Shown here: one piece after another, positions 1-64,000 of the stretch
Layout of the letters: the number at the start of each line of letters is the position of its first letter
Numbering within the stretch: the stretch's first letter is position 1
Assembly: GCF_003323715.1 (NCBI RefSeq)
Contig: NZ_QOIN01000034.1
Span: 1-64,000 of the forward strand
Source of the DNA: Streptomyces diacarni
Lineage (GTDB): Bacteria; Actinomycetota; Actinomycetes; Streptomycetales; Streptomycetaceae
Direction: 5' to 3'
Length of the DNA: 64,000 nucleotides
The notes under the pieces: model-generated
Seen by the model: only the letters and a program-made list of their open reading frames with translations
The model's database searches: none
Told to the model about the DNA's origin: nothing
Translations under genes and position numbers: made by a program

Positions 1-94
1 GATCCCGCCACGGCCGCCCACGACCATCCACACCAGGCAACAGCGGGGCTATCCGCTCCCACACCGCATCCGTCAGCTCACCACGACCCACCAC
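1..94 (-). CDS. IS5-family transposase, N-terminal fragment
   Basis: Read leftward from a GTG at 94, the peptide begins VVGRGELTDAVWERIAPLLP and continues GVDGRGRPWRD up to the window edge. This ELTDxxWERIxPLLP start is characteristic of the N-terminal DUF4096-type region of IS5-family transposases in Streptomyces. The catalytic DDE domain would lie outside the window. GTG at 91 or an earlier in-frame start is possible because the reading frame stays open into the terminal sequence. Whether the full transposase is intact cannot be judged. Confidence 0.7.
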   Translation of the reverse strand, partial: MVGRGELTDAVWERIAPLLPGVDGRGRPWRD

Positions 95-120
95 AAGATC
101 AATTATCAGACACGGCCTAG
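1..120 (-). mobile_element. IS5-family insertion sequence, one end (continues off left edge)
   Basis: The first 120 bases read leftward as the 5' end of an IS5-family transposase gene. They are preceded by a terminal sequence that, read inward from about 120, begins CTAGGCCGTGTCTGATAATT. The end lies against the 3' end of the VirB6-like gene and supplies its TAG stop. The CTAG at the junction would fit the TA-type targets known for IS5-family subgroups. The other end and most of the element lie outside the window, so target duplication cannot be checked. The end position is inferred from the loss of coding resemblance and is good to a few bases. Confidence 0.7.
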
Positions 121-1481
121 CAGCCGGAATCACCGGATGGGCCCGGGTAGACCCACCGCTGCGGTGTGGCACCGCCCTGCGGCGGCGGCCCGCTCGATGG
201 CGGCGGCCCGCCCGCCGAAGACGGCTGGCGCACCGTCCCCGTCGACCGGTGGGAGGGGCCCTGGCCACCGCCGCTGGAGCGTGCACCGGATTCCTGACCG
301 GGGCGGCGAATGAGGGGCTGGCCCTGGTCGCCGTCGGCCGGGGGGCGGCGGATGAGCGCGCGGCCCTTGTCGCCTCCAGCGTCTGGGTCCTCGCCGAAGC
401 GGAAGTGGGTCTGCTTCGGCTTGCCCTGGCCACCGGAGCCGCCGCTCGGGTCGATGCCCGAGGCGACACCGCCGGCACCCTGGCCCGGGACCTTCGAGGG
501 ACCCTGCGGCGCCATGCCGCCGGTCTTGGCCTGCATCGCGAGCTGCCCCGCGGTCTTCGCCGCCCCGGCCGCCGTACCGACCCCGGCGACGCCGGAGCGG
601 TGCAGGTCATCGTGCCCGCCGCCGTCGGCCGCCCAGTGCACGAACTTGTAGGTTGCGTACGGGCAGAGCAGGACGAGGACCATGACGACCATGCCCGACA
701 TGGCGTCCGAGAGCGCCGCCATCCCGCCGTCGGAGTCGGACTTGCCCATCGCGGAGACGCCGAGGAGGAAGACGATCGTCATCAGCAGCTTGCTGACGAT
801 GAGCGTGGCGGTGGCCTCGATCCACCCGCGCCGCCAGCGCTTGGCGACCTCCCAGCCCCCGCCCGCACCAGCGAAGACCGCGAGGGTGACGAGCACCAGG
901 ATGCCGACCTTGCGGGCGACCATCACGGCCCAGTACAAGAACGCGCCGACCGCGCAGCCCAGCGCGATGATCGCGGGCACGCCCCAGCCCAGGCCGTACA
1001 TCGCCCCCAGCTCGTTCACCTTGATCACGCGGCGGATCGCATCGTCGACCGAGGAGTTCGCCGCCTTGAACAGCCCAGCCGACAGGGCGTCGACCACGGT
1101 GAGCGCGACGGTGGTGCAGGCGATGGCGGCAAAGGCGAAGAAGACACCGATCATCGTCCCGAACGCCGCCTGTGCCAGCGCGCGCTCGTCGCGGCGCCAG
1201 GCGGCACGGGTCAGCTGAAGACAGAACGTCCCCACGGTGAGCACGAGCCCGATGGGGAGGATTAGCTCGTAGTTGTGCCGGAACCACTCGGCGTTCAGGT
1301 CCACGGCGGTGGTCTTGTCCACCGCACGGGTGGCCAGGTCGGCCGCGGACTGGGCGACCTCGCCCATGGACTTGGCGATCCAGGCCCCGATGCCGTCCGT
1401 GATGACCTCGCCAGTCTTCCCGGCCACGCCGCCGATTGCCCCGCACACGTGGTTCATCAGGGGAAGGTCACAGGCACCCAC
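117..1481 (-). CDS. VirB6/TrbL-like conjugation membrane protein, C-terminus cut by IS
   Basis: This 454-residue integral membrane protein starts at a GTG five bases after an AAGGAGAT ribosome site. It has an N-terminal soluble stretch (about residues 1-65) and then five to six hydrophobic segments, roughly at 73-95, 105-130, 165-190, 192-210, 228-245 and 258-275. A low-complexity Gly/Pro/Gln tail from about 300 onward probably lies on one side of the membrane. The layout resembles the VirB6/TrbL-like channel proteins of actinobacterial conjugative elements. It is the last visible gene of a leftward operon with the VirB8-like and cell-wall hydrolase genes. The TAG stop lies within CTAG at the IS boundary, so the natural C-terminus has probably been lost. 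The family call rests on topology and context, not a catalytic motif. Confidence 0.6.
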   Translation of the reverse strand: MGACDLPLMNHVCGAIGGVAGKTGEVITDGIGAWIAKSMGEVAQSAADLATRAVDKTTAVDLNAEWFRHNYELILPIGLVLTVGTFCLQLTRAAWRRDERALAQAAFGTMIGVFFAFAAIACTTVALTVVDALSAGLFKAANSSVDDAIRRVIKVNELGAMYGLGWGVPAIIALGCAVGAFLYWAVMVARKVGILVLVTLAVFAGAGGGWEVAKRWRRGWIEATATLIVSKLLMTIVFLLGVSAMGKSDSDGGMAALSDAMSGMVVMVLVLLCPYATYKFVHWAADGGGHDDLHRSGVAGVGTAAGAAKTAGQLAMQAKTGGMAPQGPSKVPGQGAGGVASGIDPSGGSGGQGKPKQTHFRFGEDPDAGGDKGRALIRRPPADGDQGQPLIRRPGQESGARSSGGGQGPSHRSTGTVRQPSSAGGPPPSSGPPPQGGATPQRWVYPGPSGDSGC

Positions 1482-1514
1482 GGGGCATCTCCTTCCGTAT
1501 TGTGGTTTCGCCGG

Positions 1515-2201
1515 TCATGGGGCGACCTCCGGCAGCACGCCCGACAGCGCGCACTCGTGGTGAGGCCGGCACTGGACGGCGAGGGTGGTCGAGCGGGGCT
1601 CGGCCCCGGCGCCCGAGCCCTTCCAGGCGATGGACTGCTTGCCGGTCACGGTGACCGCGTAGACGTACGCCTCGGTGATGCCGCCGGGGTTCTGGGACAT
1701 GGCGGTCTTGAACGACTCGGGGAAGTGGCCCTCGCTCACCTTCGCCGTGGCGTGCTGGTGGTTGTCGTGCATCCGCGACCACAGCGCCTTGCCCGGCACC
1801 TCGCCGGTCACGGACTTCCAGTCGGCGTACTTCTTCTCGCCGGTCATCCACCGCTTGAGTCCGGCCAGATGTCCGGCCCGGGAGAAGCGCTGGGTGTCAT
1901 ACGTCCACAGCGCCTTGGTAGCCGCCTTCGCGAACGTCACCGGGTCATTTGTGTGCGGCGGCGCGGCGACGGCCTCGTCCGCTCCTGGACGCGGCGCGGG
2001 GGAGTGCGGCGAAGCGGTGGGTTTCGGGTGGGCGTCCGCTCGCGGTTGCGGAGCCTCGGGCCGGGTCAGGTAGGCGACGAAGTCGGCGACGGCCAGCAGC
2101 ACGGTCAGGATGACGGCGATCATCGCCGAGCGCCGGAGCACCGACGACGGAGCGACGGCGGAGACCTGCGCGGGGGCGGATCGTTTCTTCAAGGTCGGCA
2201 T
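1515..2201 (-). CDS. VirB8/TcpC-like conjugation accessory protein
   Basis: The protein has 228 residues: a short basic cytoplasmic N-terminus, one membrane segment at about residues 26-46 (SAMIAVILTVLLAVADFVAY), a Pro/Ala-rich linker to about residue 80, and a soluble C-terminal domain. This is the bitopic layout of VirB8 and TcpC-type proteins, which sit at the periphery of conjugation channels. Its ATG overlaps the TGA of the preceding small membrane protein, and it ends 33 bases before the start of the VirB6-like gene, so the genes are probably co-translated. Sequence signatures for the family are weak, so function is inferred from topology and operon position. Confidence 0.55.
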   Translation of the reverse strand: MPTLKKRSAPAQVSAVAPSSVLRRSAMIAVILTVLLAVADFVAYLTRPEAPQPRADAHPKPTASPHSPAPRPGADEAVAAPPHTNDPVTFAKAATKALWTYDTQRFSRAGHLAGLKRWMTGEKKYADWKSVTGEVPGKALWSRMHDNHQHATAKVSEGHFPESFKTAMSQNPGGITEAYVYAVTVTGKQSIAWKGSGAGAEPRSTTLAVQCRPHHECALSGVLPEVAP

Positions 2202-2508
2202 CAGTGGACCTGCGTCCCCATCGCGGAGAAGAAGGCGACGATCCCGTTCGCCGCCCCGAGGAGCAGGGCGACGCCTGCGGCGATGGTGGTGCCCTTCTTG
2301 CCGTTCTGCTCGGCCTGGTGGCCGCCGCTGTGGTGGCCCCAGGCCCAGATCACCGCCGAAAGGGCCAAGGCCCGACGGTGGCGATGATCCCGAAGAGGTT
2401 GATCGAGCCGATCACCTTCTTCAGCACGTCGAGACCAGGCAGGCCACCCCCCTTGGGCGAGACGCCTGGGTCGTAGGCCAGGTGCTGGAGATGCTGGGCG
2501 AGTTTCAA
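2201..2508 (-). pseudogene. small two-helix conjugation membrane protein, frameshifted
   Basis: Translation from a TTG at 2508 (five bases after AGGAG) gives KLAQHLQHLAYDPGVSPKGG and then a hydrophobic run, INLFGIIATVG. It then falls out of frame and stops near 2350. From about 2372 a second frame continues sensibly as LALSAVIWAWGHHSGGHQ and on to GVALLLGAANGIVAFFSAMG, ending at the TGA at 2201-2203. One added base in the G-run at about 2372-2374 (GTCGGG to GTCGGGG on this strand) joins the halves into a roughly 100-residue protein with two membrane helices. Small proteins of this type sit beside VirB6- and VirB8-like genes in actinobacterial conjugative elements. The break may be real decay or a base-calling error. 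Confidence 0.6.
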
Positions 2509-2587
2509 GGGAACTCCTGTTTCGGATCCGGGCATGCGGAAGCCCCGGAGGTCGTGCGAGAGAGAAATGAGGAGGGGAGAGAGCGCG

Positions 2588-3800
2588 TCAGGTGACGCGA
2601 CGCGCAGCGAGGATCGAGGGCTGCCAGTCGGCGAGCCGGGTGATCTTGGTGACGTCACCGGTGCGCGGGGCCTGAAGGATCAGGCCGTGCCCGATGTACA
2701 TGCCGACGTGCTCCGGACGGGCGGCCGTGCCGCGGGTGAAGAGCAGATCCCCAGGCTTCAGCCGCTTCGGACTGACCGCCTTGCCCTCCTTGACCTGCGT
2801 GTACGTGGTCCGGGAGAGCTTGATGCCGCCGGCCTTGTAGGACGCCTGCATCAGACTGGAGCAGTCGCACCGGCCCATGGGATCCTTGCCGTGCGCGTCC
2901 GCGCAGGAGCCGCCCCACTGGTACGGCGTCCCAAGCTGCCCCAGACCCCAACGGATCGCCTTACGCACCGGCGTGGGCGCCGCCGCCGGGATCGTGTAGC
3001 CCTTCGGGACGGACCCCTTCGGGATCGGGCCGAACGACGACCCGTTCTCGTTGCCGCACTCACCCCCGGCAGGGGCATCAGCCTTGTCGCCGTTGCCCTT
3101 GTCGGTGTCTTTACCGGAACCGCCGGCACCGTTGAGGGACTTGGCGAGGGCCTTCTGGAGCGCCGTGGCCAGCGGCTCCCACTTCGCGTACGCGTCGGGG
3201 AACCCGCTCGCCTGGACCGCCTGGGCGGCCTGGGCGACGGTCATGGACTGCCAACCCGAGACCTTCTTCAGGTGCGTGTAAAACGAGGACGCCGCGTGCA
3301 CGGGATCGCGGACCTGCTGTGCGGTGCCCCAGCCCTGGCTCGGCCGTTGCTGGAACAACCCGAGGCTGTCCCGGTCGCCGTAGTTGAGGTTCCGCAGACC
3401 CGACTCCTGCAACGCGGTGGCCAACGCGACCACCTGCCCCCGGGGCGGAATCTTCAGCGCGACGCCGGTGGCCTGTATCTTCTTGGCGTTCGGGACCTGC
3501 TCCTTGGGAGCATCGAGCCCGGACACGCGGACCGAACCGGCCTTGCCGCCGTCGAGGATCGAGCGCACCCGCTTGGAGACCGCCGCAGCGTCAATGTGAT
3601 CACCCGCGTCGTCTTTTACAGGCCGCTTCGGCGCCGTGCGCGCCGGCCATCGCCATCGCCAGCGGAGCGATCAGCAGCATCGGCGCAACCGCCACCGCAC
3701 CGACGGCCACCAGGGTCTTGTTCACGAGCGCGGACCGGTCACCGGAGGGGAAGCGAGCCGACCGTCCGGCCGCGGTGCCGGGCATTTCAGGGGGTGCCAC
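2588..3800 (-). pseudogene. conjugation cell-wall hydrolase (transglycosylase-like + NlpC/P60), frameshifted
   Basis: The gene starts at a GTG at 3800 behind AAGGAG and encodes a membrane anchor (LVAVGAVAVAPMLLIAPLAM). The frame then breaks at the T4 run 3614-3617 (A4 on the coding strand). Removing one base joins it to the 326-residue body at 2588-3568. The body has a lysozyme/transglycosylase-like domain (ATALQESGLRNL followed by GLFQQRPSQGWG) and a C-terminal NlpC/P60 C40 peptidase. In the peptidase, CDCSSLMQ carries the catalytic Cys, and EHVGMYIGHG carries the His. Such bifunctional enzymes open peptidoglycan for the conjugation channel. It is first in the leftward operon. As written, no single protein carries both the anchor and the catalytic domains, although an internal start could still give a soluble form. 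Confidence 0.75.
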
Positions 3801-3909
3801 ATCGGCAACTCCTTGGGCGTAGGCGGCGCGGTGCGGGTGCTCTCGTCGAAAAGGCCACCGACACCGCGCCGGTCAAGAATCCGAAATCCCCTTGCAAGGG
3901 GTGGCGGAA

Positions 3910-3943
3910 CCGGTGGCCGGGGTCTGCTAACCCTGGCCACCGG
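3910..3943. repeat. 14-bp stem-loop with 6-base loop
   Basis: CCGGTGGCCGGGGT at 3910-3923 pairs with ACCCTGGCCACCGG at 3930-3943 with one G-T wobble around the loop CTGCTA. It lies about 110 bases upstream of the leftward hydrolase gene, in its leader or promoter region. It lacks a T-run on either side. It could be an attenuator, an operator dyad or a recombination site. Confidence 0.5.
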
Positions 3944-4142
3944 ACCGCTTCAGCGGGGAGCGGCAGCAAGCCGCGCTGGTAATCTCACGCGCCACATTCC
4001 ACGACGCCCTTTCTCCGGTCGGGAGACGTTCGACAGCACGCTGAAGCGGCCCGCCCGTTGGGCGGCACAACACGCATCAGCACAGCTCAACTGGGGCGGA
4101 AGGGACTCCTTCCCGATGGGCTTGCCGAGACTGTAGAGACGA

Positions 4143-4213
4143 ATTCCGGCCGCACCAAACGAGCCGACCCCGGTGCTGATGGCGGCCCGCTTCTGGCTTG
4201 GTGCGGCCGGAAT
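4143..4213. repeat. perfect 16-bp hyphenated inverted repeat
   Basis: ATTCCGGCCGCACCAA (4143-4158) and its exact reverse complement (4198-4213) flank a 39-base spacer. The pair lies about 140 bases upstream of the methyltransferase start. A 16-bp exact dyad is unlikely by chance even in GC-rich DNA. Plausible roles are a long hairpin in the transcript leader, a pair of operator half-sites, or a mobilisation/recombination site of the element. Confidence 0.6.
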
Positions 4214-4349
4214 CCCGCACTACTCTTCAGCGCGCATCGGCCCCAGCCCCCGGAACGCCCGGGGCAATTCGCCGGGTATTCCTCTGCCACCCACCCGCCC
4301 CCTGTGGGGTCGGACGTGCGCACACCACTGCCTGAGAGAGAACCCAGTC

Positions 4350-5098
4350 ATGCCCTACACCCTGCACCGAGGCGACGCGCTGAGTGTGCTGTCCGAACTC
4401 CCGGACGCCAGCGTGGACGCCCTGATCACCGACCCGCCCTACAACTCCGGCGGCCGGACCAGCTCCGAGCGCACCGGGCGGACCGCGAAGGCGAAGTACA
4501 CCGCCGTGGACGCCGGGCACCAGCTCGCCAACTTCCCCGGCGAGAACCGCGACCAGCGCTCCTACGGGTACTGGCTCTCCCTGCTGCTGACCGAGGCGTA
4601 CCGGGCCACCGTCGAGTCCGGCACCGCCCTGGTCTTCACCGACTGGCGCCAACTTCCCACCACCACCGATGCGCTACAGGCGGCGGGGTGGACGTGGCGG
4701 GGCATCGCCTCGTGGCACAAGCCGGTCTCCCGCCCGCAGAAGGGACGGCTCAAGCAGTCCTGCGAGTACATCGTCTGGGGCACCAAGGGACCCGTCGACG
4801 CCAACCGCAACCCCGTCTACCTCCCCGGCCTCTACCAGGCCAGCCAGCCCCGCAAGGGACGGGTCCACATCACGCAGAAGCCGGTCGAGGTCATGCAGGA
4901 GCTGGTGAAGATCTGCCCGAAGCCGGCACCGTCCTCGACCCCTTCACCGGCTCTGGCTCCACCGGAGTCGCCGCGCTGCGCGAGGGACGGCAGTTCGTCG
5001 GTATCGAGCTGTCCGACCACTACGCCGACATCGCCGAACAGCGCATGGCCGACGAACTGGCCCAGGACGACTTCGGCCTTGCCGGACCCGAAGAGTGA
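4350..5098 (+). pseudogene. beta-type DNA N4/N6 methyltransferase, frameshifted
   Basis: The ATG at 4350 opens MPYTLHRGDALSVL and then ITDPPYNSGG, the DPPY catalytic motif IV of amino-methyltransferases (about residues 26-35). Further on come ITQKPVEVMQELV, and in a second frame DPFTGSGSTG, the FxGxG S-adenosylmethionine motif I. The order IV then I indicates a beta-class enzyme of about 250 residues. The two halves are out of frame: after TGCCC at 4914-4918 one C is missing (CCC for CCCC). Restoring it gives ICPEAGTVLDPF and an intact end at 5098. As written the protein loses its cofactor motif and should be inactive. It lacks an adjacent classical restriction partner, but a nuclease gene faces it across a shared terminator. 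Confidence 0.8.
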
Positions 5099-5134
5099 CC
5101 CCGGGCGAGAGACCGGGGAGGAAGGCAGAACGCG

Positions 5135-5181
5135 CGAAGGGGCGGTCGCACACCCGAGACCGGTGTGCGACCGCCCCTTCG
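5135..5181. terminator. bidirectional terminator between methyltransferase and nuclease genes
   Basis: A perfect 20-bp stem (5135-5154 with 5162-5181; core GGGGCGGTCGCACACC) closes a 7-base loop. It sits in the 93-bp gap between two convergent genes, the expected place for a shared intrinsic terminator. Like many Streptomyces terminators it lacks a long T-tract. Confidence 0.85.
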
Positions 5182-5191
5182 TCCGGCGTGG

Positions 5192-6121
5192 TCAGGAGGC
5201 CGCGATGCTCCGCAGGATCAAGTCCTCGGCGCGCTCCAGGTCGCCGCGCGAGCGCAGACTCACCTCGACCCCCGAGATACCGAGACAGCCGATCTTGGTC
5301 ACGTCCCGGGTGAAGCCCTCCTCCAGCTCCACCGTCGCCGGATCCAGCTTCAGGTTCACAGCCACGACCTCCTTGCGCGGCAGTACCCGCAGGGAGGCGA
5401 ACTTCTGCAACCGCCGGTAGGTCAGGTAATGCTGCTGCGGCTCCATCCACGCCCCCTCCGGCAGCAGCAACCGCTCATCGACCGCGCCGAAGAGCTCCTT
5501 CACCTTCGCCGGGGCTCCCTCCAACCGCTGCTGCGGCACGCTCACCGCCGGTACCGGCCCCGGCCCCGTTTCGCTCGAAAAGGTCGGTGCCTTGGCGCGC
5601 GGGGAAGGTCCTCCGGCGCCGGCGACCGAGGCGATCAGCCGCAGCGTAAGCACGTCATCGAAGATCCGGTAGGAGACCAGGTCGATCCGGCGGCCGATCT
5701 CCTCGACCGCCACCGTGTCGTGGTACGTGAACTCCCCGGCCACGCACATCACCCGCGGATTGCTCCAGTCCACCGCCCCAGCCGCCTCCCCACCGAGCCG
5801 GTCGGCGACCAGCCGCTCGAACTCATGACGGTGATCCCGCAGCCACACCAGATACGACAGCGCCTGGTTGATCACGTTCTGATCCCTCGAACGCTTGTAC
5901 TCGATGATCACGGGGGTGCCGCTCTCGTCCAGCCCGAGGGAATCGACCCGGCCCCGGTGCCGCCGACCGGTCCGGTGCTCCGAGGCCAGGAACCGGATCC
6001 CGAGCATCGCCTCCATATTGGCCTCGATCAAGGACTGCAACTCCCGCTCAACCGCCACCGACGCACCCGGAATCTCCGTCGCCCGGCCGCCTCTGACCCG
6101 GAAGACCTTCAGGTCGCCCAT
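5192..6121 (-). CDS. NucS-like PD-(D/E)XK nuclease with C-terminal DUF5655-like domain
   Basis: This 309-residue soluble protein has two parts. Residues about 40-130 look like the nuclease fold of the NucS/DUF91 and Holliday-resolvase-like families: RGRVDSLGLDESGTPVIIEY followed by KRS gives the D...ExK signature, and NQALSYLVWL follows. Residues about 205-290 (VKELFGAVDERLLL, YRRLQKFASLRVLPRKEVVA) resemble DUF5655. Such proteins are found across Streptomyces as putative endonucleases. It converges on the methyltransferase gene inside the mobile element. This could be a DNA-defence or element-maintenance pair, but that is inference. The frame is intact, unlike its neighbour. Confidence 0.7.
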   Translation of the reverse strand: MGDLKVFRVRGGRATEIPGASVAVERELQSLIEANMEAMLGIRFLASEHRTGRRHRGRVDSLGLDESGTPVIIEYKRSRDQNVINQALSYLVWLRDHRHEFERLVADRLGGEAAGAVDWSNPRVMCVAGEFTYHDTVAVEEIGRRIDLVSYRIFDDVLTLRLIASVAGAGGPSPRAKAPTFSSETGPGPVPAVSVPQQRLEGAPAKVKELFGAVDERLLLPEGAWMEPQQHYLTYRRLQKFASLRVLPRKEVVAVNLKLDPATVELEEGFTRDVTKIGCLGISGVEVSLRSRGDLERAEDLILRSIAAS

Positions 6122-6384
6122 GCACTCCTCCCCGCTCCAGCGTGATCACTGCAGGGCGAGAATCGACACGGCTACCCGTTTATTCCCCGGGACGGCGGCC
6201 GGGGCCGGAGGATACGCACACTGCCCGAGTGGTCAAGGGGATGCCCCGGGAGTGCTCCAGAGGGGTGATTGCTGGCCGCCACACGTGTGGACCAGGGACC
6301 AAGCCGAGGTTTGTACCTCTTAGCCTCTCCCGCAGCGCCACCACCCGCACTGCCCGGCGGGTTCCACCTCACCTCGGAGCGCCC

Positions 6385-7065
6385 ATGCCGACGACCGTCA
6401 CGGATGTCCCCAATGCTCTGTGCCAAGCTGATGAAACCGGCCTGGTGACCGTACGGGCGGTACCGGCGTGGTGGCGGCAGCGGGTCCAGGAAGGCGACTT
6501 GCCGGACTTGGCCGAGGAGTTTGCGCGGATCGGCGAGGAAGCACGTTCTGACGACGTATGCGGCGTTCTTGGGCGCACCACCCTTCGGCCCTGTCGCTAC
6601 AACACCCGCCTCCACGGGCCCTGCCCCCATCACTGCGAGACGCCGCTGGGGTTCCACTGCGCTACGGAGCAGAAGAAGGGCGGCTGGTGCAGACGGGACC
6701 TCCGTGAGGGCCCCTGCAGAAACCACCCCGACTCTTACGACCGGTACATGGCCGCGCTCCGGATCGACGAAGAGGAGGAGCTGCGGCGGCAGGCGGTGCG
6801 CGAGCAGGAACGCCGCAAAGCGGCGGAGGAGCTGCGTGCCGGGACCTTGGGGGTGGCGTGTCCGTATTGCGATGCCCTGCCCGGCGGGAGCTGCGTGAGG
6901 CGGAACGGTGAGGAGCAGGTCAAGCTGCACGTCCCCCGGGAGAAGCTGTGGCTCCACACCGAGGCAGCGAGCACGGTGGCCTGTTCCTACTGCGGGGCAG
7001 CGGTTGGGGAGCTGTGCCGTACTTCCAGCGGGAAGATCGCAAGCGAGCCCCACTCGTACCGCTGA
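6385..7065 (+). CDS. phage-type zinc-binding protein with two C-terminal CxxC modules
   Basis: The 226-residue protein starts at the ATG at 6385 (MPTTVTDVPNAL). The frame is open further upstream, but this is the first start with coding character. The middle is Cys/His-rich (CRYNTRLHGPCPHHCETPLG, then HCATEQKKGGWCRRD) and is followed by a charged helix. The C-terminus has two copies of a short zinc-binding module: CPYCDALPGGSC with a following His, and CSYCGAAVGELC with a following His. This C-x2-C-x7-C...H module is seen repeatedly in actinophage and integrative-element proteins. It may bind DNA or RNA. It heads a row of rightward accessory genes. Confidence 0.6.
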   Translation: MPTTVTDVPNALCQADETGLVTVRAVPAWWRQRVQEGDLPDLAEEFARIGEEARSDDVCGVLGRTTLRPCRYNTRLHGPCPHHCETPLGFHCATEQKKGGWCRRDLREGPCRNHPDSYDRYMAALRIDEEEELRRQAVREQERRKAAEELRAGTLGVACPYCDALPGGSCVRRNGEEQVKLHVPREKLWLHTEAASTVACSYCGAAVGELCRTSSGKIASEPHSYR

Positions 7066-7211
7066 CCCATGCTTCTCCGCACCCCCGGCAGAACACGACC
7101 ACACAAGCGAACAGGGACGCCCATGCCAGCATCGGACGGAGACCTGCCTCCAAGCCCCGCGGCTCTTCGAAGCCGCCGCAGGAGGCGCTGTGCCCGAAGT
7201 GAGGACGCCCG

Positions 7212-8018
7212 TTGAATGAGCCTGATCTCGTGCTGACCGTTGCGCCCGGGACCGGAGCACCGCCAAGCGAGGACGAGCTGTTCTCCTCGCATGGGGAGGT
7301 CGCCGACAGGGCCCTCGATGAGGAACGCCCGATGAGCGCGGTCGCGGTCCGCGCGCTCGCCAGCACGGTCGCCGCACTCGGCGAGGCGCTGGACATGGGC
7401 GTGCGCACTCCGTACGTCATTCGCACCCCACAGGAGGCGGCACATGTCGCAGCTCGGGTGGAGGCCGCCAGCGAGCACCTCGGGGAGTGCCTCCATGCGT
7501 TGGCGGCCTGGGCAGGAGAGCACACTCCGCACATCGATACCGCCGCCCTCACCGCGCGGTCGGAGGCGTTGCAGACTTCTTCCACGCAGACGGTGATCGA
7601 AGCCCTGTCGCAGGAGTCCTGCGCTACGGCCGTGCCGACAACTGCCGGGGAGGTCATCAACGGAGTAGCCGAACATCTTCGACACCTGGGCTACCGGGTC
7701 GCCGATGTATACACCGGCGACGAGGAGTCCGACGGCAGTGCTCCAGCTCCCGCGCAACTGCGGGTGGAACTCGACGAGGGCCGCAGTCTCTACTTCTGCG
7801 AGGACCTCGTGGGGTGGGCCTGCTGGATCTGGGCCGAGCCCGAGGGGCCGTCCCTGAGCGGCGAGGTGGATATCGACAGCGATCACGACCCACGAGCCAT
7901 TGCAGAGCTGGGCCTGTCAGGACTCGCCCTGCCAATGCCAGCCGCCCAGCAGGACCGAGCGTGCACGGCCCCCGTGCCTGACCGCGCTGTCCTTCCCGGT
8001 CCGCACACCGACGACTGA
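7212..8018 (+). CDS. hypothetical acidic protein of the mobile element
   Basis: I do not recognise this 268-residue soluble protein. The likely start is TTG at 7212, six bases after GAGGA. The N-terminal half is Ala/Glu-rich and predicted helical (about residues 30-130). The C-terminal half (about 145-250) has alternating strands, such as GYRVADVYTGDE and QLRVELDEGRSLYF, and an acidic WAEPEG segment. It shows no signal peptide or membrane segment. The neighbouring gene starts 11 bases after its stop, so the two are probably one transcript. Confidence 0.6.
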   Translation: MNEPDLVLTVAPGTGAPPSEDELFSSHGEVADRALDEERPMSAVAVRALASTVAALGEALDMGVRTPYVIRTPQEAAHVAARVEAASEHLGECLHALAAWAGEHTPHIDTAALTARSEALQTSSTQTVIEALSQESCATAVPTTAGEVINGVAEHLRHLGYRVADVYTGDEESDGSAPAPAQLRVELDEGRSLYFCEDLVGWACWIWAEPEGPSLSGEVDIDSDHDPRAIAELGLSGLALPMPAAQQDRACTAPVPDRAVLPGPHTDD

Positions 8019-8029
8019 GAGAAGATCCC

Positions 8030-8308
8030 ATGCCTTGGCTTAACCGCGCCGACCTGACAGCAGGCGAAGTGACGATCCCCGATGCCCAGTGGTCGGCAGG
8101 CGTGCTCTATGACCACGGCCCACGCAAAGACGCTCCCGGTCGCGGGGGCGCCATCGAACTACCCGTCGTCCTGGAACTCCTGGACCGGATTGACAGCGGT
8201 CAGATCACCCCTGCGCAAGCCCGGCACGCCCTGCACCCCGTGCTGGCCGACCTCACGCACTACCACCGGGAAATGGACGGCCTTGAAGCGATGATGAACG
8301 CCAACTGA
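8030..8308 (+). CDS. small hypothetical protein of the mobile element
   Basis: The 92-residue protein starts at ATG 8030, shortly after GAGAGAAG. It has a short strand-rich N-terminus (EVTIPDAQWSAGVLYDHG) and a helical C-terminus (ELPVVLELLDRIDSGQITPA and beyond). There is no transmembrane segment or cysteine motif. It lies between two other rightward accessory genes with gaps of 11 and 5 bases, suggesting an operon. Function is unknown. Confidence 0.6.
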   Translation: MPWLNRADLTAGEVTIPDAQWSAGVLYDHGPRKDAPGRGGAIELPVVLELLDRIDSGQITPAQARHALHPVLADLTHYHREMDGLEAMMNAN

Positions 8309-8313
8309 TCGCA

Positions 8314-9191
8314 GTGAGCGAGCCCGCGACCATGGCCGAACAGATCGACCCGTCTGACTGGCAGCAAGCCGGTCGGCTGTACCTCATCCGCGGACGCCTT
8401 TTGATCACCTACGGGCATCTGCGTTGTACCGCCCAGACCCGCAGGCAACGGCGCTGCAAACTTTCCACTGATTACCCGCCGAGAGCACGCGAGGAACTGG
8501 TCTCAGTGCAGGTACGCGGAGATGGCTGGGTGCACGCCCGAGAGGTGAACGAGAAGTACGCCGACCGCCTCCTCATGCAGCGATGCGAATACCATGACAC
8601 CCCTGACGCCGCCGACGCCGCCCTTCCTGACTGGCAAACCTACGACCCCGGTCGACACCCTGGCCATGTACTCGGCTTCCCCCGCCAAGCTGCTGCCGCA
8701 GCCCTGGCCCGTGAAGCCTGTCGCATGCAGGCCCGCGACACCGAAGACGCGGCGGACTGGGCCGCCCCAGCCGCGCTCCCCTACGACCCCGCTCTCTTCG
8801 CTCTGGCCATGCGTGTACCCGGCTTACCTGGCGTGCCCGCGGGGTCCTGGCAGCCCTGACCGCAGGCTTCCTCCCCGGCCGGACCCCATCTGCGAGGGAA
8901 CTCGAAGAAGGCCACTCCGAAAGCCCGGATGCCCTCGACAAAGCCCTCGCGGAGCTGCGCTCCCTCAGCTATATCGATCCGGATCCTGCGCAGCGGGCAG
9001 ATGACTCCAGGCTGTCTCCGACCCTGGCTGCCGCCCAGCACGCCTCGCTCCTGCGGCCTCCGCCGCCGGACGTTGTCCCGCCGGACTCGGTCCGTGCCGC
9101 CGTGACTGCAATTGAATTCCGGGTTCGCAGCGATCTGGCCTGCATCGCCGAACGGGCACGCACGCAACCACCGGAGAACTTCGGCTCATGA
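8314..9191 (+). pseudogene. putative winged-helix DNA-binding protein, frameshifted
   Basis: The frame from GTG 8314 (ATG 8332 is an alternative) reads DWQQAGRLYLIRGRLLITYG and ends at 8859 after a nonsense-like tail, GLPGVPAGSWQP. From 8820 another frame carries the expected continuation, RLTWRARGVLAALTAGFLPG, then DKALAELRSLSYIDP, ending at 9191. The LTWRARGxLAxL...ELRxLGY pattern is typical of Streptomyces winged-helix proteins. One extra C in the CCC run at 8818-8820 would join the two into a 292-residue protein with an N-terminal basic/Cys region and a C-terminal winged helix. The break removes the DNA-binding part. It is the fourth homopolymer frameshift in this element. Confidence 0.6.
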
Positions 9192-9286
9192 CCTTGGCCG
9201 ACCGCGACGCCGGGAGCGTGCCCGACGTCGGAGCAATGACCGAAGGACGTCCGCCTGGCCTCCTGATAACGCGCGGCGTGGTCTGA
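9188..9286 (+). CDS. possible 32-residue peptide gene
   Basis: An ATG overlapping the TGA of the upstream frameshifted gene (ATGA) opens a 32-codon frame starting MTLADRDAGSVPDVGAMTEG. The overlap would allow translational coupling. It is short and has no recognisable feature, so it may be chance. The rest of 9287-9484 shows no gene. Confidence 0.25.
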   Translation: MTLADRDAGSVPDVGAMTEGRPPGLLITRGVV

Positions 9287-9484
9287 CCGGTATGAACCAC
9301 CCCTGCTCGCCACCATTCCCAGCCGGTGGCCCTACCGAAGACGAGGTTATGTGGCGGCAGCCGCCCCGGGTGGGTGGGCCAGGTGGTGCGGCGCGCCTCG
9401 CGCGAACGCATGGTCATAGGTGCGGATACGGCCCTCAGCCGGGAGTGTGGTGATGGCTGGCTGGGGCGTAGACACTGGCCTGTC

Positions 9485-10012
9485 ATGGACTCGGGTACTG
9501 CGGCAGTCATCGGTGCGGCCATCGGCGCGATCGGCGGACTGAGCGGCGGCTGGCTGTCCGCGTTGGAGCAGCGCAACCAGCGCAAGGAGGAGCGAAGGCG
9601 CTGGCGTGACGAAACCCGTCGGGACGCGTACGTGGCGGACATCTCCGCGACAAAGCGACTCGCCGCCGCGCAGTGGAAACTGGCCGACTGCTTATGGACG
9701 GAGGAAAGTACCCCCGAGGAGTGGCAGGTCGGCTTCGTCGCGGATCATGAGGCGTGGACCGAGTTCAGCGCCGCCGCAGCGGCCGTCGCGGTGGCGGGAC
9801 CGGCGTCGGCGGCAGAAGCCGCGCACGACCTGCGAACCGCGATGGTCGAGATACAACGCGCCATGATGGCCTGGGTGGCCGCTGCCCGCGAGGTCGGGCA
9901 CGGGCGCCTGGATGAGTTCAACCAGCGCTTCAAAGCGGCAGCCGTGGCCAAGCGACAGCCGGACCTGGACTTCCAGATCGCTGCGCGTGCTGCGTTGAAC
10001 ACCGAGTGCTGA
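9485..10012 (+). CDS. small membrane-anchored coiled-coil protein
   Basis: The 175-residue protein starts most plausibly at ATG 9485. It opens with a glycine-zipper hydrophobic segment (TAAVIGAAIGAIGGLSGGWL, about residues 4-23), then a highly charged helix (EQRNQRKEERRRWRDETRRD) and long Ala-rich helices to the end. This N-terminal helix followed by a basic coiled coil is common in hypothetical proteins of Streptomyces mobile regions. Function is unknown. Codon 69 or so is TTA (in DCLW), rare in Streptomyces. The open frame extends upstream to 9326 but without coding character. Confidence 0.6.
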   Translation: MDSGTAAVIGAAIGAIGGLSGGWLSALEQRNQRKEERRRWRDETRRDAYVADISATKRLAAAQWKLADCLWTEESTPEEWQVGFVADHEAWTEFSAAAAAVAVAGPASAAEAAHDLRTAMVEIQRAMMAWVAAAREVGHGRLDEFNQRFKAAAVAKRQPDLDFQIAARAALNTEC

Positions 10013-10139
10013 AAGAAGACCGCGGAGACGTGATCGGCGCCGATACAGCCCAACCCTCGCCCTGCCATGCGGCCTTGACCGACACCCGGGTTCCACCTTC
10101 CGTGCCCCTGGCGACGGGACACGGCCCAAGCGTCGATGC

Positions 10140-10670
10140 TCAAGAACGTGGTCGGCGCAAGGTCCAGGCTGTGTCGTAGTCCGGGTGGTAGCGGTAAGCC
10201 ATCGCCAGGGCCCTGACTGCGTCCAGCAGCCCCTCGCGTGCGGGGCCGGGCTGCGCATCCTCGTACAGATCCAGGACCATGCGGCGGCTGTCGGCGTTCT
10301 CCAGCGCTGCGGTCGGGCCCCAGGTTGCAATATGGTCAGCGATGCCGCGCTCCGGGCAAGTGACCACAAGCTCATCGTGGCCGTCCACAACGTTCTGGCT
10401 GCGTGGCGGCCAGTGCCGCCACTCCGTGATCCATGCCGCTCCAGCGGTCGCTTCTTCCTCGCCCAGCCGCGCGTGCAGGAACGCGACCACCGCCTCGTGC
10501 GGCCGATCCTCGGGATCGACCGTGAGACGGCGCGCGCCGAGAGCCGGGTCGTCGTCCGGGCAGTAGGTCAGCCATCCGCGCTCGCCGCGGACCAGAACAC
10601 CACCACCGGGCGGCACCCAGGTGGTACACAGCTCACCGGCACACAGTGCTTCATACTTGTTCGTCGCCAT
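10140..10670 (-). CDS. DUF6221-family protein
   Basis: About 176 residues from the ATG at 10670 (MATNKYEALCAG); a GTG at 10718 is an alternative start. An N-terminal 50-residue segment with WVPPGGGVLVRGERGWLTYC precedes a DUF6221-like domain: AVVAFLHARLGEEEATA, HIATWGPTAALENADSRRMV, and the terminal HPDYDTAW signature. DUF6221 proteins are frequent in Streptomyces integrative elements and phages, with no known function. This is the last recognisable gene of the mobile region, less than 300 bp from the tRNA fragment. Confidence 0.7.
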   Translation of the reverse strand: MATNKYEALCAGELCTTWVPPGGGVLVRGERGWLTYCPDDDPALGARRLTVDPEDRPHEAVVAFLHARLGEEEATAGAAWITEWRHWPPRSQNVVDGHDELVVTCPERGIADHIATWGPTAALENADSRRMVLDLYEDAQPGPAREGLLDAVRALAMAYRYHPDYDTAWTLRRPRS

Positions 10671-10718
10671 CCGGGCACGGTACCTGGAGCAGAGCGGCAG
10701 CATGTTGGCGATATTCAC

Positions 10719-11119
10719 GACGGAGAGCCAACACGCAGGTCAGTTTGTGCACCCCCGACAAGACTGGCAACTGACGCACGCATGAGTCACGGTCCGGGCT
10801 TCGCGTGCGACTCTCTGCTCATGGGGGAGCGCAAGGGGAGCGCGGACGCCTTTGGACGGTGCAACACGGGGCATGAAGAGCGGGACCGCGATGAGTGCTC
10901 TGATCTGCGAAAACGGCACCATGGAGCATCGCTCAACATAGCGCGGCGTGGGCACTAACGTGCTCGTAATGCGCAGGTCGTAGGTTCTGCGTGCAGCAGA
11001 GATGCGGCACGCGCTGGGGCCAGCGAGCCACGTGCCCAGGCCCCCTCCGGGCAGGCTGAGGAAGGCGGATGAGCGTGGCGCCGGACCTTTCCCCACCAGG
11101 GCTGGAGGTGGAGTCCGCC
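10719..11119. other. gene-free segment at the mobile element boundary
   Basis: I see no convincing gene in this 400-bp stretch. It holds the tRNA-Thr-like fragment at 10963-10987 and leads into the AGGGACTT repeats at 11120. The short frames present have poor codon bias. It is most simply read as the junction between an integrated element and the chromosomal rnpB locus. Confidence 0.5.
10963..10987 (+). other. tRNA-Thr(CGU) fragment, probable attachment-site core
   Basis: The 25 bases match the part of a tRNA running from the anticodon loop to the start of the T loop: loop CTCGTAA (anticodon CGT), 3' anticodon stem TGCGC, variable loop AGGTC, T stem GTAGG, then TTC. The acceptor and D arms are absent and the sequence diverges after TTC, so this is not a tRNA gene. 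A tRNA segment of this length bounded at the anticodon and T loops is the usual crossover core of tyrosine-recombinase elements. It lies exactly where mobile-element genes give way to rnpB. Confidence 0.6.
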
Positions 11120-11170
11120 AGGGACTTTTCAGGGACTTTCAGCTCTGTCCGAGGGACTTGTGAGGGACTT
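11120..11170. repeat. four direct repeats of AGGGACTT in helical phase
   Basis: AGGGACTT occurs at 11120-11127, 11131-11138, 11152-11159 and 11163-11170. The spacings are 11, 21 and 11 bases, i.e. about one, two and one helical turns. Phased direct repeats near a tRNA-derived core resemble arm-type sites bound by integrases or excisionases. An iteron or transcription-factor array is the alternative. Confidence 0.6.
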
Positions 11171-11202
11171 CGAGCCGCGTAAAGCAGTAAGGGTGTGAAA
11201 GC

Positions 11203-11242
11203 CTGGAAAGGGCCTCCGTCGCTGGTCAGAGGCCCTTTCCAG
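11203..11242 (-). terminator. intrinsic terminator of rnpB
   Basis: CTGGAAAGGGCCTC (11203-11216) pairs perfectly with GAGGCCCTTTCCAG (11229-11242) around a 12-base loop. It lies 20 bases beyond the 3' end of RNase P RNA on the strand that rnpB is transcribed from. Confidence 0.8.
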
Positions 11243-11263
11243 GGTGAAGCCCCAGGTGGGGGC

Positions 11264-11681
11264 GGACGAGTCGGCCTGTACGCCGGGTTCTGTTCCTTCG
11301 GGGCCTTGCGGCGCCCGGAGGCGACGGTCATCCATCTAGGGCCGGTGTTGCCACCGGCCTCGTGCGGTCTACCCGCGGACTCGGGCGGGCAGCCCTCGGT
11401 CGTCCGCGCAGAGCCGCGAGTGCGGCCCCTCTTGACCTTGCTCCGGATGGGGTTTACCGAGCCGCCCAGGTCGCCCTGGGCGCTGGTGGTCTCTTACACC
11501 ACCGTTTCACCCTTACCGGTAGCCGTACGGATACGGCACCGGCGGTCTGCTTTCTGTGGCACTGTCCCGCGGGTCACCCCGGGTGGGCGTTACCCACCAT
11601 CCTGCCCTGTGGAGCCCGGACGTTCCTCGGCGAGGAAGCGGCTCGCTCCCTCGACGCGACCGTCCGGCCGGCTCGTCCGCC
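11264..11681 (-). ncRNA. rnpB: RNase P RNA, class A
   Basis: The leftward strand carries the conserved RNase P RNA blocks in order: GAGGAACGTCCGGGCTCC (around 11612-11629, the actinobacterial P3-P4 region), CACAGAAAGCAGACCGCC (around 11540-11559), GGTAAGGGTGAAACGG (around 11503-11518), and a 3' end near CCGGCGTACAGGCCGACTCG. The 5' GGACGAG (about 11672-11678) and the 3' CTCGTCC (about 11264-11270) can pair as helix P1, which sets the ends to within a few bases. The length of about 418 nt is normal for Streptomyces. The RNA is the catalytic subunit that matures tRNA 5' ends. Confidence 0.95.
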
Positions 11682-11758
11682 GTGCCGCCCATGCTACCCG
11701 GCGACCGGCGGAGCACCGCACGCCCGGCGCCCGCCGCGGCCGGGCCCCCGAGGGGGCC

Positions 11759-12994
11759 TCAGCGCAGGTGGAGGTCGTCGGGGGTGAGCTCGTCCGGTGT
11801 GCGGTGGCCCGTCAGGCCCAGCGTGAGGTCGAGGTCGGCCAGCAGGGAGCGCAGCACGTGGCGTACGCCGTCCTCGCCGCCGTGCGCGAGACCGTAGGCG
11901 AACGGCCGTCCGACCAGCACGGCGCGGGCGCCCAGCGCGAGCGCCTTGAGCACGTCGGCGCCGGTGCGGATCCCCGAGTCGAACAGCACCTCCACGCCCG
12001 TGCCTTCGAGCGCCCGTACGGCTGCGGGCAGCGCGTCCAGTGACGCCATCGCGCCGTCGACCTGGCGGCCCCCGTGGTTGGAGACGACGATGCCGTCCAT
12101 GCCCGCGTCGGCGGCGCGGCGGGCGTCGTCCGGGTGCTGGATGCCCTTGAGGACGATCGGGCCGTCCCAGTGCTCCCGCAGGAACGGCAGCCTGTCCCAC
12201 GACCTGTCCGTCCCGGTGAACATCGGCACCCAGCGCAGCACCGCCGCGGCCAGGTCCTCCTCGGGAGGCTTGGCCAGCCCCGCGCGGAAGGCCGGGTCGG
12301 AGAACGGGATCGCCGTGCCGACGCCCCGGATGAACGGCAGGTAGGCCCGGTCCAGGTCCTGTGGACGCCAGGCCAGCGTCCAGGTGTCGAGGGTGACGAC
12401 GAGCGTGGTGTACCCGGCACGGCGCGCCCGCCCGAGGATGCTGGCGCACACCTCGTCGTCGTTCGGCCAGTAGAGCTGGAACCAGCGCGACGCCCCCGCG
12501 CCGTCTGCGCCGCTGTCGTCGCCGGCTTCCGCGACGTCTTCGAGGGTGTGGGACGAGGCGGTGGACAGCGTCATCGTCAGCCCGAGCGAGGCCGCGGCGC
12601 GCGCGGTGGCCGGCTCGGCGTCCGGGTGCACGATCGACTGCACCCCGAGCGGCGCGAGCAGCACGGGCGCGGGCATCGGGGTGCCCAGCACGATGGTGCG
12701 CAGGTCGCGGTGGGTCGCGTCGGTGAGCATGCGCGGGACGAGCCGGTGACGGTCGAACGCCTCCCGGTTGGCGCGGTGGGTGGCGCCGGAGCCGGCGGAG
12801 CCCGCGAGGTAGCCGAAGGCGCCGGCGTCGAGGTGGGCGCGGGCCGAGGCGCCGAGGGCCGTGCCGTCGGTGGTGAACGGGGGTACGCGGTCCTCGAGGC
12901 CGTGCAGGTAGATCTCGTTCTGGTAGTTCGCGAAGTGCGCGGGGGCCGGGGTGGGTGTGGGGTCGGGGGAGGACGTGGGCGCGGGGTCGGTCAC
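11759..12994 (-). CDS. FMN-dependent 2-hydroxyacid oxidase (lactate 2-monooxygenase-like)
   Basis: The 411-residue protein starts at GTG 12994, six bases after AAGGAG. It covers the full FMN-dependent alpha-hydroxy-acid dehydrogenase TIM barrel: the FMN-binding PVLLAPLGVQSIVHPDAE region, VVTLDTWTLAWRPQDLD, IVLKGIQHPDDARRAADAG, the active-site SNHGGRQVDGA (catalytic His and substrate Arg), VLFDSGIRTGADVLKALALG, and VLVGRPFAYG. The relatively long loop and the YLAGSAGSGATHRANREAFD start resemble lactate 2-monooxygenases, which oxidise L-lactate to acetate and CO2. A simple oxidase or dehydrogenase acting on another hydroxyacid cannot be excluded. It lies 131 bp downstream of a short-chain dehydrogenase on the same strand. 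Confidence 0.85.
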   Translation of the reverse strand: MTDPAPTSSPDPTPTPAPAHFANYQNEIYLHGLEDRVPPFTTDGTALGASARAHLDAGAFGYLAGSAGSGATHRANREAFDRHRLVPRMLTDATHRDLRTIVLGTPMPAPVLLAPLGVQSIVHPDAEPATARAAASLGLTMTLSTASSHTLEDVAEAGDDSGADGAGASRWFQLYWPNDDEVCASILGRARRAGYTTLVVTLDTWTLAWRPQDLDRAYLPFIRGVGTAIPFSDPAFRAGLAKPPEEDLAAAVLRWVPMFTGTDRSWDRLPFLREHWDGPIVLKGIQHPDDARRAADAGMDGIVVSNHGGRQVDGAMASLDALPAAVRALEGTGVEVLFDSGIRTGADVLKALALGARAVLVGRPFAYGLAHGGEDGVRHVLRSLLADLDLTLGLTGHRTPDELTPDDLHLR

Positions 12995-13125
12995 GGTGGG
13001 CTCCTTCACGGTCGCTGCGCGCCGAGTCTGCTGCGCCGCGGCCCGCTCAGGCCACAGCGGGGACGGTCCGGGGAACGTGATCTCGGCCTCAGGTCCGAGG
13101 GTGGCGTGCGCGGCCCGTATCCGGT

Positions 13126-13929
13126 TCAGCCGCGCCCGATGTAGGGCATCTTCGTGGCCATCACCGTCGCGAACTGGACGTTGGCCTCCCTGGGCAGGGA
13201 GGCCATGTGGCGCACGGTGCGGGCGACGTCGGCGGCGTCCATGGTGGGTTCCGCCGCGACGCTGCCGTCGGCCTGGGGCACGCCCCGGGTCATGGCGGCG
13301 GTCATCTCGGTGGCGGCGTTGCCGATGTCGATCTGGCCGCAGGCGATGTCGTACGGACGGCCGTCCAGGGACAGGGACTTGGTCAGGCCGGTGACGGCGT
13401 GCTTGGTGGCGGTGTAGGCGAGGGAGCCGGGGCGCGGGGTGTGCGCGGACAGGGAGCCGTTGTTGATGATGCGGCCTCCCTGGGGGTGCTGATCCCGCAT
13501 CAGCCGAAAGGCGCCCTGGGCGCACAGGAAGGCGCCGTGCAGGTTGACGTCGACGACGTGGCGCCACTGCTCGAAGGTGAGGTCCTCCAGCGGTACGCCG
13601 GGCCCGAAGGTGCCCGCGTTGTTGAAGAGCAGGTCGAGCCGCCCCCAGGTGTCGCGCACCGTCTCGAAGAGGGCGGTGACCGCCGCCGGTTCCGTGACGT
13701 CGGTGGCCACGCACAGGGTGCTCGCGTCGCCGCCGGCGAGCGTGGCGGTCTCCTCCAGCGCCGCGTGCCTGCGGCCGGCCAGCGCCACCGACCAGCCGGC
13801 ATCGGCCAGCTCCAGAGCGACGGCCCGCCCGATGCCGGAGCCCGCGCCGGTGACCACCGCGGTGCTGTGCCGGGGGGCCGGGGCGGGCGCGTCGTGGTTG
13901 TCGTGCTGCTGCTGGTGCTCCTGCGTCAT
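13126..13929 (-). CDS. SDR-family NAD(P)-dependent oxidoreductase
   Basis: The 267-residue classical short-chain dehydrogenase starts at ATG 13929 ([13 protein letters not shown]). The cofactor motif TGAGSGIG lies near residues 27-34. NNAGTFGPG is the NNAG motif. The catalytic Ser is in [14 protein letters not shown], and YTATK is the YxxxK pair. The C-terminal [20 protein letters not shown] is common in actinobacterial SDRs acting on unknown alcohols. The substrate cannot be told. The gene precedes the hydroxyacid oxidase on the same strand and is divergent from the MFS exporter. Confidence 0.85.
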
Positions 13930-14116
13930 GGGCGCAGCGTACGCGGGGTCCTGCGCGCCGCCGTCCGGTGTGGGGTTCGTCTCCGGGCCCGTCTCCGGGC
14001 CCGTTCCCGGGCCCGTTTCCGGCCAGGTGGGGAGGGGGTCGGCGAACAAAGATATGGGCCGGTGCCGGAAAGCCTGGGAGAATGTTCGCGCCCGTGACAA
14101 TCTCCTGGAGAGGTGC

Positions 14117-15499
14117 ATGACCAGCCCCGGCCCCCAGCAACCGGCCGCAATACCCGCCGAGACCTCGCAGCCCCCGCACCACGAGCCCCCGCTCCACCCG
14201 CAGTCCGCGCACCCGCACCCGCACCCGTCTCCCGCCTCCTCCCGTCGCGCACCGGCCTCCGCCGCCGGAACAGCCCCCTCCGCGCCAGGCCTGACGCGCC
14301 GCCGCCGCGCGGGACTGCTGATCACCCTCATCCTCGGCGGGCTCACCGCGCTTCCGCCCCTGTCCATCGACATGTACCTCCCGGCGCTGCCGGAGGTCGG
14401 CGGCGCGCTCCACGTGCCCGCCGCCACCGCACAGCTCACCCTCACGGCCTGCCTGATCGGGCTCGCCGTCGGCCAGCTGATCGTCGGCCCGATGAGCGAC
14501 AGGTTTGGGCGGCGCCGCCCGCTGCTGATCGGCATGAGCGCCTACGTCGTGGCGGGTGTGGCGTGCGCGCTGGCACCGACCGCCGCGACGCTCACCGTCT
14601 GCCGGCTCGTCCAGGGGCTCGCCGGTGCGGCCGGGGTGGTGATCGCGCGGGCCGTGGTCCGCGACCTGTACGACGGGCTGGCGATGGCCCGCTTCTTCTC
14701 CACCCTCATGCTGATCTCCGGCGTCGCGCCGATCCTCGCGCCCGTCCTGGGCGGTCAGGTGCTGCGCTTCACCGACTGGCGGGGCGTCTTCGTCATCCTC
14801 TCCGCCATCGGGCTGCTGCTCGTCCTGGTCGTTGCGCGCAAGCTGCCGGAGACGCTGCCGGCCGAGCAGCGGCACAGGGGCGGGCTGGCCGACGCGCTGC
14901 GCAGCATGCGCGCGCTGCTGGCCGACCGGGTCTTCGCCGGCTATCTGCTGACCGGCAGCCTGGCCTTCGCCGCCCTGTTCTCCTACGTGTCGGCGTCGCC
15001 GTTCGTCATGCAGGAGATCTACGGTGCGTCGCCGCAGACCTTCAGCCTGCTGTTCATGGTCAACTCGATCGGCATCGTCGCCTTCGGGCAGCTCAACGGC
15101 AAGGTGCTGGTCGGCCGGGTCTCCCTGGACCGGGTGCTGGCGTTCGGGCTGTGCATGGTGGGCGCCGCCACGGTGGCGCTGCTGGTGATGACGACCGGCG
15201 TGTTCGGCGAGGTCGGACTCGCGCCGCTGGCGACGGGCCTGTGCGTGCTGATGTCCGGGATGGGTCTGATCATGCCCAACGCCAACTCGCAGGCCCTGAT
15301 GCGCACCCCGCACTCCGCCGGGTCCGCCTCGGCGCTGCTGGGCACCACGCAGTTCCTCGTCGGTGCTCTCGCCTCGCCGCTGGTGGGCGTCGCGGGGGAG
15401 CAGACGGCCGTGCCCATGGCGCTCGTCCAGTTCAGCGCGGTGGCACTCGCCGCGCTCGCCTTCGTGGGACTCTGCCGCCCATGGCGCGTACGCGACTGA
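14117..15499 (+). CDS. Bcr/CflA-family multidrug efflux MFS transporter
   Basis: The 460-residue protein starts at ATG 14117 behind GGAGAGG. A 60-residue Pro/His/Ala-rich cytoplasmic tail precedes twelve predicted membrane helices. [20 protein letters not shown] at the first helix and [16 protein letters not shown] (MFS motif A) after the second, with [11 protein letters not shown], identify the Bcr/CflA drug:proton antiporter branch (TIGR00710-like). These export drugs such as bicyclomycin, chloramphenicol or sulfonamides. The long N-terminal tail is longer than usual. The serine-hydrolase gene overlaps its 3' end by 19 bases, suggesting co-expression. Confidence 0.85.
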
Positions 15500-16782
15500 A
15501 GAGCGCGGCCTCGCTGGAGGGCGCCGAGCGGCGCCGCTTCCAGCGCAAGGCCGGGCTCGCCACCGAACACCTGGCCGACCTGACCGGCGACATCGACCGG
15601 CTGCCCGCCACCGGATGGTGCGCGGGCGCCGTCGTGCTGGCCGGCCGCGGCCCGTACGTCGCCGTCGAGCACGCGGCCGGATGGGCGCTGCGGTACGCCG
15701 CCTGGGACCCCGGGGCCGGGCGGCCCGTCGAACTGCCGCGGGAGAAGTGGCTGCCGATGCGGCCCGGCACCGTCTTCGACGTGGCCTCCCTCACCAAGCT
15801 GTTCACCGCCGTCGCCGCCCTCCAGCAGGTCGAGCGCGGCGCCCTCGACCTGGACGCGCTCGTTATCGAGTACGCCGACCCGCGTGCCGGGCTGGTCACC
15901 GACCACGGCATCACCGTGCGCCACCTGCTCACCCACACCTCGGGGCTACGGGCCGAGCTGCCCTTCTACGAGCACAACACCGCCGAGCACGCCGCGCTGC
16001 TGTGGTCGGAGAAGCCCCTCACCGAGCCCGGCGGCCGGCACCTGTACTCGGACCTCAACCTGCTCTTGCTCGAACGGGTGCTCTACCAGGTCACCGGCCG
16101 GGCCCTGGACGCCCTGGTACGCGACGGCATCACCAAGCCGCTCGGCATGACCAGGACCCGCTTCAGCCCGCCCCGCTCCTGGCGCCCCCACATCGCCGCC
16201 ACGGAGGACCAGCGCAAACCCTGGGCCAAGCTCAACCGCGGCCTGGTGCACGGACGCGTCCACGACGAGAACGCCTACGCCATGGGCGGCGTCGCCGGGC
16301 ACGCCGGGCTCTTCTCCACCGCCCACGACCTGGCCGTCCTGTGCCGCACGCTGCTGACCGGCGGGGCCTACGGCCCGGCCCGCATCCTGGCCCCCTCCTC
16401 GGTGTCCGCCCTGCTCGACCCGCCGGGCCTCGGCTTCCAGACCGGCGCCGCCTGGTTCATGGGCGAACTGGCGACACCACCCCCCGGGCCCGCGCCCGGC
16501 CCGGCGTCCGGTGCCGGCACCCCGTCCGAGAACGAGACCGGGGCCGAGCCAAGGACCGGGGCCCAGCCAGGGGCCGGGACCGCCTCCACCCCCGCCTCCC
16601 GGACCACCCCCGCCTCCCGGGCCGCCGGGCACACCGGCTTCACCGGCACCAGCCTCGTCCTCGACCCCGTGACCGACACCTTCCTGGTGCTGCTGGCCAA
16701 CACGGTGCACCCGGTGCGCAGGCCCGCCGACAGCCGCCCCCGCGCGGCGGCGGCCACCAGACTGGCCCGGGCGGTGCGCTGA
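15481..16782 (+). CDS. beta-lactamase/PBP-like serine hydrolase
   Basis: The 433-residue protein starts at ATG 15481, inside the end of the transporter gene. It belongs to the class C beta-lactamase/esterase superfamily: SLTK (SxxK, in FDVASLTKLFTAVAAL, near residue 104), YSDLN (YxN, near residue 185) and HTGFTG (KTG equivalent, near residue 380). HLLTHTSGLRAELPFY and GMTRTRFSP are typical family blocks. No signal peptide is evident, so a cytoplasmic esterase or peptidase is more likely than a secreted beta-lactamase. An unusual 50-residue Pro/Thr/Ala-rich insert (about 337-380) precedes the HTG motif. Confidence 0.8.
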   Translation: MARTRLKSAASLEGAERRRFQRKAGLATEHLADLTGDIDRLPATGWCAGAVVLAGRGPYVAVEHAAGWALRYAAWDPGAGRPVELPREKWLPMRPGTVFDVASLTKLFTAVAALQQVERGALDLDALVIEYADPRAGLVTDHGITVRHLLTHTSGLRAELPFYEHNTAEHAALLWSEKPLTEPGGRHLYSDLNLLLLERVLYQVTGRALDALVRDGITKPLGMTRTRFSPPRSWRPHIAATEDQRKPWAKLNRGLVHGRVHDENAYAMGGVAGHAGLFSTAHDLAVLCRTLLTGGAYGPARILAPSSVSALLDPPGLGFQTGAAWFMGELATPPPGPAPGPASGAGTPSENETGAEPRTGAQPGAGTASTPASRTTPASRAAGHTGFTGTSLVLDPVTDTFLVLLANTVHPVRRPADSRPRAAAATRLARAVR

Positions 16783-16885
16783 GCGCGTACCGCCGGGGCG
16801 AGGCGGCGGGCTCCCGGAGCGAGGTGCCGGGCCGCCAGGGCGAGGCGGCGGGCGACACGCCGCGACTTCCTACACTGGTTTCGTG

Positions 16886-17878
16886 ATGGAGCAAGAACTG
16901 CGCGGCGCGCTCGCCGCCCTCGTGGACGGGCTGCCCGCGCGGCAGGCGTCGGCCGCCGTGGAGCGGCTGATCGGCCACTACCGGGGCGAGACGCCCACCG
17001 GCGCGCCCGTGCTGCGCCGGCGCGCGGACGCGGTGGCGTACGCCGCCTACCGCATGCCCGCCACCTTCGCCGCCGCGTCCGCCGCGCTGGACGCCCTCGC
17101 CGCCCGGGCACCGGGCTGGGCGCCCGCCTCCCACCTGGACATCGGCGGCGGCACCGGCGCGGCGGTATGGGCCGCGGCGCACGTGTGGGAGACCTCGCGG
17201 ACGGCGCCGAGGGCGACGACGGTCCTCGACTGGGCGGAGCCCGCGCTCGCTCTCGGCCGCGAGCTGGCCTCGTCCGCCGACGCCGTACGGGAGACCGCCT
17301 GGCGGGCCGGGTCGCTGCGCGGCTCCGTGCCGGCCATGGAGCCTGCCGACCTGGTGACGGCCTCGTACGTGCTGGGTGAGCTGGACGCCGAGGACCGGCG
17401 CGCGGTCGTGGACGCGGCGGCCCGTGCGGCGCGGGGCGCGGTCGTCCTCGTGGAGCCCGGCACCCCGGACGGCTACCTGCGCATCCGCGAGGCCCGCGAC
17501 GCGCTGCTGGCGGCGGGCCTGCGCGTGCTGGCGCCCTGTCCGCACGACGACGCCTGCCCGCTCGTGGTCGGCCAGGACTGGTGCCACTTCGCCGTGCGGG
17601 TCGCCCGCTCCTCCCTCCACCGGCGGGTGAAGGGCGGCGAACTCGCCTACGAGGACGAGAAGTACAGCTACGTGGCAGCCGTCCGGGGCGACCTCGGCGA
17701 GGCCGCGGGCGCCGGTGGCCCGGCGCGCGTGGTCCGCAAGCCGCTGCTGCGCAAGGGCCAGGTGCTCTTGGACCTCTGCGCGCCCGAGGGCGGCCTCACC
17801 CGCCGCACCGTCACCAAGCGCGACGGCGCCGACACCTACCGGGCCGCCCGCAAGACCGACTGGGGCGGCACCTGGTGA
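16886..17878 (+). CDS. Rsm22-family small-ribosomal-subunit methyltransferase-like protein
   Basis: The 330-residue protein starts at ATG 16886 (GTG 16883 is one codon earlier). It has a Rossmann S-adenosylmethionine domain (LDIGGGTGAAVWAAA near residue 75), DLVTASYVLGEL, and VVLVEPGTPDGYLRIREARD. A cysteine cluster (APCPHDDACPL) and HFAVRVARSSLHRRVKGGEL follow. This layout is the Rsm22 family, known in mitochondria for small-subunit assembly and rRNA cytosine methylation. The cysteines may bind a metal or iron-sulfur centre. The bacterial role is not established. The gene stands alone between the hydrolase and a convergent two-component system. Confidence 0.85.
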   Translation: MEQELRGALAALVDGLPARQASAAVERLIGHYRGETPTGAPVLRRRADAVAYAAYRMPATFAAASAALDALAARAPGWAPASHLDIGGGTGAAVWAAAHVWETSRTAPRATTVLDWAEPALALGRELASSADAVRETAWRAGSLRGSVPAMEPADLVTASYVLGELDAEDRRAVVDAAARAARGAVVLVEPGTPDGYLRIREARDALLAAGLRVLAPCPHDDACPLVVGQDWCHFAVRVARSSLHRRVKGGELAYEDEKYSYVAAVRGDLGEAAGAGGPARVVRKPLLRKGQVLLDLCAPEGGLTRRTVTKRDGADTYRAARKTDWGGTW

Positions 17879-17999
17879 ACCGGCTCGGCCCCGAAAAGCC
17901 CCAGAAGAGACCCGAAGGGGTCCGGAGGGGGCCGGAGATCGGACCGGAGGTCACCCCTCCCGAGGCCCCCGAGGTCGCGCCCAGAGCCCCGACGGCCGG

Positions 18000-18656
18000 T
18001 CACCTTCGTCCGTCCACCAGCCCTGATTCCCAGGCCCAGGCGGCGATCTCCACGCGGTTGCGGGCGTTCAGCTTGGTCTGCACGTTGGTCAGGTGGGTCT
18101 TCACCGTGCCCACCGAGATGGTCAGTTCGGTGGCGATCTCGGCGTTGGTGAGTCCTCTGGCCACCAGCCGCACCAGGGCCTCCTCCCGTGGGGAGAGCGC
18201 CGTGTGCGGCGCGCGCGGGGAGGGTCCCGCGCTGTTGAGGCGCTCCAGCAGCCGGACCGTGATGGCCGGGCTCACCAGGGCCTCGCCCGAGGCCGCCGCT
18301 CTGACGGCCTCGACGAGGAGAGCGGGCCCCGAGTCCTTGAGCAGGAAGCCGGACGCGCCCTCGCTCAGGGCGCGTTGCACGTACGCGTCGTCGTCGAACG
18401 TCGTGACCACGACGACCTTCGGCGGGTGCACGGTGCCGGGCCGGGTCAGTCTGCGCAGCGCCTCCAGCCCGTCCATGCGGGGCATACGGATGTCCATGAG
18501 CGCCACGTCGGGCCTGTGGCGCTCGGCGAGTTCGACGGCGTGCACCCCGTCCTCGGCCTCCGCGACGACGTCGATGTCGTCCTCCGCTGCCAGGACCATA
18601 GCGAACCCGGCACGGACCATGGCCTGGTCGTCGGCGATCAGCACCCGGATCGTCAC
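18000..18656 (-). CDS. NarL/FixJ-family response regulator
   Basis: The 218-residue protein starts at GTG 18656, overlapping the kinase stop (GTGA). The receiver domain has the acidic pair in VLIADDQAMVRAG, the phospho-acceptor Asp in VALMDIRMPRMDG (near residue 54), the switch Thr in VVVTTFDDD, and the Lys in GFLLKDSG. The C-terminal LuxR-type helix-turn-helix is LSPREEALVRLVARGLTNAE followed by TVKTHLTNVQTKL. With the upstream kinase it should regulate the divergent ABC exporter 300 bp beyond the kinase, a common arrangement in Streptomyces. Confidence 0.9.
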   Translation of the reverse strand: MTIRVLIADDQAMVRAGFAMVLAAEDDIDVVAEAEDGVHAVELAERHRPDVALMDIRMPRMDGLEALRRLTRPGTVHPPKVVVVTTFDDDAYVQRALSEGASGFLLKDSGPALLVEAVRAAASGEALVSPAITVRLLERLNSAGPSPRAPHTALSPREEALVRLVARGLTNAEIATELTISVGTVKTHLTNVQTKLNARNRVEIAAWAWESGLVDGRR

Positions 18657-19876
18657 GAGGCCGCCGCCCGCGCCGTGGACGCCGGTGTCACCGGTAGCGT
18701 CGCCTCGACGCCCCAGCCGCCCGTGGTCACCGGGCCCGCCTGCACGGTTCCGCCGATCAGGCCCACCCGCTCGGCCAGGCCCCGCAGCCCGAAGCCGCTG
18801 TCGGACACGTGGCGCGCCCGCCCGTCGTCGCTGACCCGTACGGCGACCCGGTCCGCGGAGCGGGCCACGCGCACCCGCACCTCGGTGCAGCCCTGTGCGT
18901 GCTTGCGTACGTTGGTGAGGGCTTCCATCACCACCCGGTGGGCGGTGGTGGTGACCTCTACCGGCAGGTCGTCGAAGGTGCCCTCCGACTCCAGCCGGGC
19001 CCGGGCGCCACCGATCGTCGAGAACTCCTCGACGAGCGTGCGCACCTCGTCGATGCCCGCCAGCGGTGTCAGCGCCACGTCCGACTCGGCGTCGCGCAGC
19101 ATCCCGACCATGCGCCGCATGGAGGTCAGCGCCTCCGTTCCGGCCTGCTCGATGCGTTCCAGCGCGGGCGGCAGGAGTTCGGGCCGCCGGCCCGCCACCA
19201 CCTGGGCTCCCTGTGCCTGGACGACGATGCCGGTCACGTGGTGGGCGACGAAGTCGTGCAGGTCCCTGGCGAACTCGGTCCGCTGCTCCAGCCTGAGGGC
19301 CGCCGCCTGCCTGCGCCGGTCCGCCAGGAGCAGTCGCATCCCGAGGCCGACGCCCAGCGCCGTGACCGCCGCCAGCGCGAAGAGCAGCGCCATGATGAAG
19401 GTGGACTGCCGGAACGCGACCGACACGGGCCGCAGCACGATCGCCAGCCACAGCACGGGGGCGGCGGCCGTCGCCCACGACGCCTGCCCGCGGCGGGCGA
19501 CGATCAGTAGCAGCCACACCAGCGCCGCCGGCTCGGCGAACCCCATCGCCTGCGATCCGGTCGGCATCTCCAGGCGCAGCCACACCGAGAGACACAGCGA
19601 TACGGCAGCGAGTGCGCAGGCGGCCACCGGCAGTGTCCGGTTGCCGAGCCGGGGCGAGGCCACGACGAGGCCGACCGCCAGGAGCGCGCCGACCAGCTTG
19701 GTGGTGCCGTGCTCCGCGATCCAGTAGAAACCGGCCGCCCAGTCCAGCGCCACGAGGGCGACCAGTCCCACGATCAGCAGCGCCCATACCGGAACGGGCA
19801 GTGCCCGCGCCCGGACCTGGCCACGCGCCGCCGTGGGCGCGGCCGCTCCGTCCGCCGCCTCCGCCATCGTCTTCAC
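18653..19876 (-). CDS. NarL-type sensor histidine kinase
   Basis: About 407 residues from GTG 19876 (behind GGGGAG); ATG 19867 is an alternative. Five to six membrane helices occupy about residues 25-180. A HisKA_3 dimerisation domain follows with the phospho-acceptor His in FARDLHDFVAHHVTGIVVQA. The HATPase has VVMEALTNVRKHA (N box) and DDGRARHVSDSGFGLRGLAE (G1/G2). There is no periplasmic sensor domain, so it probably senses a membrane or drug signal. It overlaps its response regulator by four bases and is divergent from an ABC exporter operon. Confidence 0.88.
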   Translation of the reverse strand: MKTMAEAADGAAAPTAARGQVRARALPVPVWALLIVGLVALVALDWAAGFYWIAEHGTTKLVGALLAVGLVVASPRLGNRTLPVAACALAAVSLCLSVWLRLEMPTGSQAMGFAEPAALVWLLLIVARRGQASWATAAAPVLWLAIVLRPVSVAFRQSTFIMALLFALAAVTALGVGLGMRLLLADRRRQAAALRLEQRTEFARDLHDFVAHHVTGIVVQAQGAQVVAGRRPELLPPALERIEQAGTEALTSMRRMVGMLRDAESDVALTPLAGIDEVRTLVEEFSTIGGARARLESEGTFDDLPVEVTTTAHRVVMEALTNVRKHAQGCTEVRVRVARSADRVAVRVSDDGRARHVSDSGFGLRGLAERVGLIGGTVQAGPVTTGGWGVEATLPVTPASTARAAAS

Positions 19877-20175
19877 CGTGCTCCCCGCCGACCGGCCGAA
19901 AGTCGGAGCCGGTCGCGCAAGATCTGTCTTTCGCCCGATCCGCCGCGGAGCGCGGCGGAGAAGAGTGGTGCTCACCGGGCGGCGTTCGCCTTCCCTCACC
20001 CGAGGAGCATGTCATGGTCACGGCCCACCACGGTTCGGCGGGACGCCGCACGCCGCGTCCCGCCGCCGGGCCCTCGGCCTCGACGGCGGCCGCGCGGACC
20101 TCAGGCAGCCGGCTGCACAGACCTCGGGCAGCCCGCTTCCCCCCACCCGCACGTTCGTACGCACAGGAGCCCCAC

Positions 20176-21180
20176 GTGAACCACTCAGCCACCCACCACC
20201 CGGGCCCGGCGGGGTACGCGCACCCCGCCGGCACGTCGGCGATCGAGGCCCACGGGCTCGGCAAGAAGTACCGGCGCGGCTGGGCGTTGCGCGAGGTCTC
20301 CTTCCGGCTGCCCGCGGGGCGGGTGTGCGGCCTCGTCGGCCCCAACGGGGCGGGCAAGTCGACCCTGATGGGCCTGGTCACACACATGGTCCAGCCGACG
20401 ACCGGCGCCCTGCGGGTGCTCGGCGAGGCACCGGGTTCGCAGGGGGCGGTCCGGCGCACCGCGTTCCTGTCCCAGGAGAAGCCGCTGTTCCGGCGCTTCA
20501 CCGTGGCCGACACCCTGCGGCTCGGCCACGAGCTCAACCCCCGCTGGGACCAGGGCGTCGCGGAAGGGATCGTCAGCGCCGGCCAGGTGCCGCTGACGGC
20601 GCGGATCGGGACCCTGTCCGGCGGGCAGCGCACCCGCGTCGCCTTCGCGCTGGCCTTCGGGAAACGCCCCGACCTGCTCATCCTCGACGAGCCGATGTCC
20701 GATCTGGACCCGCTGGTCCGCCGCGAACTCATGGAGACGCTGACGGCGGAGGCCGCGCAGCACGGCACGACGGTACTGGTGTCCTCGCACATGCTCGCCG
20801 AGCTCCAGTACATCTGCGACTACCTCCTCGTCGTCGCGGACGGCGGACTGCGGCTCGCGGGCGAGGTCGAGGAACTGCGCGCCGCGCACGCCCTGCTCGC
20901 CGCCCCGGACGGCGGCCCGCCGCCGCACCTCGCACCGCACCGGGTCATCGAGTCCCGCGGCGCCGTCGGGGCCCGTGGCGAGGAGGGCAGGACCGGCGTC
21001 CTGGTGCGCCTCGGCGGGCCGGTCGAGTACGGCGGGCCGGCCGCGCCACCCACCCTGGAGGAGCTTCTCCTCGGCTATCTGCGGTCGCCCGACGTGCCTG
21101 CGCTGATCGCCCCCAGCGCCCGGCCCGGCGACATCCACGACATCCTCACCCGCGACCAGCCCGAGACGGTGACAGCATGA
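20176..21180 (+). CDS. ABC transporter ATP-binding protein
   Basis: The 334-residue protein starts at GTG 20176, six bases after AGGAG. It has Walker A GPNGAGKST (near residue 58), signature LSGGQRTR, Walker B DLLILDEPMSDLDP, and the H-loop VLVSSHM. The C-terminal 90 residues are variable. It is the drug/lipid exporter type that pairs with a separate permease, here encoded four bases overlapping. The Q-loop is FLSQEKPLF. Divergent two-component genes suggest induction by an antibiotic or membrane stress. The 300-bp region upstream (19877-20175) holds no other gene. Confidence 0.9.
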   Translation: MNHSATHHPGPAGYAHPAGTSAIEAHGLGKKYRRGWALREVSFRLPAGRVCGLVGPNGAGKSTLMGLVTHMVQPTTGALRVLGEAPGSQGAVRRTAFLSQEKPLFRRFTVADTLRLGHELNPRWDQGVAEGIVSAGQVPLTARIGTLSGGQRTRVAFALAFGKRPDLLILDEPMSDLDPLVRRELMETLTAEAAQHGTTVLVSSHMLAELQYICDYLLVVADGGLRLAGEVEELRAAHALLAAPDGGPPPHLAPHRVIESRGAVGARGEEGRTGVLVRLGGPVEYGGPAAPPTLEELLLGYLRSPDVPALIAPSARPGDIHDILTRDQPETVTA

Positions 21181-22214
21181 CGACCCCCACCCTCGACCTG
21201 ACCCCCTCGGCACCCGCGGTGCCGCCCCGCGAAGGACGCGCCTCCCGGCGGTTCGGACCCCGGCTCTCCGGTACGGCCTGGCTCGTGTGGCGCCAGCACC
21301 GCGCCGCGTACTGGACCCTCATCGGCCTCACCCTCGTGGGCGTGGTCGCCATGGTCTGGCTGCGCGGGCAGATGATGGACCAGCTGAACGCCCTGGACGC
21401 GTCCGGGAGGAAGTCGGACGGTCTGCCGCCCGACTTCGAGAAGTACACCAACCGCCTGTTCACCTTCGGAAGTTTCCTGGGCTACGTCCCCGTCCTGCTC
21501 GGTGTCTTCCTCGGCGCCCCGCTGATCGCCGGTGACCTGGAGTCCGGCACCGCCAAGCTGGTGACCTCCCAGTCCGTGAGCCGGCTGCGGTGGCTCACCA
21601 CGAAGCTCGCCATGACCGCCGGGCTGATCGCGCTGTGCACCGCTGTCCTCGGCGCGGTCTTCACCTGGTGGTGGAGCCCGCTCAGGGGCCGCGCCGACAC
21701 CCTGGAGTGGACCAGCAGCGTGTTCTTCGACGGCACGGGGCCCGTGCCGGTGGCCTACGCGCTGCTCACGTTCTCGGTGGGCGTGGCGGTCGGCATGGTG
21801 CTGCGCCGCACGCTGGTCTCGATGGTGGTCACGCTCGGCGTCGTCGGGGCGCTCAGCGTGGTGTGGGACCGGTTCCGCCTGGACCTGGGCAACGTCATGA
21901 CGGCCACCACCCGGGGCGGCGGCGATGGCGGGCTTCCGACCCTGCCCGACCAGGCGGTGCAGCAGGGCCAGGGCGCCTACTTCCTCACCAGCTCGGGCCA
22001 GAAGCTGGACTGGATGACCTGCCTGGCTCAGCAGGAGCACACCAAGGCGCACACCGCGTGCCTGGAGTCCAAGGACGTCATCGGCCGGGCCGTCGACTAC
22101 CTGCCCGTCTCCCAGATGCACACGATGCAGTGGCTCGGAGCCGGCCTCATGCTCGCCGTCACCGCCGCCGTCGTCGTCTTCGTCCTGACCTGGGGCCGCG
22201 GGCGACTGCTGTGA
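21177..22214 (+). CDS. ABC transporter permease (ABC-2 type)
   Basis: The 345-residue membrane protein has its ATG overlapping the ATPase stop (ATGA). Helices lie at about residues 46-62, 98-122, 145-170, 188-212, 215-232 and 318-338. A large extracytoplasmic loop (about 235-315) contains two cysteines (DWMTCLAQQEH and HTACLESK) that could form a disulfide. The GDLESGTAKLVTSQSVSRLR segment after the second helix is typical of ABC-2 permeases working with this ATPase type. It probably exports a peptide, lipid or drug. A strong terminator follows at 22234. Confidence 0.85.
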   Translation: MTTPTLDLTPSAPAVPPREGRASRRFGPRLSGTAWLVWRQHRAAYWTLIGLTLVGVVAMVWLRGQMMDQLNALDASGRKSDGLPPDFEKYTNRLFTFGSFLGYVPVLLGVFLGAPLIAGDLESGTAKLVTSQSVSRLRWLTTKLAMTAGLIALCTAVLGAVFTWWWSPLRGRADTLEWTSSVFFDGTGPVPVAYALLTFSVGVAVGMVLRRTLVSMVVTLGVVGALSVVWDRFRLDLGNVMTATTRGGGDGGLPTLPDQAVQQGQGAYFLTSSGQKLDWMTCLAQQEHTKAHTACLESKDVIGRAVDYLPVSQMHTMQWLGAGLMLAVTAAVVVFVLTWGRGRLL

Positions 22215-22233
22215 CACACGCCAGGACACCGAG

Positions 22234-22259
22234 GGGCCGGCTCGAGGACGAGCCGGCCC
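22234..22259. terminator. terminator after ABC exporter operon
   Basis: GGGCCGGCTCG (22234-22244) pairs perfectly with CGAGCCGGCCC (22249-22259) around AGGA. It lies 20 bases beyond the permease stop and before a convergent gene, so it may work in both directions. Confidence 0.75.
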
Positions 22260-22341
22260 TCGGCGCGTGCGGACCCGCGCCCGCACCGGCCGCGTCCCGC
22301 CGCTGCCCAGCCCGGGCCGGCACCGACGTCGGGCCGCTCGC

Positions 22342-22800
22342 TCAGGCCCGCCGCGAGCCGCCCGGCGCCGGTGCCGGCTTCATCTCCAGGGGGACGCCCA
22401 GCCGGTTGAAGGCGTTGATCAGGGCGACCTGGGCGACGAGGTGGCCGCGCTCCGCCTCGTCGGGGAAGTGCTCGCACACCTCCTGCCACAGGGTCTCGGC
22501 CACCCGCACCTGCCGGGTGACCGCCTCGGTGTAGGCGAGGGCGGCCCGCTCCCGCGCGGTGAACAGCTCCGACTCCTCCCACACCGGCAGTTGGTCGAGC
22601 CGGTCCTGGCTCTCGCCCGCCCCGCGCGCCTGGCGGGTGTGCAGGACCACGCAGAAGACACAGCCGTTGAGCTGGGAGGCGCGGATCTTGGCGAGTTCGC
22701 GCACCGTCGCGTCCAGCGGCCCGGTGTCGAGCGCGCCCTGGGCCTGGCCGAGCGCCTTGTAGGGCTCGGGAGCCGCGCTCCCCATGTCGAGACGTGCCAT
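22342..22800 (-). CDS. AhpD/carboxymuconolactone-decarboxylase-family protein
   Basis: The 152-residue protein starts at ATG 22800 (MARLDMGSAAPEPYKAL). CVFCVVLHTRQAR carries the CxxC...H redox-active motif of AhpD-like alkylhydroperoxidases (about residues 47-54). AFNRLGVPLEM is a conserved C-terminal block. Such proteins usually reduce peroxides or act in unknown oxidative reactions. The gene stands alone between a convergent ABC operon and a same-strand DDAH gene. Confidence 0.85.
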   Translation of the reverse strand: MARLDMGSAAPEPYKALGQAQGALDTGPLDATVRELAKIRASQLNGCVFCVVLHTRQARGAGESQDRLDQLPVWEESELFTARERAALAYTEAVTRQVRVAETLWQEVCEHFPDEAERGHLVAQVALINAFNRLGVPLEMKPAPAPGGSRRA

Positions 22801-22949
22801 CGTTCCTCCTCGCTCGTGCGCCACGGCGCGGCGCCCCCTGCGGTACCCGGGGCGCCGCGCCCTCTCGTCAGGGAGACGAGCCGACGGGCCCCGAGTAACG
22901 GAACCGGCGCCCCGCACATGCCGGCACCGGCACCGGCACCGTCGACCCT

Positions 22950-23756
22950 TCACGGCCGCAGTTCGGCCGTCACGCACTTGACGCTGCCGCCGCCCTTGAG
23001 CAGTTCGGTGAGTGCGACGGGTACGGGTTCGTAACCACGGGCGCGCAGCGGTGCGAAGAGGCCTGTGGCCGCTTCTGGCAGGAAGACGTGGTGGCCGTCG
23101 CTGACGGCGTTGAGGCCGAGGGCGAGCGCGTCGGACTCGTCGGCGAGCAGCGCGTCGGGGAACAGCCGCGCGAGCACGGCCCGGCTGCCGGGGGAGAACG
23201 CGGCCGGGTGGTAGAGCACGTCCTCGGTGTCCGGGTCGAGGACGCACAGCGCGGTGTCGAGGTGGTAGTAGCGGGGGTCGACCAGGTCGAGGCCGATGAC
23301 GGGCCGTCCGAAGAACTCCTGCGCCTCCCCGTGGGAGAGCGGGCTGCTGCGGAAGCCGCGCCCGGCCAGCAGCCAGGAGGCGGTGACGGCGAAGTCGCCC
23401 TCGCCCTCGTTGATGTGGGCGGGTTCGGTGACGTCGCCGAACCCGTGCGCGCGGTACCAGGCGCGGTGGGCCCGGGCTTCGGCGGCGCGTTCGGGGTGGG
23501 CGAACCGTGCGCCCAGCACGCGGCCCTCGATGACGGTGGCGCCGTTGGCGGCGTACACCATGTCGGGCAGGCCCGGCACCGGGTCGAGGAGCTCGACGGT
23601 GTGTCCGAGCGCGCGGTAGCGGTCGCGCAGCGCCTCCCACTGGGCGAGCGCGAGGGGCAGGTCCACGGGCTTGGCGGGGTCCATCCAGGGGTTGATGGAG
23701 TACGTGACGCGGAAGTGGACCGGAGGGCACATCAGATAGCGACGGGTTGCGTACAT
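22950..23756 (-). CDS. ddaH: dimethylarginine dimethylaminohydrolase-like protein
   Basis: The likely start is ATG 23756 (MYATRRYLMCPPVHF, 268 residues). An in-frame ATG 24 bases upstream is weaker. The protein has the pentein-fold guanidino-hydrolase features: MCPPVHFRVTYSINPWMD, an acidic active-site block in EGEGDFAV, a His in the YYHLDTALCVLDPD strand, and a nucleophilic Cys in GGGSVKC near the C-terminus. DDAH hydrolyses methylated arginines to citrulline and an amine. Some relatives act on arginine or ornithine-like substrates, so the exact substrate is open. Confidence 0.85.
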   Translation of the reverse strand: MYATRRYLMCPPVHFRVTYSINPWMDPAKPVDLPLALAQWEALRDRYRALGHTVELLDPVPGLPDMVYAANGATVIEGRVLGARFAHPERAAEARAHRAWYRAHGFGDVTEPAHINEGEGDFAVTASWLLAGRGFRSSPLSHGEAQEFFGRPVIGLDLVDPRYYHLDTALCVLDPDTEDVLYHPAAFSPGSRAVLARLFPDALLADESDALALGLNAVSDGHHVFLPEAATGLFAPLRARGYEPVPVALTELLKGGGSVKCVTAELRP

Positions 23757-23901
23757 CTCGGGCTCCTCAGGGTGGTGCACACGATGCGGTATGCCGATGA
23801 TTCCCCCTGAGGAGCCCTTTTGCGCGGGCAGTCGGACAACTGCGCGCCGGAGCGGCCCTGTTGTGCGGGCGCGCTCGCCGGCATCCCGCCTCAGTTCCGT
23901 C

Positions 23902-24075
23902 TCAGTCGCGCGACTCGCGGAGTCTGCGGAGCAGTTCGCGCTTCTGGGCGAGCGGGTCGGCGGTGCCGCCGGGGCCGTGGCCGCCGTGCCCGCCGTTGCC
24001 GCGCAGTTGCGTGCGGGACAGGTGGGACCGGGTCCCGCCGACGCCCAGCATCTTTCCGCCGCGTCCCTTGCTCAT
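23902..24075 (-). CDS. small DUF6243-family protein
   Basis: This 57-residue protein starts MSKGRGGKMLGVGGTRSHLS, behind GAGAGGAGA. It has a glycine-rich middle (GNGGHGGHGPGG) and a basic helical end (AQKRELLRRLRESRD). The start and end match the DUF6243 family of small Streptomyces proteins, whose function is unknown. Its promoter region is shared with a divergent TetR gene and contains three operator-like palindromes. This suggests it is the direct target of that repressor. Confidence 0.8.
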   Translation of the reverse strand: MSKGRGGKMLGVGGTRSHLSRTQLRGNGGHGGHGPGGTADPLAQKRELLRRLRESRD

Positions 24076-24125
24076 GAGTGTCTCCTCTCGTCGTGTCGAC
24101 GGGTGGTCCGTCAGGCAACGGGGTC

Positions 24126-24199
24126 GAGACGTACCGTCTCGCCTTGTTGCCCTCCGAGGGTGCGGCGAGACGCCTCGTCTTGTCAAGACGGTTCGTCTC
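24126..24199. promoter_or_regulatory. three 15-bp TetR operator-like palindromes
   Basis: The motif GAGACG-N3-CGTCTC occurs at 24126-24140 (GAGACGTACCGTCTC, perfect). It recurs at 24167-24181 (GAGACGCCTCGTCTT, one mismatch) and at 24185-24199 (AAGACGGTTCGTCTC, one mismatch). All three lie in the 151-bp divergent region between the DUF6243 gene and the TetR gene. The site length and dyad fit a TetR dimer. The third site ends 28 bases before the TetR start, as expected for autorepression. Confidence 0.75.
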
Positions 24200-24226
24200 G
24201 TCTCTGTTCGCTGCTAGATTCGAGCC

Positions 24227-24835
24227 ATGTCACCCGCGACCGCGAAGACCCCCGACGTCTCCCGCCGCAGCGAGCGCTCCCGCAAGGCGATCCTGCGGGC
24301 CAGCATGGAACTCGTCGGGGACGTCGGGTACCCGAAGCTGACCATCGAGGCCATCGCCGCCCGGGCGGGCGTCGGCAAGCAGACCATCTACCGCTGGTGG
24401 CCGTCGAAGGCGGCCGTACTGCTCGACGCGTTCACCGAGGTCGTCCACGACGACGACTACCAGGGCGGCCTGCCCGACACCGGCGACATCGAGGCCGACC
24501 TCAAGACCGTGCTGCGTGCCACCGCCGACGAGTTCTCCGACGCCGCGTTCGAGGCGCCCTACCGCGCGCTGGCCGTCGCCTCCGCCGCCGACGCCGCCCT
24601 CGCCGAACAGTTCGTGGCCCGGCTCCAGGAACCCGGCCTCGAGGTCTACGTCAGGCGGCTGCGCGCCGGGCAGGAGGCCGGCCAGATCGACCCCGGCCTG
24701 GATCTCGGCCTCGCCGTCGAGATGCTGCTCGGCCCGTTCCAGCAGCGCTGGCTCACCCGCTCGGGTCCGCTCACCCACGAGTTCACCGACCGTCTGGTCG
24801 AGATGGCGCTGCGGTCCTTCGCGCCCCGCGGATGA
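24227..24835 (+). CDS. TetR/AcrR-family transcriptional regulator
   Basis: The 202-residue protein begins with a 15-residue tail. Its DNA-binding domain is SRKAILRASMELVGDVGYPK, then TIEAIAARAGVGKQTIYRWW with PSKAAVL (about residues 20-66), the classic TetR helix-turn-helix. The C-terminal ligand domain (about 75-200) resembles the TetR_C_11-type regulators. It is divergent from the DUF6243 gene across three matching palindromes. It is therefore likely to repress itself and that gene. The inducer is unknown. Confidence 0.9.
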   Translation: MSPATAKTPDVSRRSERSRKAILRASMELVGDVGYPKLTIEAIAARAGVGKQTIYRWWPSKAAVLLDAFTEVVHDDDYQGGLPDTGDIEADLKTVLRATADEFSDAAFEAPYRALAVASAADAALAEQFVARLQEPGLEVYVRRLRAGQEAGQIDPGLDLGLAVEMLLGPFQQRWLTRSGPLTHEFTDRLVEMALRSFAPRG

Positions 24836-24858
24836 CGCCGCCCCCCGCCGCCGCCCGC

Positions 24859-25827
24859 CTACGGACGGGCGGCCGCCGGTGCCAGGCTGCCCGGCTTGTC
24901 GGTGACGATGCCCTCGCAGCCCAGCTTCAGCATCCGGTCGCGGTCGGCGCGGCTGTTGACCGTGTGCGACCACACGTATGTGATGCCCGAGCGCACCGCC
25001 TTGCGCACGTGCCGGTCGGCCGTCTCGTGGTCGACGCTGAGCATGGTCACGTACGGCTTCCAGCGCTCCGGTCTGTCCTCGGCCATTTGCCGCGCCGAGC
25101 GCCACACGGCCGTCAGCAGACCCCGTGTGTGCGCCCGCTCGGCGACCTGGGGATCGTTGGACTCCACCAGCACCGAGTGGGACAGGTGCCGCTCCCGGAT
25201 GAGCCGCGCCAGCCGCGGCAGCCCGGCCGGGTCCTTCAGCTCCAGCATCAGCAGGCCCTTCCCGCCGAACCGCTCCAGGATCTCGCGCACCGACGGCGGC
25301 CGCTCGGGGCGCCAGTGTCCCGGCAGCCCGCGCTGCGGGGTGATCCGGACGTCCTGCCAGTCGTTCCAGTCCAGCGCGCTGACCTTGCCGTGCTTGTCGG
25401 TGGTGCGGTCGAGCGTCGCGTCGTGCATGGCCACGAGCGTGCCGTCGCGCAGCTGCCGGATGTCGGTGTCCAGCACCCGCGCGTAGCCGCGCCGGAACGT
25501 CGCGGCGAGCCCCTGCATGCTGTTCTCCGGCACCTCCTTGGCGCCGCCCCGGTGCGCCGTGACGGTCGTGCCGGTCAGCTGGGGGGTGCCCGGCAGCCTT
25601 GCGTCGGCCCCGCCGTCGCTGTCCGCACCGCCCCCCTCGGGCCCCGGCCGTGCCCGGCCGCCCGCCGCGGCCCCCGCCGTCCCGGCCGCCCCGGAGGCTT
25701 CGGCCGCCGTCGCCGTCGCCGTCGCCGCCGTCGCCTCGTCGGTCCCCACCGCAGGCGCGGCCAGCGCGACCGCGAGCGCCACGGGGACCAACCGCACCAT
25801 AGGGACGAAAGCCGCCTTTGTGACCAT
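24859..25827 (-). CDS. secreted glycerophosphodiester phosphodiesterase
   Basis: The 322-residue protein has a signal peptide (MVRLVPVALAVALAAPAVG, from residue 10) and an Ala/Gly-rich linker to about residue 80. A GDPD TIM barrel follows: VTAHRGGAKEVPENS (HRG and E), LDTDIRQLRDGTLVAMHD with DATLDRTTD, GLLMLELKD, and a C-terminal GCEGIVTDKPG. These match the catalytic and metal-binding residues of GlpQ/UgpQ enzymes, which release glycerol 3-phosphate from deacylated phospholipids. The 23-bp gap to the convergent TetR gene contains no clear terminator. Alternative start at residue 10. Confidence 0.88.
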   Translation of the reverse strand: MVTKAAFVPMVRLVPVALAVALAAPAVGTDEATAATATATAAEASGAAGTAGAAAGGRARPGPEGGGADSDGGADARLPGTPQLTGTTVTAHRGGAKEVPENSMQGLAATFRRGYARVLDTDIRQLRDGTLVAMHDATLDRTTDKHGKVSALDWNDWQDVRITPQRGLPGHWRPERPPSVREILERFGGKGLLMLELKDPAGLPRLARLIRERHLSHSVLVESNDPQVAERAHTRGLLTAVWRSARQMAEDRPERWKPYVTMLSVDHETADRHVRKAVRSGITYVWSHTVNSRADRDRMLKLGCEGIVTDKPGSLAPAAARP

Positions 25828-26052
25828 GGACCCAAGGTAGGGGGGACCCGGACGATCCGCCGGGCAGGACGCCCGGCCGGGTGGTCCTCACGAGTGACGC
25901 GGCCGACCCCGCGTGCCCGATCGCGCGATGGGCAGCGCAGGATAGGGGGAGTCATCCGTGATCCGCGGATTCCCCCTCAGCGCGCCGACGCGCTGCGTAC
26001 CCTCGGAATGCACGATGCGCCCTGGCACCACAGTCGCGGAGTGAGGCGGTAG

Positions 26053-26991
26053 ATGGAACGCGAGAGCAGGATCGCCCAGTGGCTGCGCCGCCGGGCCACC
26101 CGGGCGGAAGCCGCGCGCGGCGGCGACGGTTCCCCCGCATCCCCCGCGCGGTCGGCCTACGGGCGCGCGCCCCGGTCACGCCGCTGGTCACCACGCGGCC
26201 GAGCGGCCGCGGGCGCCGGCGAGGCCGCCGAAGAGCGCGCGGACCTCCTGCTCACGGCCGCCGAGGCCGGTTTCCCCCTCGCCCCGGCAGCCCACCCCTC
26301 CGGATACGGCTGCTCCTGCGTACGGATCGGCTGCCCCACCCCGGGACGGCACCCCGTCTCCTTCGCCTGGCAGACCCAGGCCACCACCGACCGCCCCCAG
26401 ATCGAACGCTGGCTGCGCGCCGAACCCCAGGCCAACTTCATCACCGCCACGGGCCGCGCCCACGATGTCCTGGACGTGCCCGCCGAAGCCGGGTACGCGG
26501 CGCTGGCCCGGCTGGAGGAGCGGGAGCGCGCCGACGCGGACGGCGCCCCGGGCGGCGAGGCCCACTCCGGTGACGCCGAGGGCGCGGGCTCAGCACCCGC
26601 CGGTGACGACACAGGATCCGGACCCGGTGCCGCCGTCGAACCCGTGCTCGGACCCGTCGCGCTGCTGGGCGAGGACCGGATGCTCTTCTTCACCAGGACC
26701 CGGGGCAGGCCGGAGGACGAGGACGAGTGGTGGCCCTGCGAGCTGGACAGCCACCCCGAGACGATGGAGGAGCACCCCGGGCTGCGCTGGCACTGCCGGG
26801 GCAGCTACGTGCTGCTGCCGCCCTCCCGGCTGCCCGACCAGGACGAGGGGGTGCGCTGGCTGCGGCCTCCCGTCTCCGGTGCGCAGCTTCCCGAACCCCT
26901 CACGCTCCTGGAGACCCTCACCGACGCCTGCGCGGAGTACGCCATCACCGTGGACGGCCTGGAGGAGCGGGCGCCCTGGCCGGCGCGCTGA
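26053..26991 (+). CDS. bifunctional DNA primase/polymerase N-domain protein
   Basis: The 312-residue protein starts at ATG 26053. After a basic 60-residue N-terminus it reads LLLTAAEAGFPLAPAAHPSG, CSCVRIGCPTPGRHPVSFAW, QTQATTDRPQIERWLRAEPQ, and HDVLDVPAEAGYAAL. It also has a segment with WWPCELDSHPETMEEHPGLR WHCRGSYVLLPPS. This is the Prim-Pol (archaeo-eukaryotic primase-like) domain found in many Streptomyces chromosomal proteins and phage replicases. DVP replaces the usual DxD-like metal motif, so catalytic activity is uncertain. An acidic Gly/Ala-rich insert lies at about 160-200. Confidence 0.75.
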   Translation: MERESRIAQWLRRRATRAEAARGGDGSPASPARSAYGRAPRSRRWSPRGRAAAGAGEAAEERADLLLTAAEAGFPLAPAAHPSGYGCSCVRIGCPTPGRHPVSFAWQTQATTDRPQIERWLRAEPQANFITATGRAHDVLDVPAEAGYAALARLEERERADADGAPGGEAHSGDAEGAGSAPAGDDTGSGPGAAVEPVLGPVALLGEDRMLFFTRTRGRPEDEDEWWPCELDSHPETMEEHPGLRWHCRGSYVLLPPSRLPDQDEGVRWLRPPVSGAQLPEPLTLLETLTDACAEYAITVDGLEERAPWPAR

Positions 26992-27053
26992 GCGCCGCGC
27001 TCCGCCCGGGACCGCGGGGCCGGGCCGGTGGCGCGGGGACTGGTGCGCCGGGC

Positions 27054-28052
27054 TCAGCTGCCGTGCGCTGAGGTCAGGCCCTCGACGCGGCTGAGGAAGG
27101 TCACCTTGCCGTTGGACTTCTTGGTCGGAACGGTCACGGCCTGCTCCGACATCCGCACATAGGTGACCGACTGCTTCGGTTTCCCCTTCATCAACGCCTT
27201 GACCAGGGGGTTCTTGATGTCGGGGTGGTAGCCGCGCGGCAGTGTCTGCTTGTGGTGGTGGCGGGTGGCGAAGAAGACCAGGGCGCCGCCGTCCTCGGTG
27301 CGGAGCCCGAAGGGCGCGTACCGCGGCGGCTTCGCCGCCTGGTCGGCGAACTCGTTGCGCACGTTCTTGCGCTTCCCCTCCTCGACGCGCTCCTCCCGCT
27401 GCTCGCTGGTGTGCGGACCCGCGGCGAAGTCGTCGCCCGCGCCCTCCTGCAGGTAGCGGGCGTACCGCCGGCTCAGCTCGTCGGGCGGCACGGTCAGTCC
27501 GGCGTCGCCGCCGGCGACCGGGACGGTCTTCACGTGGCCGTGCTCGTCCTCGGCGAACTCGGGCACCGCGTCGGTGTCGATCACGGACAGGTAGGAGGCC
27601 TTCCACGGCCCGTCGGCCCGGTCGCGCTGGAAGACGAACAGCCAGCGTCCCTGCCCTTCGCGGTTGCTCCGGGAGTCGGTGACGAAGAACTTGGGCCAGC
27701 CCGCCTGTTCCGGGATCAGGTAGCGGGTGTCGGTCAGCTTCAGGCGGTGGTAGTCGGGGTTGCCCTTGGGCCTGACCTTCTTGCGCGAGGTGAGCCCCGC
27801 CTGGTCGATGGCGCCGAGCGCGCCGGTCTCGATCGTCGCGTTGAGTTCGACGTCGTAGGCGGTGTTGGCACGGTTGTTCTTCTTCACGAACGCGGCGAGG
27901 ACGTCGGCCGCCTCGGTCTTGCTCAGCGAGGGGACCACGGCGCTCTCACCGTGCACGGTGACGCAGCCGGTCAGCGAGGCGAGCAGCGCCCCCGCCGTCA
28001 CGGTCGCCGCCAACGGTATGCGCGCGGGCCCCCGAGTCCTCGTCCCCTTCAC
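27054..28052 (-). CDS. secreted lipoprotein, hypothetical
   Basis: The 332-residue protein starts at GTG 28052, eight bases after GGGAGGGG. The signal peptide ends in a lipobox (LLASLTGC, Cys near 28), so it should be lipid-anchored outside the membrane. The mature part has strand-rich segments: FFVTDSRSNREGQGRWLFVF, the YARYLQEG helix, GGALVFFATRHHHKQTLPRG, and YVRMSEQAVTVPTKKS. The layout resembles hypothetical Streptomyces lipoproteins with two repeated ligand-binding-like halves. No enzyme motif is visible. It begins the polysaccharide region but may be unrelated to it. Confidence 0.75.
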   Translation of the reverse strand: MKGTRTRGPARIPLAATVTAGALLASLTGCVTVHGESAVVPSLSKTEAADVLAAFVKKNNRANTAYDVELNATIETGALGAIDQAGLTSRKKVRPKGNPDYHRLKLTDTRYLIPEQAGWPKFFVTDSRSNREGQGRWLFVFQRDRADGPWKASYLSVIDTDAVPEFAEDEHGHVKTVPVAGGDAGLTVPPDELSRRYARYLQEGAGDDFAAGPHTSEQREERVEEGKRKNVRNEFADQAAKPPRYAPFGLRTEDGGALVFFATRHHHKQTLPRGYHPDIKNPLVKALMKGKPKQSVTYVRMSEQAVTVPTKKSNGKVTFLSRVEGLTSAHGS

Positions 28053-28162
28053 CTGTTCGACCCCTCCCGGTGCTGTCGGCGAACGTGACCCTACCTTGCG
28101 GGGTGTGGCACCTCGCGCGGTGCCTGGCACAGTATGCGCGGCACACCGAGCGAGGGGGACAC

Positions 28163-28909
28163 ATGTCGTCGACCACACGAGCGGACGCGCCCTCGGGGGG
28201 ATTCCGTACCGCTCTTTCGGCGTTACGGGCCGCGCAGAAGACATCGAGGGGGGTGTCCCTCTACTCGCGGTACGTCAACCGGCCTCTCGGCCGCGTCCTG
28301 GCCGCCGCCGCGCACCGGGTGGGGCTGACGCCGAACCTGGTCACGCTGGCGAGCGCCGTGTGCAGCTTCGCGGGGATCGCGGCCGTGGCGCTGGTGCGGC
28401 CTTCGTGGGGGCTGGGGGTGGCGGTCTGGGCCGCGCTCGTCGTCGGGTTCGCGCTGGACTCGGCGGACGGGCAGCTGGCCAGGTTGCGCGGCGGTGGCAG
28501 CCCGGCGGGCGAGTGGCTGGACCACGTCGTGGACTGCGCGAAGATCGTGGCGGTGCACGCCGCCGTGCTGATCTCCTTCCACCGCTTCGGCGCACTGCCC
28601 GGCGAGGGCTGGCTGGTGCTGCCGCTGGCCTTCCAACTGGTGGCGGTGCTGGTGTTCTTCGGCGGGCTGCTCACCGACAAGCTGCGGCCCCGCGGCGGGC
28701 GAGCGCGTGCGGCGCGGCCCCCTTCGACGTGGCGCGCGGTGGCGCTGCTGCCGGTCGACTACGGCGTCTTCTGCCTGCTGTTCCTGCTGCTGGGCGGCCC
28801 GGAGCTGTTCCGGGCCGCCTATGCCGTGCTGTTCGGGTGCTACGCGCTGTTCCTCGTCGCGTTCGGCGGCAAGTGGTTCAGGGAGCTGTCCGCGCCGACT
28901 CGGGCGTGA
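28163..28909 (+). CDS. CDP-alcohol phosphatidyltransferase-family protein
   Basis: The 248-residue membrane enzyme starts at ATG 28163 behind GAGGGGG. The CDP-alcohol phosphotransferase motif D-x2-D-G-x2-A-R-x8-G-x3-D-x3-D is present as DSADGQLARLRGGGSPAGEW followed by LDHVVD (about residues 106-131). Six membrane helices surround it. The enzyme moves a phospho-alcohol from a CDP-linked donor to an acceptor. Its 3' end overlaps by 32 bases the convergent TagD-like gene that could make such a donor. Together with the polysaccharide genes it may form a polyol-phosphate or phospholipid head group. Confidence 0.88.
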   Translation: MSSTTRADAPSGGFRTALSALRAAQKTSRGVSLYSRYVNRPLGRVLAAAAHRVGLTPNLVTLASAVCSFAGIAAVALVRPSWGLGVAVWAALVVGFALDSADGQLARLRGGGSPAGEWLDHVVDCAKIVAVHAAVLISFHRFGALPGEGWLVLPLAFQLVAVLVFFGGLLTDKLRPRGGRARAARPPSTWRAVALLPVDYGVFCLLFLLLGGPELFRAAYAVLFGCYALFLVAFGGKWFRELSAPTRA

Positions 28910-29339
28910 CGGGCTCGGGTCCGGCCAGCGCGTCGAGGGCGCGGCGGAGCTGAGTGGAGGAGGTATGCATGGTGTACGGGAAGTAGACGATCTCGACGCC
29001 GACCGTACGGAAGTCCGCCTCCAGCCTGTCGCCCTTGGGCGTACCCCGCCAGTCGTCCCCCTTGAACAGGACGTCGAAGCGGACCTGCTGCCAGGTGACC
29101 AGTTTGTCCGGCACCGTCTCCACGAACGCGGCGTCCACGAAGCGGATGCTGCGCACGATCTGGAGGCGTTCGACGAGCGGGATGACGGGGGGTCTGCCCT
29201 TGGCGTGCTCGGCCATCTCGTCCGAGACCACGCCCGCGACCAGGTAGTCGCAGCGTGCGCGGGCGTGCCGCAGCAGGTTGAGGTGGCCGACGTGGAAGAG
29301 GTCGTAGGCGCCGGGCGCGTAGCCCACGGTGTGCGTCAT
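28878..29339 (-). CDS. TagD-like glycerol-3-phosphate cytidylyltransferase family protein
   Basis: The 153-residue protein starts at ATG 29339. It has the nucleotidyltransferase motif GAYDLFHVGHLNLLRHA (HxGH), VSDEMAEHAKGRPPVIPLVE with RLQIVRSIR, and TMHTSSTQLRRAL (ISST-like block). TagD-type enzymes couple CTP to glycerol 3-phosphate or a similar sugar phosphate. The length (129 to 150 residues) is normal. Its 3' end overlaps the CDP-alcohol phosphotransferase gene on the other strand, and the two reactions would be consecutive. The substrate (glycerol-P, ribitol-P or other) cannot be read from sequence. Confidence 0.85.
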   Translation of the reverse strand: MTHTVGYAPGAYDLFHVGHLNLLRHARARCDYLVAGVVSDEMAEHAKGRPPVIPLVERLQIVRSIRFVDAAFVETVPDKLVTWQQVRFDVLFKGDDWRGTPKGDRLEADFRTVGVEIVYFPYTMHTSSTQLRRALDALAGPEPVTPESARTAP

Positions 29340-29540
29340 GGCTGGTCCCCCCAGGACGTGTGCCTTCCCCGGCGGCGGCCGGGCGGTGCCCCGCCGCCCT
29401 GCACGGCCGCGGGTCGCATCGCTGCATGCAACCACAACCCGCAGGAAACGGGGACATGTTGGGGAAACCGCGCACCGCAGGCGCTACCCTGCCGGAGGGG
29501 GACGCGGGGGGAGCTCTCAGGGGAAACGAGAGGCGGACGT

Positions 29541-30887
29541 ATGGGGGGGATTTCCATGGTGAAGGGCTTCGCCGCGCCCGCACGCCGGGTGCTGCTGGTG
29601 TCGACCAACTACGCACCCGAGCAGGCGGGCATCGGGCCGTACGCGGCGCAACTCGCCGAGCACTGGGCGGCACGGGACGGCTGGGAGGTGCACGTCCTGG
29701 CGGGGATGCCGCACTACCCCGCCTGGCGTACCGACCCCGCCTGGCGGGGCGTGTGGCGGGCGACGGAAGTGCGCGGCGGGGTACGCGTCCACCGCCGCAG
29801 GCACACCGTCCCGCCCCGGCAGACCGCGGCGCGGCGGGCGCTGTACGAGACGTCCATCCTCGCGCACGGGCTGCTCGCCCCGCCCCGCCTCGCGGGCCGA
29901 CCCGACGTGGTCGTCGCGCAGCTGCCGAGCCTCGCCGGGGGCGTGCTGGCCGCCCGGCTGGCCCGCGCCGCCGGGGTGCCGTTCGTCCCCGTCGTGCAGG
30001 ACCTGATGGGGGCCGCGGCCGCCCAGAGCGGCATCCGCGGCGGCGACCGCGCCGCCGCGCTCGCGGCGGGGATCGAACGCCGCGTCCTCGCCTCCGCGGC
30101 GCTCGTCGGCGTCATCCACGACAGCTTCACCGCCCGTGTCACCGCGCTGGGCGTGCAGGAGGCCCGGGTGCGTACCGTTCCCAACTGGACGCACATCGCC
30201 CCGCCCACACGCGCCCGTGCCGCCACCCGGGCCCGGCTCGGCTGGGGCGAGGACGAGACGGTGGTGCTGCACTCCGGGAACATGGGGCTCAAGCAGGGCC
30301 TGGAGGTCCTGATCGAGGCGGCCCGCCTGGCCCCCGGATTACGGGTCGTCCTGATGGGCGAGGGCAACCAGCGCGCCCGCCTCGCCCAACGGGCAGCCCC
30401 GCTGCCCAACGTGGACCTGCTGCCGCCCGCGGCCGAGGCCGACTTCCCCGACGTCCTGGCGGCCGCCGACGCCCTCGCCGTCACCCAGCGGGCCTCCGTC
30501 CTGGACATGAGCGTGCCGTCCAAGCTCACCTCCTACTTCGCCGCGGGACGCCCCGTCCTCGCCTCCGTCGCCGCCGAAGGCGGCACCGCGCACGAGGTGC
30601 GCCGCTCCGCCGCCGGACTCCTCGTACCGCCCGAGGATCCGGCCGCGCTCGCCGCCGCCGCCCGCGCCCTGGCCGCCGACCCGGCGCGCGCCGCCGCGCT
30701 CGGCGGCGCAGGCCGCGACTACGCCGCAGGACACCTCGGCCGCGAGGCGGGCCTGGCCCGCCTCACCGACCTGCTGGAAGAGGCACTCAGGATGCGACGG
30801 GCACGGCCACGGCGCGCAAGACGGCCCGCGAGATCCGGGGCGCCCGCCGCGCGCGGTGCGGCCCGCGGGGAAGGCGCCGCGGCATGA
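29541..30887 (+). CDS. WbuB-like glycosyltransferase family 4
   Basis: About 448 residues from ATG 29541 (AGAGG seven bases upstream); ATG 29556 behind GGGGGGA is an equal alternative. It has the GT-B fold: VLLVSTNYAPEQAGIGPYAA at the N-terminus, HVLAGMPHYPAW, and in the C-terminal Rossmann domain VVLHSGNMGLKQGLEVLIEA, GNQRARLAQ and SVPSKLTSYFAAGRPVLASV. This is the WbuB/WcaI-type arrangement that adds fucosamine-like or other sugars to lipid-linked glycans. The C-terminal 40 residues are Arg/Ala-rich. One TTA codon (30339-30341) makes it a bldA target candidate. It overlaps the next gene by four bases. Confidence 0.85.
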   Translation: MGGISMVKGFAAPARRVLLVSTNYAPEQAGIGPYAAQLAEHWAARDGWEVHVLAGMPHYPAWRTDPAWRGVWRATEVRGGVRVHRRRHTVPPRQTAARRALYETSILAHGLLAPPRLAGRPDVVVAQLPSLAGGVLAARLARAAGVPFVPVVQDLMGAAAAQSGIRGGDRAAALAAGIERRVLASAALVGVIHDSFTARVTALGVQEARVRTVPNWTHIAPPTRARAATRARLGWGEDETVVLHSGNMGLKQGLEVLIEAARLAPGLRVVLMGEGNQRARLAQRAAPLPNVDLLPPAAEADFPDVLAAADALAVTQRASVLDMSVPSKLTSYFAAGRPVLASVAAEGGTAHEVRRSAAGLLVPPEDPAALAAAARALAADPARAAALGGAGRDYAAGHLGREAGLARLTDLLEEALRMRRARPRRARRPARSGAPAARGAARGEGAAA

Positions 30888-32563
30888 CCACCCGTGACGG
30901 GCACCCGGCCGACGAAGCGGCGGGCTCGCCCGCGTACGACGAACCCGACCTGCTGCGCGACCAGTTCCGCCAACTCCTGCGCTACCGCTGGCTCATCGCG
31001 CTCGGCGTCGTCCTCGGGCTGCTCGGCGGCGGCTGGCTCGGCCTGCGCGGCGCCGACTCCTACGCCGCCACCACCGAGATCACCGTCCGCCCGCTGCCCA
31101 CCGACAGCAGCGGCGAGAGCACCTCGGCCGGCGAGATCAGCATGGGCTCCGAGCGGCGCACCGCCTCCAGCAGCGTCGTCGCCGAGCGCGCGGCCCGCAC
31201 CCTGGACACCCGCGCGGAGCCCGCCCGGCTGCTCGACGACCTCCAGGTCACCAACCCGCCCGAGACCCGCATGCTCCGCTTCGCCTACACCGCGCACAGC
31301 CCGGGCGCCGCCGCACGCGGCGCCGACGCCTTCGCACACGCCTACCTCGACAACCGCGAGAAGGACGCCGCCGACCGCGTCGCCGACATGGTCGACCGCT
31401 ACGAGAAGCAGCGGGCACCCCTGACCAAGGAACGCGACCGGCTGGCCGAGGAGATCGCCTCGTCCGGCAAGGAGGGAGCGCTCGACGGCACCCTGTCCGC
31501 GCACTCCTCCGTCGTCAGCCGCATCGCCGAGATCAACGGCCGGATCAGCGACCTGCGCGCCGAGGACACCACACCGGGCCGCGTCGTCACCGAGGCCGCC
31601 GAGCCCACCGCCCCGTCGGGCCCCGGGCTGCCGCTGATGCTCGGGCTCGGTGCCGCCGTCGGCGTCGGGCTCGGCCTGCTCGCCGCCTGGGTACGGCTCG
31701 TCTTCGACCCGGCCGTACGCACCCCGGGCGACGTCGTGCGCGCCCTGCACGCCCCCGTCCTGGGCACCCTGCCGCGCCGCCGGCGCCGCGGCCGCCGCCA
31801 GGAGCGGCGCTCCCTGCTGGCCGACGGCCGGCTCGCCGAGGAGTACCGCTCGGTCGCCTTCCGGCTGGCCTACGACGAGACGTTCGCGCGCCGCCGACGC
31901 GTCCTCGTCGTCTCGCCGCGCGGCGGTATCGCCACCGCACTGGCCGCCTCCGTGAACCTGTCCGCCTCCTTCGCCGAAATGGGCAGGGAAGTGCTGCTCC
32001 TGGAGGCCGACCTGCGCACCCCCTCTCTGACCGAACGGCTGCGGCAGGCCGACGGCATCCAGCCGGGGTGGGCCCGCGCCCCCGGGCACGGCACCATCGG
32101 CTGGCCCGCGGGGCACCGCATCCCCATCGACGCGGGCGAGTCCGGCGTCTTCGACCTCGTCCCCGGCTACCGCGTCAGCAAGGTCTCCCGCGCGCTGACC
32201 TCCTCCGCCGTCACCCAGCTGATAGGGCACGCCGACGAGCGCGACGGGGTGCTGCTCGTCCTCGCCCCCGCCGTCCTCTCGTACGCCGACGCCATCGCGC
32301 TCATCGACCGGGTCGACTGCGTGCTCATCGTGTGCGACCCGCGCGAGGTGCGGCGGGACGACCTCGCGCGCGTGCGCGAACTCGTCGCGGGGGCGGGCGG
32401 CTCCGTGCTGGGCGCGCTGCTGCACGGGGAGGGCGCGGGGCCCGCCGCCCCGCGCGGCGGTGCGGCGCCGCCGCCCTCGTCGCCCGCGCGCAGGACCCAC
32501 GCGGGCCCGCGCGAGACCGAGTTGACCCGGCAGGGTGTCGCCCTGCGCGTGACGGGCCGGTGA
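30884..32563 (+). CDS. Wzz/BY-kinase-like polysaccharide co-polymerase with degenerate P-loop
   Basis: The 559-residue protein has its ATG overlapping the previous stop. It has a membrane helix (RYRWLIALGVVLGLLGGGWL, about 33-52), an extracytoplasmic coiled-coil Wzz domain, and a second helix (PLMLGLGAAVGVGLGLLAAW, about 250-270). A cytoplasmic kinase-like domain follows with EEYRSVAFRLAY and VLLLEADLRTPSLTERL (Walker A'). The place where Walker A (GxGKS/T) should be reads VVSPRGGIATALAASVN, without Lys, so ATP binding is probably lost. The C-terminus lacks the usual Tyr cluster. It likely regulates chain length as a structural protein. The flippase gene overlaps its stop. Confidence 0.8.
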   Translation: MTTRDGHPADEAAGSPAYDEPDLLRDQFRQLLRYRWLIALGVVLGLLGGGWLGLRGADSYAATTEITVRPLPTDSSGESTSAGEISMGSERRTASSSVVAERAARTLDTRAEPARLLDDLQVTNPPETRMLRFAYTAHSPGAAARGADAFAHAYLDNREKDAADRVADMVDRYEKQRAPLTKERDRLAEEIASSGKEGALDGTLSAHSSVVSRIAEINGRISDLRAEDTTPGRVVTEAAEPTAPSGPGLPLMLGLGAAVGVGLGLLAAWVRLVFDPAVRTPGDVVRALHAPVLGTLPRRRRRGRRQERRSLLADGRLAEEYRSVAFRLAYDETFARRRRVLVVSPRGGIATALAASVNLSASFAEMGREVLLLEADLRTPSLTERLRQADGIQPGWARAPGHGTIGWPAGHRIPIDAGESGVFDLVPGYRVSKVSRALTSSAVTQLIGHADERDGVLLVLAPAVLSYADAIALIDRVDCVLIVCDPREVRRDDLARVRELVAGAGGSVLGALLHGEGAGPAAPRGGAAPPPSSPARRTHAGPRETELTRQGVALRVTGR

Positions 32564-33945
32564 CGGAGCCCGGGGAAGCGCGGCGCCCCGAGCGACGGCC
32601 AGGGACCGAGCGCGAAGCCCCGGGGGGCCGGGGCGGAACGGGAGGGCGGGCGGAAGCGGGGACCCCGCGGCGAGGGCGGCCCACCCGCACGGCCGCCCTC
32701 GCGTGCAGCGTCGCCGACCAGGGCGTGGCGGCCTGCACCAACATCGCCGTGCTCGTCGTCGCCGCCCGCCAGTCGACGGTGCACGCCTTCGCCACGTTCT
32801 CCCTCGTCTACACCGTCTTCACCGTCGTGCTCGGACTCACCGTCGCGTACGTCGGCCAGGCCCTCGTCCTGGAGAAGGGCGACCCGACCAGCGTCGCCGG
32901 AGCGTGCCGCTCGGCGGTGGCGTTCACCGCACCGGCCTCGGCCGCGCTCGGCCTGCCCACGGCGGCAGCGCTGTGGGCCGCCGGCGGCGGCGGAACGGCC
33001 ACGGCGCTGGCCGCACTCGCGCTCGTGCTGCCGCTCGTCCTCACCCACGAGACCACCCGCTACGCCTTCTCCGCCCTGCACCGCCCCCACCACGCCCTCG
33101 GCGCCGACCTGCTCCGCCTGGTGGTGGCGGTGCCCGCGCTGGCCGTCCAGCCGCACGGCGCGAGCGCGCACCGGCTGCTGCTGGTCTGGGGGCTGGCCAC
33201 GCTGCCCGCACTCGCCGCGGCCTCGCTGCTGCTGCGCCGGCACACCCGGGGCGCGGGCCAGGACCCGGCCCGCTATCTGCGCGCCGGGCATCTGGGACGC
33301 AGGTTCGCCGTGGAGTTCGGCGTCGGCAACGCGGGCACGCAGCTCGCGATCATCGGCCTGGGGCTGGTGGCGAACCCGCTCGCGGTGGGCGCGCTGCGCG
33401 GCGCGGCCACGCTCTACGGCCCGTTGAACGTCCTGTTCAACGCGGCCACCGGGTTCGGCCCTCCGCTCTTGCACCGCGCCGGCGGCGACCGGCGGGCCGC
33501 CCGCGCCGCGTGCGCCGCCGGAGGAGTGCTGGCCGTGGCGGCGGCCGCGTGGACGGCGGTGCTGGTGCTGCTGCCCGGCGCGTACGGGCGGGCGCTGCTG
33601 GGCGACACGTGGTCGGCCGCGTCCCGGCTGCTGCCCGCGACGGGCAGCCAGTACGCGGCGATGGCGCTGGGCACGTGCGGGCTGCTGGCCCTGCGGGTGC
33701 TGCGTCCGCGCACCACGCTGCCGATCCAGCTCGTCTTCTCCCTCGCGTCCGTCGGCTGCATGCTCGGCGGGTACGCGCTCGGCGGGGTGCTCGGCGCCGC
33801 CTGGGGGCTGTGCGCGGGCTCGGTGGCGAAGTGCGCGGCGAGCTGGTCGCGGGCCGCGCGGGTGCTGCGTGCGGGGGAGCGGGCCGAGGCCGGGGTCCTC
33901 ACCTCGGCGAGCGCCGCGCCCGGCGGTCCTCGCGAAGCGTCGTGA
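32560..33945 (+). CDS. polysaccharide flippase-like membrane protein (Wzx/MVF-like)
   Basis: The 461-residue protein starts at GTG 32560, overlapping the preceding TGA. A 45-residue basic tail precedes about 12 hydrophobic segments, including NIAVLVVAARQ, VHAFATFSLVYTVFTVVLGL, LGLVANPLAVGALRGAATLY and GPLNVLFNAATGFGPPLLHR. The pattern fits MOP-superfamily flippases that move lipid-linked repeat units across the membrane. Position between Wzz-like and Wzy-like genes supports this. The 3' end overlaps by 47 bases the convergent polymerase gene. Sequence motifs in this family are weak, so the call rests on topology and context. Confidence 0.7.
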   Translation: MTEPGEARRPERRPGTEREAPGGRGGTGGRAEAGTPRRGRPTRTAALACSVADQGVAACTNIAVLVVAARQSTVHAFATFSLVYTVFTVVLGLTVAYVGQALVLEKGDPTSVAGACRSAVAFTAPASAALGLPTAAALWAAGGGGTATALAALALVLPLVLTHETTRYAFSALHRPHHALGADLLRLVVAVPALAVQPHGASAHRLLLVWGLATLPALAAASLLLRRHTRGAGQDPARYLRAGHLGRRFAVEFGVGNAGTQLAIIGLGLVANPLAVGALRGAATLYGPLNVLFNAATGFGPPLLHRAGGDRRAARAACAAGGVLAVAAAAWTAVLVLLPGAYGRALLGDTWSAASRLLPATGSQYAAMALGTCGLLALRVLRPRTTLPIQLVFSLASVGCMLGGYALGGVLGAAWGLCAGSVAKCAASWSRAARVLRAGERAEAGVLTSASAAPGGPREAS

Positions 33946-35431
33946 CGAACAGGACGCACAGCGCGGCGATGGCCACCCGGCCCATGCCCTGGAGCAGCGA
34001 GCCGCGCAGCAGAATGAAGCTGTACCCGGCGACGAGGGGCACGACGACGGCCGTGATGCTGCCAGGACCGGCCCGGCTCCGCGGCCCACCCGGGTGGGCG
34101 GCCGCGGCGGCGCCGTCCTCGGCCGTGCGCCGCGCGTACCGCCGGTCCGCGCGCGCGGCACCGTAGCCGACGGCGGCGAAGCCCAGCGCCATGCCGTAAG
34201 GGCCGAAGTCGAGCCAGAGCTCCGCCCACAGCGGGGAGGAGAGGTTCGGGTAGGGCATCCCCATCCACGTGCCGACGCGGGTGCCCGGGTCGTGGGGCTT
34301 GTCCTTCCACACCGAGCGGGGCACGAAGAACAGCGCGGTGCCGCTCAGTTGACGCCCCAAACTGTGTCCCTCGCCCGAGCCGACGAAGGTGACGGTGTTG
34401 GCGACCATGCCCACCTGGTCGTAGTCCTTCATGGTGAGCGGCTCCAGCAGCGAGTCCGTCGACCGGCTGGGCCGCTCTGTGCCCTCCTCGTAGCGGAACC
34501 GGTCGGCGAAGGGGAAGACGACCAGCGCGATCGCCACCCCGGTGGCCAGCGCGGCCCGGTACATCACGGGGCTGCGCGGGAACGCGGTGAACAGCAACGA
34601 GAACAGCACCGTCAGGAACCAGTAGCGCGGGTTGGACACCGGGTTGTTGACAACGACGTTGAGCGCCAGCATCGCCAGCCACAGCACGGGCACCAGCGGG
34701 CGGCGGCGCGCCGCCCGGGAGACGACCAGCCAGCGCGTGAGGAACAGCAGCGCCAGCAGCGCCGGCACGGTGCCGAAACCGCGCAGGAACGCCGAGCCCG
34801 CCTGCGAGGCGGCCTCCGCGTTCGCCGCGCCCAGACTCTCCCTGATCTCCTCGCGGTTGGAGAAGAAGACCGCGGGTCCGCCCAGTGTGCCGATCAGCAG
34901 GCCGCTGCACGCCAGTGCCAGCGCGCACAGCGCGTACAGGCGCCGGGTGTGGACCCGCGCGTGCGGCCTGCGGCGCTCCCGCATGCGGCCGCGCAGCGGT
35001 GGCCGGTGCCGCGCCACCAGCGCGCCCACGTCGAAGGCCACCATCCCGGCCAGGACGAGCGCCGAGGCGAGCACCGTGTCCGCGCGCGGGCCCACCACCG
35101 GTGTGGGTGTGCGGTCCAGCACCGTCTGCGCCAGGGGTGCGATGCCCATCGCGATGTAGCCGAACAGCCAGAACGCGCCCTGGATCAGGCGCCGGTGCGC
35201 GGTCAGCACCATGGCCGCCAGGCGGGTGCCCGCGTACGCGCAGGTGGCCGTCTGCAACCAGTAGACCGCGTCGTGGGATCCAGGGCCCGGCTGGGTGGCG
35301 ACCGCCGCGGGGAGCACCGCCACGAGCGCCGCGACCAGCGGAATGGCGAGGGCGCGGGAGAGGACGGCGCGCGGGGCGGTGGGGGAGGGGAGGTGGTCGG
35401 GTGGCGCGGCGGTGCCGGCAGGCGCGCTCAT
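33899..35431 (-). CDS. O-antigen-polymerase-like membrane protein (Wzy-like)
   Basis: The 510-residue protein starts at ATG 35431 (MSAPAGTAAPPDHL). It has 10 to 12 membrane helices and a large central extracytoplasmic loop around residues 285-365. That loop contains RYEEGTERPSRSTDSLLEPL, FVGSGEGHSLGRQLSGTALF and PRSVWKDKPHDPGTRVGTWM. This resembles oligosaccharide repeat-unit polymerases of Gram-positive capsules and Streptomyces surface polymers. A frame extending upstream through the 15-bp repeats as LGGTA units is probably untranslated. It is convergent with the flippase gene. Confidence 0.75.
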   Translation of the reverse strand: MSAPAGTAAPPDHLPSPTAPRAVLSRALAIPLVAALVAVLPAAVATQPGPGSHDAVYWLQTATCAYAGTRLAAMVLTAHRRLIQGAFWLFGYIAMGIAPLAQTVLDRTPTPVVGPRADTVLASALVLAGMVAFDVGALVARHRPPLRGRMRERRRPHARVHTRRLYALCALALACSGLLIGTLGGPAVFFSNREEIRESLGAANAEAASQAGSAFLRGFGTVPALLALLFLTRWLVVSRAARRRPLVPVLWLAMLALNVVVNNPVSNPRYWFLTVLFSLLFTAFPRSPVMYRAALATGVAIALVVFPFADRFRYEEGTERPSRSTDSLLEPLTMKDYDQVGMVANTVTFVGSGEGHSLGRQLSGTALFFVPRSVWKDKPHDPGTRVGTWMGMPYPNLSSPLWAELWLDFGPYGMALGFAAVGYGAARADRRYARRTAEDGAAAAAHPGGPRSRAGPGSITAVVVPLVAGYSFILLRGSLLQGMGRVAIAALCVLFVTTLREDRRARRSPR

Positions 35432-35445
35432 GCTCCCCGCCCCCG

Positions 35446-35520
35446 CCGTGCCCCCGAGCGCCGTGCCTCCGAGCGCCGTGCCCCCGAGCGCCGTGCCTCC
35501 GAGCGCCGTGCCTCCGAGCG
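35446..35520. repeat. five tandem 15-bp repeats
   Basis: CCGTGCCYCCGAGCG is repeated five times without a gap; the Y is C, T, C, T, T in order. The array fills the divergent promoter region between the polymerase (start 35431) and the glycosyltransferase (start 35594). The nearly identical copies suggest recent slippage. Copy-number change could alter promoter spacing. Confidence 0.85.
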
Positions 35521-35593
35521 GAAATGGGAAAGCTCGGAGGAATTGCGGGCAAAGCCGGTAATATGCCTGCCAGTGGCGAGGGAGGGGACACCG

Positions 35594-36820
35594 ATGAAAG
35601 CGCTGCACGTCGTGACGCTGCACACGCCCACGCACGACTTCGGAGGGCCCACGCGCGTGGCCCTCAACCTGTGCCGGGGCTTACGGGAGGCGGGCGAGGG
35701 CGCGGCCCTGGTCGCCCTCGGGGACGGCTTCCCGGGCACGCTGCCCCGCACGGTGGACGGCGTACCCGCCCGGCTCTTCCCGGCCCGGCACGTGCTGCCC
35801 CGGTTCGAGGTCAGCGGCATCACGTCCCCCGCTCTGCTCGCGGCGGCCCCCCGCCTGCTCCGCTCGGCGGACGTGGTGCACGTCCACCTGATGCGCGATC
35901 TGGTCACGCTTCCCGTGGCGATGATGGCAGCGCGCATGGGCCGCCCGCTGGTGTTGCAGACACACGGCATGATCGACCCGACCGAGAAACGCGTGGCGAA
36001 GGCCGTGGACGTGCTGGGCCTGCGCTGGGTGCTCGGACAGGCCGACGCGGTGCTCCACCTGACCGGAACCGAACGGGAGTTGACCGAGGCCGTGGCGGCG
36101 CCCGGCCCGATGGGGCCCGCGTACCGGCTGGTCAACGGGGTGGCGCCGCAGCCACCGCGCCCCGGGCCGCGAGCCGGGCGGCCGCCGACGGTGCTGTACT
36201 GCGCGCGGGTGCAGGAGGGCAAGCGGCCGCAGGACTTCGTCGCGGCGATGCCCACGGTGCTGGCCAGGTGCCCCGAGGCCCGGTTCGTCCTCGCGGGCCC
36301 CGACACGGGGGCGCTGGCCGGCGCGTTGCTGGCGCGGGCCGAGGCGCTGGGCGTGGGCCACGCGCTGGAGTACGTCGGCGCGCTGGACCACGCGGGCGTC
36401 ATGGAACGGCTCCGCTCCAGCGACGTGTTCGTGCTGCCCTCCGTCAAGGACGCGTTCTCCGTCTCGGTGCTGGAGGCCCTGTCGGTGGGGCTGCCCGTCG
36501 TGGTGACCCGCACGAGCGGTCTGGCGCCGGACGTGGCGGCGGCCGGGGCGGGCCGGTTGGTGGACAGCGCACCGGAAGGGCCCGGCGCCGAGGAGAACGG
36601 GGCCAGGGTGGGCCGGGCCGTCCTGGAACTGCTGGACCCGGCGGCGGGCGAGGCCGCCTCCCGCGCGGCGTGGCGGCTGGCGCGCGAGCGCTTCACCCTG
36701 GACGCGGTCGTGGAGACGCTGCGCGGGGTGTACGCGGCGGCGTGCGAGCGGGTCAGCGCCGCCCCCTCGCCCCGGCTCCGGCTCCGGCGTCCGGCGGATC
36801 GGCCGCCTCGCGTGCCTTGA
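35594..36820 (+). CDS. glycosyltransferase family 4
   Basis: The 408-residue protein starts at ATG 35594 behind GAGGGG. It has a GT-B fold: LHVVTLHTPTHDFGGPTRVA at the N-terminus, VVHVHLMRDLVTLP, LVLQTHGMIDPTEKRVAK, and in the C-terminal domain VLYCARVQEGKRPQDFVAAM, FVLPSVKDAFSVSVLEALSV and GLPVVVTRTSGLAPDV (the E-x7-E nucleotide-sugar site). It probably transfers a sugar to the growing lipid-linked repeat. One TTA codon (35681-35683) suggests bldA dependence. Its 3' end overlaps by 68 bases the convergent family-2 gene. Confidence 0.88.
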   Translation: MKALHVVTLHTPTHDFGGPTRVALNLCRGLREAGEGAALVALGDGFPGTLPRTVDGVPARLFPARHVLPRFEVSGITSPALLAAAPRLLRSADVVHVHLMRDLVTLPVAMMAARMGRPLVLQTHGMIDPTEKRVAKAVDVLGLRWVLGQADAVLHLTGTERELTEAVAAPGPMGPAYRLVNGVAPQPPRPGPRAGRPPTVLYCARVQEGKRPQDFVAAMPTVLARCPEARFVLAGPDTGALAGALLARAEALGVGHALEYVGALDHAGVMERLRSSDVFVLPSVKDAFSVSVLEALSVGLPVVVTRTSGLAPDVAAAGAGRLVDSAPEGPGAEENGARVGRAVLELLDPAAGEAASRAAWRLARERFTLDAVVETLRGVYAAACERVSAAPSPRLRLRRPADRPPRVP

Positions 36821-37640
36821 GCCCGATCTGCCACCGGTAGAAGCTCATCGCGAGCGCGTAGTCGAGCCCGGCGCGGCCGTCGAGGAAGCCGCGCCGGTAG
36901 ACGTAGGCGTAGGCGAAGGACACCAGCGGTTTGAGCGGGGCCCGGTGGAAGAGGCGGCCCTGGCGGGTCTTGGCCTGCCGGATCTGCTCCCTCACCCGCG
37001 GATGCCCCTCCAGCCAGGCCTCCCAGTCCGAGTAGCGGTTGTGCCGCTCGAACCAGGTACGGACCGGATCGAGGTCCCGGTGTTCGAGGGGCGCGGCGAG
37101 ACGGGCGGTCGTCGGGGCCAGCGGCTGGTAGTGGCCCTCCTGTTCGCCCATGCCGGGGGCGGCGAGGTCGTCGGGTTCGGGGAAGCGGCAGCGGGTGCGG
37201 TCCAGCAGCACGCGCTTGACGATCGTGTACCCGTGCCGCAGCCGGCGCCCGGCGAACCAGTAGCCCAGCGGGATGTCGAACGCGGCAGGGCGTACGGTGC
37301 GGCCCGGCGGCGGGGTGAAGACGCGCCGGATCTCGCGCAGCAGTTCCTCGCTGGGCGTCTCGTCGCCGTCGAGGAAGAGGACCCAGTCGACCTCGGGGTG
37401 GACGTGGTCCAGACACCACTGCTTCTTCTTCGGGTACCGGCCGTCCCAGGTGTAGGGCACCACTTCGGCGCCCTCGGCCTTGGCGAGGGCGCGGGTGTCG
37501 TCGGTGCTGTCGGAGTCGACCACCACGACGTGCGCGAAGTGGCCGATCACGGACCGCACGGTGCCCGCGATGTTGTGGGCCTCGTTCCTGGTCGGTATCG
37601 CGACGACGACGGGCAGTTTGTCCACGGTGGCTCTCTCCAT
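36753..37640 (-). CDS. glycosyltransferase family 2 (WaaE/KdtX-like)
   Basis: The 295-residue protein starts at ATG 37640. It has a GT-A fold: VVVAIPTRNEAHNIAGTVRS, VVVVDSDSTDDTRALAKAEG, WDGRYPKKKQWCLDHV, and VLFLDGDETPSEELLREI (DxD-like). RHNRYSDWEAWLEG and RRGFLDGRAGLDYALAMSFY near the C-terminus are typical of the WaaE/lipopolysaccharide beta-1,4-glucosyltransferase-like subgroup. It lies in the polysaccharide locus and probably adds one sugar of the repeat or core. The 3' end overlaps the family-4 gene. Confidence 0.88.
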   Translation of the reverse strand: MERATVDKLPVVVAIPTRNEAHNIAGTVRSVIGHFAHVVVVDSDSTDDTRALAKAEGAEVVPYTWDGRYPKKKQWCLDHVHPEVDWVLFLDGDETPSEELLREIRRVFTPPPGRTVRPAAFDIPLGYWFAGRRLRHGYTIVKRVLLDRTRCRFPEPDDLAAPGMGEQEGHYQPLAPTTARLAAPLEHRDLDPVRTWFERHNRYSDWEAWLEGHPRVREQIRQAKTRQGRLFHRAPLKPLVSFAYAYVYRRGFLDGRAGLDYALAMSFYRWQIGLKAREAADPPDAGAGAGARGRR

Positions 37641-37676
37641 GGCGTTCGGTCTCCTGGGGGCGGGCGCGGGGCGGGG

Positions 37677-38174
37677 TCACTTGCCCGCCGCCTCCAGCAG
37701 CGGGGCGAACTTCGGGCACAGGTGCCGGACAGCGGGTTCGGCCTGGTCGATCTCGCCGGCCTTCAGGGCGCTGATCGCGTCCTTCTCGCTGCTCTCGGCC
37801 GTCGTGGCGATCCGTTCACAGGCGGTGCGGCCCGCCTCCAGCACGGCGGCGGGCTCCAGCCCCCGCGGCACCCGGTCGACCAGATAGTCCTTCTCCTTCG
37901 TGGTGAAGGACCCGGTGGCGGGCGTCAGCCGGGAGCGGGGCACCTTCGCTGTGGCCTCGTCGTCGGGTGCGCCCCCGCCGTCCTTCGCGCGCGGGGACGC
38001 GCTCGCGCCGGGCGAGGCGGAGGCCGTCGCGGTGGCGCCGGGGCGGCCCGCGTGGTCGGATCCCTCGCCGTCGCCGTGCTGCCCGCCACCGTCCCCGCCG
38101 CATCCGGCCGTCAGCGCCAGGGCGGCCGCCACCAGGGCGGCCGCCGCGGCACGTGCGGCCTTGACGGTGCTCAC
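37677..38174 (-). CDS. small secreted lipoprotein, hypothetical
   Basis: The 165-residue protein starts at GTG 38174, overlapping the stop of the upstream beta-propeller gene. The signal peptide ends in a lipobox (LALTAGC). A Gly/Ser/Ala/Asp-rich linker (about 27-80) leads to a helical domain, KEKDYLVDRVPRGLEPAAVL followed by TACERIATTAESSEKDAISA. The latter contains two cysteines that may pair. It resembles haemophore-like or hypothetical lipoproteins of Streptomyces. Its coupling to the secreted DNRLRE-domain gene suggests a shared surface role. Confidence 0.7.
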   Translation of the reverse strand: MSTVKAARAAAAALVAAALALTAGCGGDGGGQHGDGEGSDHAGRPGATATASASPGASASPRAKDGGGAPDDEATAKVPRSRLTPATGSFTTKEKDYLVDRVPRGLEPAAVLEAGRTACERIATTAESSEKDAISALKAGEIDQAEPAVRHLCPKFAPLLEAAGK

Positions 38175-40273
38175 GGCTTCCTGTACGTCAGCGTGAGCTT
38201 GGGGCCCGTGCCGCCCGACTCGCGGGCCCACAGCCACAGGCTGTCGCTGCCGGAGGAGGTCAGGGCCAGGTCGAGGGTGTCGCCCGCCGCGTCCTGGACC
38301 GCGCCCGCACGCAGCGGCACGTCGTAGTCCGTACGGGCGTCGGCCGCGCCGTCGAGGCTGCCCAGCGGCGTCTCGCCCACGGCGGGACGCTTCGCCCAGG
38401 TCACCTCCTTCTCCGACCAGGCGCCGGTCACCGGTACGACGTCTACGGTGTCGCCGCTCGCCGCGCTCGGCTCACTGCTGGTCGTGACGGTCAGCGTGGC
38501 CTCCTCCAGCGCCATCCCGCTGGGCGGGGACGGCACGTCGAAACGCACGTAACTGGCGTACGGCGACGAGCCGCGCACCGCGAGCTGCTGGTGCGTGCCG
38601 TACGTGGCGTTCACGGCAGCGCCGTTCACGTACGCGTCGGCCGTCGCCTCCCGTTCCAGCGTCGTCTCCGTCGGGGTGCCCGGCGTCTTCACCTTCGCCG
38701 CCTCGGAGCGGGCGCTGGTGTTGGTGCCGCCCGCGTCGCTCGCCGTGATCCGGTAGGAGTAGTCGGTGCCCGGCTTGACGGAGGTGTCGGTGAAGGTGAC
38801 CGTCGGCCTCTCCCAGAACGTGGAGTCGGCCGTGACCGTGCCCACAGGGTCCTCGTCCCCGTTGCGGTAGACGCGGTAGGTCAGCTTCCGGTCGTCCAGG
38901 TCGGTGCTCGCAGGCCAGCTGACCCGCACACCCTTGGTGGTGTTGGCGGCCTTCACCCCGTCGGGCACGGAGGGAGCCCCGGTGTCCGGGCCGCTCGCGA
39001 AGCGCACCAGCCCTTGCTGCGGCCTGTTGCCGTCGCTGGTGATGCGGGTGAACGCCCCGCCCACCCACATGTAGTCCTTGCCGCCGCCGGAGGAGACGAC
39101 CATGGCGCGCGGCCCCACCTGCTCGACGCTCAGCGGCCCGTCGTCGGTGTCGGGGAACCACGACAGCAGCGGTGTCGGATCGTCGACCGACTCCGCCAAC
39201 AGGTGCTGCCGCTCGTGCAGTTCGGGGAACTGGCCCATGCTCTCGCAGTTGTGCGCGTGCGAGCTGCTGTAGAGCACGCCCTTGTAGACGGCCAGGTCCT
39301 GGGTGGCGCCCAGACAGGTGTCGCGCCAGCGCTGCTCGAAGTCGTCGAGGTCGAGCGCGATCCGGCCGTCGAACACACCGCCGCCCGTGCCCTCGTTGCC
39401 GGTGTAGATCCCGGTCTCGTCCACGTAGAGGCCCTTGACCACGCTGTTGCGGGGCACGAACCGGTTCGGGTAACTCTTCCGCAGCGCGCCCGACGAGGCG
39501 TCCACGACCGCCAGCGCGTGCGAGTCTGCTCCGCGCACCCGTTCGAAGTCGCCGCCCAGCACCACGCTCTTCCCGTCCGGCGTGACCTCCACCGCACGGC
39601 CCGTCTTGTCCGCGTCCGCTTTCCAGGACTTCAACGTCCCCTCGGTGCCGACCGCCGCGAACTTGGCCCGCTTCTCCCCCTCCACCGTGGTGAAGTCACC
39701 GCCGAGGTAGACGGTGTCGTCCGTGGCGGCCAGCGCGTGCACCGGCGCCGAGACCGTCAACTGGAAGCCGGACCTGACCTTGCACGACGGCAGGTCGATG
39801 GCGGCCACCCGGCTGGCGTTCGTCCCGTTGACGGCGGCGAAGTTCCCGCCCGCGTACAGGGTCTTCCCGTCAGGCGAGACCGTCAGCGCCCGCACGGTGG
39901 CCGTGCCGCTGCCCACCGTGAAGTGCAAACGGCAGTCCGTCGGCTCGCCGGTCGCCGCGTCGAACGCCGCGAAGTTGACGGCCTCGCGCTCCTTCGCGCC
40001 CGGCGCCGCGCCCGGCGGACGGATCGCGGAGAAGGTGCCGCCCGCGAAAACCGTGCCGTTCGCCTGGGCCATCGCCCACACGACGCCGTTCGTCTGCCAC
40101 GTCGGTAAGGTGTCCGCGGTCATCGCCACCGGCGGTGTGAGGGCCGCCGCCTGGTGGGCGCCCCGCTCGGTGAGCGCGGGCACCGCCGTCGTGGCCGCCG
40201 CCACGGCCAGTACGGTCGCGGCCACGGCCGCCTTGCGAGCCCCCGCCGTGCGAAGGGTCCTCGTTCGTCTCAC
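38171..40273 (-). CDS. secreted beta-propeller, fibronectin-III and DNRLRE-domain protein
   Basis: The 700-residue protein starts at GTG 40273 behind GGGGAG. The signal peptide spans about residues 1-38. Residues about 45-430 contain propeller-like repeats such as ANGTVFAGGTFSAI, PDGKTLYAGGNFAAVNG, DDTVYLGGDFTTVEG and GKSVVLGGDFERVRG. Residues about 435-530 form a fibronectin type III domain. The C-terminal 170 residues are a DNRLRE/CBM96-type domain (ADAYVNGAAVNATYGTHQQL, YVRFDVPS). It is probably a cell-surface or extracellular carbohydrate-binding protein linked to the polymer made by this locus. Codon 56 is TTA (40106-40108). Confidence 0.85.
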   Translation of the reverse strand: MRRTRTLRTAGARKAAVAATVLAVAAATTAVPALTERGAHQAAALTPPVAMTADTLPTWQTNGVVWAMAQANGTVFAGGTFSAIRPPGAAPGAKEREAVNFAAFDAATGEPTDCRLHFTVGSGTATVRALTVSPDGKTLYAGGNFAAVNGTNASRVAAIDLPSCKVRSGFQLTVSAPVHALAATDDTVYLGGDFTTVEGEKRAKFAAVGTEGTLKSWKADADKTGRAVEVTPDGKSVVLGGDFERVRGADSHALAVVDASSGALRKSYPNRFVPRNSVVKGLYVDETGIYTGNEGTGGGVFDGRIALDLDDFEQRWRDTCLGATQDLAVYKGVLYSSSHAHNCESMGQFPELHERQHLLAESVDDPTPLLSWFPDTDDGPLSVEQVGPRAMVVSSGGGKDYMWVGGAFTRITSDGNRPQQGLVRFASGPDTGAPSVPDGVKAANTTKGVRVSWPASTDLDDRKLTYRVYRNGDEDPVGTVTADSTFWERPTVTFTDTSVKPGTDYSYRITASDAGGTNTSARSEAAKVKTPGTPTETTLEREATADAYVNGAAVNATYGTHQQLAVRGSSPYASYVRFDVPSPPSGMALEEATLTVTTSSEPSAASGDTVDVVPVTGAWSEKEVTWAKRPAVGETPLGSLDGAADARTDYDVPLRAGAVQDAAGDTLDLALTSSGSDSLWLWARESGGTGPKLTLTYRKP

Positions 40274-40366
40274 TGTGCTCCCCAATTGCTGTGGTTGATG
40301 CGTGTCCCCGGCCGGGGACACCCGGCGTCACCGGTGCCGCGCGCCCCCGTCCTGGGGCACCCGGCG

Positions 40367-41455
40367 TCACCGGCGGTCGACGCGCACCGCCTCGCCCGAC
40401 AACTCCGCCTCCAGCGCGGCGATGTCGGCCTCGACCATGACCCGTGCCAACTCCGCCCACGTGACGCGCGGCTTCCACCCGAGCAGGTCGTGCGCCTTCG
40501 CCGCGTCACCGATGAGCGCGTCCACCTCGCTGGGCCGCTCGTAGGCGGGGTCGAACCGCACGTGCTCGCGCCAGTCGAGCCCGCCGGCGAGGAACGCCTC
40601 CTGCAGGAAGGCCCGCACGGTGGTGGCGGACCCCGTGGCCACCACGTAGTCGTCCGGCCGCTGCGCCTGCAGCATCAGCCACATGGCCTCGACGTACTCG
40701 GGCGCGTAGCCCCAGTCCCGCACCGCGTCGAGGTTGCCCAGGTAGAGGCGCTGCTGCAGCCCAGCCCTGATGCGGGCGACGGCCCGGGTGATCTTGCGGG
40801 TCACGAACGTCTCGCCGCGGCGCGGGGACTCGTGGTTGAAGAGGATGCCGTTGACCGCGAACAGGTCGTAGGCCTCCCGGTAGTTGACCGTCGCCCAGTA
40901 TCCGAAGACCTTCGCGCAGCCGTACGGGCTGCGCGGGTGGAAGGGCGTCGCCTCGTTCTGCGGGGGAGGGGCCGCGCCGAACATCTCGGAGGAGGAGGCC
41001 TGGTAGATGCGGGTGTCGATGCCGCTGGCCCGGATCGCCTCCAGCAGCCGCAGGGTCCCCATGGCGGTGACGTCGCCGGTGTAGAGCGGCGAGTCGAAGG
41101 AGACGCGCACGTGGGACTGGGCGCCGAGGTTGTAGACCTCGTCGGGGCGCAGGTCGCGCAGGAGATTGACGAGGGCGACACCGTCGGCGAGGTCGGCGTG
41201 GTGGAGGACGAGGGAGCGGCCCTCGTCGTGCGGGTCCTCGTACAGGTGGTCGATCCGGCCGGTGTTGAAGGAGGAGGAACGGCGGAGCAGGCCGTGCACC
41301 GTGTAGCCCTTCTCCAGCAGCAGTTCGGTCAAGTACGAACCGTCCTGGCCTGTGATGCCGGTGATCAGCGCGCTCCTGCCCGTGCTGTCGCCCGCGCTCT
41401 TGCCTCTGCTCTTGTGTGCGCTCGGGCCCACGCTGTTGCCCACGCTCTTGCCCAT
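40367..41455 (-). CDS. gmd: GDP-mannose 4,6-dehydratase
   Basis: The 362-residue protein starts at ATG 41455, although the first 25 residues are a variable Ser/Gly/Lys tail. It is a complete extended [69 protein letters not shown] (catalytic Ser/Glu), [10 protein letters not shown] (YxxxK), [15 protein letters not shown] and [20 protein letters not shown]. It converts GDP-D-mannose to GDP-4-keto-6-deoxymannose, the substrate of the divergently encoded Fcl. This commits the locus to a 6-deoxyhexose. Confidence 0.95.
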
Positions 41456-41611
41456 GTGGCGCCGCCCTCAGTGGTGTGTGTCCGTGGTGGTGGGGACATC
41501 TGCCGTGCTCTCGACCGGTCCCTGGATGACGGTCTCATCCGGTGCGCGAGTTTCGTACTCTTTGCCGTTTATCTGTCTGTACGGGGCTGTTGGGTGGCAC
41601 AATGCGACGCC

Positions 41612-42676
41612 ATGACGCCGACGCCGCGCACGACGCCCGCGCACACCACCCCGCGATCCGCCCCGGTCCCCGGCCCCGTTCCCGCCCCCGCTCCTGTCCC
41701 CGCCCCCGTCGTCGCGGCCGGAACGCTGCTGCCGGACCGCGCCCGTGTCGTCGTCGCCGGCCACCGCGGCCTGGTCGGCTCCGCCGTGGCCCGCCGCCTG
41801 GCGGCCGACGGCTACGAGGTGCTGACCCGCGACCGTGCCACCCTCGACCTGCGCGACGCGCCCGCCACCGCGCGCTGGCTGAGCGAGGCGCGTCCCCACG
41901 CGGTCGTCCTGGCGGCCGCCAAGGTCGGCGGCATCATGGCCAACAAGACGCAGCCCGTGCCGTTCCTGGAGGACAACCTGCGCATCCAGCTCAGCGTCAT
42001 CGCGGGCGCCCACGCGGCGGGCATTCCCCGGCTGCTCTTCTTGGGCTCGTCCTGCATCTACCCCAAGCACGCGCCGCAACCGATCACCGAGGACGCCCTG
42101 CTCACCGGCGCCCTGGAGCCGACGAACGAGCCGTACGCGCTCGCCAAGATCGCGGGCATCACCCAGGTCCGCGCCTACCGTGAGCAGTACGGCGCCGCCT
42201 ACATCAGCGCGATGCCGACCAACCTGTACGGCCCCGGCGACAACTTCGACCCGGAGACCTCGCACGTGCTGCCCGCTCTCGTGCGCCGTCTCCACGAGGC
42301 GAAGCGGGACGGGGCGCCCGAGGTGGCGCTGTGGGGCAGCGGCACGCCGCGCCGCGAGTTCCTGCACGTCGACGACCTGGCGCGGGCCTGCGTCCTGCTG
42401 CTGCGGGACTACGACGGGCCCGAGCCGGTCAACGTCGGCTGCGGGCAGGATCTGACCATCGCCGCGCTCGCCGAGACCGTGCGCGACGTGGTCGGCTACC
42501 GGGGGCGCGTCACCTGGGACACGGACCGGCCTGACGGCACCCCGCGCAAACTTCTCGACGTCAGCCGCCTGTTCGCGCTCGGTTTCCGGCCGCGGGTGCC
42601 GCTGCGGGAGGGCATCCGCGCGACGTACGAGTGGTGGCAGGAGGCGGAGCCGTCCGCCCTGCGGAAAGGGCGCTGA
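41612..42676 (+). CDS. fcl: GDP-L-fucose synthase
   Basis: The 354-residue protein starts at ATG 41612 with a 40-residue Pro/Ala-rich tail. The body has VVVAGHRGLVGSAVARRLAA (NADP site), VVLAAAKVGGIMANKTQPVP, LFLGSSCIYPKHAPQPITED (catalytic Ser and Cys), YALAK (YxxxK), NLYGPGDNF and REFLHVDDLARACVLLL. It epimerises and reduces GDP-4-keto-6-deoxymannose to GDP-L-fucose. With gmd, facing it across 156 bp, the pathway from GDP-mannose to GDP-fucose is complete. GDP-fucose then feeds the glycosyltransferases of this locus. Confidence 0.93.
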   Translation: MTPTPRTTPAHTTPRSAPVPGPVPAPAPVPAPVVAAGTLLPDRARVVVAGHRGLVGSAVARRLAADGYEVLTRDRATLDLRDAPATARWLSEARPHAVVLAAAKVGGIMANKTQPVPFLEDNLRIQLSVIAGAHAAGIPRLLFLGSSCIYPKHAPQPITEDALLTGALEPTNEPYALAKIAGITQVRAYREQYGAAYISAMPTNLYGPGDNFDPETSHVLPALVRRLHEAKRDGAPEVALWGSGTPRREFLHVDDLARACVLLLRDYDGPEPVNVGCGQDLTIAALAETVRDVVGYRGRVTWDTDRPDGTPRKLLDVSRLFALGFRPRVPLREGIRATYEWWQEAEPSALRKGR

Positions 42677-42772
42677 GGGCCGCGAGGGCGGTGAGGGCCG
42701 GGTCGGCCGGGGGCTGCGGCGGGTGCGTGACCCTTCGGGGGTGCGTAACGCTTTGAGGATTTGGGGGTCCAT

Positions 42773-44383
42773 TCAGTATGCGCCTCTTCCGTCCACCACG
42801 GCCCGCACGGTGCGGGCCAGCAGGTCCAGGTCCGTCGTCAGCGACCAGTTGTCCGCGTAGCGCAGGTCCAGCGCCAGGCTCTCGTCCCACGAGAGGTCCG
42901 AGCGGCCGCTCACCTGCCACGGCCCGGTCAGCCCGGGCCGCACCGCCAGCCTCCGCAGCGCCGTCGTCCCGTAGTCCGCCACCTCCTCCGGCAGCGGAGG
43001 CCGCGGGCCCACGAGCGACATCTCCCCGCGCACCACGTTCACCAACTGCGGCAGCTCGTCCAGCGAGGTGCGCCGCAGCACCCGGCCCACGCGGGTCACC
43101 CGCGGGTCGGCCCGCATCTTGAACAGTGGGCCGTCCACCTCGTTGGCGGCGGCCAGTTGCGGCCGCAGCCGGTCGGCGCCAACGGACATGGAGCGGAACT
43201 TCCACATGGTGAACGGCGTGCCGCGGTGGCCGACGCGGGTCTGCCGGTAGAGCGCGGGCCCGGGGGAGTCGAGCCGTACGGCCAGCGCCACGAGCGCGAA
43301 CAGCGGCGCCAGCAGCGCCAGTCCGAGCGCGGCACCGACCCGGTCCAGCACGGACTTGAGCGCGAGTTGCGGGCCGCGCCGCACCGGCGGCTCGACGTGC
43401 AGCAGGTGGAGCCCCGCAGCGGTGGAGGGGCGTACCCGGCGCAGCGCCACATCCGCCAGCCCGGAGGCGATGACCAGCGGCAGCCCCGCGTCCTGCACCG
43501 CCCACGTCAGCGTGCGCAACCGCTCGCCGCACAGCAGTGCCCCGGGCACCGCCAGCACCGTCTCGGCCCGGTGCAGCCGGATGGCCGCCAGAACGGCCGC
43601 ACCGTCGGCAGCGCCGTTGTCCCCGCCGCTCCCGGGCGGTGCGGCTTCCAGCTGCCCGGCCTCGGGAACGCCGCTGCGGGGTGCCGCTCCGCCGACCTGC
43701 ACGGCGCCGATGACGACGTAGGGGTGGTCCGTGCGGCTGGCCAACTGCTCCACCACCCGGTCCACGGCGCCGCCCTCGCCGACCACCAGCGCCCGTCGCA
43801 CGGCGTGCGCCTGGCGGCGCTGCGCCGTCAGGTGCCGGTGTGTCATCGAGCGGCATGCCGCCGTGAGGAGCGGCGCGGGCGTCAGCGCCGCCAGGGCGAC
43901 GGCGGGCGGGGAGCTCTCGCCGGTCACCACGCGGACGACGGCGAGCACCCCGACGAGCGTGAGCCAGTCGTGCACCGTCGCCAGCAGTCCCCTGGTCTCA
44001 CCCAGCCAGCGGCGGCCGTAGCGCTGATGGGCGGCCAGTATGCCCAGCCAGCACATGCCGACCGTCATCGAGGCGGCGGCCGTGTGTGGATGCCCCGCAT
44101 GGTGGAAGAGCAGCGCCACGGGCAGCGCGCTCCCCATGGCGTCGGCGGCCAGCGCGACGGGCCGGTACCAGCCGGACTTCTCCCCGCTGGCGGTGACGTC
44201 TCCGGCCGGCAGGTCACCGCTGTGGCCGCCACCGGTGCCGAGGGTCTCGGCCGGTGCGCCGCCGGTGCGGATGCTGCCTGCCCGTGCGCTGCGCAGCGGT
44301 GCCGGTACGGCTGTGGCCCCTCTGCCGGGCTCCGGCTCGGCCGGCTCCCCCACCTCGGACACAAACGCGAAGTCGCGCCGCAT
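42773..44383 (-). CDS. polyprenyl-phosphate sugar-1-phosphate (priming) transferase
   Basis: The 536-residue protein starts at ATG 44383 behind GGGGGG. Four membrane helices at about 80-190 precede a CoA-binding-like/NAD-fold region (ALVVGEGGAVDRVVEQLASR). A further helix (about 340-365) leads to the C-terminal bacterial sugar transferase domain: RLDSPGPALYRQTRVGHRGT, TMWKFRSM, DPRVTRVGRVLRRTSLDELP, NVVRGEMSLVGPRPPLPEEV, and VRPGLTGPWQVSGRSDLSWD. Such WbaP/ExoY-type enzymes start repeat-unit assembly by loading a sugar phosphate on undecaprenyl phosphate. The sugar cannot be determined. Confidence 0.93.
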   Translation of the reverse strand: MRRDFAFVSEVGEPAEPEPGRGATAVPAPLRSARAGSIRTGGAPAETLGTGGGHSGDLPAGDVTASGEKSGWYRPVALAADAMGSALPVALLFHHAGHPHTAAASMTVGMCWLGILAAHQRYGRRWLGETRGLLATVHDWLTLVGVLAVVRVVTGESSPPAVALAALTPAPLLTAACRSMTHRHLTAQRRQAHAVRRALVVGEGGAVDRVVEQLASRTDHPYVVIGAVQVGGAAPRSGVPEAGQLEAAPPGSGGDNGAADGAAVLAAIRLHRAETVLAVPGALLCGERLRTLTWAVQDAGLPLVIASGLADVALRRVRPSTAAGLHLLHVEPPVRRGPQLALKSVLDRVGAALGLALLAPLFALVALAVRLDSPGPALYRQTRVGHRGTPFTMWKFRSMSVGADRLRPQLAAANEVDGPLFKMRADPRVTRVGRVLRRTSLDELPQLVNVVRGEMSLVGPRPPLPEEVADYGTTALRRLAVRPGLTGPWQVSGRSDLSWDESLALDLRYADNWSLTTDLDLLARTVRAVVDGRGAY

Positions 44384-44705
44384 GAACCCCCCAGGTACGC
44401 GGAACCCCCACACAGCGCACAGAAACGCCACGTTTGTGGTGAGGCGCCGACATCCACCAGACCTTAAGGCATATGAGTACGCTGCGTGGCCATCTGCTCA
44501 CTTCCTCGCGAGAAGTGCGGAGAGTGCGGTGGGGGTTGTAGCACAGTGCGCGTATATTCCGGGTGATTCGTCGTAGAAGATCGCCGCCGGGGCCCACCGC
44601 CGTGCTCAGCGCCTGTCCTTGACGCAGCGCTTGACCTCGACGCAGCGCCTGTCCTCGACGCAGCGCTTGACCTTGACGCCAGCGGCAGGGTTCGAGGATG
44701 CGGAC
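44384..44705. other. divergent intergenic region
   Basis: This 322-bp stretch lies between the priming transferase and the SDR gene. It holds their promoters, a comparatively AT-rich patch near 44460-44580, and the 18-bp repeat array at 44609-44680. A frame through the repeats can be joined to the SDR gene but looks untranslated. I see no other gene. Confidence 0.5.
44609..44680. repeat. four tandem 18-bp repeats
   Basis: GCGCYTGWCCTYGACGCA is repeated four times head to tail at 44609-44626, 44627-44644, 44645-44662 and 44663-44680, with the last base changed to C. Units 1 and 3 (CTGTCC) and units 2 and 4 (TTGACC) alternate, suggesting duplication of a 36-bp pair. The array ends 25 bp before the SDR start, so it could affect its promoter or leader. 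Confidence 0.8.
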
Positions 44706-45503
44706 ATGACCGAGAACACCTCACCCGCCAGCTCTGCCTTCCGTCCCGGCGACGGCCCGCGCACCGTCGTCGTCACCGGTGCCGGAACCGGTATCGGCCG
44801 GGCCGCCGCCCGCATGTTCGCCGCCCTCGGCTCCCACGTCATCGCCGTGGGGCGCCGGGAGGAGCCGTTGCACGCAACGGCCGCCGAACCGGGCTCCGGC
44901 ACGATCACGCCCGTCCCCGCCGACATCACCGCCCCGCACGCCCCGGACCGCATCGTCGAGGCGGCGCTCCAGGCCACGGGCCGGCTCGACGTGCTGGTCA
45001 ACAACGCCGCCGTGGTCAGCGACGAGAGCCTGGGCGCCTACACCCCCACCGGAATGGAGCGGCAGCTCGCCACCAATCTCACCGCCCCCGTCCTGCTGGC
45101 GCAGGCGGCGCTGCCCGCGCTGCGGGCGGCACCGGCGGGCGGCGTGATCCTCAACGTCAGCACCGCCCTCGGGCAGCGCGCCTGGCCGGGCAACTCCCTC
45201 TACGCCGCGACCAAGGGCGCCCTCGAAGTGCTCACCCGCGGCTGGGCGGTCGACCTGGCGGCGGACGGCATCCGGGTCGCCGCCGTCGCGCCGGGCGCCA
45301 TCGACACCCCCATCGGCGAACACCGCGGCCTCGACGCCCAGCGGCGGGCGGCACTCAGGAAGTGGCAGATCGACCACACCCCGCTCGGCCGCGTCGGCAG
45401 GCCCGAGGAGGTCGCCTCCGCGCTCGTCCAACTGGCCTCGGACAAGGCCTCGTTCCTCACCGGAGTCGTGCTGCCCGTGGACGGCGGCGCGGTGGTGGCG
45501 TGA
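44706..45503 (+). CDS. SDR-family oxidoreductase
   Basis: The 265-residue protein starts at ATG 44706 (MTENTSPASSAF). The frame is open upstream through the repeats, but the family-like region begins here. It is a classical SDR: TGAGTGIGRAAARMFAALGS, NNAAVVSDESLGAY (NNAA motif), LNVSTALGQRAWPGNSLYAA with TK following (Ser and YxxxK), and the C-terminal GRVGRPEEVASALVQLASDK and GVVLPVDGGAV. The MerR gene follows 59 bp downstream on the same strand, and may control it. The substrate is unknown. Confidence 0.85.
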   Translation: MTENTSPASSAFRPGDGPRTVVVTGAGTGIGRAAARMFAALGSHVIAVGRREEPLHATAAEPGSGTITPVPADITAPHAPDRIVEAALQATGRLDVLVNNAAVVSDESLGAYTPTGMERQLATNLTAPVLLAQAALPALRAAPAGGVILNVSTALGQRAWPGNSLYAATKGALEVLTRGWAVDLAADGIRVAAVAPGAIDTPIGEHRGLDAQRRAALRKWQIDHTPLGRVGRPEEVASALVQLASDKASFLTGVVLPVDGGAVVA

Positions 45504-45562
45504 GGCCCGTGGTACGACTGTCCTCCGTACGTTCCACTGGGCCCGACGGAGGGGGAGCCACG

Positions 45563-45931
45563 GTGCGCATCGGTGAACTGGCACGGCGGACGGGGACCAC
45601 GGCGCGGGCCCTGCGCCACTACGAGCAGGCGGGTCTCCTCGCCTCGGAGCGTGCCGCCAACGGTTACCGCGTCTACCCCGCGTCCGCCGAAGTGCGTGTC
45701 CGCAACATCCGCTACCTCATCGAGGCCGGGCTGACGCTTCAGGACGTCGGCTTCTTCGCCGCCTGCCTGGACGGCGACATCGCCGCCGGTGAGCCCTCCC
45801 CGGAGGGGCTGCGCGTCGTCGAGGAACGGCTCGCCGTCCTGGAGGCCCGCATCGCCGCCCACACCGAAGCCCGCGACCGGCTGCGCGACGCACTGAGCCG
45901 GGCTGCCGCCGAGACGCGGGCAGCCGCCTGA
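45563..45931 (+). CDS. MerR-family transcriptional regulator
   Basis: The 122-residue protein starts at GTG 45563 behind GGAGGGGGAG. Its N-terminal MerR helix-turn-helix is VRIGELARRTGTTARALRHY followed by EQAGLLASERAANGYRVYP. A short coiled-coil dimerisation helix (VEERLAVLEARIAAHTEARD) follows. There is only one Cys, so it is not a metal-type MerR. It more likely responds to an oxidised or organic compound and controls the SDR gene just upstream in the same direction. Confidence 0.88.
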   Translation: MRIGELARRTGTTARALRHYEQAGLLASERAANGYRVYPASAEVRVRNIRYLIEAGLTLQDVGFFAACLDGDIAAGEPSPEGLRVVEERLAVLEARIAAHTEARDRLRDALSRAAAETRAAA

Positions 45932-45957
45932 GGGGCCCTGTCTGCGCCGGGCCCCTC
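45930..45957 (+). terminator. terminator after merR-type gene
   Basis: GAGGGGCCC (45930-45938) pairs with GGGCCCCTC (45949-45957) around a 10-base loop, beginning at the MerR stop codon. Confidence 0.6.
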
Positions 45958-46044
45958 GGCAGGCCTTCTCGTGCTGGTTGTCCCCTCTTGCGGGTTGCCA
46001 CCCCTTTTGCGGGTGGCGCACGCGAAGCGCCCCCTCGCCGGGTG

Positions 46045-46091
46045 CCTTCTTTGAAGCGTCACCTCCCCAGGGGGTGACGCTTCAAAGAAGG
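46045..46091. terminator. strong 19-bp bidirectional terminator
   Basis: CCTTCTTTGAAGCGTCACC (46045-46063) is followed after nine bases by its exact reverse complement (46073-46091). The hairpin lies between the convergent MerR and rtcB genes, 35 bases from the rtcB stop. The A/T-rich base of the stem makes it suitable as a terminator from both sides. Confidence 0.8.
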
Positions 46092-46125
46092 GTGCGGCCC
46101 CCCGCTTACGCGAGGCGGCCCCGCG

Positions 46126-47319
46126 TCACCCCTTCACGCACACGATCTGCTTCAGCTTGGCGACGACCTCCACCAGATCGCGCTGCTGGTCGATGACGCG
46201 CTCGATCGGCTTGTACGCGCCGGGGATCTCGTCCACCACCCCCGCGTCCTTGCGGCACTCGACGCCCCGCGTCTGCTCCGCCAGATCCTGCTCGGAGAAC
46301 CGGCGCTTGGCCGCGTTCCTGCTCATGCGCCGCCCTGCACCGTGCGAGGCCGAGTTGAACGACGCCGCGTTCCCCAGGCCCTTGACGATGTAGGAGCCGG
46401 TGCCCATGGAACCGGGGATGATCCCGTACTCGCCGCCGCCCGCACGGATGGCGCCCTTGCGGGTGACGAGGAGATCCATACCGTCGTAGCGCTCCTCCGC
46501 CACGTAGTTGTGGTGGCAGGAGAGCGTCTCGTCGAAGACCGGCTTCGCCTTCTTGAACTCCTTGCGCACGACGTCCTTGAGCAGACCCATCATCAGCGCA
46601 CGGTTGTGCTTGGCGTACTCCTGCGCCCAGAACAGGTCGTGCCGGTAGGCCCCCATCTGCGGGGTGTCAGCGACGAAGACCGCCAGGTCGCGGTCGACCA
46701 GACCCTGGTTGTGCGGCAGCTTCTGTGCCACACCGATGTGGAAGTCCGCGAGCTCCTTGCCGATGTTGCGCGAACCGGAGTGCAGCATCAGCCACACCTG
46801 GTCCTCGGTGTCGAGACACACCTCGATGAAGTGGTTGCCCCCGCCGAGCGTGCCCATCTGCTTGGTGGCGCGCTCCTGCCGGAACCGTACGGACTCGGCC
46901 ACGCCGCCGAAGCGTGCCCAAAAGTCCTCCCACCCGTTGGTCGGCAGCCCGTGGACGCGGCCAGGATCCACAGGATCGTCGTGCATCCCGCGGCCGACCG
47001 GAATGGCCTGCTCGACCCGCGAGCGCAGCCGCGAGAGGTCACCGGGCAGGTCGTTGGCCGTCAGCGACGTCCGCACGGCGGACATGCCGCACCCGATGTC
47101 GACACCCACCGCCGCCGGGCAGACCGCCCCGTGCATCGCGATGACCGACCCGACCGTGGCGCCCTTCCCGTAGTGCACGTCCGGCATCACCGCGAGCCCC
47201 TTGATCCAGGGCAGGGTCGCGACGTTCTGCAACTGCCGCAGGGCCGCGTCCTCCACGGACGCCGGGTCCGCCCACATCCGGATCGGCACCCGCGCCCCGG
47301 GCATCTCGACGTGACTCAT
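46126..47319 (-). CDS. rtcB: RtcB-family RNA ligase
   Basis: The 397-residue protein starts at ATG 47319. It has the RtcB signatures: MPDVHYGKGATVGSVIAMHG, AAVGVDIGCGMSAVRTSL (metal-binding Cys), LGGGNHFIEVCLDTEDQVWL (His ligands and NHFIE), MLHSGSRNIGKELADFHI, SCHHNYVAEERYDGMDLLVT, and SHGAGRRMSRNAAKRRFSEQ (guanylylated His region). RtcB joins 2',3'-cyclic-phosphate and 5'-hydroxyl RNA ends with GTP and manganese, in tRNA splicing or RNA repair. No archease gene is adjacent. The length is typical of the bacterial short subtype. Confidence 0.92.
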   Translation of the reverse strand: MSHVEMPGARVPIRMWADPASVEDAALRQLQNVATLPWIKGLAVMPDVHYGKGATVGSVIAMHGAVCPAAVGVDIGCGMSAVRTSLTANDLPGDLSRLRSRVEQAIPVGRGMHDDPVDPGRVHGLPTNGWEDFWARFGGVAESVRFRQERATKQMGTLGGGNHFIEVCLDTEDQVWLMLHSGSRNIGKELADFHIGVAQKLPHNQGLVDRDLAVFVADTPQMGAYRHDLFWAQEYAKHNRALMMGLLKDVVRKEFKKAKPVFDETLSCHHNYVAEERYDGMDLLVTRKGAIRAGGGEYGIIPGSMGTGSYIVKGLGNAASFNSASHGAGRRMSRNAAKRRFSEQDLAEQTRGVECRKDAGVVDEIPGAYKPIERVIDQQRDLVEVVAKLKQIVCVKG

Positions 47320-47625
47320 GACCGACCAACTCCCCCGAAACCGCTCGAAGACTTCCAGCGCGACGTCCGCGCAAACGAGCAAACACACGCCTGCACGACG
47401 CGTGAACTGCCAGGCGCCGCCGCACTCCCGCGGCTCGGCGCTCACCCATTGTGCGCTCCGGTGCACCCGCGACGGCAAAGGATTTTCGACCCCGGGTGGG
47501 CGGTTGGCGGCACGGATACCGGCGGACCGGAACCGTTGCCTTGTGCAGGGGTGTCTCTCTAGGTTGAAACGGATCTTCTTGGTACGGATCTTCTAGGTAA
47601 TGACAGAGTGACGGGGGAGGCAACA
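47320..47625. other. divergent intergenic region with 15-bp tandem repeat
   Basis: No gene is evident in this 306-bp region between rtcB and the rightward secretion-type operon. At 47569-47598 two 15-bp copies, ACGGATCTTCTTGGT and ACGGATCTTCTAGGT, lie side by side, 28 bases before the operon's first start codon. They are a candidate activator or repressor site. Confidence 0.55.
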
Positions 47626-48075
47626 GTGGCTTTCGAGGAGTGGGAGCAGGCCAAGGCGAACGCCGCCGCCGCGGGAGACGGCACCCGCATGCAGCTCGCC
47701 GGGCGCCCGGCCCCGGGCGGTTCGGGCGGGAACGGCGGCGCGTCGGACCTCGTCGTCCACGACGACGAACTGGGCAAGCTCGGCAACATGGCGTACGACC
47801 TGCGGCACCAACTCGGCGTCGACGGCAAGCACGCGCGCACCGCCAGCTACGAGGCCGCCGGCTCGCTGGCCGACGACGGCTTCGACATGGGCACGGCGTT
47901 GAGCGAGGCGTGCGACTCCTGGGACACCAAGCTCAAGACACTCGGCGACGCCTGCGGCCAGATCTCCAACCACCTCGACTACTCGCGAGGCGCCCACGCC
48001 AAGGACGAGGACCGCATCACCTCGCAGATGTCCTCGATCGCGAAACTCGACGAGTACCTCAAGTACGACAAGTAG
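47626..48075 (+). CDS. small helical protein, candidate type VII secretion partner
   Basis: The 149-residue protein starts at GTG 47626, five bases after GGGGGAGG; the frame is also open from GTG 47608. It is charged and largely helical (SDLVVHDDELGKLGNMAYDL, CDSWDTKLKTLGDACGQISN). It has no signal peptide and ends DEYLKYDK, fitting the YxxxD/E export signal seen in ESX substrates. It precedes by 15 bp a large protein with a WXG-type N-terminus. The ESX connection is inferred; no ESX ATPase or membrane gene lies in the window. Confidence 0.6.
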   Translation: MAFEEWEQAKANAAAAGDGTRMQLAGRPAPGGSGGNGGASDLVVHDDELGKLGNMAYDLRHQLGVDGKHARTASYEAAGSLADDGFDMGTALSEACDSWDTKLKTLGDACGQISNHLDYSRGAHAKDEDRITSQMSSIAKLDEYLKYDK

Positions 48076-48090
48076 GGGGCGACGGGCGCC

Positions 48091-50250
48091 ATGGACATAC
48101 CCACAGTGGGGCAGCTGCGTGATCTGCGGCTGGGCAAGCTCAACACCGCGATCACCGACTGGACGGAGACGGTCGAACGGCTCCGCACCCTCGCCACCGG
48201 TGAGGGAGGCAAGGGCGGCGGCGCGGGCTCGAAAGGCGCCGGGGTGACCGCCATCGGGCTCAACTCCGCCGCGGCCAAGGCCACCTGGACCGGCAAGAAC
48301 GCCACCGTCACCAGGGGGTTCGTCACCAAGACCGCCACCCAGTTCTCCGAACTGGTCGATGAGGCCGAAGACGTCCTCGGGATCCTCAAGAGCGCCCGCA
48401 AAGCCTTCAAACAGCACAAGGAAGACCTGGAGACCGTCGTCACCGACGTCGCCAAGGACAACGTCTACGTCAACGACAACAACACGGTGAAGGGCGTGGT
48501 GCCCTCCGGCGCCGCCGCGGGCGACGCGGACATCAAACCCCCCACCCAGGCAGAGCTCGACGCGGCCGAGAAGAGAGTCAAGAGAGTGCTGTGGGAGGCC
48601 GGCGAGAGCAACCGCATCGCGGCCCGCGAACTGCGCGCCATGGCCAAACGCAAGCACGACTTCTCCGGCTCCGCGGCCAACTCCCTCAAGAAGGCCGACC
48701 GCAGGCAGGGCAAGGTGGACGCCCAGTACTGGACGAAGCGCCTCAAAGACGGCGACGTCAAGGTGTGGGAGCTGGACGAGAAGGAACTCAAGAAGTTCAA
48801 CGAGACCCTCCGCGACCAGCGCGACAACCCCGCCTTCACCGAGAACTTCGCCACCGGCATGGGCGCCGAGGGCACCCTCCAGTTCTGGCGCGACCTGGCC
48901 GACCCCGGCCACGGCGACACCCCCACGGGCGAGCGCGCCAAGCTGCTCGACCACATCCAGGGCAACCTGAGCATGACCCTGGCCAACGCCACCCGCGTCG
49001 ACAGCCCCGCGATGGCCAAGTGGGAGAACGACATCATCAACGCCGGCACCAAGCAGTTCGGCCACGAGGGCATCATGGCCAAGCCCTACGGCTTCCAGAT
49101 CATGAGCAGCCTCATGGGCAAGGGCAAGTTCGACGACGGCTTCCTCGACAAGTACGGCGACGCCGTCTACAAGTTCGAACGCAGCAAGCCGGACGCTCCC
49201 TCCGCATGGGGACTCGTCGGCATGGGCACCGACCTCGACCCCGGCGACAAGTCCACCGGGGCCGACCCGATGACCGGCTACCTCAAGGCGCTCAGCCACA
49301 ACCCCGACGCGGCGACCCACGTCTTCAACGACCCCGACAAGGCCGACTACTTCCTCAAGGACCAGGACCACGGCGGCCGCGTCTGGTTCGACGAGGACCA
49401 GCCCGACAGCACGGGCCCCGACGACGGCGTCAAGCTGCCCTCCCGCGAGGCCCTCGGCGACGCGCTGTTCGCCGCGGGCAGCGGCATGAACCCCGACGAC
49501 CCGGCCGCCGAGTACGTCAAGCACACCACCGCGCACAACGACGTGTTCGACAACGCCCTGGAGCGGCTGGCCGGCCAGAAGGACGACATGCCGGCCGAAC
49601 TCCGCGACGACATGGCCAAACTCATCGGCAACCACGGCACGGACGCACACCTGACCATGGGCGGCTCGAACGAGGAGCAGACGCTCGATCGGAGCGACCT
49701 TCTGGAGGTCTCCAAGCAGGTCTCCCGGGACCCGCAGAGCTACCAGATCCTCAACGACGGCATGAACGCCGCGATGGTCCGCGACATCCACGCGGAGACG
49801 AAGGACCCCGAGGACAGCCTCGACCGCTCGGGCCGCACCGTCGGATTCCTGGAAGAGGCCCGCTACCAGGCGATCGGCGACAAGAAGGCCGCCGATCTCA
49901 AGGACGCGGGCTGGGGCCCCACGGGCACCGGCGGCTACCTGGTCTTCGCCGAGGCGGCATCGTTCCTGCCCGGCGGCGGGCACGCCGCCAACGCGGCGTT
50001 CGGCCTCAGCAAGATGCTCGTCGAGGACGAGACCGCCCGCATCGAGGCGGGCGTCTCGGGCGACAACAAGGACGTCGCCGAGCTTCAGCAGCAGCGGTTG
50101 CAGGGGCTCAAGGACGAGTGGTACCGCACGAACTCCGACTGGGCGCGCCAGAACGACGGATACTCCGAGGACCACGGATCCTGGTCCAAGATCGACGCTG
50201 CGGCGAACGACGGCAAGGCCAATGCCCGGGAGGATTCGGGAGACCAGTGA
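48091..50250 (+). CDS. large WXG-like, DUF6571-type putative type VII effector
   Basis: The 719-residue protein starts at ATG 48091. The N-terminal 130 residues form a helical hairpin with a WTG (WXG) turn at about residues 66-68 (AKATWTGKNATVTRGF), as in WXG/LXG proteins. The central part, VDAQYWTKRLKDGDVKVWEL, MGAEGTLQFWRDLADPGHGD and LSHNPDAATHVFNDPDKADY, matches the DUF6571-like family of Streptomyces. The C-terminus is charged and acidic, with no signal peptide. It is probably exported by a type VII-like route. No nuclease or toxin motif is obvious. It overlaps the next lipoprotein gene. Confidence 0.7.
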   Translation: MDIPTVGQLRDLRLGKLNTAITDWTETVERLRTLATGEGGKGGGAGSKGAGVTAIGLNSAAAKATWTGKNATVTRGFVTKTATQFSELVDEAEDVLGILKSARKAFKQHKEDLETVVTDVAKDNVYVNDNNTVKGVVPSGAAAGDADIKPPTQAELDAAEKRVKRVLWEAGESNRIAARELRAMAKRKHDFSGSAANSLKKADRRQGKVDAQYWTKRLKDGDVKVWELDEKELKKFNETLRDQRDNPAFTENFATGMGAEGTLQFWRDLADPGHGDTPTGERAKLLDHIQGNLSMTLANATRVDSPAMAKWENDIINAGTKQFGHEGIMAKPYGFQIMSSLMGKGKFDDGFLDKYGDAVYKFERSKPDAPSAWGLVGMGTDLDPGDKSTGADPMTGYLKALSHNPDAATHVFNDPDKADYFLKDQDHGGRVWFDEDQPDSTGPDDGVKLPSREALGDALFAAGSGMNPDDPAAEYVKHTTAHNDVFDNALERLAGQKDDMPAELRDDMAKLIGNHGTDAHLTMGGSNEEQTLDRSDLLEVSKQVSRDPQSYQILNDGMNAAMVRDIHAETKDPEDSLDRSGRTVGFLEEARYQAIGDKKAADLKDAGWGPTGTGGYLVFAEAASFLPGGGHAANAAFGLSKMLVEDETARIEAGVSGDNKDVAELQQQRLQGLKDEWYRTNSDWARQNDGYSEDHGSWSKIDAAANDGKANAREDSGDQ

Positions 50251-50798
50251 ACACGCCCACCCCACGAAAGACCGCAGCGCTGGCACTCGCCGCCGCGGGC
50301 CTTCTCTCCCTCGTCGGCTGCTCCGGTGGGGGACGCGAGTACGCCGTCCCCCACCGGATCTGCGAGGTGCCGATGCCCAGCAGCGCGGTCGAGCCACTGC
50401 TCCCGGACGGGAAGAAGCTGCACCAGTCCCGGCGCCTGATCGGCGACGACGGAACCGTGACCGGCTGCCAGACAGCCGTCGTCGACGGTCCGCTCGCCGT
50501 GAGCGTCGACATCACCGAGCTGGACAAACCGCTCACCGAGGACGACCGGCACAGCTCCCTGGAATCACTGGAGCACGCCCGCAACATTCACATGAGCGGA
50601 ACCCACTGGGCCGTACAGGGAGACAGCCGTCTCCACCTGTCCACCCCGTGCGGCACGAAAGCGGCCGACTCCCTCTCCTTCCGCTTCTCCTTCGCCAAGG
50701 AAGCAGAAGGCACGGAGGTCACTCGCGACACCACCCTCCGGTTCGCTGAGGAATTCGTCCAGGGAGAAAAAAAGAAGGAGGGCTGCACCGCGTCGTAA
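50247..50798 (+). CDS. lipoprotein, first of a tandem paralogous pair
   Basis: The 183-residue protein starts at GTG 50247, overlapping the effector stop. The signal peptide ends in the lipobox LLSLVGC (Cys near 25). The mature domain starts SGGGREYAVPHRICEVPMPS and ends FAEEFVQGEKKKEGCTAS. Three further cysteines (RICEV, VTGCQT, TPCGT) and the last Cys may form disulfides. The start and end blocks recur in the following gene. The layout resembles DUF3558-type Streptomyces lipoproteins that often accompany secreted WXG-like proteins. It may shield the cell from, or assist, the secreted protein. Confidence 0.75.
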   Translation: MNTPTPRKTAALALAAAGLLSLVGCSGGGREYAVPHRICEVPMPSSAVEPLLPDGKKLHQSRRLIGDDGTVTGCQTAVVDGPLAVSVDITELDKPLTEDDRHSSLESLEHARNIHMSGTHWAVQGDSRLHLSTPCGTKAADSLSFRFSFAKEAEGTEVTRDTTLRFAEEFVQGEKKKEGCTAS

Positions 50799-50817
50799 GC
50801 GCGTGGTGCTCGCGAAA

Positions 50818-51375
50818 ATGACCGTCACCCACCTGGCCCGCCGACCGACAGCGTGCGCCACCGCTGTCGTCGCTGCGCTGCTCGCTCTCTCCGGCTGTGC
50901 CGGTGGGAGGGACTACGCCGTGCCGAAGGAGATCTGCGGGGTGCGGATGTCCGAGGACGTGGTGGAGCCACTGCTGCCGGACGGGGACGAGGTGGAGCAG
51001 GAGCGGGAGAGGCGTCCTTTCCGGGACCGCCATTTCGTGAACTGTGACGTCGACGTGGACGGCAAGGGCGCGCTGTACGTGAAGGTGTCCGAGTCGCACC
51101 ATCTGCCGAAGCTTAGGCGGGGCAAGGACAATCCCGAGCACAATGACGACGTGGAGGAGATCGAGGACCTGCCCTTCTCCGGTTGGGCGACGGTCAGCGA
51201 CGACACGGTCTCGGCGGCCGCGGAGTGCGGGGGAGAGGCCGAGGCACTCGTCTTCCATTTCCCGTTCCAGACGGACAACCCCGAGGACTTGAAGGAGCGC
51301 CGCGCGGCCGGGGCCCGGTTCATCAAGGAATTCGTTCCGGGAGAGCGGAAGAAGGAGGGCTGCACCGCGCGGTGA
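50818..51375 (+). CDS. lipoprotein, second of a tandem paralogous pair
   Basis: The 185-residue protein is read from ATG 50818 (GTG 50803 is an in-frame alternative; neither has a strong ribosome site, so coupling to the upstream gene is likely). The lipobox is LLALSGC. The mature start GGRDYAVPKEICGVRMSEDV and the end FIKEFVPGERKKEGCTAR match the preceding lipoprotein. VEPLLPDG is also shared. The middle has diverged and is more acidic. The pair is a tandem duplication. Conserved Cys positions suggest the same fold. Confidence 0.75.
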   Translation: MTVTHLARRPTACATAVVAALLALSGCAGGRDYAVPKEICGVRMSEDVVEPLLPDGDEVEQERERRPFRDRHFVNCDVDVDGKGALYVKVSESHHLPKLRRGKDNPEHNDDVEEIEDLPFSGWATVSDDTVSAAAECGGEAEALVFHFPFQTDNPEDLKERRAAGARFIKEFVPGERKKEGCTAR

Positions 51376-51403
51376 GCGGGCAGCCCTCCCGTGAGGGCGG
51401 GAT

Positions 51404-52078
51404 TCAGGCGGACAGGGGGAAGCGGGTGCTGAGTTCGCGGAAGACGGCCACGTTGAGGGTGAAGGCGTGCTTGCACTCGTCGACGATGCGGTGCTGTTCC
51501 AGTTCGTCGCAGGGCAGCGCGTCCAGCAGCGCGCGGTACGCGCGTTTGAACGCGGCGGGGTTGTCGAGCGCGTCGAAGACGTAGAAGCGGACGCCGTCGC
51601 CCTTGTGTGCGAAGCCCCAGGTTTTCTCGGCGGTGGCGCGGACGACCTGGCCGCCGGAGAGGTCGCCGAGGTAGCGGGTGTAGTGGTGGGCGACGTAGCC
51701 GCCGGGCCACTCGCGGGCGACCTGGGCGATGCGGTCGGCGTAGGCGGCGGTGGCCGGGAGGGGCGAGATGGTCCGGCGCCAGGCCGTGTCGTCTCCGTGC
51801 AGGTGTGACAGGTCGCGTTCCAGCGCGGGCAGCCGGCGGAGTTCGTCGCGGAGGAAGGGTCCGGCCACCGGGTCGTCGGCCAGCGCCGGCGCTGCGGCTT
51901 CCAGTGCGCGGTAGATGAACCAGAGCTGTTCGGTGTAGCGGGTGTACGCGGCCACGCCCAGCCCGCCGCCGAGCATGTCGCTCATGAAGGTCGAGGTGTT
52001 GGCCTCGGTGTGCAGTTCCTGCGAGGCGGTGCGGATGAGGGTGGAGAAGTCCGTCGCGGGCGAGGGGGCGGAGGTCAC
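51404..52078 (-). CDS. hmuO: biliverdin-producing heme oxygenase
   Basis: The 224-residue protein starts at GTG 52078, six bases after GGGAG. It has the proximal haem His in TASQELHTEANTSTFMSDML (near residue 23), YVAHHYTRYLGDLSGGQVVR (distal helix with GDLSGGQ), and FYVFDALDNPAAFKRAYRAL. Heme oxygenase opens haem to biliverdin, CO and iron. A perfect iron-box palindrome at 52140-52157 lies 62 bases upstream, so the gene should be repressed by DmdR/IdeR when iron is plentiful. It stands alone on its strand. Confidence 0.92.
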   Translation of the reverse strand: MTSAPSPATDFSTLIRTASQELHTEANTSTFMSDMLGGGLGVAAYTRYTEQLWFIYRALEAAAPALADDPVAGPFLRDELRRLPALERDLSHLHGDDTAWRRTISPLPATAAYADRIAQVAREWPGGYVAHHYTRYLGDLSGGQVVRATAEKTWGFAHKGDGVRFYVFDALDNPAAFKRAYRALLDALPCDELEQHRIVDECKHAFTLNVAVFRELSTRFPLSA

Positions 52079-52139
52079 AGCTGGCTCCCGTGGGTGGACG
52101 GCGTCGGGCGTGGGTGCGCCGACAGGGAGCGATCCTGCT

Positions 52140-52157
52140 ACTTAGGCTTACCTAAGT
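52140..52157. promoter_or_regulatory. DmdR/IdeR iron box
   Basis: ACTTAGGCTTACCTAAGT is a near-perfect 18-bp palindrome (7-bp arms, CTTA centre) matching the actinobacterial iron-box core TTAGG-N4-CCTAA. It lies 62 bases upstream of the heme oxygenase start, in promoter position. Confidence 0.88.
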
Positions 52158-52263
52158 CAAGCAGTTGCCGACACCCTGTCGGGAAACCCGTACCCCGCTG
52201 TCCACCCGGGAATGCGCCGGGGCGCGCCCTGCGGGAGCGCGCCGGGGTGCGCCGGGGTGCGCC

Positions 52264-53121
52264 CTACGGAAGCGTCAGGATGTCCGCGCCCGTCTCCGTG
52301 ACGACCAGCGTGTGTTCGAACTGCGCGGTGCGCCTGCGGTCCTTGGTGACGACCGTCCAGCCGTCCTCCCACATGTCCCACTCGTGGGTGCCCAGCGTCA
52401 GCATCGGCTCGATGGTGAAGGTCATGCCGGGGCGGATGACCGTCGTCGCGCGGGGGTCGTCGTAGTGCGGGACGATCAGCCCCGAGTGGAAGGAGCTGTT
52501 GATGCCGTGCCCGGTGAAGTCGCGGACGACGCCGTAGCCGAAGCGCTTGGCGTAGGACTCGATCACGCGGCCGATGATGTTGAGCTGGCGGCCCGGTTTG
52601 ACGGCCTTGATCGCGCGGTTCAGCGACTCCCGCGTCCGCTCGACCAGCGCGCGGGACTCTTCGTCGACCTCGCCGCACAGGTAGGTGGCGTTGTTGTCGC
52701 CGTGGACGCCGTCCAGGTAGGCGGTCACGTCGAGGTTCACGATGTCGCCGTCGCGCAGCACCGTGGAGTCGGGGATGCCGTGGCAGATCACCTCGTTGAC
52801 CGAGGTGCACAGCGACTTGGGGAAGGAGCGGTAGCCCAGCGTGGAGGGGTAGGCGCCGTGGTCGATCATGTACGCGTGCGCCACCTCGTCCAGTTTGTCG
52901 GTGGTGACGCCGGGTGCGATGTGCTTGGCGGCCTCTTCCATGGCGCGCGCCGCGATCCGTCCGGCGACGCGCATCTTCTCGACCGTCTCGGCGTCCTGCA
53001 CGTGGGGCCCGTCGTACGGGGCGGGCGCGGGTTTGCCGACGTACTCGGGGCGCGGGATCGAGGTGGGGACGCCCCGGGGTGGGGAGAGCGTGCCGGGGAC
53101 GAGGAGTGACTGGCCAGACAT
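52264..53121 (-). CDS. map: type I methionine aminopeptidase
   Basis: The 285-residue protein starts at ATG 53121. It covers the pita-bread fold with metal ligands in [20 protein letters not shown] (two Asp), [11 protein letters not shown] (His), [11 protein letters not shown] (Glu) and [10 protein letters not shown] (Glu). The N-terminal 40 residues ([20 protein letters not shown]) include the SH3-ligand-like PxRxVP segment of actinobacterial MetAP1c. The enzyme removes the initiator Met from new proteins. Streptomyces usually has more than one map gene. Confidence 0.95.
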
Positions 53122-53184
53122 GTCCGCGAGTCTAATCGGGCCTGTCCACTGAGATCAGGCCCTCCCGTGCGCGACGATGGACCC

Positions 53185-53418
53185 ATGGCTTTGTTCAAGC
53201 GCAAGACGGTCGGCAGGCCCGGTGAGTGGTTCTTCAACGTCGACAGCGGGACGGTGGAGGAGGGGCCGCAGTCCCCGGGCAAGAACCGGATGGGCCCCTA
53301 CGCCAGCCGCGAGGAGGCGGAACGCGCGCTGGAGACGGCGCGGGAGCGTACCTCCGAGTGGGAGCAGGACCCGCGCTGGCACGAGCGCGGCCGGGGCTCC
53401 GACGAGGACGCGGGGTAG
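53185..53418 (+). CDS. small conserved SPOR-like protein
   Basis: The 77-residue protein starts at ATG 53185 (MALFKRKTVGRPGEWFFNVD). It reads TVEEGPQSPGKNRMGPYASR followed by EEAERALETARERTSEWEQD. The GPYASREEAERAL segment resembles the SPOR-domain core (GPF-x-EAxxAL) that binds denuded glycan strands, but the domain is too short to be complete. It lacks a signal peptide. Similar short proteins follow map in Streptomyces genomes. A terminator follows at 53438. Confidence 0.75.
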   Translation: MALFKRKTVGRPGEWFFNVDSGTVEEGPQSPGKNRMGPYASREEAERALETARERTSEWEQDPRWHERGRGSDEDAG

Positions 53419-53437
53419 GCGACGGCCGACCCCGCAG

Positions 53438-53473
53438 GCCCCCTCATGTGCGCTTTGGCTCACGTGAGGGGGC
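53438..53473 (+). terminator. terminator after SPOR-like gene
   Basis: GCCCCCTCATGTG (53438-53450) pairs with CACGTGAGGGGGC (53461-53473) with one wobble, around a 10-base loop, followed by TCTGTT. It lies 20 bases beyond the stop codon. Confidence 0.8.
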
Positions 53474-53879
53474 TCTGTTGTGCGGGCTTTGTGGAGGAGT
53501 CCGCCACTTTTCCGCGCGCTGTCCGCGCCGCCTGTGCCATCGCCAGGTAATCCCTCAACTTATGGCCACAAGCTCTGTCATGACCTACTAGGGGCGTTTT
53601 GCCCGGTTTCTGTGGTCTTCGTGTCGCGAATCACACCGGCACTTCCCCGAGTGGCGCCACGGAGCGCCTCCGGGCGTCAAGGGCCCTACGTGCAGGGCCA
53701 TTTCGAAGAAATCGGTGCACGACCCCATTTCACGCTGAGAAAATGATCCACAGCGCAGCGTGGAGAAATTCGTTGATCAATTACTAGGCTTTTTAGTAAT
53801 TCCCGCTGATCGTCTTGTTCAAAACGAATTCGCTGTGTTTCCGTGTCCTCGCTTCCGACAACCACGCCCGTCGGGAGAT
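53474..53879 (+). promoter_or_regulatory. long promoter region of the riboswitch gene, with AT-rich dyad
   Basis: No gene is visible in about 400 bp ahead of the c-di-AMP riboswitch. The segment 53740-53840 is strikingly AT-rich for this genome. It contains a perfect 8-bp inverted repeat, AATTACTA (53779-53786) and TAGTAATT (53794-53801), with a 7-base loop. The transcription start of the riboswitch RNA should lie near its 3' edge. Long regulated promoter regions are known for Streptomyces cell-wall lytic genes. Confidence 0.5.
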
Positions 53880-54078
53880 CCACTACCGGGGCGCCGAATC
53901 CTGCCGCCCGGCCGGTGGAATGCTCACCAGACCCTTTTCGGCAGGAGCGGGGGACCCAGGTAAGTGCCGTGCCGCACACCGCGGCCCGGCTTGGGGTGAA
54001 GTCAGCTCCGCGTACTCGGTGCGCGGAAATGGCCGGGCAACTCCAGCCCGAATCCGACAGCTCACCTCGCAGGCGCCA
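53880..54078 (+). ncRNA. c-di-AMP riboswitch (ydaO/yuaA type)
   Basis: The leader of the LysM gene contains the conserved ydaO blocks in order: GGGGCGCCGAATCC near 53888, GCGGGGGACCCAGG near 53947, GGCTTGGGGTGAAG near 53988, GCCGGGCAACTCC near 54031, and CCCGAATCCGACAGCTCACC with TCGCAGGCG up to about 54075. These form the two-fold pseudosymmetric c-di-AMP pockets. The RNA ends about 18 bases before the start codon. In Streptomyces this riboswitch shuts off cell-wall hydrolase genes when c-di-AMP is high. Ends are approximate to about 10 bases. Confidence 0.92.
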
Positions 54079-54093
54079 GGAGAGGACACTCCC

Positions 54094-54882
54094 ATGTTCC
54101 GTGACCTTCATGGCCGCGTGCGTCACACCTTCCACACCCGTCGCCTTTCCCGGATTTCTCTCGTGCTCGCCGCGAGCGGTGCGGGAATTGCGGCTCCGCT
54201 GCTGACAGCGGGCAGCGCCAGTGCCGCGCCGGCTCCGGCCGCCGCGCACGCCCAGGCGCCTTCCGCCGCGACCCAGCAGGTGAAGAGCGAGCAGCAGTCC
54301 GAGGCCTCGCAGGAGTACACCGTCGCGGGCGGCGACACCCTGTACCGGATCGCCACCAGCCACGACGTCGAGGGCGGCTGGAAGGCCGTCTACGACGCCA
54401 ACCGGCAGACCATCGGCGACGACCCGAACCTGATCCGCCCCGGCCAGGAGCTGAGCCTGTCCGCGTCCGCCGACGCGAAGCAGGACGAGAGCGGGGGCGA
54501 GGAGACGCAGGGCGCCGGCCAGACCGCCGCCCAGCCCTCCGGTGAGGTCCACACGACCCAGTCGGACAACCTGGACGGCTGGATCAACGAGGCGCTGGGT
54601 GTCATGAAGCAGCACGGCATCCCGGGCACCTACGAGGGCATTCACCGCAACATCATGCGGGAGTCCGGCGGCAACCCGGACATCGCCAACAACTGGGACA
54701 TCAACGCCCAGAACGGCACGCCGTCGATCGGCCTGCTCCAGGTCATCCAGCCCACGTTCGACGCCTACCACGTCGAGGGCACCGCCAACGACCTGCGCGA
54801 CCCGGTCGCCAACATCGTCGCCGCGTGCAACTACGCGGCCGACCAGTACGGTTCCATCGACAACGTCAACGGCCCGTACTGA
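54094..54882 (+). CDS. secreted LysM/transglycosylase cell-wall hydrolase
   Basis: The 262-residue protein starts at ATG 54094. A signal peptide ends about residue 45 (GSASAAPAPA). A LysM domain lies at about 75-120 (YTVAGGDTLYRIATSHDVEG, NLIRPGQELSL). An Ala/Gln-rich linker leads to a soluble lytic transglycosylase domain at about 160-262: HRNIMRESGGNPDIANNWDI (catalytic Glu in MRESGG), NGTPSIGLLQVIQPTFDAYH and DPVANIVAACNYAADQYGSI. Rpf/Swl-like hydrolases of this layout act in spore germination and growth. The c-di-AMP riboswitch directly precedes it. Confidence 0.93.
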   Translation: MFRDLHGRVRHTFHTRRLSRISLVLAASGAGIAAPLLTAGSASAAPAPAAAHAQAPSAATQQVKSEQQSEASQEYTVAGGDTLYRIATSHDVEGGWKAVYDANRQTIGDDPNLIRPGQELSLSASADAKQDESGGEETQGAGQTAAQPSGEVHTTQSDNLDGWINEALGVMKQHGIPGTYEGIHRNIMRESGGNPDIANNWDINAQNGTPSIGLLQVIQPTFDAYHVEGTANDLRDPVANIVAACNYAADQYGSIDNVNGPY

Positions 54883-54949
54883 GCCGCACCGAGCCGCACT
54901 GAGCCGTACCGACCGTACTGATCCCCGCTGATCCGTACGGCCCCGTACC

Positions 54950-54990
54950 CCGACTGCCCGCCATCTTCCCCCGGGGTGGCGGGCAGTCGG
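54950..54990 (+). terminator. terminator after cell-wall hydrolase gene
   Basis: CCGACTGCCCGCCA (54950-54963) pairs perfectly with TGGCGGGCAGTCGG (54977-54990) around a 13-base loop. It lies between this gene and the convergent DUF2264 gene and probably serves both. Confidence 0.8.
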
Positions 54991-55015
54991 CATGCCGGCT
55001 GCGGGCCGGGGCCGG

Positions 55016-56950
55016 TCACGTGGCCTCGGCCGCCGTCTGAGCGGCCTCGGCCGCCGGTGGGTCGAATCCGATCCTGATCCTGGCCGGGACGGCCCTGTCC
55101 GCCTCGGTCCCCCACCTGATCGTCACCGTGGTGCCCGCGACCGAGACCTCGGGCGCCGGGGTCTCGGCGGTGCCTACGCCCAGCGACACGAGCGCCACAC
55201 ACACCCGGGCGCCCGTCACCTCGCCCTCCAGTGCCGGGACCCGCACCCAGCGCGCGTACGCCGTGCCGTGCGGAGCGGGCAGCGGCTCCACCGTCTCCAG
55301 CCCGTACGCGGGCCGCAGCGCCGAGGCGACCTCGTCCCCGGCCGCCCAGCCCGTCAGCCGCAGGCGCGTACCGGCGGGGGCGCCCAGGACGCGGTGTGCC
55401 CGCACCTCCCAGCTGCCGCGTACCACCGTCACGCTCTCCACCCGCAGCCCCGGCACCCGGGGCACGTCCGCGGGGAAGGCGGGGCGGTGCCAGGACGCCG
55501 CCCAGCCCCAGCCGCCGTCCGCCGCCGAGCCCGCCCCCAGCGGATGGATGCGTCTGCGGGCGCTCCACCGCCCGGGCCTGGAGGGGAGGGCGAGCGCCAG
55601 GTGGTTGTCGGGCGGGTTGTCGCGCGCGGTCGGCCCGGTCCTGGTCGAGTACGCGAACCGCGCGTAGAGCGGATCCTCCCGCTCGTGCGCCTCCCCCTCG
55701 TCCGGGTGCACGTTGTCGCTGCCGTGGTTGTGCAGCCGCACGAGTCCGTCGCCGCCGGTCGACTGGATGAGGAAGCCCGGCGCCGCCACCGCCAGCGCGC
55801 GGTCGGGGCCCTCGCTCGGCGCGGCCTCCTCGACGGCCGTCCACAGCGGGTCCTCGGGCGGTACCAGCAGCGCGACGAAGCACTTCGACGCCCAGTAGGG
55901 GGAGGCCGGGCCCGAGTAGCGCTGCACGGTGGGGGCGTGCGCGCCGTGCCAGCCGAGCGACAGCAGCCCGTCCGCGTCGAGCGCCCCCCGGTCCAGGAAG
56001 TAGCGCAGTGTTCCGCTCAGCAGGCGGCGCGAGACGCCGGGCGCCAGTGGCGTGTGACCGGTCAGCGCGCCGAGGCCGACGGCGGTCCCCGCCGCGAACC
56101 GGTAGGTGAGGGAGCGGCCGAAGTGGACAGGGGCGCCGTCGCCGCCGAACAGCAGCGCGAAGCTCGCCAGGTGCGCGCGCAGCCGTGCCCCGTACCGTGC
56201 CGCAAGGTCCTTCTCGCCCGCCAGGTGCGCGTGCAGCAGGGGGTACAGGTGCAGGGCCCAGCCGTTGTAGTGGTCGAAGGCGCGCCCGTCGCCGTCGGCG
56301 TACCACCCCTCGCCCCGCCACCAGCCCTCCAGCAGTTCCAGCCCCCGCTCGGTCGCCGTCCGCGTCTCGGCGTCCCCGCGCCCGGCCGCGTCGAGGAACC
56401 CGGCCACCGACAGCGGGAAGAGGTACCAGTTGTTCGGCGCGGGGGAGCGCCGCAGCGCGCCCCGCAGCCAGGCCTCGGTGCTTTCCCGTACGGGTTCCTC
56501 CAGCCGGTCCCACAGCCACGGTTTGGTCAGCCGCAGCGCCAGTGCCACCGACGCCGCCTCCACCATCGGCTGCCCGGCGACCGTGTGGTCCAGCACCTCG
56601 GGCCACGACTCGGCGTCCGCGCGCCCCGGGGTGCGGGTCCCGGCGCGCAACCCGTCGGCGTACCGCTCCAGCAGGTTCGCCGGGTCGCGGCCACCCGCGC
56701 CCGCGACGCGGAACGCGGCTGCCAGGAACGTGCGCGCGTACCCTTCGAGACCGTCCGAACGCGTCCCCGACACGGAGGCGCGCCCCGGCAGGTGGAGCAG
56801 CGCGCCGCGCGGTGTGGCCCACTGCCGGGCGGCCCGCAGCAGGGCGTCTGCCACCGCTTCCCAGTGGGCGCGGGTGTAGCCGGTGTACGGGCTCAGCGCA
56901 CGGTCGTGTGCCGGCATGGTCAGCGGCTGCGTGCGGCCCGCCCCGCTCAC
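55016..56950 (-). CDS. DUF2264-domain protein (probable glycoside hydrolase)
   Basis: The 644-residue protein starts at GTG 56950, overlapping the stop of the upstream dehydrogenase gene. The N-terminal 370 residues have the alpha/alpha-toroid features of DUF2264: FLAAAFRVAGAGGRDPANLL, WPEVLDHTVAGQPMVEAASV, PNNWYLFPLSVAGFLDAAGR, and HYNGWALHLYPLLHAHLAG. SLGWHGAHAPTVQRYSGPAS and PYWASKCFVALLVPPEDPLW follow, then a beta-rich C-terminus. DUF2264 proteins are related to glycoside hydrolases (CAZy GH154, as I recall). The gene is last in an operon with a sugar importer and probably acts on the imported oligosaccharide. No signal peptide is seen, so it should be cytoplasmic. Confidence 0.85.
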   Translation of the reverse strand: MSGAGRTQPLTMPAHDRALSPYTGYTRAHWEAVADALLRAARQWATPRGALLHLPGRASVSGTRSDGLEGYARTFLAAAFRVAGAGGRDPANLLERYADGLRAGTRTPGRADAESWPEVLDHTVAGQPMVEAASVALALRLTKPWLWDRLEEPVRESTEAWLRGALRRSPAPNNWYLFPLSVAGFLDAAGRGDAETRTATERGLELLEGWWRGEGWYADGDGRAFDHYNGWALHLYPLLHAHLAGEKDLAARYGARLRAHLASFALLFGGDGAPVHFGRSLTYRFAAGTAVGLGALTGHTPLAPGVSRRLLSGTLRYFLDRGALDADGLLSLGWHGAHAPTVQRYSGPASPYWASKCFVALLVPPEDPLWTAVEEAAPSEGPDRALAVAAPGFLIQSTGGDGLVRLHNHGSDNVHPDEGEAHEREDPLYARFAYSTRTGPTARDNPPDNHLALALPSRPGRWSARRRIHPLGAGSAADGGWGWAASWHRPAFPADVPRVPGLRVESVTVVRGSWEVRAHRVLGAPAGTRLRLTGWAAGDEVASALRPAYGLETVEPLPAPHGTAYARWVRVPALEGEVTGARVCVALVSLGVGTAETPAPEVSVAGTTVTIRWGTEADRAVPARIRIGFDPPAAEAAQTAAEAT

Positions 56951-58065
56951 GCCAGCAACTCCCGCTGCTCGGGCGGCACCGCGTGGGCGAAGCCCTCGCC
57001 GGCCGCCCAGCGGTGCACCTCCCGGACGGCCGACTCGGCCAGCCGGTCGAGTTCGTTGCCCTGCGAGCCGGCCAGGTGCGGGGTGAGCAGCACGTTCTCG
57101 CACTCCCACAGCGGATGTCCCGCGGGCAGCACCTCGGGCTCCGTGACGTCCAGTACCGCGTGCAGGCGGCCCGCCAGCACCTCGTCGGTCAGCGCCTCCT
57201 GGTCGATCACCGCGCCACGCGCCGTGTTGACGAGCGTCCCGCCGTCTCTGAGGAGGGCCAGCAGTTCACGGCTCACCAGGCCGCGGGTCGCCGGCAGGAG
57301 CGGGGTGTGGACACTGACCGTGTCGGCCGCGGCGAACAGGCCGGGCAGCTCCGTCTTGGTCGCGCCCAGCGCCGCCGCCTCCGCCTCGGTGACGTACGGG
57401 TCGTGGAGCAGCACCCGCAGTTCGTGCGCGCGCAGCAGCGCGAGCACCCGGCGTCCGACGAGCGACGCGCTCACGATGCCCACGGTGCGCCGGTAGTTGC
57501 CCAGCGTCGGATCGGCCGAGAGCCACTCCCGGCGGCCTCGTCGCGCGGCGTACGCGCGGGCCGTGTGCAGGACGCGCTTGTTCGCCAGCAGGATCATGGC
57601 CAGCGTGTACTCGGCGACGGGTGCGGCGTTCGCCGCGGCCGCCGAGGAGACCTCGATGCCCCGGTCCCAGCACTCCTGTGTGACGTGTCCCCTGACGCTG
57701 CCCGCCGTGTGCGCCACGGCACGCAGCCGCGGTGCGTGGGCGAGGGCCGCCGCGTCCAGGGGCGGGCAGCCCCAGCCGGTGACCAGCAGTTCGGTGGTGG
57801 CGAGGGTTTCCCTGGCCGTCGCCGTGGTGAAGTCCGTGAGGAGGGTGGGGGCCAGGTCGACGGCCTCGGCGAGGCGGCGCCTGGCCGCGGGCTTGAGTAC
57901 CGCGTCCGCGGCCTCGCGGCCCATGGCGAGGGCCGCGGCGGGTCGGGTGGCACGGCCGGGACCCGCGGTGCGGGCCCGGCCTTCGGCGGGGGCGGGCTCC
58001 GCGGTGGGGCCGGTGGCGGGTGCGGGTCCGGTGGCGCGGGCGGGGGCGGTGCCGGGGTCGGGCAT
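56947..58065 (-). CDS. D-isomer 2-hydroxyacid dehydrogenase family protein
   Basis: The 372-residue protein starts at ATG 58065 with a 45-residue Pro/Ala/Thr-rich tail. The body has AHTAGSVRGHVTQECWDRGI, SSAAAANAAPVAEYTLAMIL, the NAD-binding VGIVSASLVGRRVLALLRAH (GxxSxxxGRR in place of GxGxxG), VHTPLLPATRGLVSRELLAL, LVNTARGAVIDQEALTDEVL (catalytic Arg), DVTEPEVLPAGHPLWECENV (Glu) and LTPHLAGSQGNE (His). It should reduce or oxidise a 2-hydroxyacid, perhaps from an uronate. The NAD motif departs from the usual glycine pattern (GIVSASLVG), a point worth checking. Confidence 0.85.
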   Translation of the reverse strand: MPDPGTAPARATGPAPATGPTAEPAPAEGRARTAGPGRATRPAAALAMGREAADAVLKPAARRRLAEAVDLAPTLLTDFTTATARETLATTELLVTGWGCPPLDAAALAHAPRLRAVAHTAGSVRGHVTQECWDRGIEVSSAAAANAAPVAEYTLAMILLANKRVLHTARAYAARRGRREWLSADPTLGNYRRTVGIVSASLVGRRVLALLRAHELRVLLHDPYVTEAEAAALGATKTELPGLFAAADTVSVHTPLLPATRGLVSRELLALLRDGGTLVNTARGAVIDQEALTDEVLAGRLHAVLDVTEPEVLPAGHPLWECENVLLTPHLAGSQGNELDRLAESAVREVHRWAAGEGFAHAVPPEQRELLA

Positions 58066-58115
58066 GGGGCTCCTGGCGTCGGGTGGGTGGTCGCTTCGGT
58101 GGGCCGGGGGTGGTC

Positions 58116-59063
58116 TCACTTCACGCTGCCCGCCGTCAGCCCGGACCTCCAGTGGCGCTGGAGAAGGACGAAGGCGGCGATCAGCGGCAGGACCGCCAGG
58201 AGCGAGCCGGAGATGACGACGGGGTAGTAGTCGGGCGTCACCACGGCGGCACTGTTCCATACGTACAGTCCGAGGCTGACCGGGAACAGCTTCTGGTCGG
58301 ACAACATCACCATGGGCAGGAAGAAGTTGTTCCAGATGGCCGTGAGCTGGAACAGGAAGACCGTCACCAGTCCGGGCCCCAGCATCCGCAGGGCCACCCG
58401 GAAGTAGGAGGCCAACTCTCCCGCGCCGTCCACCCGCGCGGCCTCCAGTACCTCGTCGGGCACGTACCCCTGGCTGAAAACCCGCCCCAGGTACACGCCG
58501 AAGGGGTTGAAGAGGACGGGGATGAACACCGACCAGAAGGTGTTGACCAACCCCACCTCGGAGGCCATCAGGTACAGCGGGAGGGCCAGCACCGTGGGCG
58601 GCACCATCACGCCCGCCAGGACGAGTCCGAACAGCTTCTCCTTGCCGCGGAAGCGGTACTTGTCGAAGGCGTACCCGCAGGCGACGCTGATCATCGTGGA
58701 GACGGCCGCGCCGGCCACCGCGTACAGCAGGCTGTTGAGGTACCAGCGGCCGTAGATGCCGTCCTCCATGGCGAAGAGGGCCGCGAGGTTGTCGGCGAAG
58801 GAGAAGTCGCCGAGGGAGAGCAGATCGCTGCGGAAGAGCGCGCCGCGGTTCTTGGCGGAGGCGAGCAGCAGCCACAGGACGGGCAGCAGCGTGTAGAGGA
58901 CGGAGAGTCCGACGATCGCGTTGACGGCGACCCGGCCCAGCAGCCTGGGCCCGGCCGACGCCGCCGTGTGCGGGGCGCGCGGGGCGCGGCGCGTACGCCG
59001 GGGCCGGGACCCGCGCGAGGCGCCGGAGCCCAGCGGTGCGCGCGGGGTGGTGGGGGCGCTCAT
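58116..59063 (-). CDS. carbohydrate ABC transporter permease (MalG-type)
   Basis: The 315-residue protein starts at ATG 59063, overlapping the stop of the other permease (ATGA). After a basic 40-residue tail it has six membrane helices. The EAA loop that docks on the ATPase is EAARVDGAGELASYFRVALR with MLGPGL following (about residues 205-230). It works with the MalF-type permease and the solute-binding protein in CUT1-type sugar import. No ATPase gene is in the operon; the general MsiK-type ATPase of Streptomyces would supply energy. Confidence 0.9.
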   Translation of the reverse strand: MSAPTTPRAPLGSGASRGSRPRRTRRAPRAPHTAASAGPRLLGRVAVNAIVGLSVLYTLLPVLWLLLASAKNRGALFRSDLLSLGDFSFADNLAALFAMEDGIYGRWYLNSLLYAVAGAAVSTMISVACGYAFDKYRFRGKEKLFGLVLAGVMVPPTVLALPLYLMASEVGLVNTFWSVFIPVLFNPFGVYLGRVFSQGYVPDEVLEAARVDGAGELASYFRVALRMLGPGLVTVFLFQLTAIWNNFFLPMVMLSDQKLFPVSLGLYVWNSAAVVTPDYYPVVISGSLLAVLPLIAAFVLLQRHWRSGLTAGSVK

Positions 59064-60061
59064 CCAAGACCCTCCTCGCCGGGGCCGCCGGCGCGGCTGT
59101 CGCGGTTGCTCCACCGGCTCAGCCCGTAGGACAGGGCGACGGTGACGGCGAGCAGGACCACCGAGGCCGCCGCCGCGAGGCCGTAGTTGTTGCGGGTGAA
59201 GGCGGCGTCGTAGATGTACATGTTCGGCGTGTAGCGGCCACCGACCACCGGCGTGGCCTGACTGAGCAGCATCGGCTCGGTGAACAGCTGGAGGGACCAG
59301 ATGAGCGTGAACATCACGACCATCACGCCGGAGCTGCGCACCAGCGGCACTTTGACGCGCAGCGCGGTGCGCACGGGCCCTGCGCCGTCCACGAGCGCCG
59401 CCTCCGTCAACTCGCGCGGCACGGCCTGGAGCGCGGCGTAGAAGAGGACGACGTTGTAGCCGAGGTTGCTCCACATCGCGATGTTGACGAGGGAGGGCAG
59501 CACGGTGTCCACGCCGAGCAGGTCGAGGGAGATGCCGCCCTTGCCGAGCAGTTCGACGACCGGGCTGAGTCCCGGCGTGTACAGGTACAGCCAGATGACG
59601 GCGGCGATGATGCCGGGTACGGCGTGCGGCAGGAACAGCGACAGCTGCGCGGTGCGCCGCAGCCTGGCCGCTCCCGAGTCGAGTAGCAGGGCCAACAGGA
59701 GCGCCAGCGCCACCATCGACGGAACGTAGATGAGGCAGTAGAGCGCCGTGGTGCCCAGTCCCGCCAGGAAGGTGGGGTCGGTGAGGACCGCCTCGTAGCT
59801 GCGCAGCCCCGCGAAGACGGTGCGTTCGGGGCCGAAGCCGAGCCCGGGCTGGTCGTCGCTGAAGAAGCTCAGATAGACGGCGCCGCCCACGGGGACGAGG
59901 AAGACGAGGACCAGCAGCACGAAGAACGGCGCCATCAGGGCGGCGCACGCCCCTCTCGCGCGCCGCCGCGCGGTTCTGCGCGTCCGCGCGGTACGGCCCT
60001 GGGACGTCGCCGCGGGCGCGAGGGTGCCCGCGGGGGCGGCGGGCGTCGGTGCGGTACTCAT
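59060..60061 (-). CDS. carbohydrate ABC transporter permease (MalF-type)
   Basis: The 333-residue protein starts at ATG 60061, overlapping the stop of the binding-protein gene. An Arg-rich tail precedes six to seven membrane helices. The EAA loop is LTEAALVDGAGPVRTALRVK with VPLV following (about residues 225-250). It forms a heterodimeric channel with the MalG-type protein. Overlapping start/stop codons with both neighbours indicate translational coupling. Confidence 0.9.
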   Translation of the reverse strand: MSTAPTPAAPAGTLAPAATSQGRTARTRRTARRRARGACAALMAPFFVLLVLVFLVPVGGAVYLSFFSDDQPGLGFGPERTVFAGLRSYEAVLTDPTFLAGLGTTALYCLIYVPSMVALALLLALLLDSGAARLRRTAQLSLFLPHAVPGIIAAVIWLYLYTPGLSPVVELLGKGGISLDLLGVDTVLPSLVNIAMWSNLGYNVVLFYAALQAVPRELTEAALVDGAGPVRTALRVKVPLVRSSGVMVVMFTLIWSLQLFTEPMLLSQATPVVGGRYTPNMYIYDAAFTRNNYGLAAAASVVLLAVTVALSYGLSRWSNRDSRAGGPGEEGLG

Positions 60062-61425
60062 CGCGCTCCCTCCCGCGCGTCGAGCCCGAGGGACTTCAGG
60101 TCCGGCATCGTCGAGCGCTGCCCTTCTTCCAGGGCGGCGAGGACGGTGCCCTCGCCGTCGCCCGCGCGGGCCAGCCCGGTCTGCACGGTCTTGAGGGTGG
60201 CCGTCATCCGCGGGCCCCACGTCCAGCGCCGCGAGATGTGCGCCGCCTCGCGCCGGAAGAGCGCGTAGATGTCCTGTCCGCCGAAGTAGCTGGTGTCCAT
60301 CGCCTCCCGGGCGACGGGCACAAGACCGCCGACGGCCGGGTACTGGGTGCTGATCCCGCTGGAGAGCCGGGCCCTGAGCGAGTCGGGGCTGGAGACCTGC
60401 CACTCGATGAAGTCCATGGCCGCCTTCGGGTGGGCGCTGTCCTTGGTGACGGCGAAGGTGGAGCCGCCCATCACGCCCAGGCGCGGGTGGCGGGGGTCCC
60501 ACTGGGGGAGCGGGGCCACGCCCCACTTGCCCTTCTGGCCCGGCTGGGCCGACATCATCCCGCCCGCGTCCCAGGCCGCGGTCACCTTGCCGAAGACCTC
60601 ACCGCGGCCGACCTGCGCGGTGCCGGCCTGCGTGTCGACGGGGCCCAGGAAGACCAGGTCCCGGTCGATGAGCCGCTGCCAGTAGGCTGCCACGTGGCGG
60701 GTCGGCCCGTCGGTCATGGACACGGTCCAGGTGGCGTCGCGGGTGTCGAACCAGCGGCCGCCCGCCTGCCAGGCGAGTCCGGCCAGGTGGTGGCCGCCGT
60801 CGGTGGGGAAGGTGGCGATCCGCGATCCTGGCGCCGCCCGCTTGACCTCGCGGGCGGCTTCCTCGAACTCGTCCCAGGTGCGGGGCACCTCGATGCCGTG
60901 CTTGTCGAACAGGTCGCGGCGGTAGAGGAAGACCATCGGTTCGACGTCCAGCGGCACGCTGAAGGTGCGGCCCTCGAACGTGGTGAGGTCGAGCGCCTGC
61001 GGCAGCAGTTTCTCGCGCAGCCGCGTGTCGATCAGGCCGGTGAGGTCGCGGGCCACGCCGTCGATGGCGAAGCCGGGCACCTGGGGGTACTCGATCGTCG
61101 CGACGTCGGGCGCGTTGCCCGCGCGGGCGGCGTTGCTCAGCTTCGCGTATCCGCCCTGTTGTCCGGAGGGGACCTGTTCGAAGTCGACGTGGACGCGGTT
61201 CTGGCTGCTGTTGTAGGCGTCCACGACCTCCTGGCTGCCGCGCAGGGCCGACCAGAACGTCAGGTGGACGGGCGCCCCGGCGCGCTCCGCCACCGCGCCG
61301 GCGCCGCCGCCCGAGCAGGCGGCGGTCAGCAGCAGCGGCAGCGCGGCGAGCGCCGTCAGGAGGGAACGGGCGGTGCGGAGGGTGCGGGTAGTGCGGGAGT
61401 GCCGCGGAGAACGTCGGCCGTGCAC
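60058..61425 (-). CDS. extracellular sugar-binding lipoprotein of an ABC importer
   Basis: The 455-residue protein starts at ATG 61425. The signal peptide ends in a lipobox (LPLLLTAAC, Cys near 37). The mature protein is a family-1 solute-binding protein: VHLTFWSALRGSQEVVDAYN, VDFEQVPSGQQGGYAKLSNA, VPLDVEPMVFLYRRDLFDKH, GIEVPRTWDEFEEAAREV and LGVMGGSTFAVTKDSAHPKA. VEPMVFLYRRDLFDK is typical of CUT1 binding proteins for oligosaccharides. It is the first gene of the operon. A 13-bp operator-like sequence at 61514 lies 88 bases upstream. Confidence 0.92.
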   Translation of the reverse strand: MHGRRSPRHSRTTRTLRTARSLLTALAALPLLLTAACSGGGAGAVAERAGAPVHLTFWSALRGSQEVVDAYNSSQNRVHVDFEQVPSGQQGGYAKLSNAARAGNAPDVATIEYPQVPGFAIDGVARDLTGLIDTRLREKLLPQALDLTTFEGRTFSVPLDVEPMVFLYRRDLFDKHGIEVPRTWDEFEEAAREVKRAAPGSRIATFPTDGGHHLAGLAWQAGGRWFDTRDATWTVSMTDGPTRHVAAYWQRLIDRDLVFLGPVDTQAGTAQVGRGEVFGKVTAAWDAGGMMSAQPGQKGKWGVAPLPQWDPRHPRLGVMGGSTFAVTKDSAHPKAAMDFIEWQVSSPDSLRARLSSGISTQYPAVGGLVPVAREAMDTSYFGGQDIYALFRREAAHISRRWTWGPRMTATLKTVQTGLARAGDGEGTVLAALEEGQRSTMPDLKSLGLDAREGAR

Positions 61426-61513
61426 GGTGGGTGCCTCCTTCGGGAGAGGAGGGGAACACCGGCATCCTGATCGCCCGAACGAATGAGGTCAATGGAGCGA
61501 TCAGAGGAAAGGA

Positions 61514-61526
61514 AAACGGTCAAACG
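61514..61526 (+). promoter_or_regulatory. candidate operator of the sugar operon
   Basis: AAACGGTCAAACG lies 88 bases upstream of the binding-protein start, in promoter range. The same 13 bases occur inverted at 62725-62737, just ahead of the adjacent regulator gene. It contains two AAACG half-sites separated by GTC. A site shared by a regulator gene and its neighbouring transport operon is a likely operator. Confidence 0.65.
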
Positions 61527-61579
61527 ATCGAGTGATGGCGGGTGTTGACGCTGCCAGGGCGCGGGGGAGCCGTGCCCGC

Positions 61580-62710
61580 TCAGTCCGCCGGGGCCCGCAC
61601 GGCCGAACCGCGGACCTTCAACTCGGGCAGCAGCTCCACCCGGCGCACCGCCTCGGGCGCCGCGCCCGTCGGCCGCCCCACCCGGTGCAGCAGCAGCTCG
61701 GCCGCCGCCCGTCCGATCGCCTCCGTCGGCGGGGCCACCGCCGTCAGCGGCGGGCTGCCCAGCGCCGCCACCACGTCGTCGTAGGCCACCACCGAACAGT
61801 CCTCGGGCACCCGCACGCCGCCCTCGCGCAACTGCTGCACCAGCATCAGCGCGTCCACGTCCGCGTGCAGCACCGCGGCGGTCGCGCCGTGCTCGCGCAG
61901 CACGGCGCGCAGATCCACCAGCGACGCCTCGTGCTCGTCCGTCCCCGGCCTGCGCGTCGGGTCGGGCGCCGAGGCGGCCGCGGAGCCCGCCGTGAGCACC
62001 ACGGCCCACTCCTCGACCTGTGGCCGCTGGGAGGCGATCTGCGCGAAGGCGGCGCGCAGCGTGCGGGCGGTCGGGCTGTCGTCCCGCGCCGCCAGCACGA
62101 TCCGCCGGTGCCCCAGCGAGACCAGGTGGTCGAGCGCCAGGTGCGCGCCGTACCAGTGGTCGCTGCACACCGAGTCGTGCGCGTGCAACGGGGAGCCCGG
62201 TGCGGGCCTGCGCTCCATCAGCACGGCGGGTACGGGCAGTTCGGCCAGCCACTGGGCGTCGAGCGCGGCCCCTTCCGCGCCGCGCCAGCGCGGCGAGACC
62301 AGCAGGCCGCGAGCGCCCTGCTCCAACGCCTGGCGGGCCATGGCCTCTTCGGCGCCGGGATGGTGCCGGGCGATGTGCAGGGCCATCCGCACCCCGGCCT
62401 CCTCCAGCGCGGCACGGGCGCCGCGTACCGCCTCGAAGAGGTAGGAGTGGTGCTCGGGCACGATCAGCCCGACCGCCGGAGCCGAGGCGTCCACCGGCGG
62501 GGCCCCGCGCTGCTCGGGAACGGAGGACAGCGACCGCGCCACCCCGTGCCCCCGCTGTACCTCGCCCCGGCGCGCCAGCTCCTCCACGTCGCGCCGCAGG
62601 GTGACGACGGAGACACCGAGTTCCTCGGCCAGCGCGGTGACCCGCACCTGGCCCCGTGCCCGTACCGCTTCCAGCACCCTCTCCCGCCTGGCGGCGGCCC
62701 CCTCGCGCAC
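61580..62710 (-). CDS. DeoR-HTH/LacI-sensor hybrid regulator
   Basis: The 376-residue protein starts at GTG 62710, eight bases after AAAGGG. The first 60 residues are a DeoR-type winged helix: RRERVLEAVRARGQVRVTAL and AEELGVSVVTLRRDVEELAR. The rest is a LacI/periplasmic-binding-protein-like sensor: VGLIVPEHHSYLFEAVRGAR, HLALDHLVSLGHRRIVLAAR, VVAYDDVVAALGSPPLTAVA, and PPTEAIGRAAAELLLHRVGR. Such hybrids regulate sugar operons in Streptomyces. It should sense the imported sugar and control the operon downstream. A matching operator lies 15 bases ahead of its own start, so autoregulation is likely. Confidence 0.88.
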   Translation of the reverse strand: MREGAAARRERVLEAVRARGQVRVTALAEELGVSVVTLRRDVEELARRGEVQRGHGVARSLSSVPEQRGAPPVDASAPAVGLIVPEHHSYLFEAVRGARAALEEAGVRMALHIARHHPGAEEAMARQALEQGARGLLVSPRWRGAEGAALDAQWLAELPVPAVLMERRPAPGSPLHAHDSVCSDHWYGAHLALDHLVSLGHRRIVLAARDDSPTARTLRAAFAQIASQRPQVEEWAVVLTAGSAAASAPDPTRRPGTDEHEASLVDLRAVLREHGATAAVLHADVDALMLVQQLREGGVRVPEDCSVVAYDDVVAALGSPPLTAVAPPTEAIGRAAAELLLHRVGRPTGAAPEAVRRVELLPELKVRGSAVRAPAD

Positions 62711-62724
62711 GGCGGTAACCCTTT

Positions 62725-62737
62725 CGTTTGACCGTTT
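62725..62737 (-). promoter_or_regulatory. candidate operator of the regulator gene
   Basis: CGTTTGACCGTTT, the exact reverse complement of the sequence at 61514-61526, lies 15 bases upstream of the regulator's start. Read along the gene it is AAACGGTCAAACG, immediately before the ribosome site. Binding here would block transcription or clearance, giving autorepression. Confidence 0.65.
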
Positions 62738-62857
62738 CTCCCTACGATACGGTCGCCCCGCGCCGGCGTCCCGGAAACCGGCGTCCCGAGAACCGGCGCC
62801 GCGGAAACCGGCGTCGCGCACCAGAAGCCGGGCGCCCCCGGGGTAGGTGTGTCAGAC

Positions 62858-62880
62858 CGTCACCGCCCAAGGGGGTGACG
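62858..62880. terminator. possible terminator after the NHLP-type transporter gene
   Basis: CGTCACC (62858-62864) pairs with GGTGACG (62874-62880), with a further short GC pairing inside, 14 bases beyond the stop of the leftward transporter gene. The stem is short, so the call is tentative. Confidence 0.5.
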
Positions 62881-62893
62881 ACTCGGTGACGTG

Positions 62894-64000
62894 TCAGTAC
62901 CTCTGGCGCCGCACCAGGTCGTGGAAGGGCCCCGCGGTGTCGGCGAGCAGGGCGGCAGGGGCGCCCTCCTGCACCACGCGCCCCTCGGACATGACCAGGA
63001 CGCGGTCGGCGTCCATGACGGTGGACAGCCTGTGGGCGATCACCACCCGGGTGGCCCGCAGGGCACGCGTGGACTCGGCCACCACCCGCTGGGTCTCGTT
63101 GTCCAGCGCGCTGGTCGCCTCGTCGAAGAAGAGGACGCGGGGACGGCGCACCAGGGCCTGAGCGATCATCAAGCGCTGCCGCTGGCCGCCGGAGACGGTG
63201 CCGCCGCCGTCGGACAGCACGGTGTGCAGGCCCATCGGCATGGCCTTGATGTCGTCGGCCACCCCCGCCATCCGTGCCGCCTCCCACACCTCCTCCAGCG
63301 GAAACGTCTCGGCGCCGCAGATGCACTCCAGGATGGAGCCCGCGTGCGGCTGCGCGTTCTGCAGCACGACCCCGCACTGGCGCCGCACCGCCGCCTGGTC
63401 GAGGGCGGCGAGGTCCTGCCCGTCGAAGCGGACCTCGCCCGAGGTGGGCCTCTCGAAGCCGATCAGCATGCGCAGCAGCGTCGACTTGCCGCAGCCGCTG
63501 GGCCCGACGACGGCGACGAACTCGCCGGGCCGCACCCGCAGGGTGACCCCGTCCAGCGCCAGCGGCCCGTCCTCGGTGTAGCGGAAGGCCACCTCGCGGG
63601 CCTCGATCAACCCGCTCAGCTCTCCCGGCCGCACGCTGCCGCCGCGTACCTCGGGCGCCTCCCGGAGCACAGGCTTGAGCTGTTCGTACATCGGCAGCGT
63701 GGCGGCGGCAGAGATCAGCGAGTTGGTCAGCTGCGTGACGGAGGTGAGCATCATCGTCATGGCCGTGGTGAAGGTGAGGAACCCACTGGGGCTCAGGGCG
63801 CCCCGGGCAGGGCCCGCCAGCAGCACGAACAGCAGCAGCATCGCCAGCGGCAGGTAGACCGCGTTGACGACCGTGCTGAGGTTGCGGACGCGGCCCACCC
63901 GCCGCTGGAGCTCGCGGCTGCGCGCGAAGTCGGTGGCCCAGGCCGCGTACGCGAACGACTCGGCCGCCGCGACGCGCAGCTTCGGCAGCCCGCGCAGCGT
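62894..64000 (-). CDS. NHLP-type bacteriocin-export ABC transporter, permease/ATPase (5' end off window)
   Basis: The gene reads leftward and enters from beyond 64000; 368 C-terminal residues are visible. The membrane part shows RGLPKLRVAAAESFAYAAWA, ELQRRVGRVRNLSTVVNAVY and helices to about 63700. The ATPase has Walker A GPSGCGKST, the Q-loop region VVLQNAQPHAGSILECICGA, DDIKAMPMGLHTVLSDGGGT, signature VSGGQRQRL, Walker B VLFFDEATSALD and H-loop VIAHRLST. The IxAMPMGxHTVxSxGGGTxSGGQ block is typical of NHLM/NHLP export ATPases (TIGR03797-like), which secrete RiPPs with nitrile-hydratase-like leaders. An N-terminal peptidase is not expected in this subunit. Confidence 0.85.
   Translation of the reverse strand, partial: TLRGLPKLRVAAAESFAYAAWATDFARSRELQRRVGRVRNLSTVVNAVYLPLAMLLLFVLLAGPARGALSPSGFLTFTTAMTMMLTSVTQLTNSLISAAATLPMYEQLKPVLREAPEVRGGSVRPGELSGLIEAREVAFRYTEDGPLALDGVTLRVRPGEFVAVVGPSGCGKSTLLRMLIGFERPTSGEVRFDGQDLAALDQAAVRRQCGVVLQNAQPHAGSILECICGAETFPLEEVWEAARMAGVADDIKAMPMGLHTVLSDGGGTVSGGQRQRLMIAQALVRRPRVLFFDEATSALDNETQRVVAESTRALRATRVVIAHRLSTVMDADRVLVMSEGRVVQEGAPAALLADTAGPFHDLVRRQRY

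Follow-up and report, generated by a model that had tools for sequence, protein, structure and literature searches.

What does the exporter gene cut off at the right edge of this stretch of the Streptomyces diacarni genome transport, and does it mark the border of a RiPP cluster, as the initial annotation proposed? The window, by which we mean the whole 64,000-base stretch analysed (G000:C3:1-64000), belongs to a contig of 236,210 bases in a genome of 7.66 Mb. We addressed the question from the sequence of the complete locus, from its counterparts in related genomes, and from homologues of its peptide encoded elsewhere in those genomes.

An NHLP-type exporter at the window edge

On the reverse strand, the reading frame at 62894-64000 is open and continues past the right edge of the window; it is the only part of a four-gene unit that lies inside, and it encodes the C-terminal 368 of the 951 codons of a protein that we call ABC2. 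The best family for this 368-residue fragment is the NHLP bacteriocin export permease/ATPase family TIGR03797 (548 bits, E = 3.5e-164; second-best family, 248 bits), with a score below the curated cut-off of 709, as is to be expected of a fragment. Since the window is part of a longer contig, the whole gene could be read: complete ABC2 (C3:62894-65749, reverse strand) scores 857 bits and is the sole match above the cut-off in the genome. Its ATPase motifs are intact. The edge gene is thus confirmed as an NHLP-type export ATPase.

The two partner genes expected nearby, a peptidase-ABC gene and an HlyD-like gene, were found immediately to the right of the window on the same strand. ABC1 (C3:65839-68127, 762 residues) carries a C39 peptidase domain (PF03412, E = 8e-34) and scores 985 bits against TIGR03796 (cut-off 853). 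ABC1 matches both ComA and the bacteriocin transporter 4ry2 across nearly its full length, the 4ry2 match covering residues 55-759; we take 4ry2 to be PCAT1. The TIGR03796 and TIGR03797 proteins both exceed their cut-offs and are encoded 89 bases apart, as in an NHLP-type triad. The HlyD-like protein (C3:68124-68930, 268 residues) falls just under the TIGR03794 cut-off (152.4 bits against 156.2, E = 1.7e-44), with the middle of the model missing: about 150 of its 421 positions are skipped. Among the 20 loci in which HlyD was grouped, 17 encode a protein of 268-269 residues, and an HlyD of this kind would suit a one-membrane cell.

A small peptide gene with a double-glycine leader

A precursor gene lies 215 bases upstream of HlyD, again on the reverse strand, at C3:69146-69340 (64 codons) or, from an upstream start, to 69358 (70 codons). 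We prefer the inner ATG because it is preceded by an AAGGGAA stretch, as the ATG of relatives is by a similar one. The leader comprises 21 residues, is of the double-glycine type and ends in ELDAVSGG. The core, ILNEAVSEAGATVGGVEGLVGNTVNGVGTDGLPNVGVTLGAQS, is 43 residues long and devoid of Cys, Lys and Arg; taken by itself, it shows no significant G-x3-G spacing (p = 0.29) and a marginal helical moment (p = 0.048). The absence of Cys leads us to reject a lanthipeptide.

The precursor had been anticipated with a nitrile-hydratase- or Nif11-like leader. The leader peptide gene is there, and its leader matches neither family: scanning the precursor and 30 relatives against NCBIfam, assumed to contain both models, gave no match to TIGR03793 (nitrile hydratase) or TIGR03798 (Nif11), and a Pfam scan of the precursor matched nothing. 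Matches of precursor family members to curated families are weak and scattered. The precursor of this locus weakly matches the VP1 pheromone model (21 bits against a cut-off of 85), in a stretch that spans residues 11-43 of 70 and covers only the end of the leader and the first 16 residues of the core.

Between the precursor and HlyD genes, a hairpin is located at C3:69000-69031 (reverse strand). The 215-base stretch around it folds better than all 200 shuffled versions (z = -5.1), and hairpins with related CCCGG-type arms occupy the same place in 21 of the 23 loci compared below.

No modification enzyme recognised beside the unit

A modification enzyme beside the exporter, also predicted at the outset, was not borne out. 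None was recognised among the 24 neighbouring proteins scanned with Pfam (46.1-89.2 kb of the contig), six of which match no family, and none is conserved in the 22 related loci; genes as far as 102 kb were additionally read by eye. Within 20 kb of the exporter there is accordingly a precursor gene and, as far as could be seen, no modification gene. The exporter, the peptidase and the leader peptide of the proposed cluster are therefore present, and its description as a RiPP cluster is unsupported; if "RiPP" is taken strictly to mean a modified peptide, it is unproven for this locus.

A conserved four-gene unit in Streptomyces

The N-terminal 390 residues of ABC2 match in 146 of 199 sampled Streptomyces genomes; three of these matches are weak (G038, G057 and G188) and were not taken for this exporter, leaving 143. 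With weak matches included, the same query finds 92 of 150 genomes (10 of 17 genera) in a family-wide sample, and 28 of 296 in a class-wide sample, where the strong matches (E <1e-60) are all from Streptomyces. We compared 23 loci in detail, namely the present one, those of S. reniochalinae (HlyD 95% identical) and S. lycii, and 20 from the 145 other matching genomes, taken both at the top of the ranking and further down.

Precursor, HlyD, ABC1 and ABC2 occur in this order at all 23 loci, with the precursor immediately upstream of HlyD (gap 74-241 bases), and no other gene is common to all. The most frequent extra neighbours encode an alpha-lytic-type secreted protease (9 loci, two of them scanned) and a SpoIIE/GAF phosphatase (7 of 23, one scanned); a Ppx/GppA-type gene is near the unit in 3 of 23 (one scanned). 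No gene intervenes between precursor and HlyD and no extra gene is found in all 23 loci, from which we conclude that there is no conserved immunity gene; nor is any sensor or receptor gene common to the 23. As a locus, that of S. diacarni is an unremarkable example of a unit widespread in Streptomyces.

A profile built from the 23 linked precursors (profile A2) was run against the 199 genomes and matches 144 of them. Exporter and precursor occur together in 142 genomes and are both absent from 54; one genome (G120) has the exporter only and two have the precursor only, counts that come from related rather than independent species, as do those for the upstream element below. In one of the two precursor-only genomes (G152) the precursor is followed by HlyD near a contig end, and in the other (G001, 79% complete) the contig ends about 200 bases from the copy, so that the downstream side is missing.

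Unlinked precursors with the same leader

Many relatives encode more than one such peptide. Two or more profile matches, up to five, are present in 64 genomes, all of them among the 143 with the exporter, and extra copies in at most one of the 56 others, a comparison that assumes one match per exporter genome to be the linked copy (Fisher p = 9e-11, a guide only because the species are related). The S. diacarni genome itself contains a single precursor.

We fetched 20 extra copies out of at least 25 unlinked second matches. Their leaders are of the type found in the linked precursors (MNSAPQVxTxEISDAELDxVSGG, with variants), their cores are different and fall into several subfamilies, and none of them lies near an HlyD or C39 exporter gene. 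Within 12 kb around each of them, only L107 has an ABC1/ABC2-like protein, 4 kb off, and the similarity is in the ATPase/permease part and not in the C39 part. No gene besides the peptide is common to all 20 neighbourhoods. Hairpins downstream of these genes are irregular, with none of at least seven pairs found within 130 bases in 7 of the 20 cases. Two settings recur, with genes named by reading the sequences: the peptide lies between MFS-like and phosphoglycerate-mutase-like genes in L093, L102 and L108, and beside sigma-factor-like and methyltransferase-like genes in L103, L104, L109 and L110.

An element shared by linked and unlinked genes

The 12-position element GTGCTTTGATCC is matched at 11 or 12 positions upstream of 18 of the 23 linked precursors, and 16 of the 20 unlinked ones have an upstream match at 10 positions or more, compared with an average of about 8 of 12 for shuffled sequences. 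The exact word CGTGCTTTGATCC has 112 sites in the 199 genomes (23 of them in the first set of 41), against a chance expectation of about 24 in 1.7 Gb (Markov-1 model; the genome total is approximate). Of these sites, 103 are upstream of a family peptide and nine precede none. The 103 comprise 101 on the same strand, 68-140 bases before a precursor detected by the profile, and two more before precursors found by reading the sites (L205 and L206); an automatic call at L204 was spurious and was left out of the count. Direct reading of 30 such loci gave a family peptide in 27. As a control, the reversed word has no site (Markov-1 expectation 9.5). The CTAG step is rare in such DNA, and this control was set aside because the reversed word holds that step.

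The S. diacarni genome has no CGTGCTTTGATCC site, and the best place for the element at its locus (C3:69496-69507, reverse strand) reaches 8 of 12 positions, no better than shuffles, so that the element is unrecognisable here and would have decayed. With one precursor and no recognisable element in its own genome, the multi-peptide picture rests on the relatives of S. diacarni. The next gene upstream, a BNR-repeat sialidase-like gene that is divergent from the precursor (C3:69490-70788, forward strand), has a listed start region that overlaps this best place. The letters of CGTGCTTTGATCC gave a sole match in the open-licence literature, which concerns a human gene.

Composition and evolution of the cores

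Cores are 43-52 residues long. The linked ones are rich in Gly, with Thr and Ser making up about a fifth; all 23 are without Cys, Lys and Arg and have a net charge of -1 to -4. Cys is also absent from the 20 unlinked cores examined, and is present in the cores of the two further unlinked precursors, L205 and L206, unlike the other 43. Helical amphipathicity at p<0.05 was found for 17 of the 23 linked and 3 of the 20 unlinked cores, as judged by a per-sequence test, which we used because z-scores for spacing and helical moment over 23 homologues are inflated by relatedness. A structure predicted for the S. lycii precursor (L053) from its single sequence had a mean pLDDT of 59 and was unusable.

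For the peptide gene in nine linked loci, pN/pS is 0.31 in the leader and 0.49 in the core; in the same loci ABC1 gives 0.18 and HlyD 0.41. In one unlinked subfamily (17 copies; 20 loci were tried, two were not recovered and one was too different) the leader has a value of 0.70 and the core one of 1.49, the latter not claimed as positive selection because G+C bias holds the synonymous sites and the sequences are few. Cores that change faster than leaders, as in this subfamily, would be easier to reconcile with an arms race than with a structural role.

Relation to known systems

According to PMC6629963, a gene for a 77-residue, Cys-free, hydrophobic peptide, SCO0753, lies upstream of SCO0754-0756 (HlyD and two ABC proteins) in S. 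coelicolor, in an order conserved in many Streptomyces, and SCO0757 is reported there as an exopolyphosphatase. The same paper describes SCO0753 as the most strongly overexpressed gene of a strain that carries an activating SCO5282 allele and has dispersed mycelium (log2 induction 6.3, against 4.25-4.4 for SCO0754-0756), the genes SCO0753-0756 being almost silent in the null mutant. The S. diacarni unit likewise has a Cys-free small peptide gene followed by HlyD-ABC-ABC, four of the linked precursors compared here have 77 codons if read from an upstream start, and the Ppx/GppA-type gene near three of the loci recalls SCO0757. Gene order, peptide length, lack of Cys and this gene, rather than the SCO0753-0756 sequence, indicate that the locus is of the SCO0753-0756 kind, the version at the window differing in its diverged core and in having no recognisable upstream element. 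SCO0753 is counted in a bacteriocin cluster in PMC5733086, SCO0756 is mentioned in PMC5882110 and PMC6414726, and no tested function or product for SCO0753-0756 was seen in PMC6629963 or PMC5733086.

RiPP precursors were the genomic context in which the NHLP export triad was defined (PMC2887384). The same three exporter families (TIGR03796, TIGR03797 and, just under its cut-off, TIGR03794) are combined here in one operon, and that paper too describes genomes with more than one precursor, some of them away from the cluster. The present unit differs from those systems in its short double-glycine leader, in an HlyD without the middle of TIGR03794, and in that no TOMM or LanM enzyme was seen nearby. 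As a C39 peptidase-ABC exporter, ABC1 resembles the exporters of class II bacteriocins and competence peptides (4ry2 and ComA), from which the unit is set apart by a second ABC protein without peptidase, the lack of a conserved immunity gene and an anionic core.

Proposed role and alternatives

Genes, domains, their conservation, the shared upstream element and co-occurrence are the observed basis for the following proposal. We consider it slightly more probable than not that the four genes form a self-contained operon for the production and export of a short unmodified peptide, and that the exporter of relatives also serves unlinked, co-regulated peptides. The precursor would be made with its 21-residue leader, the C39 domain of ABC1 would cut after Gly-Gly, and ABC1, ABC2 and the short HlyD would together carry the 43-residue core out of the cell, probably without chemical modification. 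The hairpin after the precursor gene may hold transporter transcripts at a lower level than those of the precursor. Unlinked peptides with the same leader are, in many relatives, most likely served by this exporter as well; export in trans is suggested by the leaders, the shared element and co-occurrence.

The peptide would most likely be used at the producer's own envelope or mycelial surface and not for killing. What speaks for such a role, the least secure part of the reading, is the wide presence of the unit, its anionic cores, the association with mycelial dispersion and the lack of any immunity gene conserved beside it; the fast change of cores in unlinked copies leaves room for antagonism or kin signalling.

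Extended to the genus, the proposal becomes a secreted-peptide regulon of Streptomyces, to which we give even chances in its full form: an NHLP-like exporter, a linked anionic, Gly-rich core forming an amphipathic helix, as many as four or even more further peptides encoded at unlinked places, the leader being common to all and the element to most, unmodified export in trans, and fast-changing unlinked cores. New here are (i) the extra unlinked peptides with the same leader, (ii) the element common to linked and unlinked genes, and (iii) the occurrence of the extra copies almost only with the exporter; unlinked homologues of SCO0753 were not found among the titles and abstracts listed from the open-licence literature. 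PMC6629963 and PMC5733086 name such a locus a bacteriocin or lantibiotic-like cluster, yet defining features are missing. Should the scattered peptides indeed have the exporter and a promoter element in common, what is now just a frequent locus would turn into a defined regulon whose cleavage rule can be tested. It would also be tied to the clumping of mycelium, which is a practical problem in Streptomyces fermentations. Being scattered and apparently co-regulated, the peptides are a reason to follow this family further.

A class II-type bacteriocin operon, whose unmodified core, alone or with an unlinked partner, would insert into competitors' membranes, is in our view unlikely. The exporter type and the double-glycine leader are bacteriocin-like, the linked cores are Gly-rich and most of them are amphipathic as helices, the cores of one unlinked subfamily diverge fast, and weak matches among 30 family members include TIGR03949 (class IIb cerein 7B/lactobin A; four members, best E = 0.00067), NF038167 (CTB bacteriocin; three) and PF10439 (class IIc; two, best E = 0.0042). 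Typical bacteriocins are cationic, however, and every linked core is anionic; the gene-free precursor-HlyD gap and the absence of any additional gene shared by all loci argue against a dedicated immunity gene, and presence in 143 of 199 genomes looks like a core trait.

We regard as improbable that the core is a pheromone signalling to kin and controlling aggregation or development. In its favour are the weak VP1 match, the SpoIIE/GAF phosphatase gene near the unit in 7 of 23 loci, and the response of the S. coelicolor operon to a two-component system that alters mycelial clumping (PMC6629963). Against it, the VP1 match stops early in the core, a sensor or receptor gene shared by all loci is lacking, and cores of 43-52 residues are long for a pheromone.

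Very doubtful, finally, is the idea of a true RiPP modified by an enzyme from another part of the genome, for which one may cite the definition of the triad beside RiPP precursors, cyanobacterial lanM genes reported far from the other genes (PMC3140520), the Thr and Ser content, the six neighbours without a Pfam family, and weak matches to PF04604 (type-A lantibiotic; two of 30 members) and to the GRASP target, TigB and plantaricin C models (one each), but against which stand the lack of any enzyme conserved beside all linked or all unlinked genes and the Cys-free cores (all but L205 and L206), which speak against lanthionines and Cys-derived thiazoles.

Other features of the neighbourhood

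Upstream of the unit, the contig between about 72.8 and 75.8 kb holds no convincing gene by the GC3 rule. Downstream of ABC2, the window contains a sugar-uptake operon (55016-62821, reverse strand) that encodes a DUF2264 protein, a D-2-hydroxyacid dehydrogenase, two ABC permeases, a solute-binding protein and a regulator in which a DeoR-type HTH is joined to a LacI-type ligand domain. Farther left, a 719-residue protein without a Pfam match is encoded at 48091-50250 (forward strand) near a gene for an RtcB-type RNA ligase (46126-47478, reverse strand), and a protein with LysM and transglycosylase (SLT) domains at 53815-54882 (forward strand).
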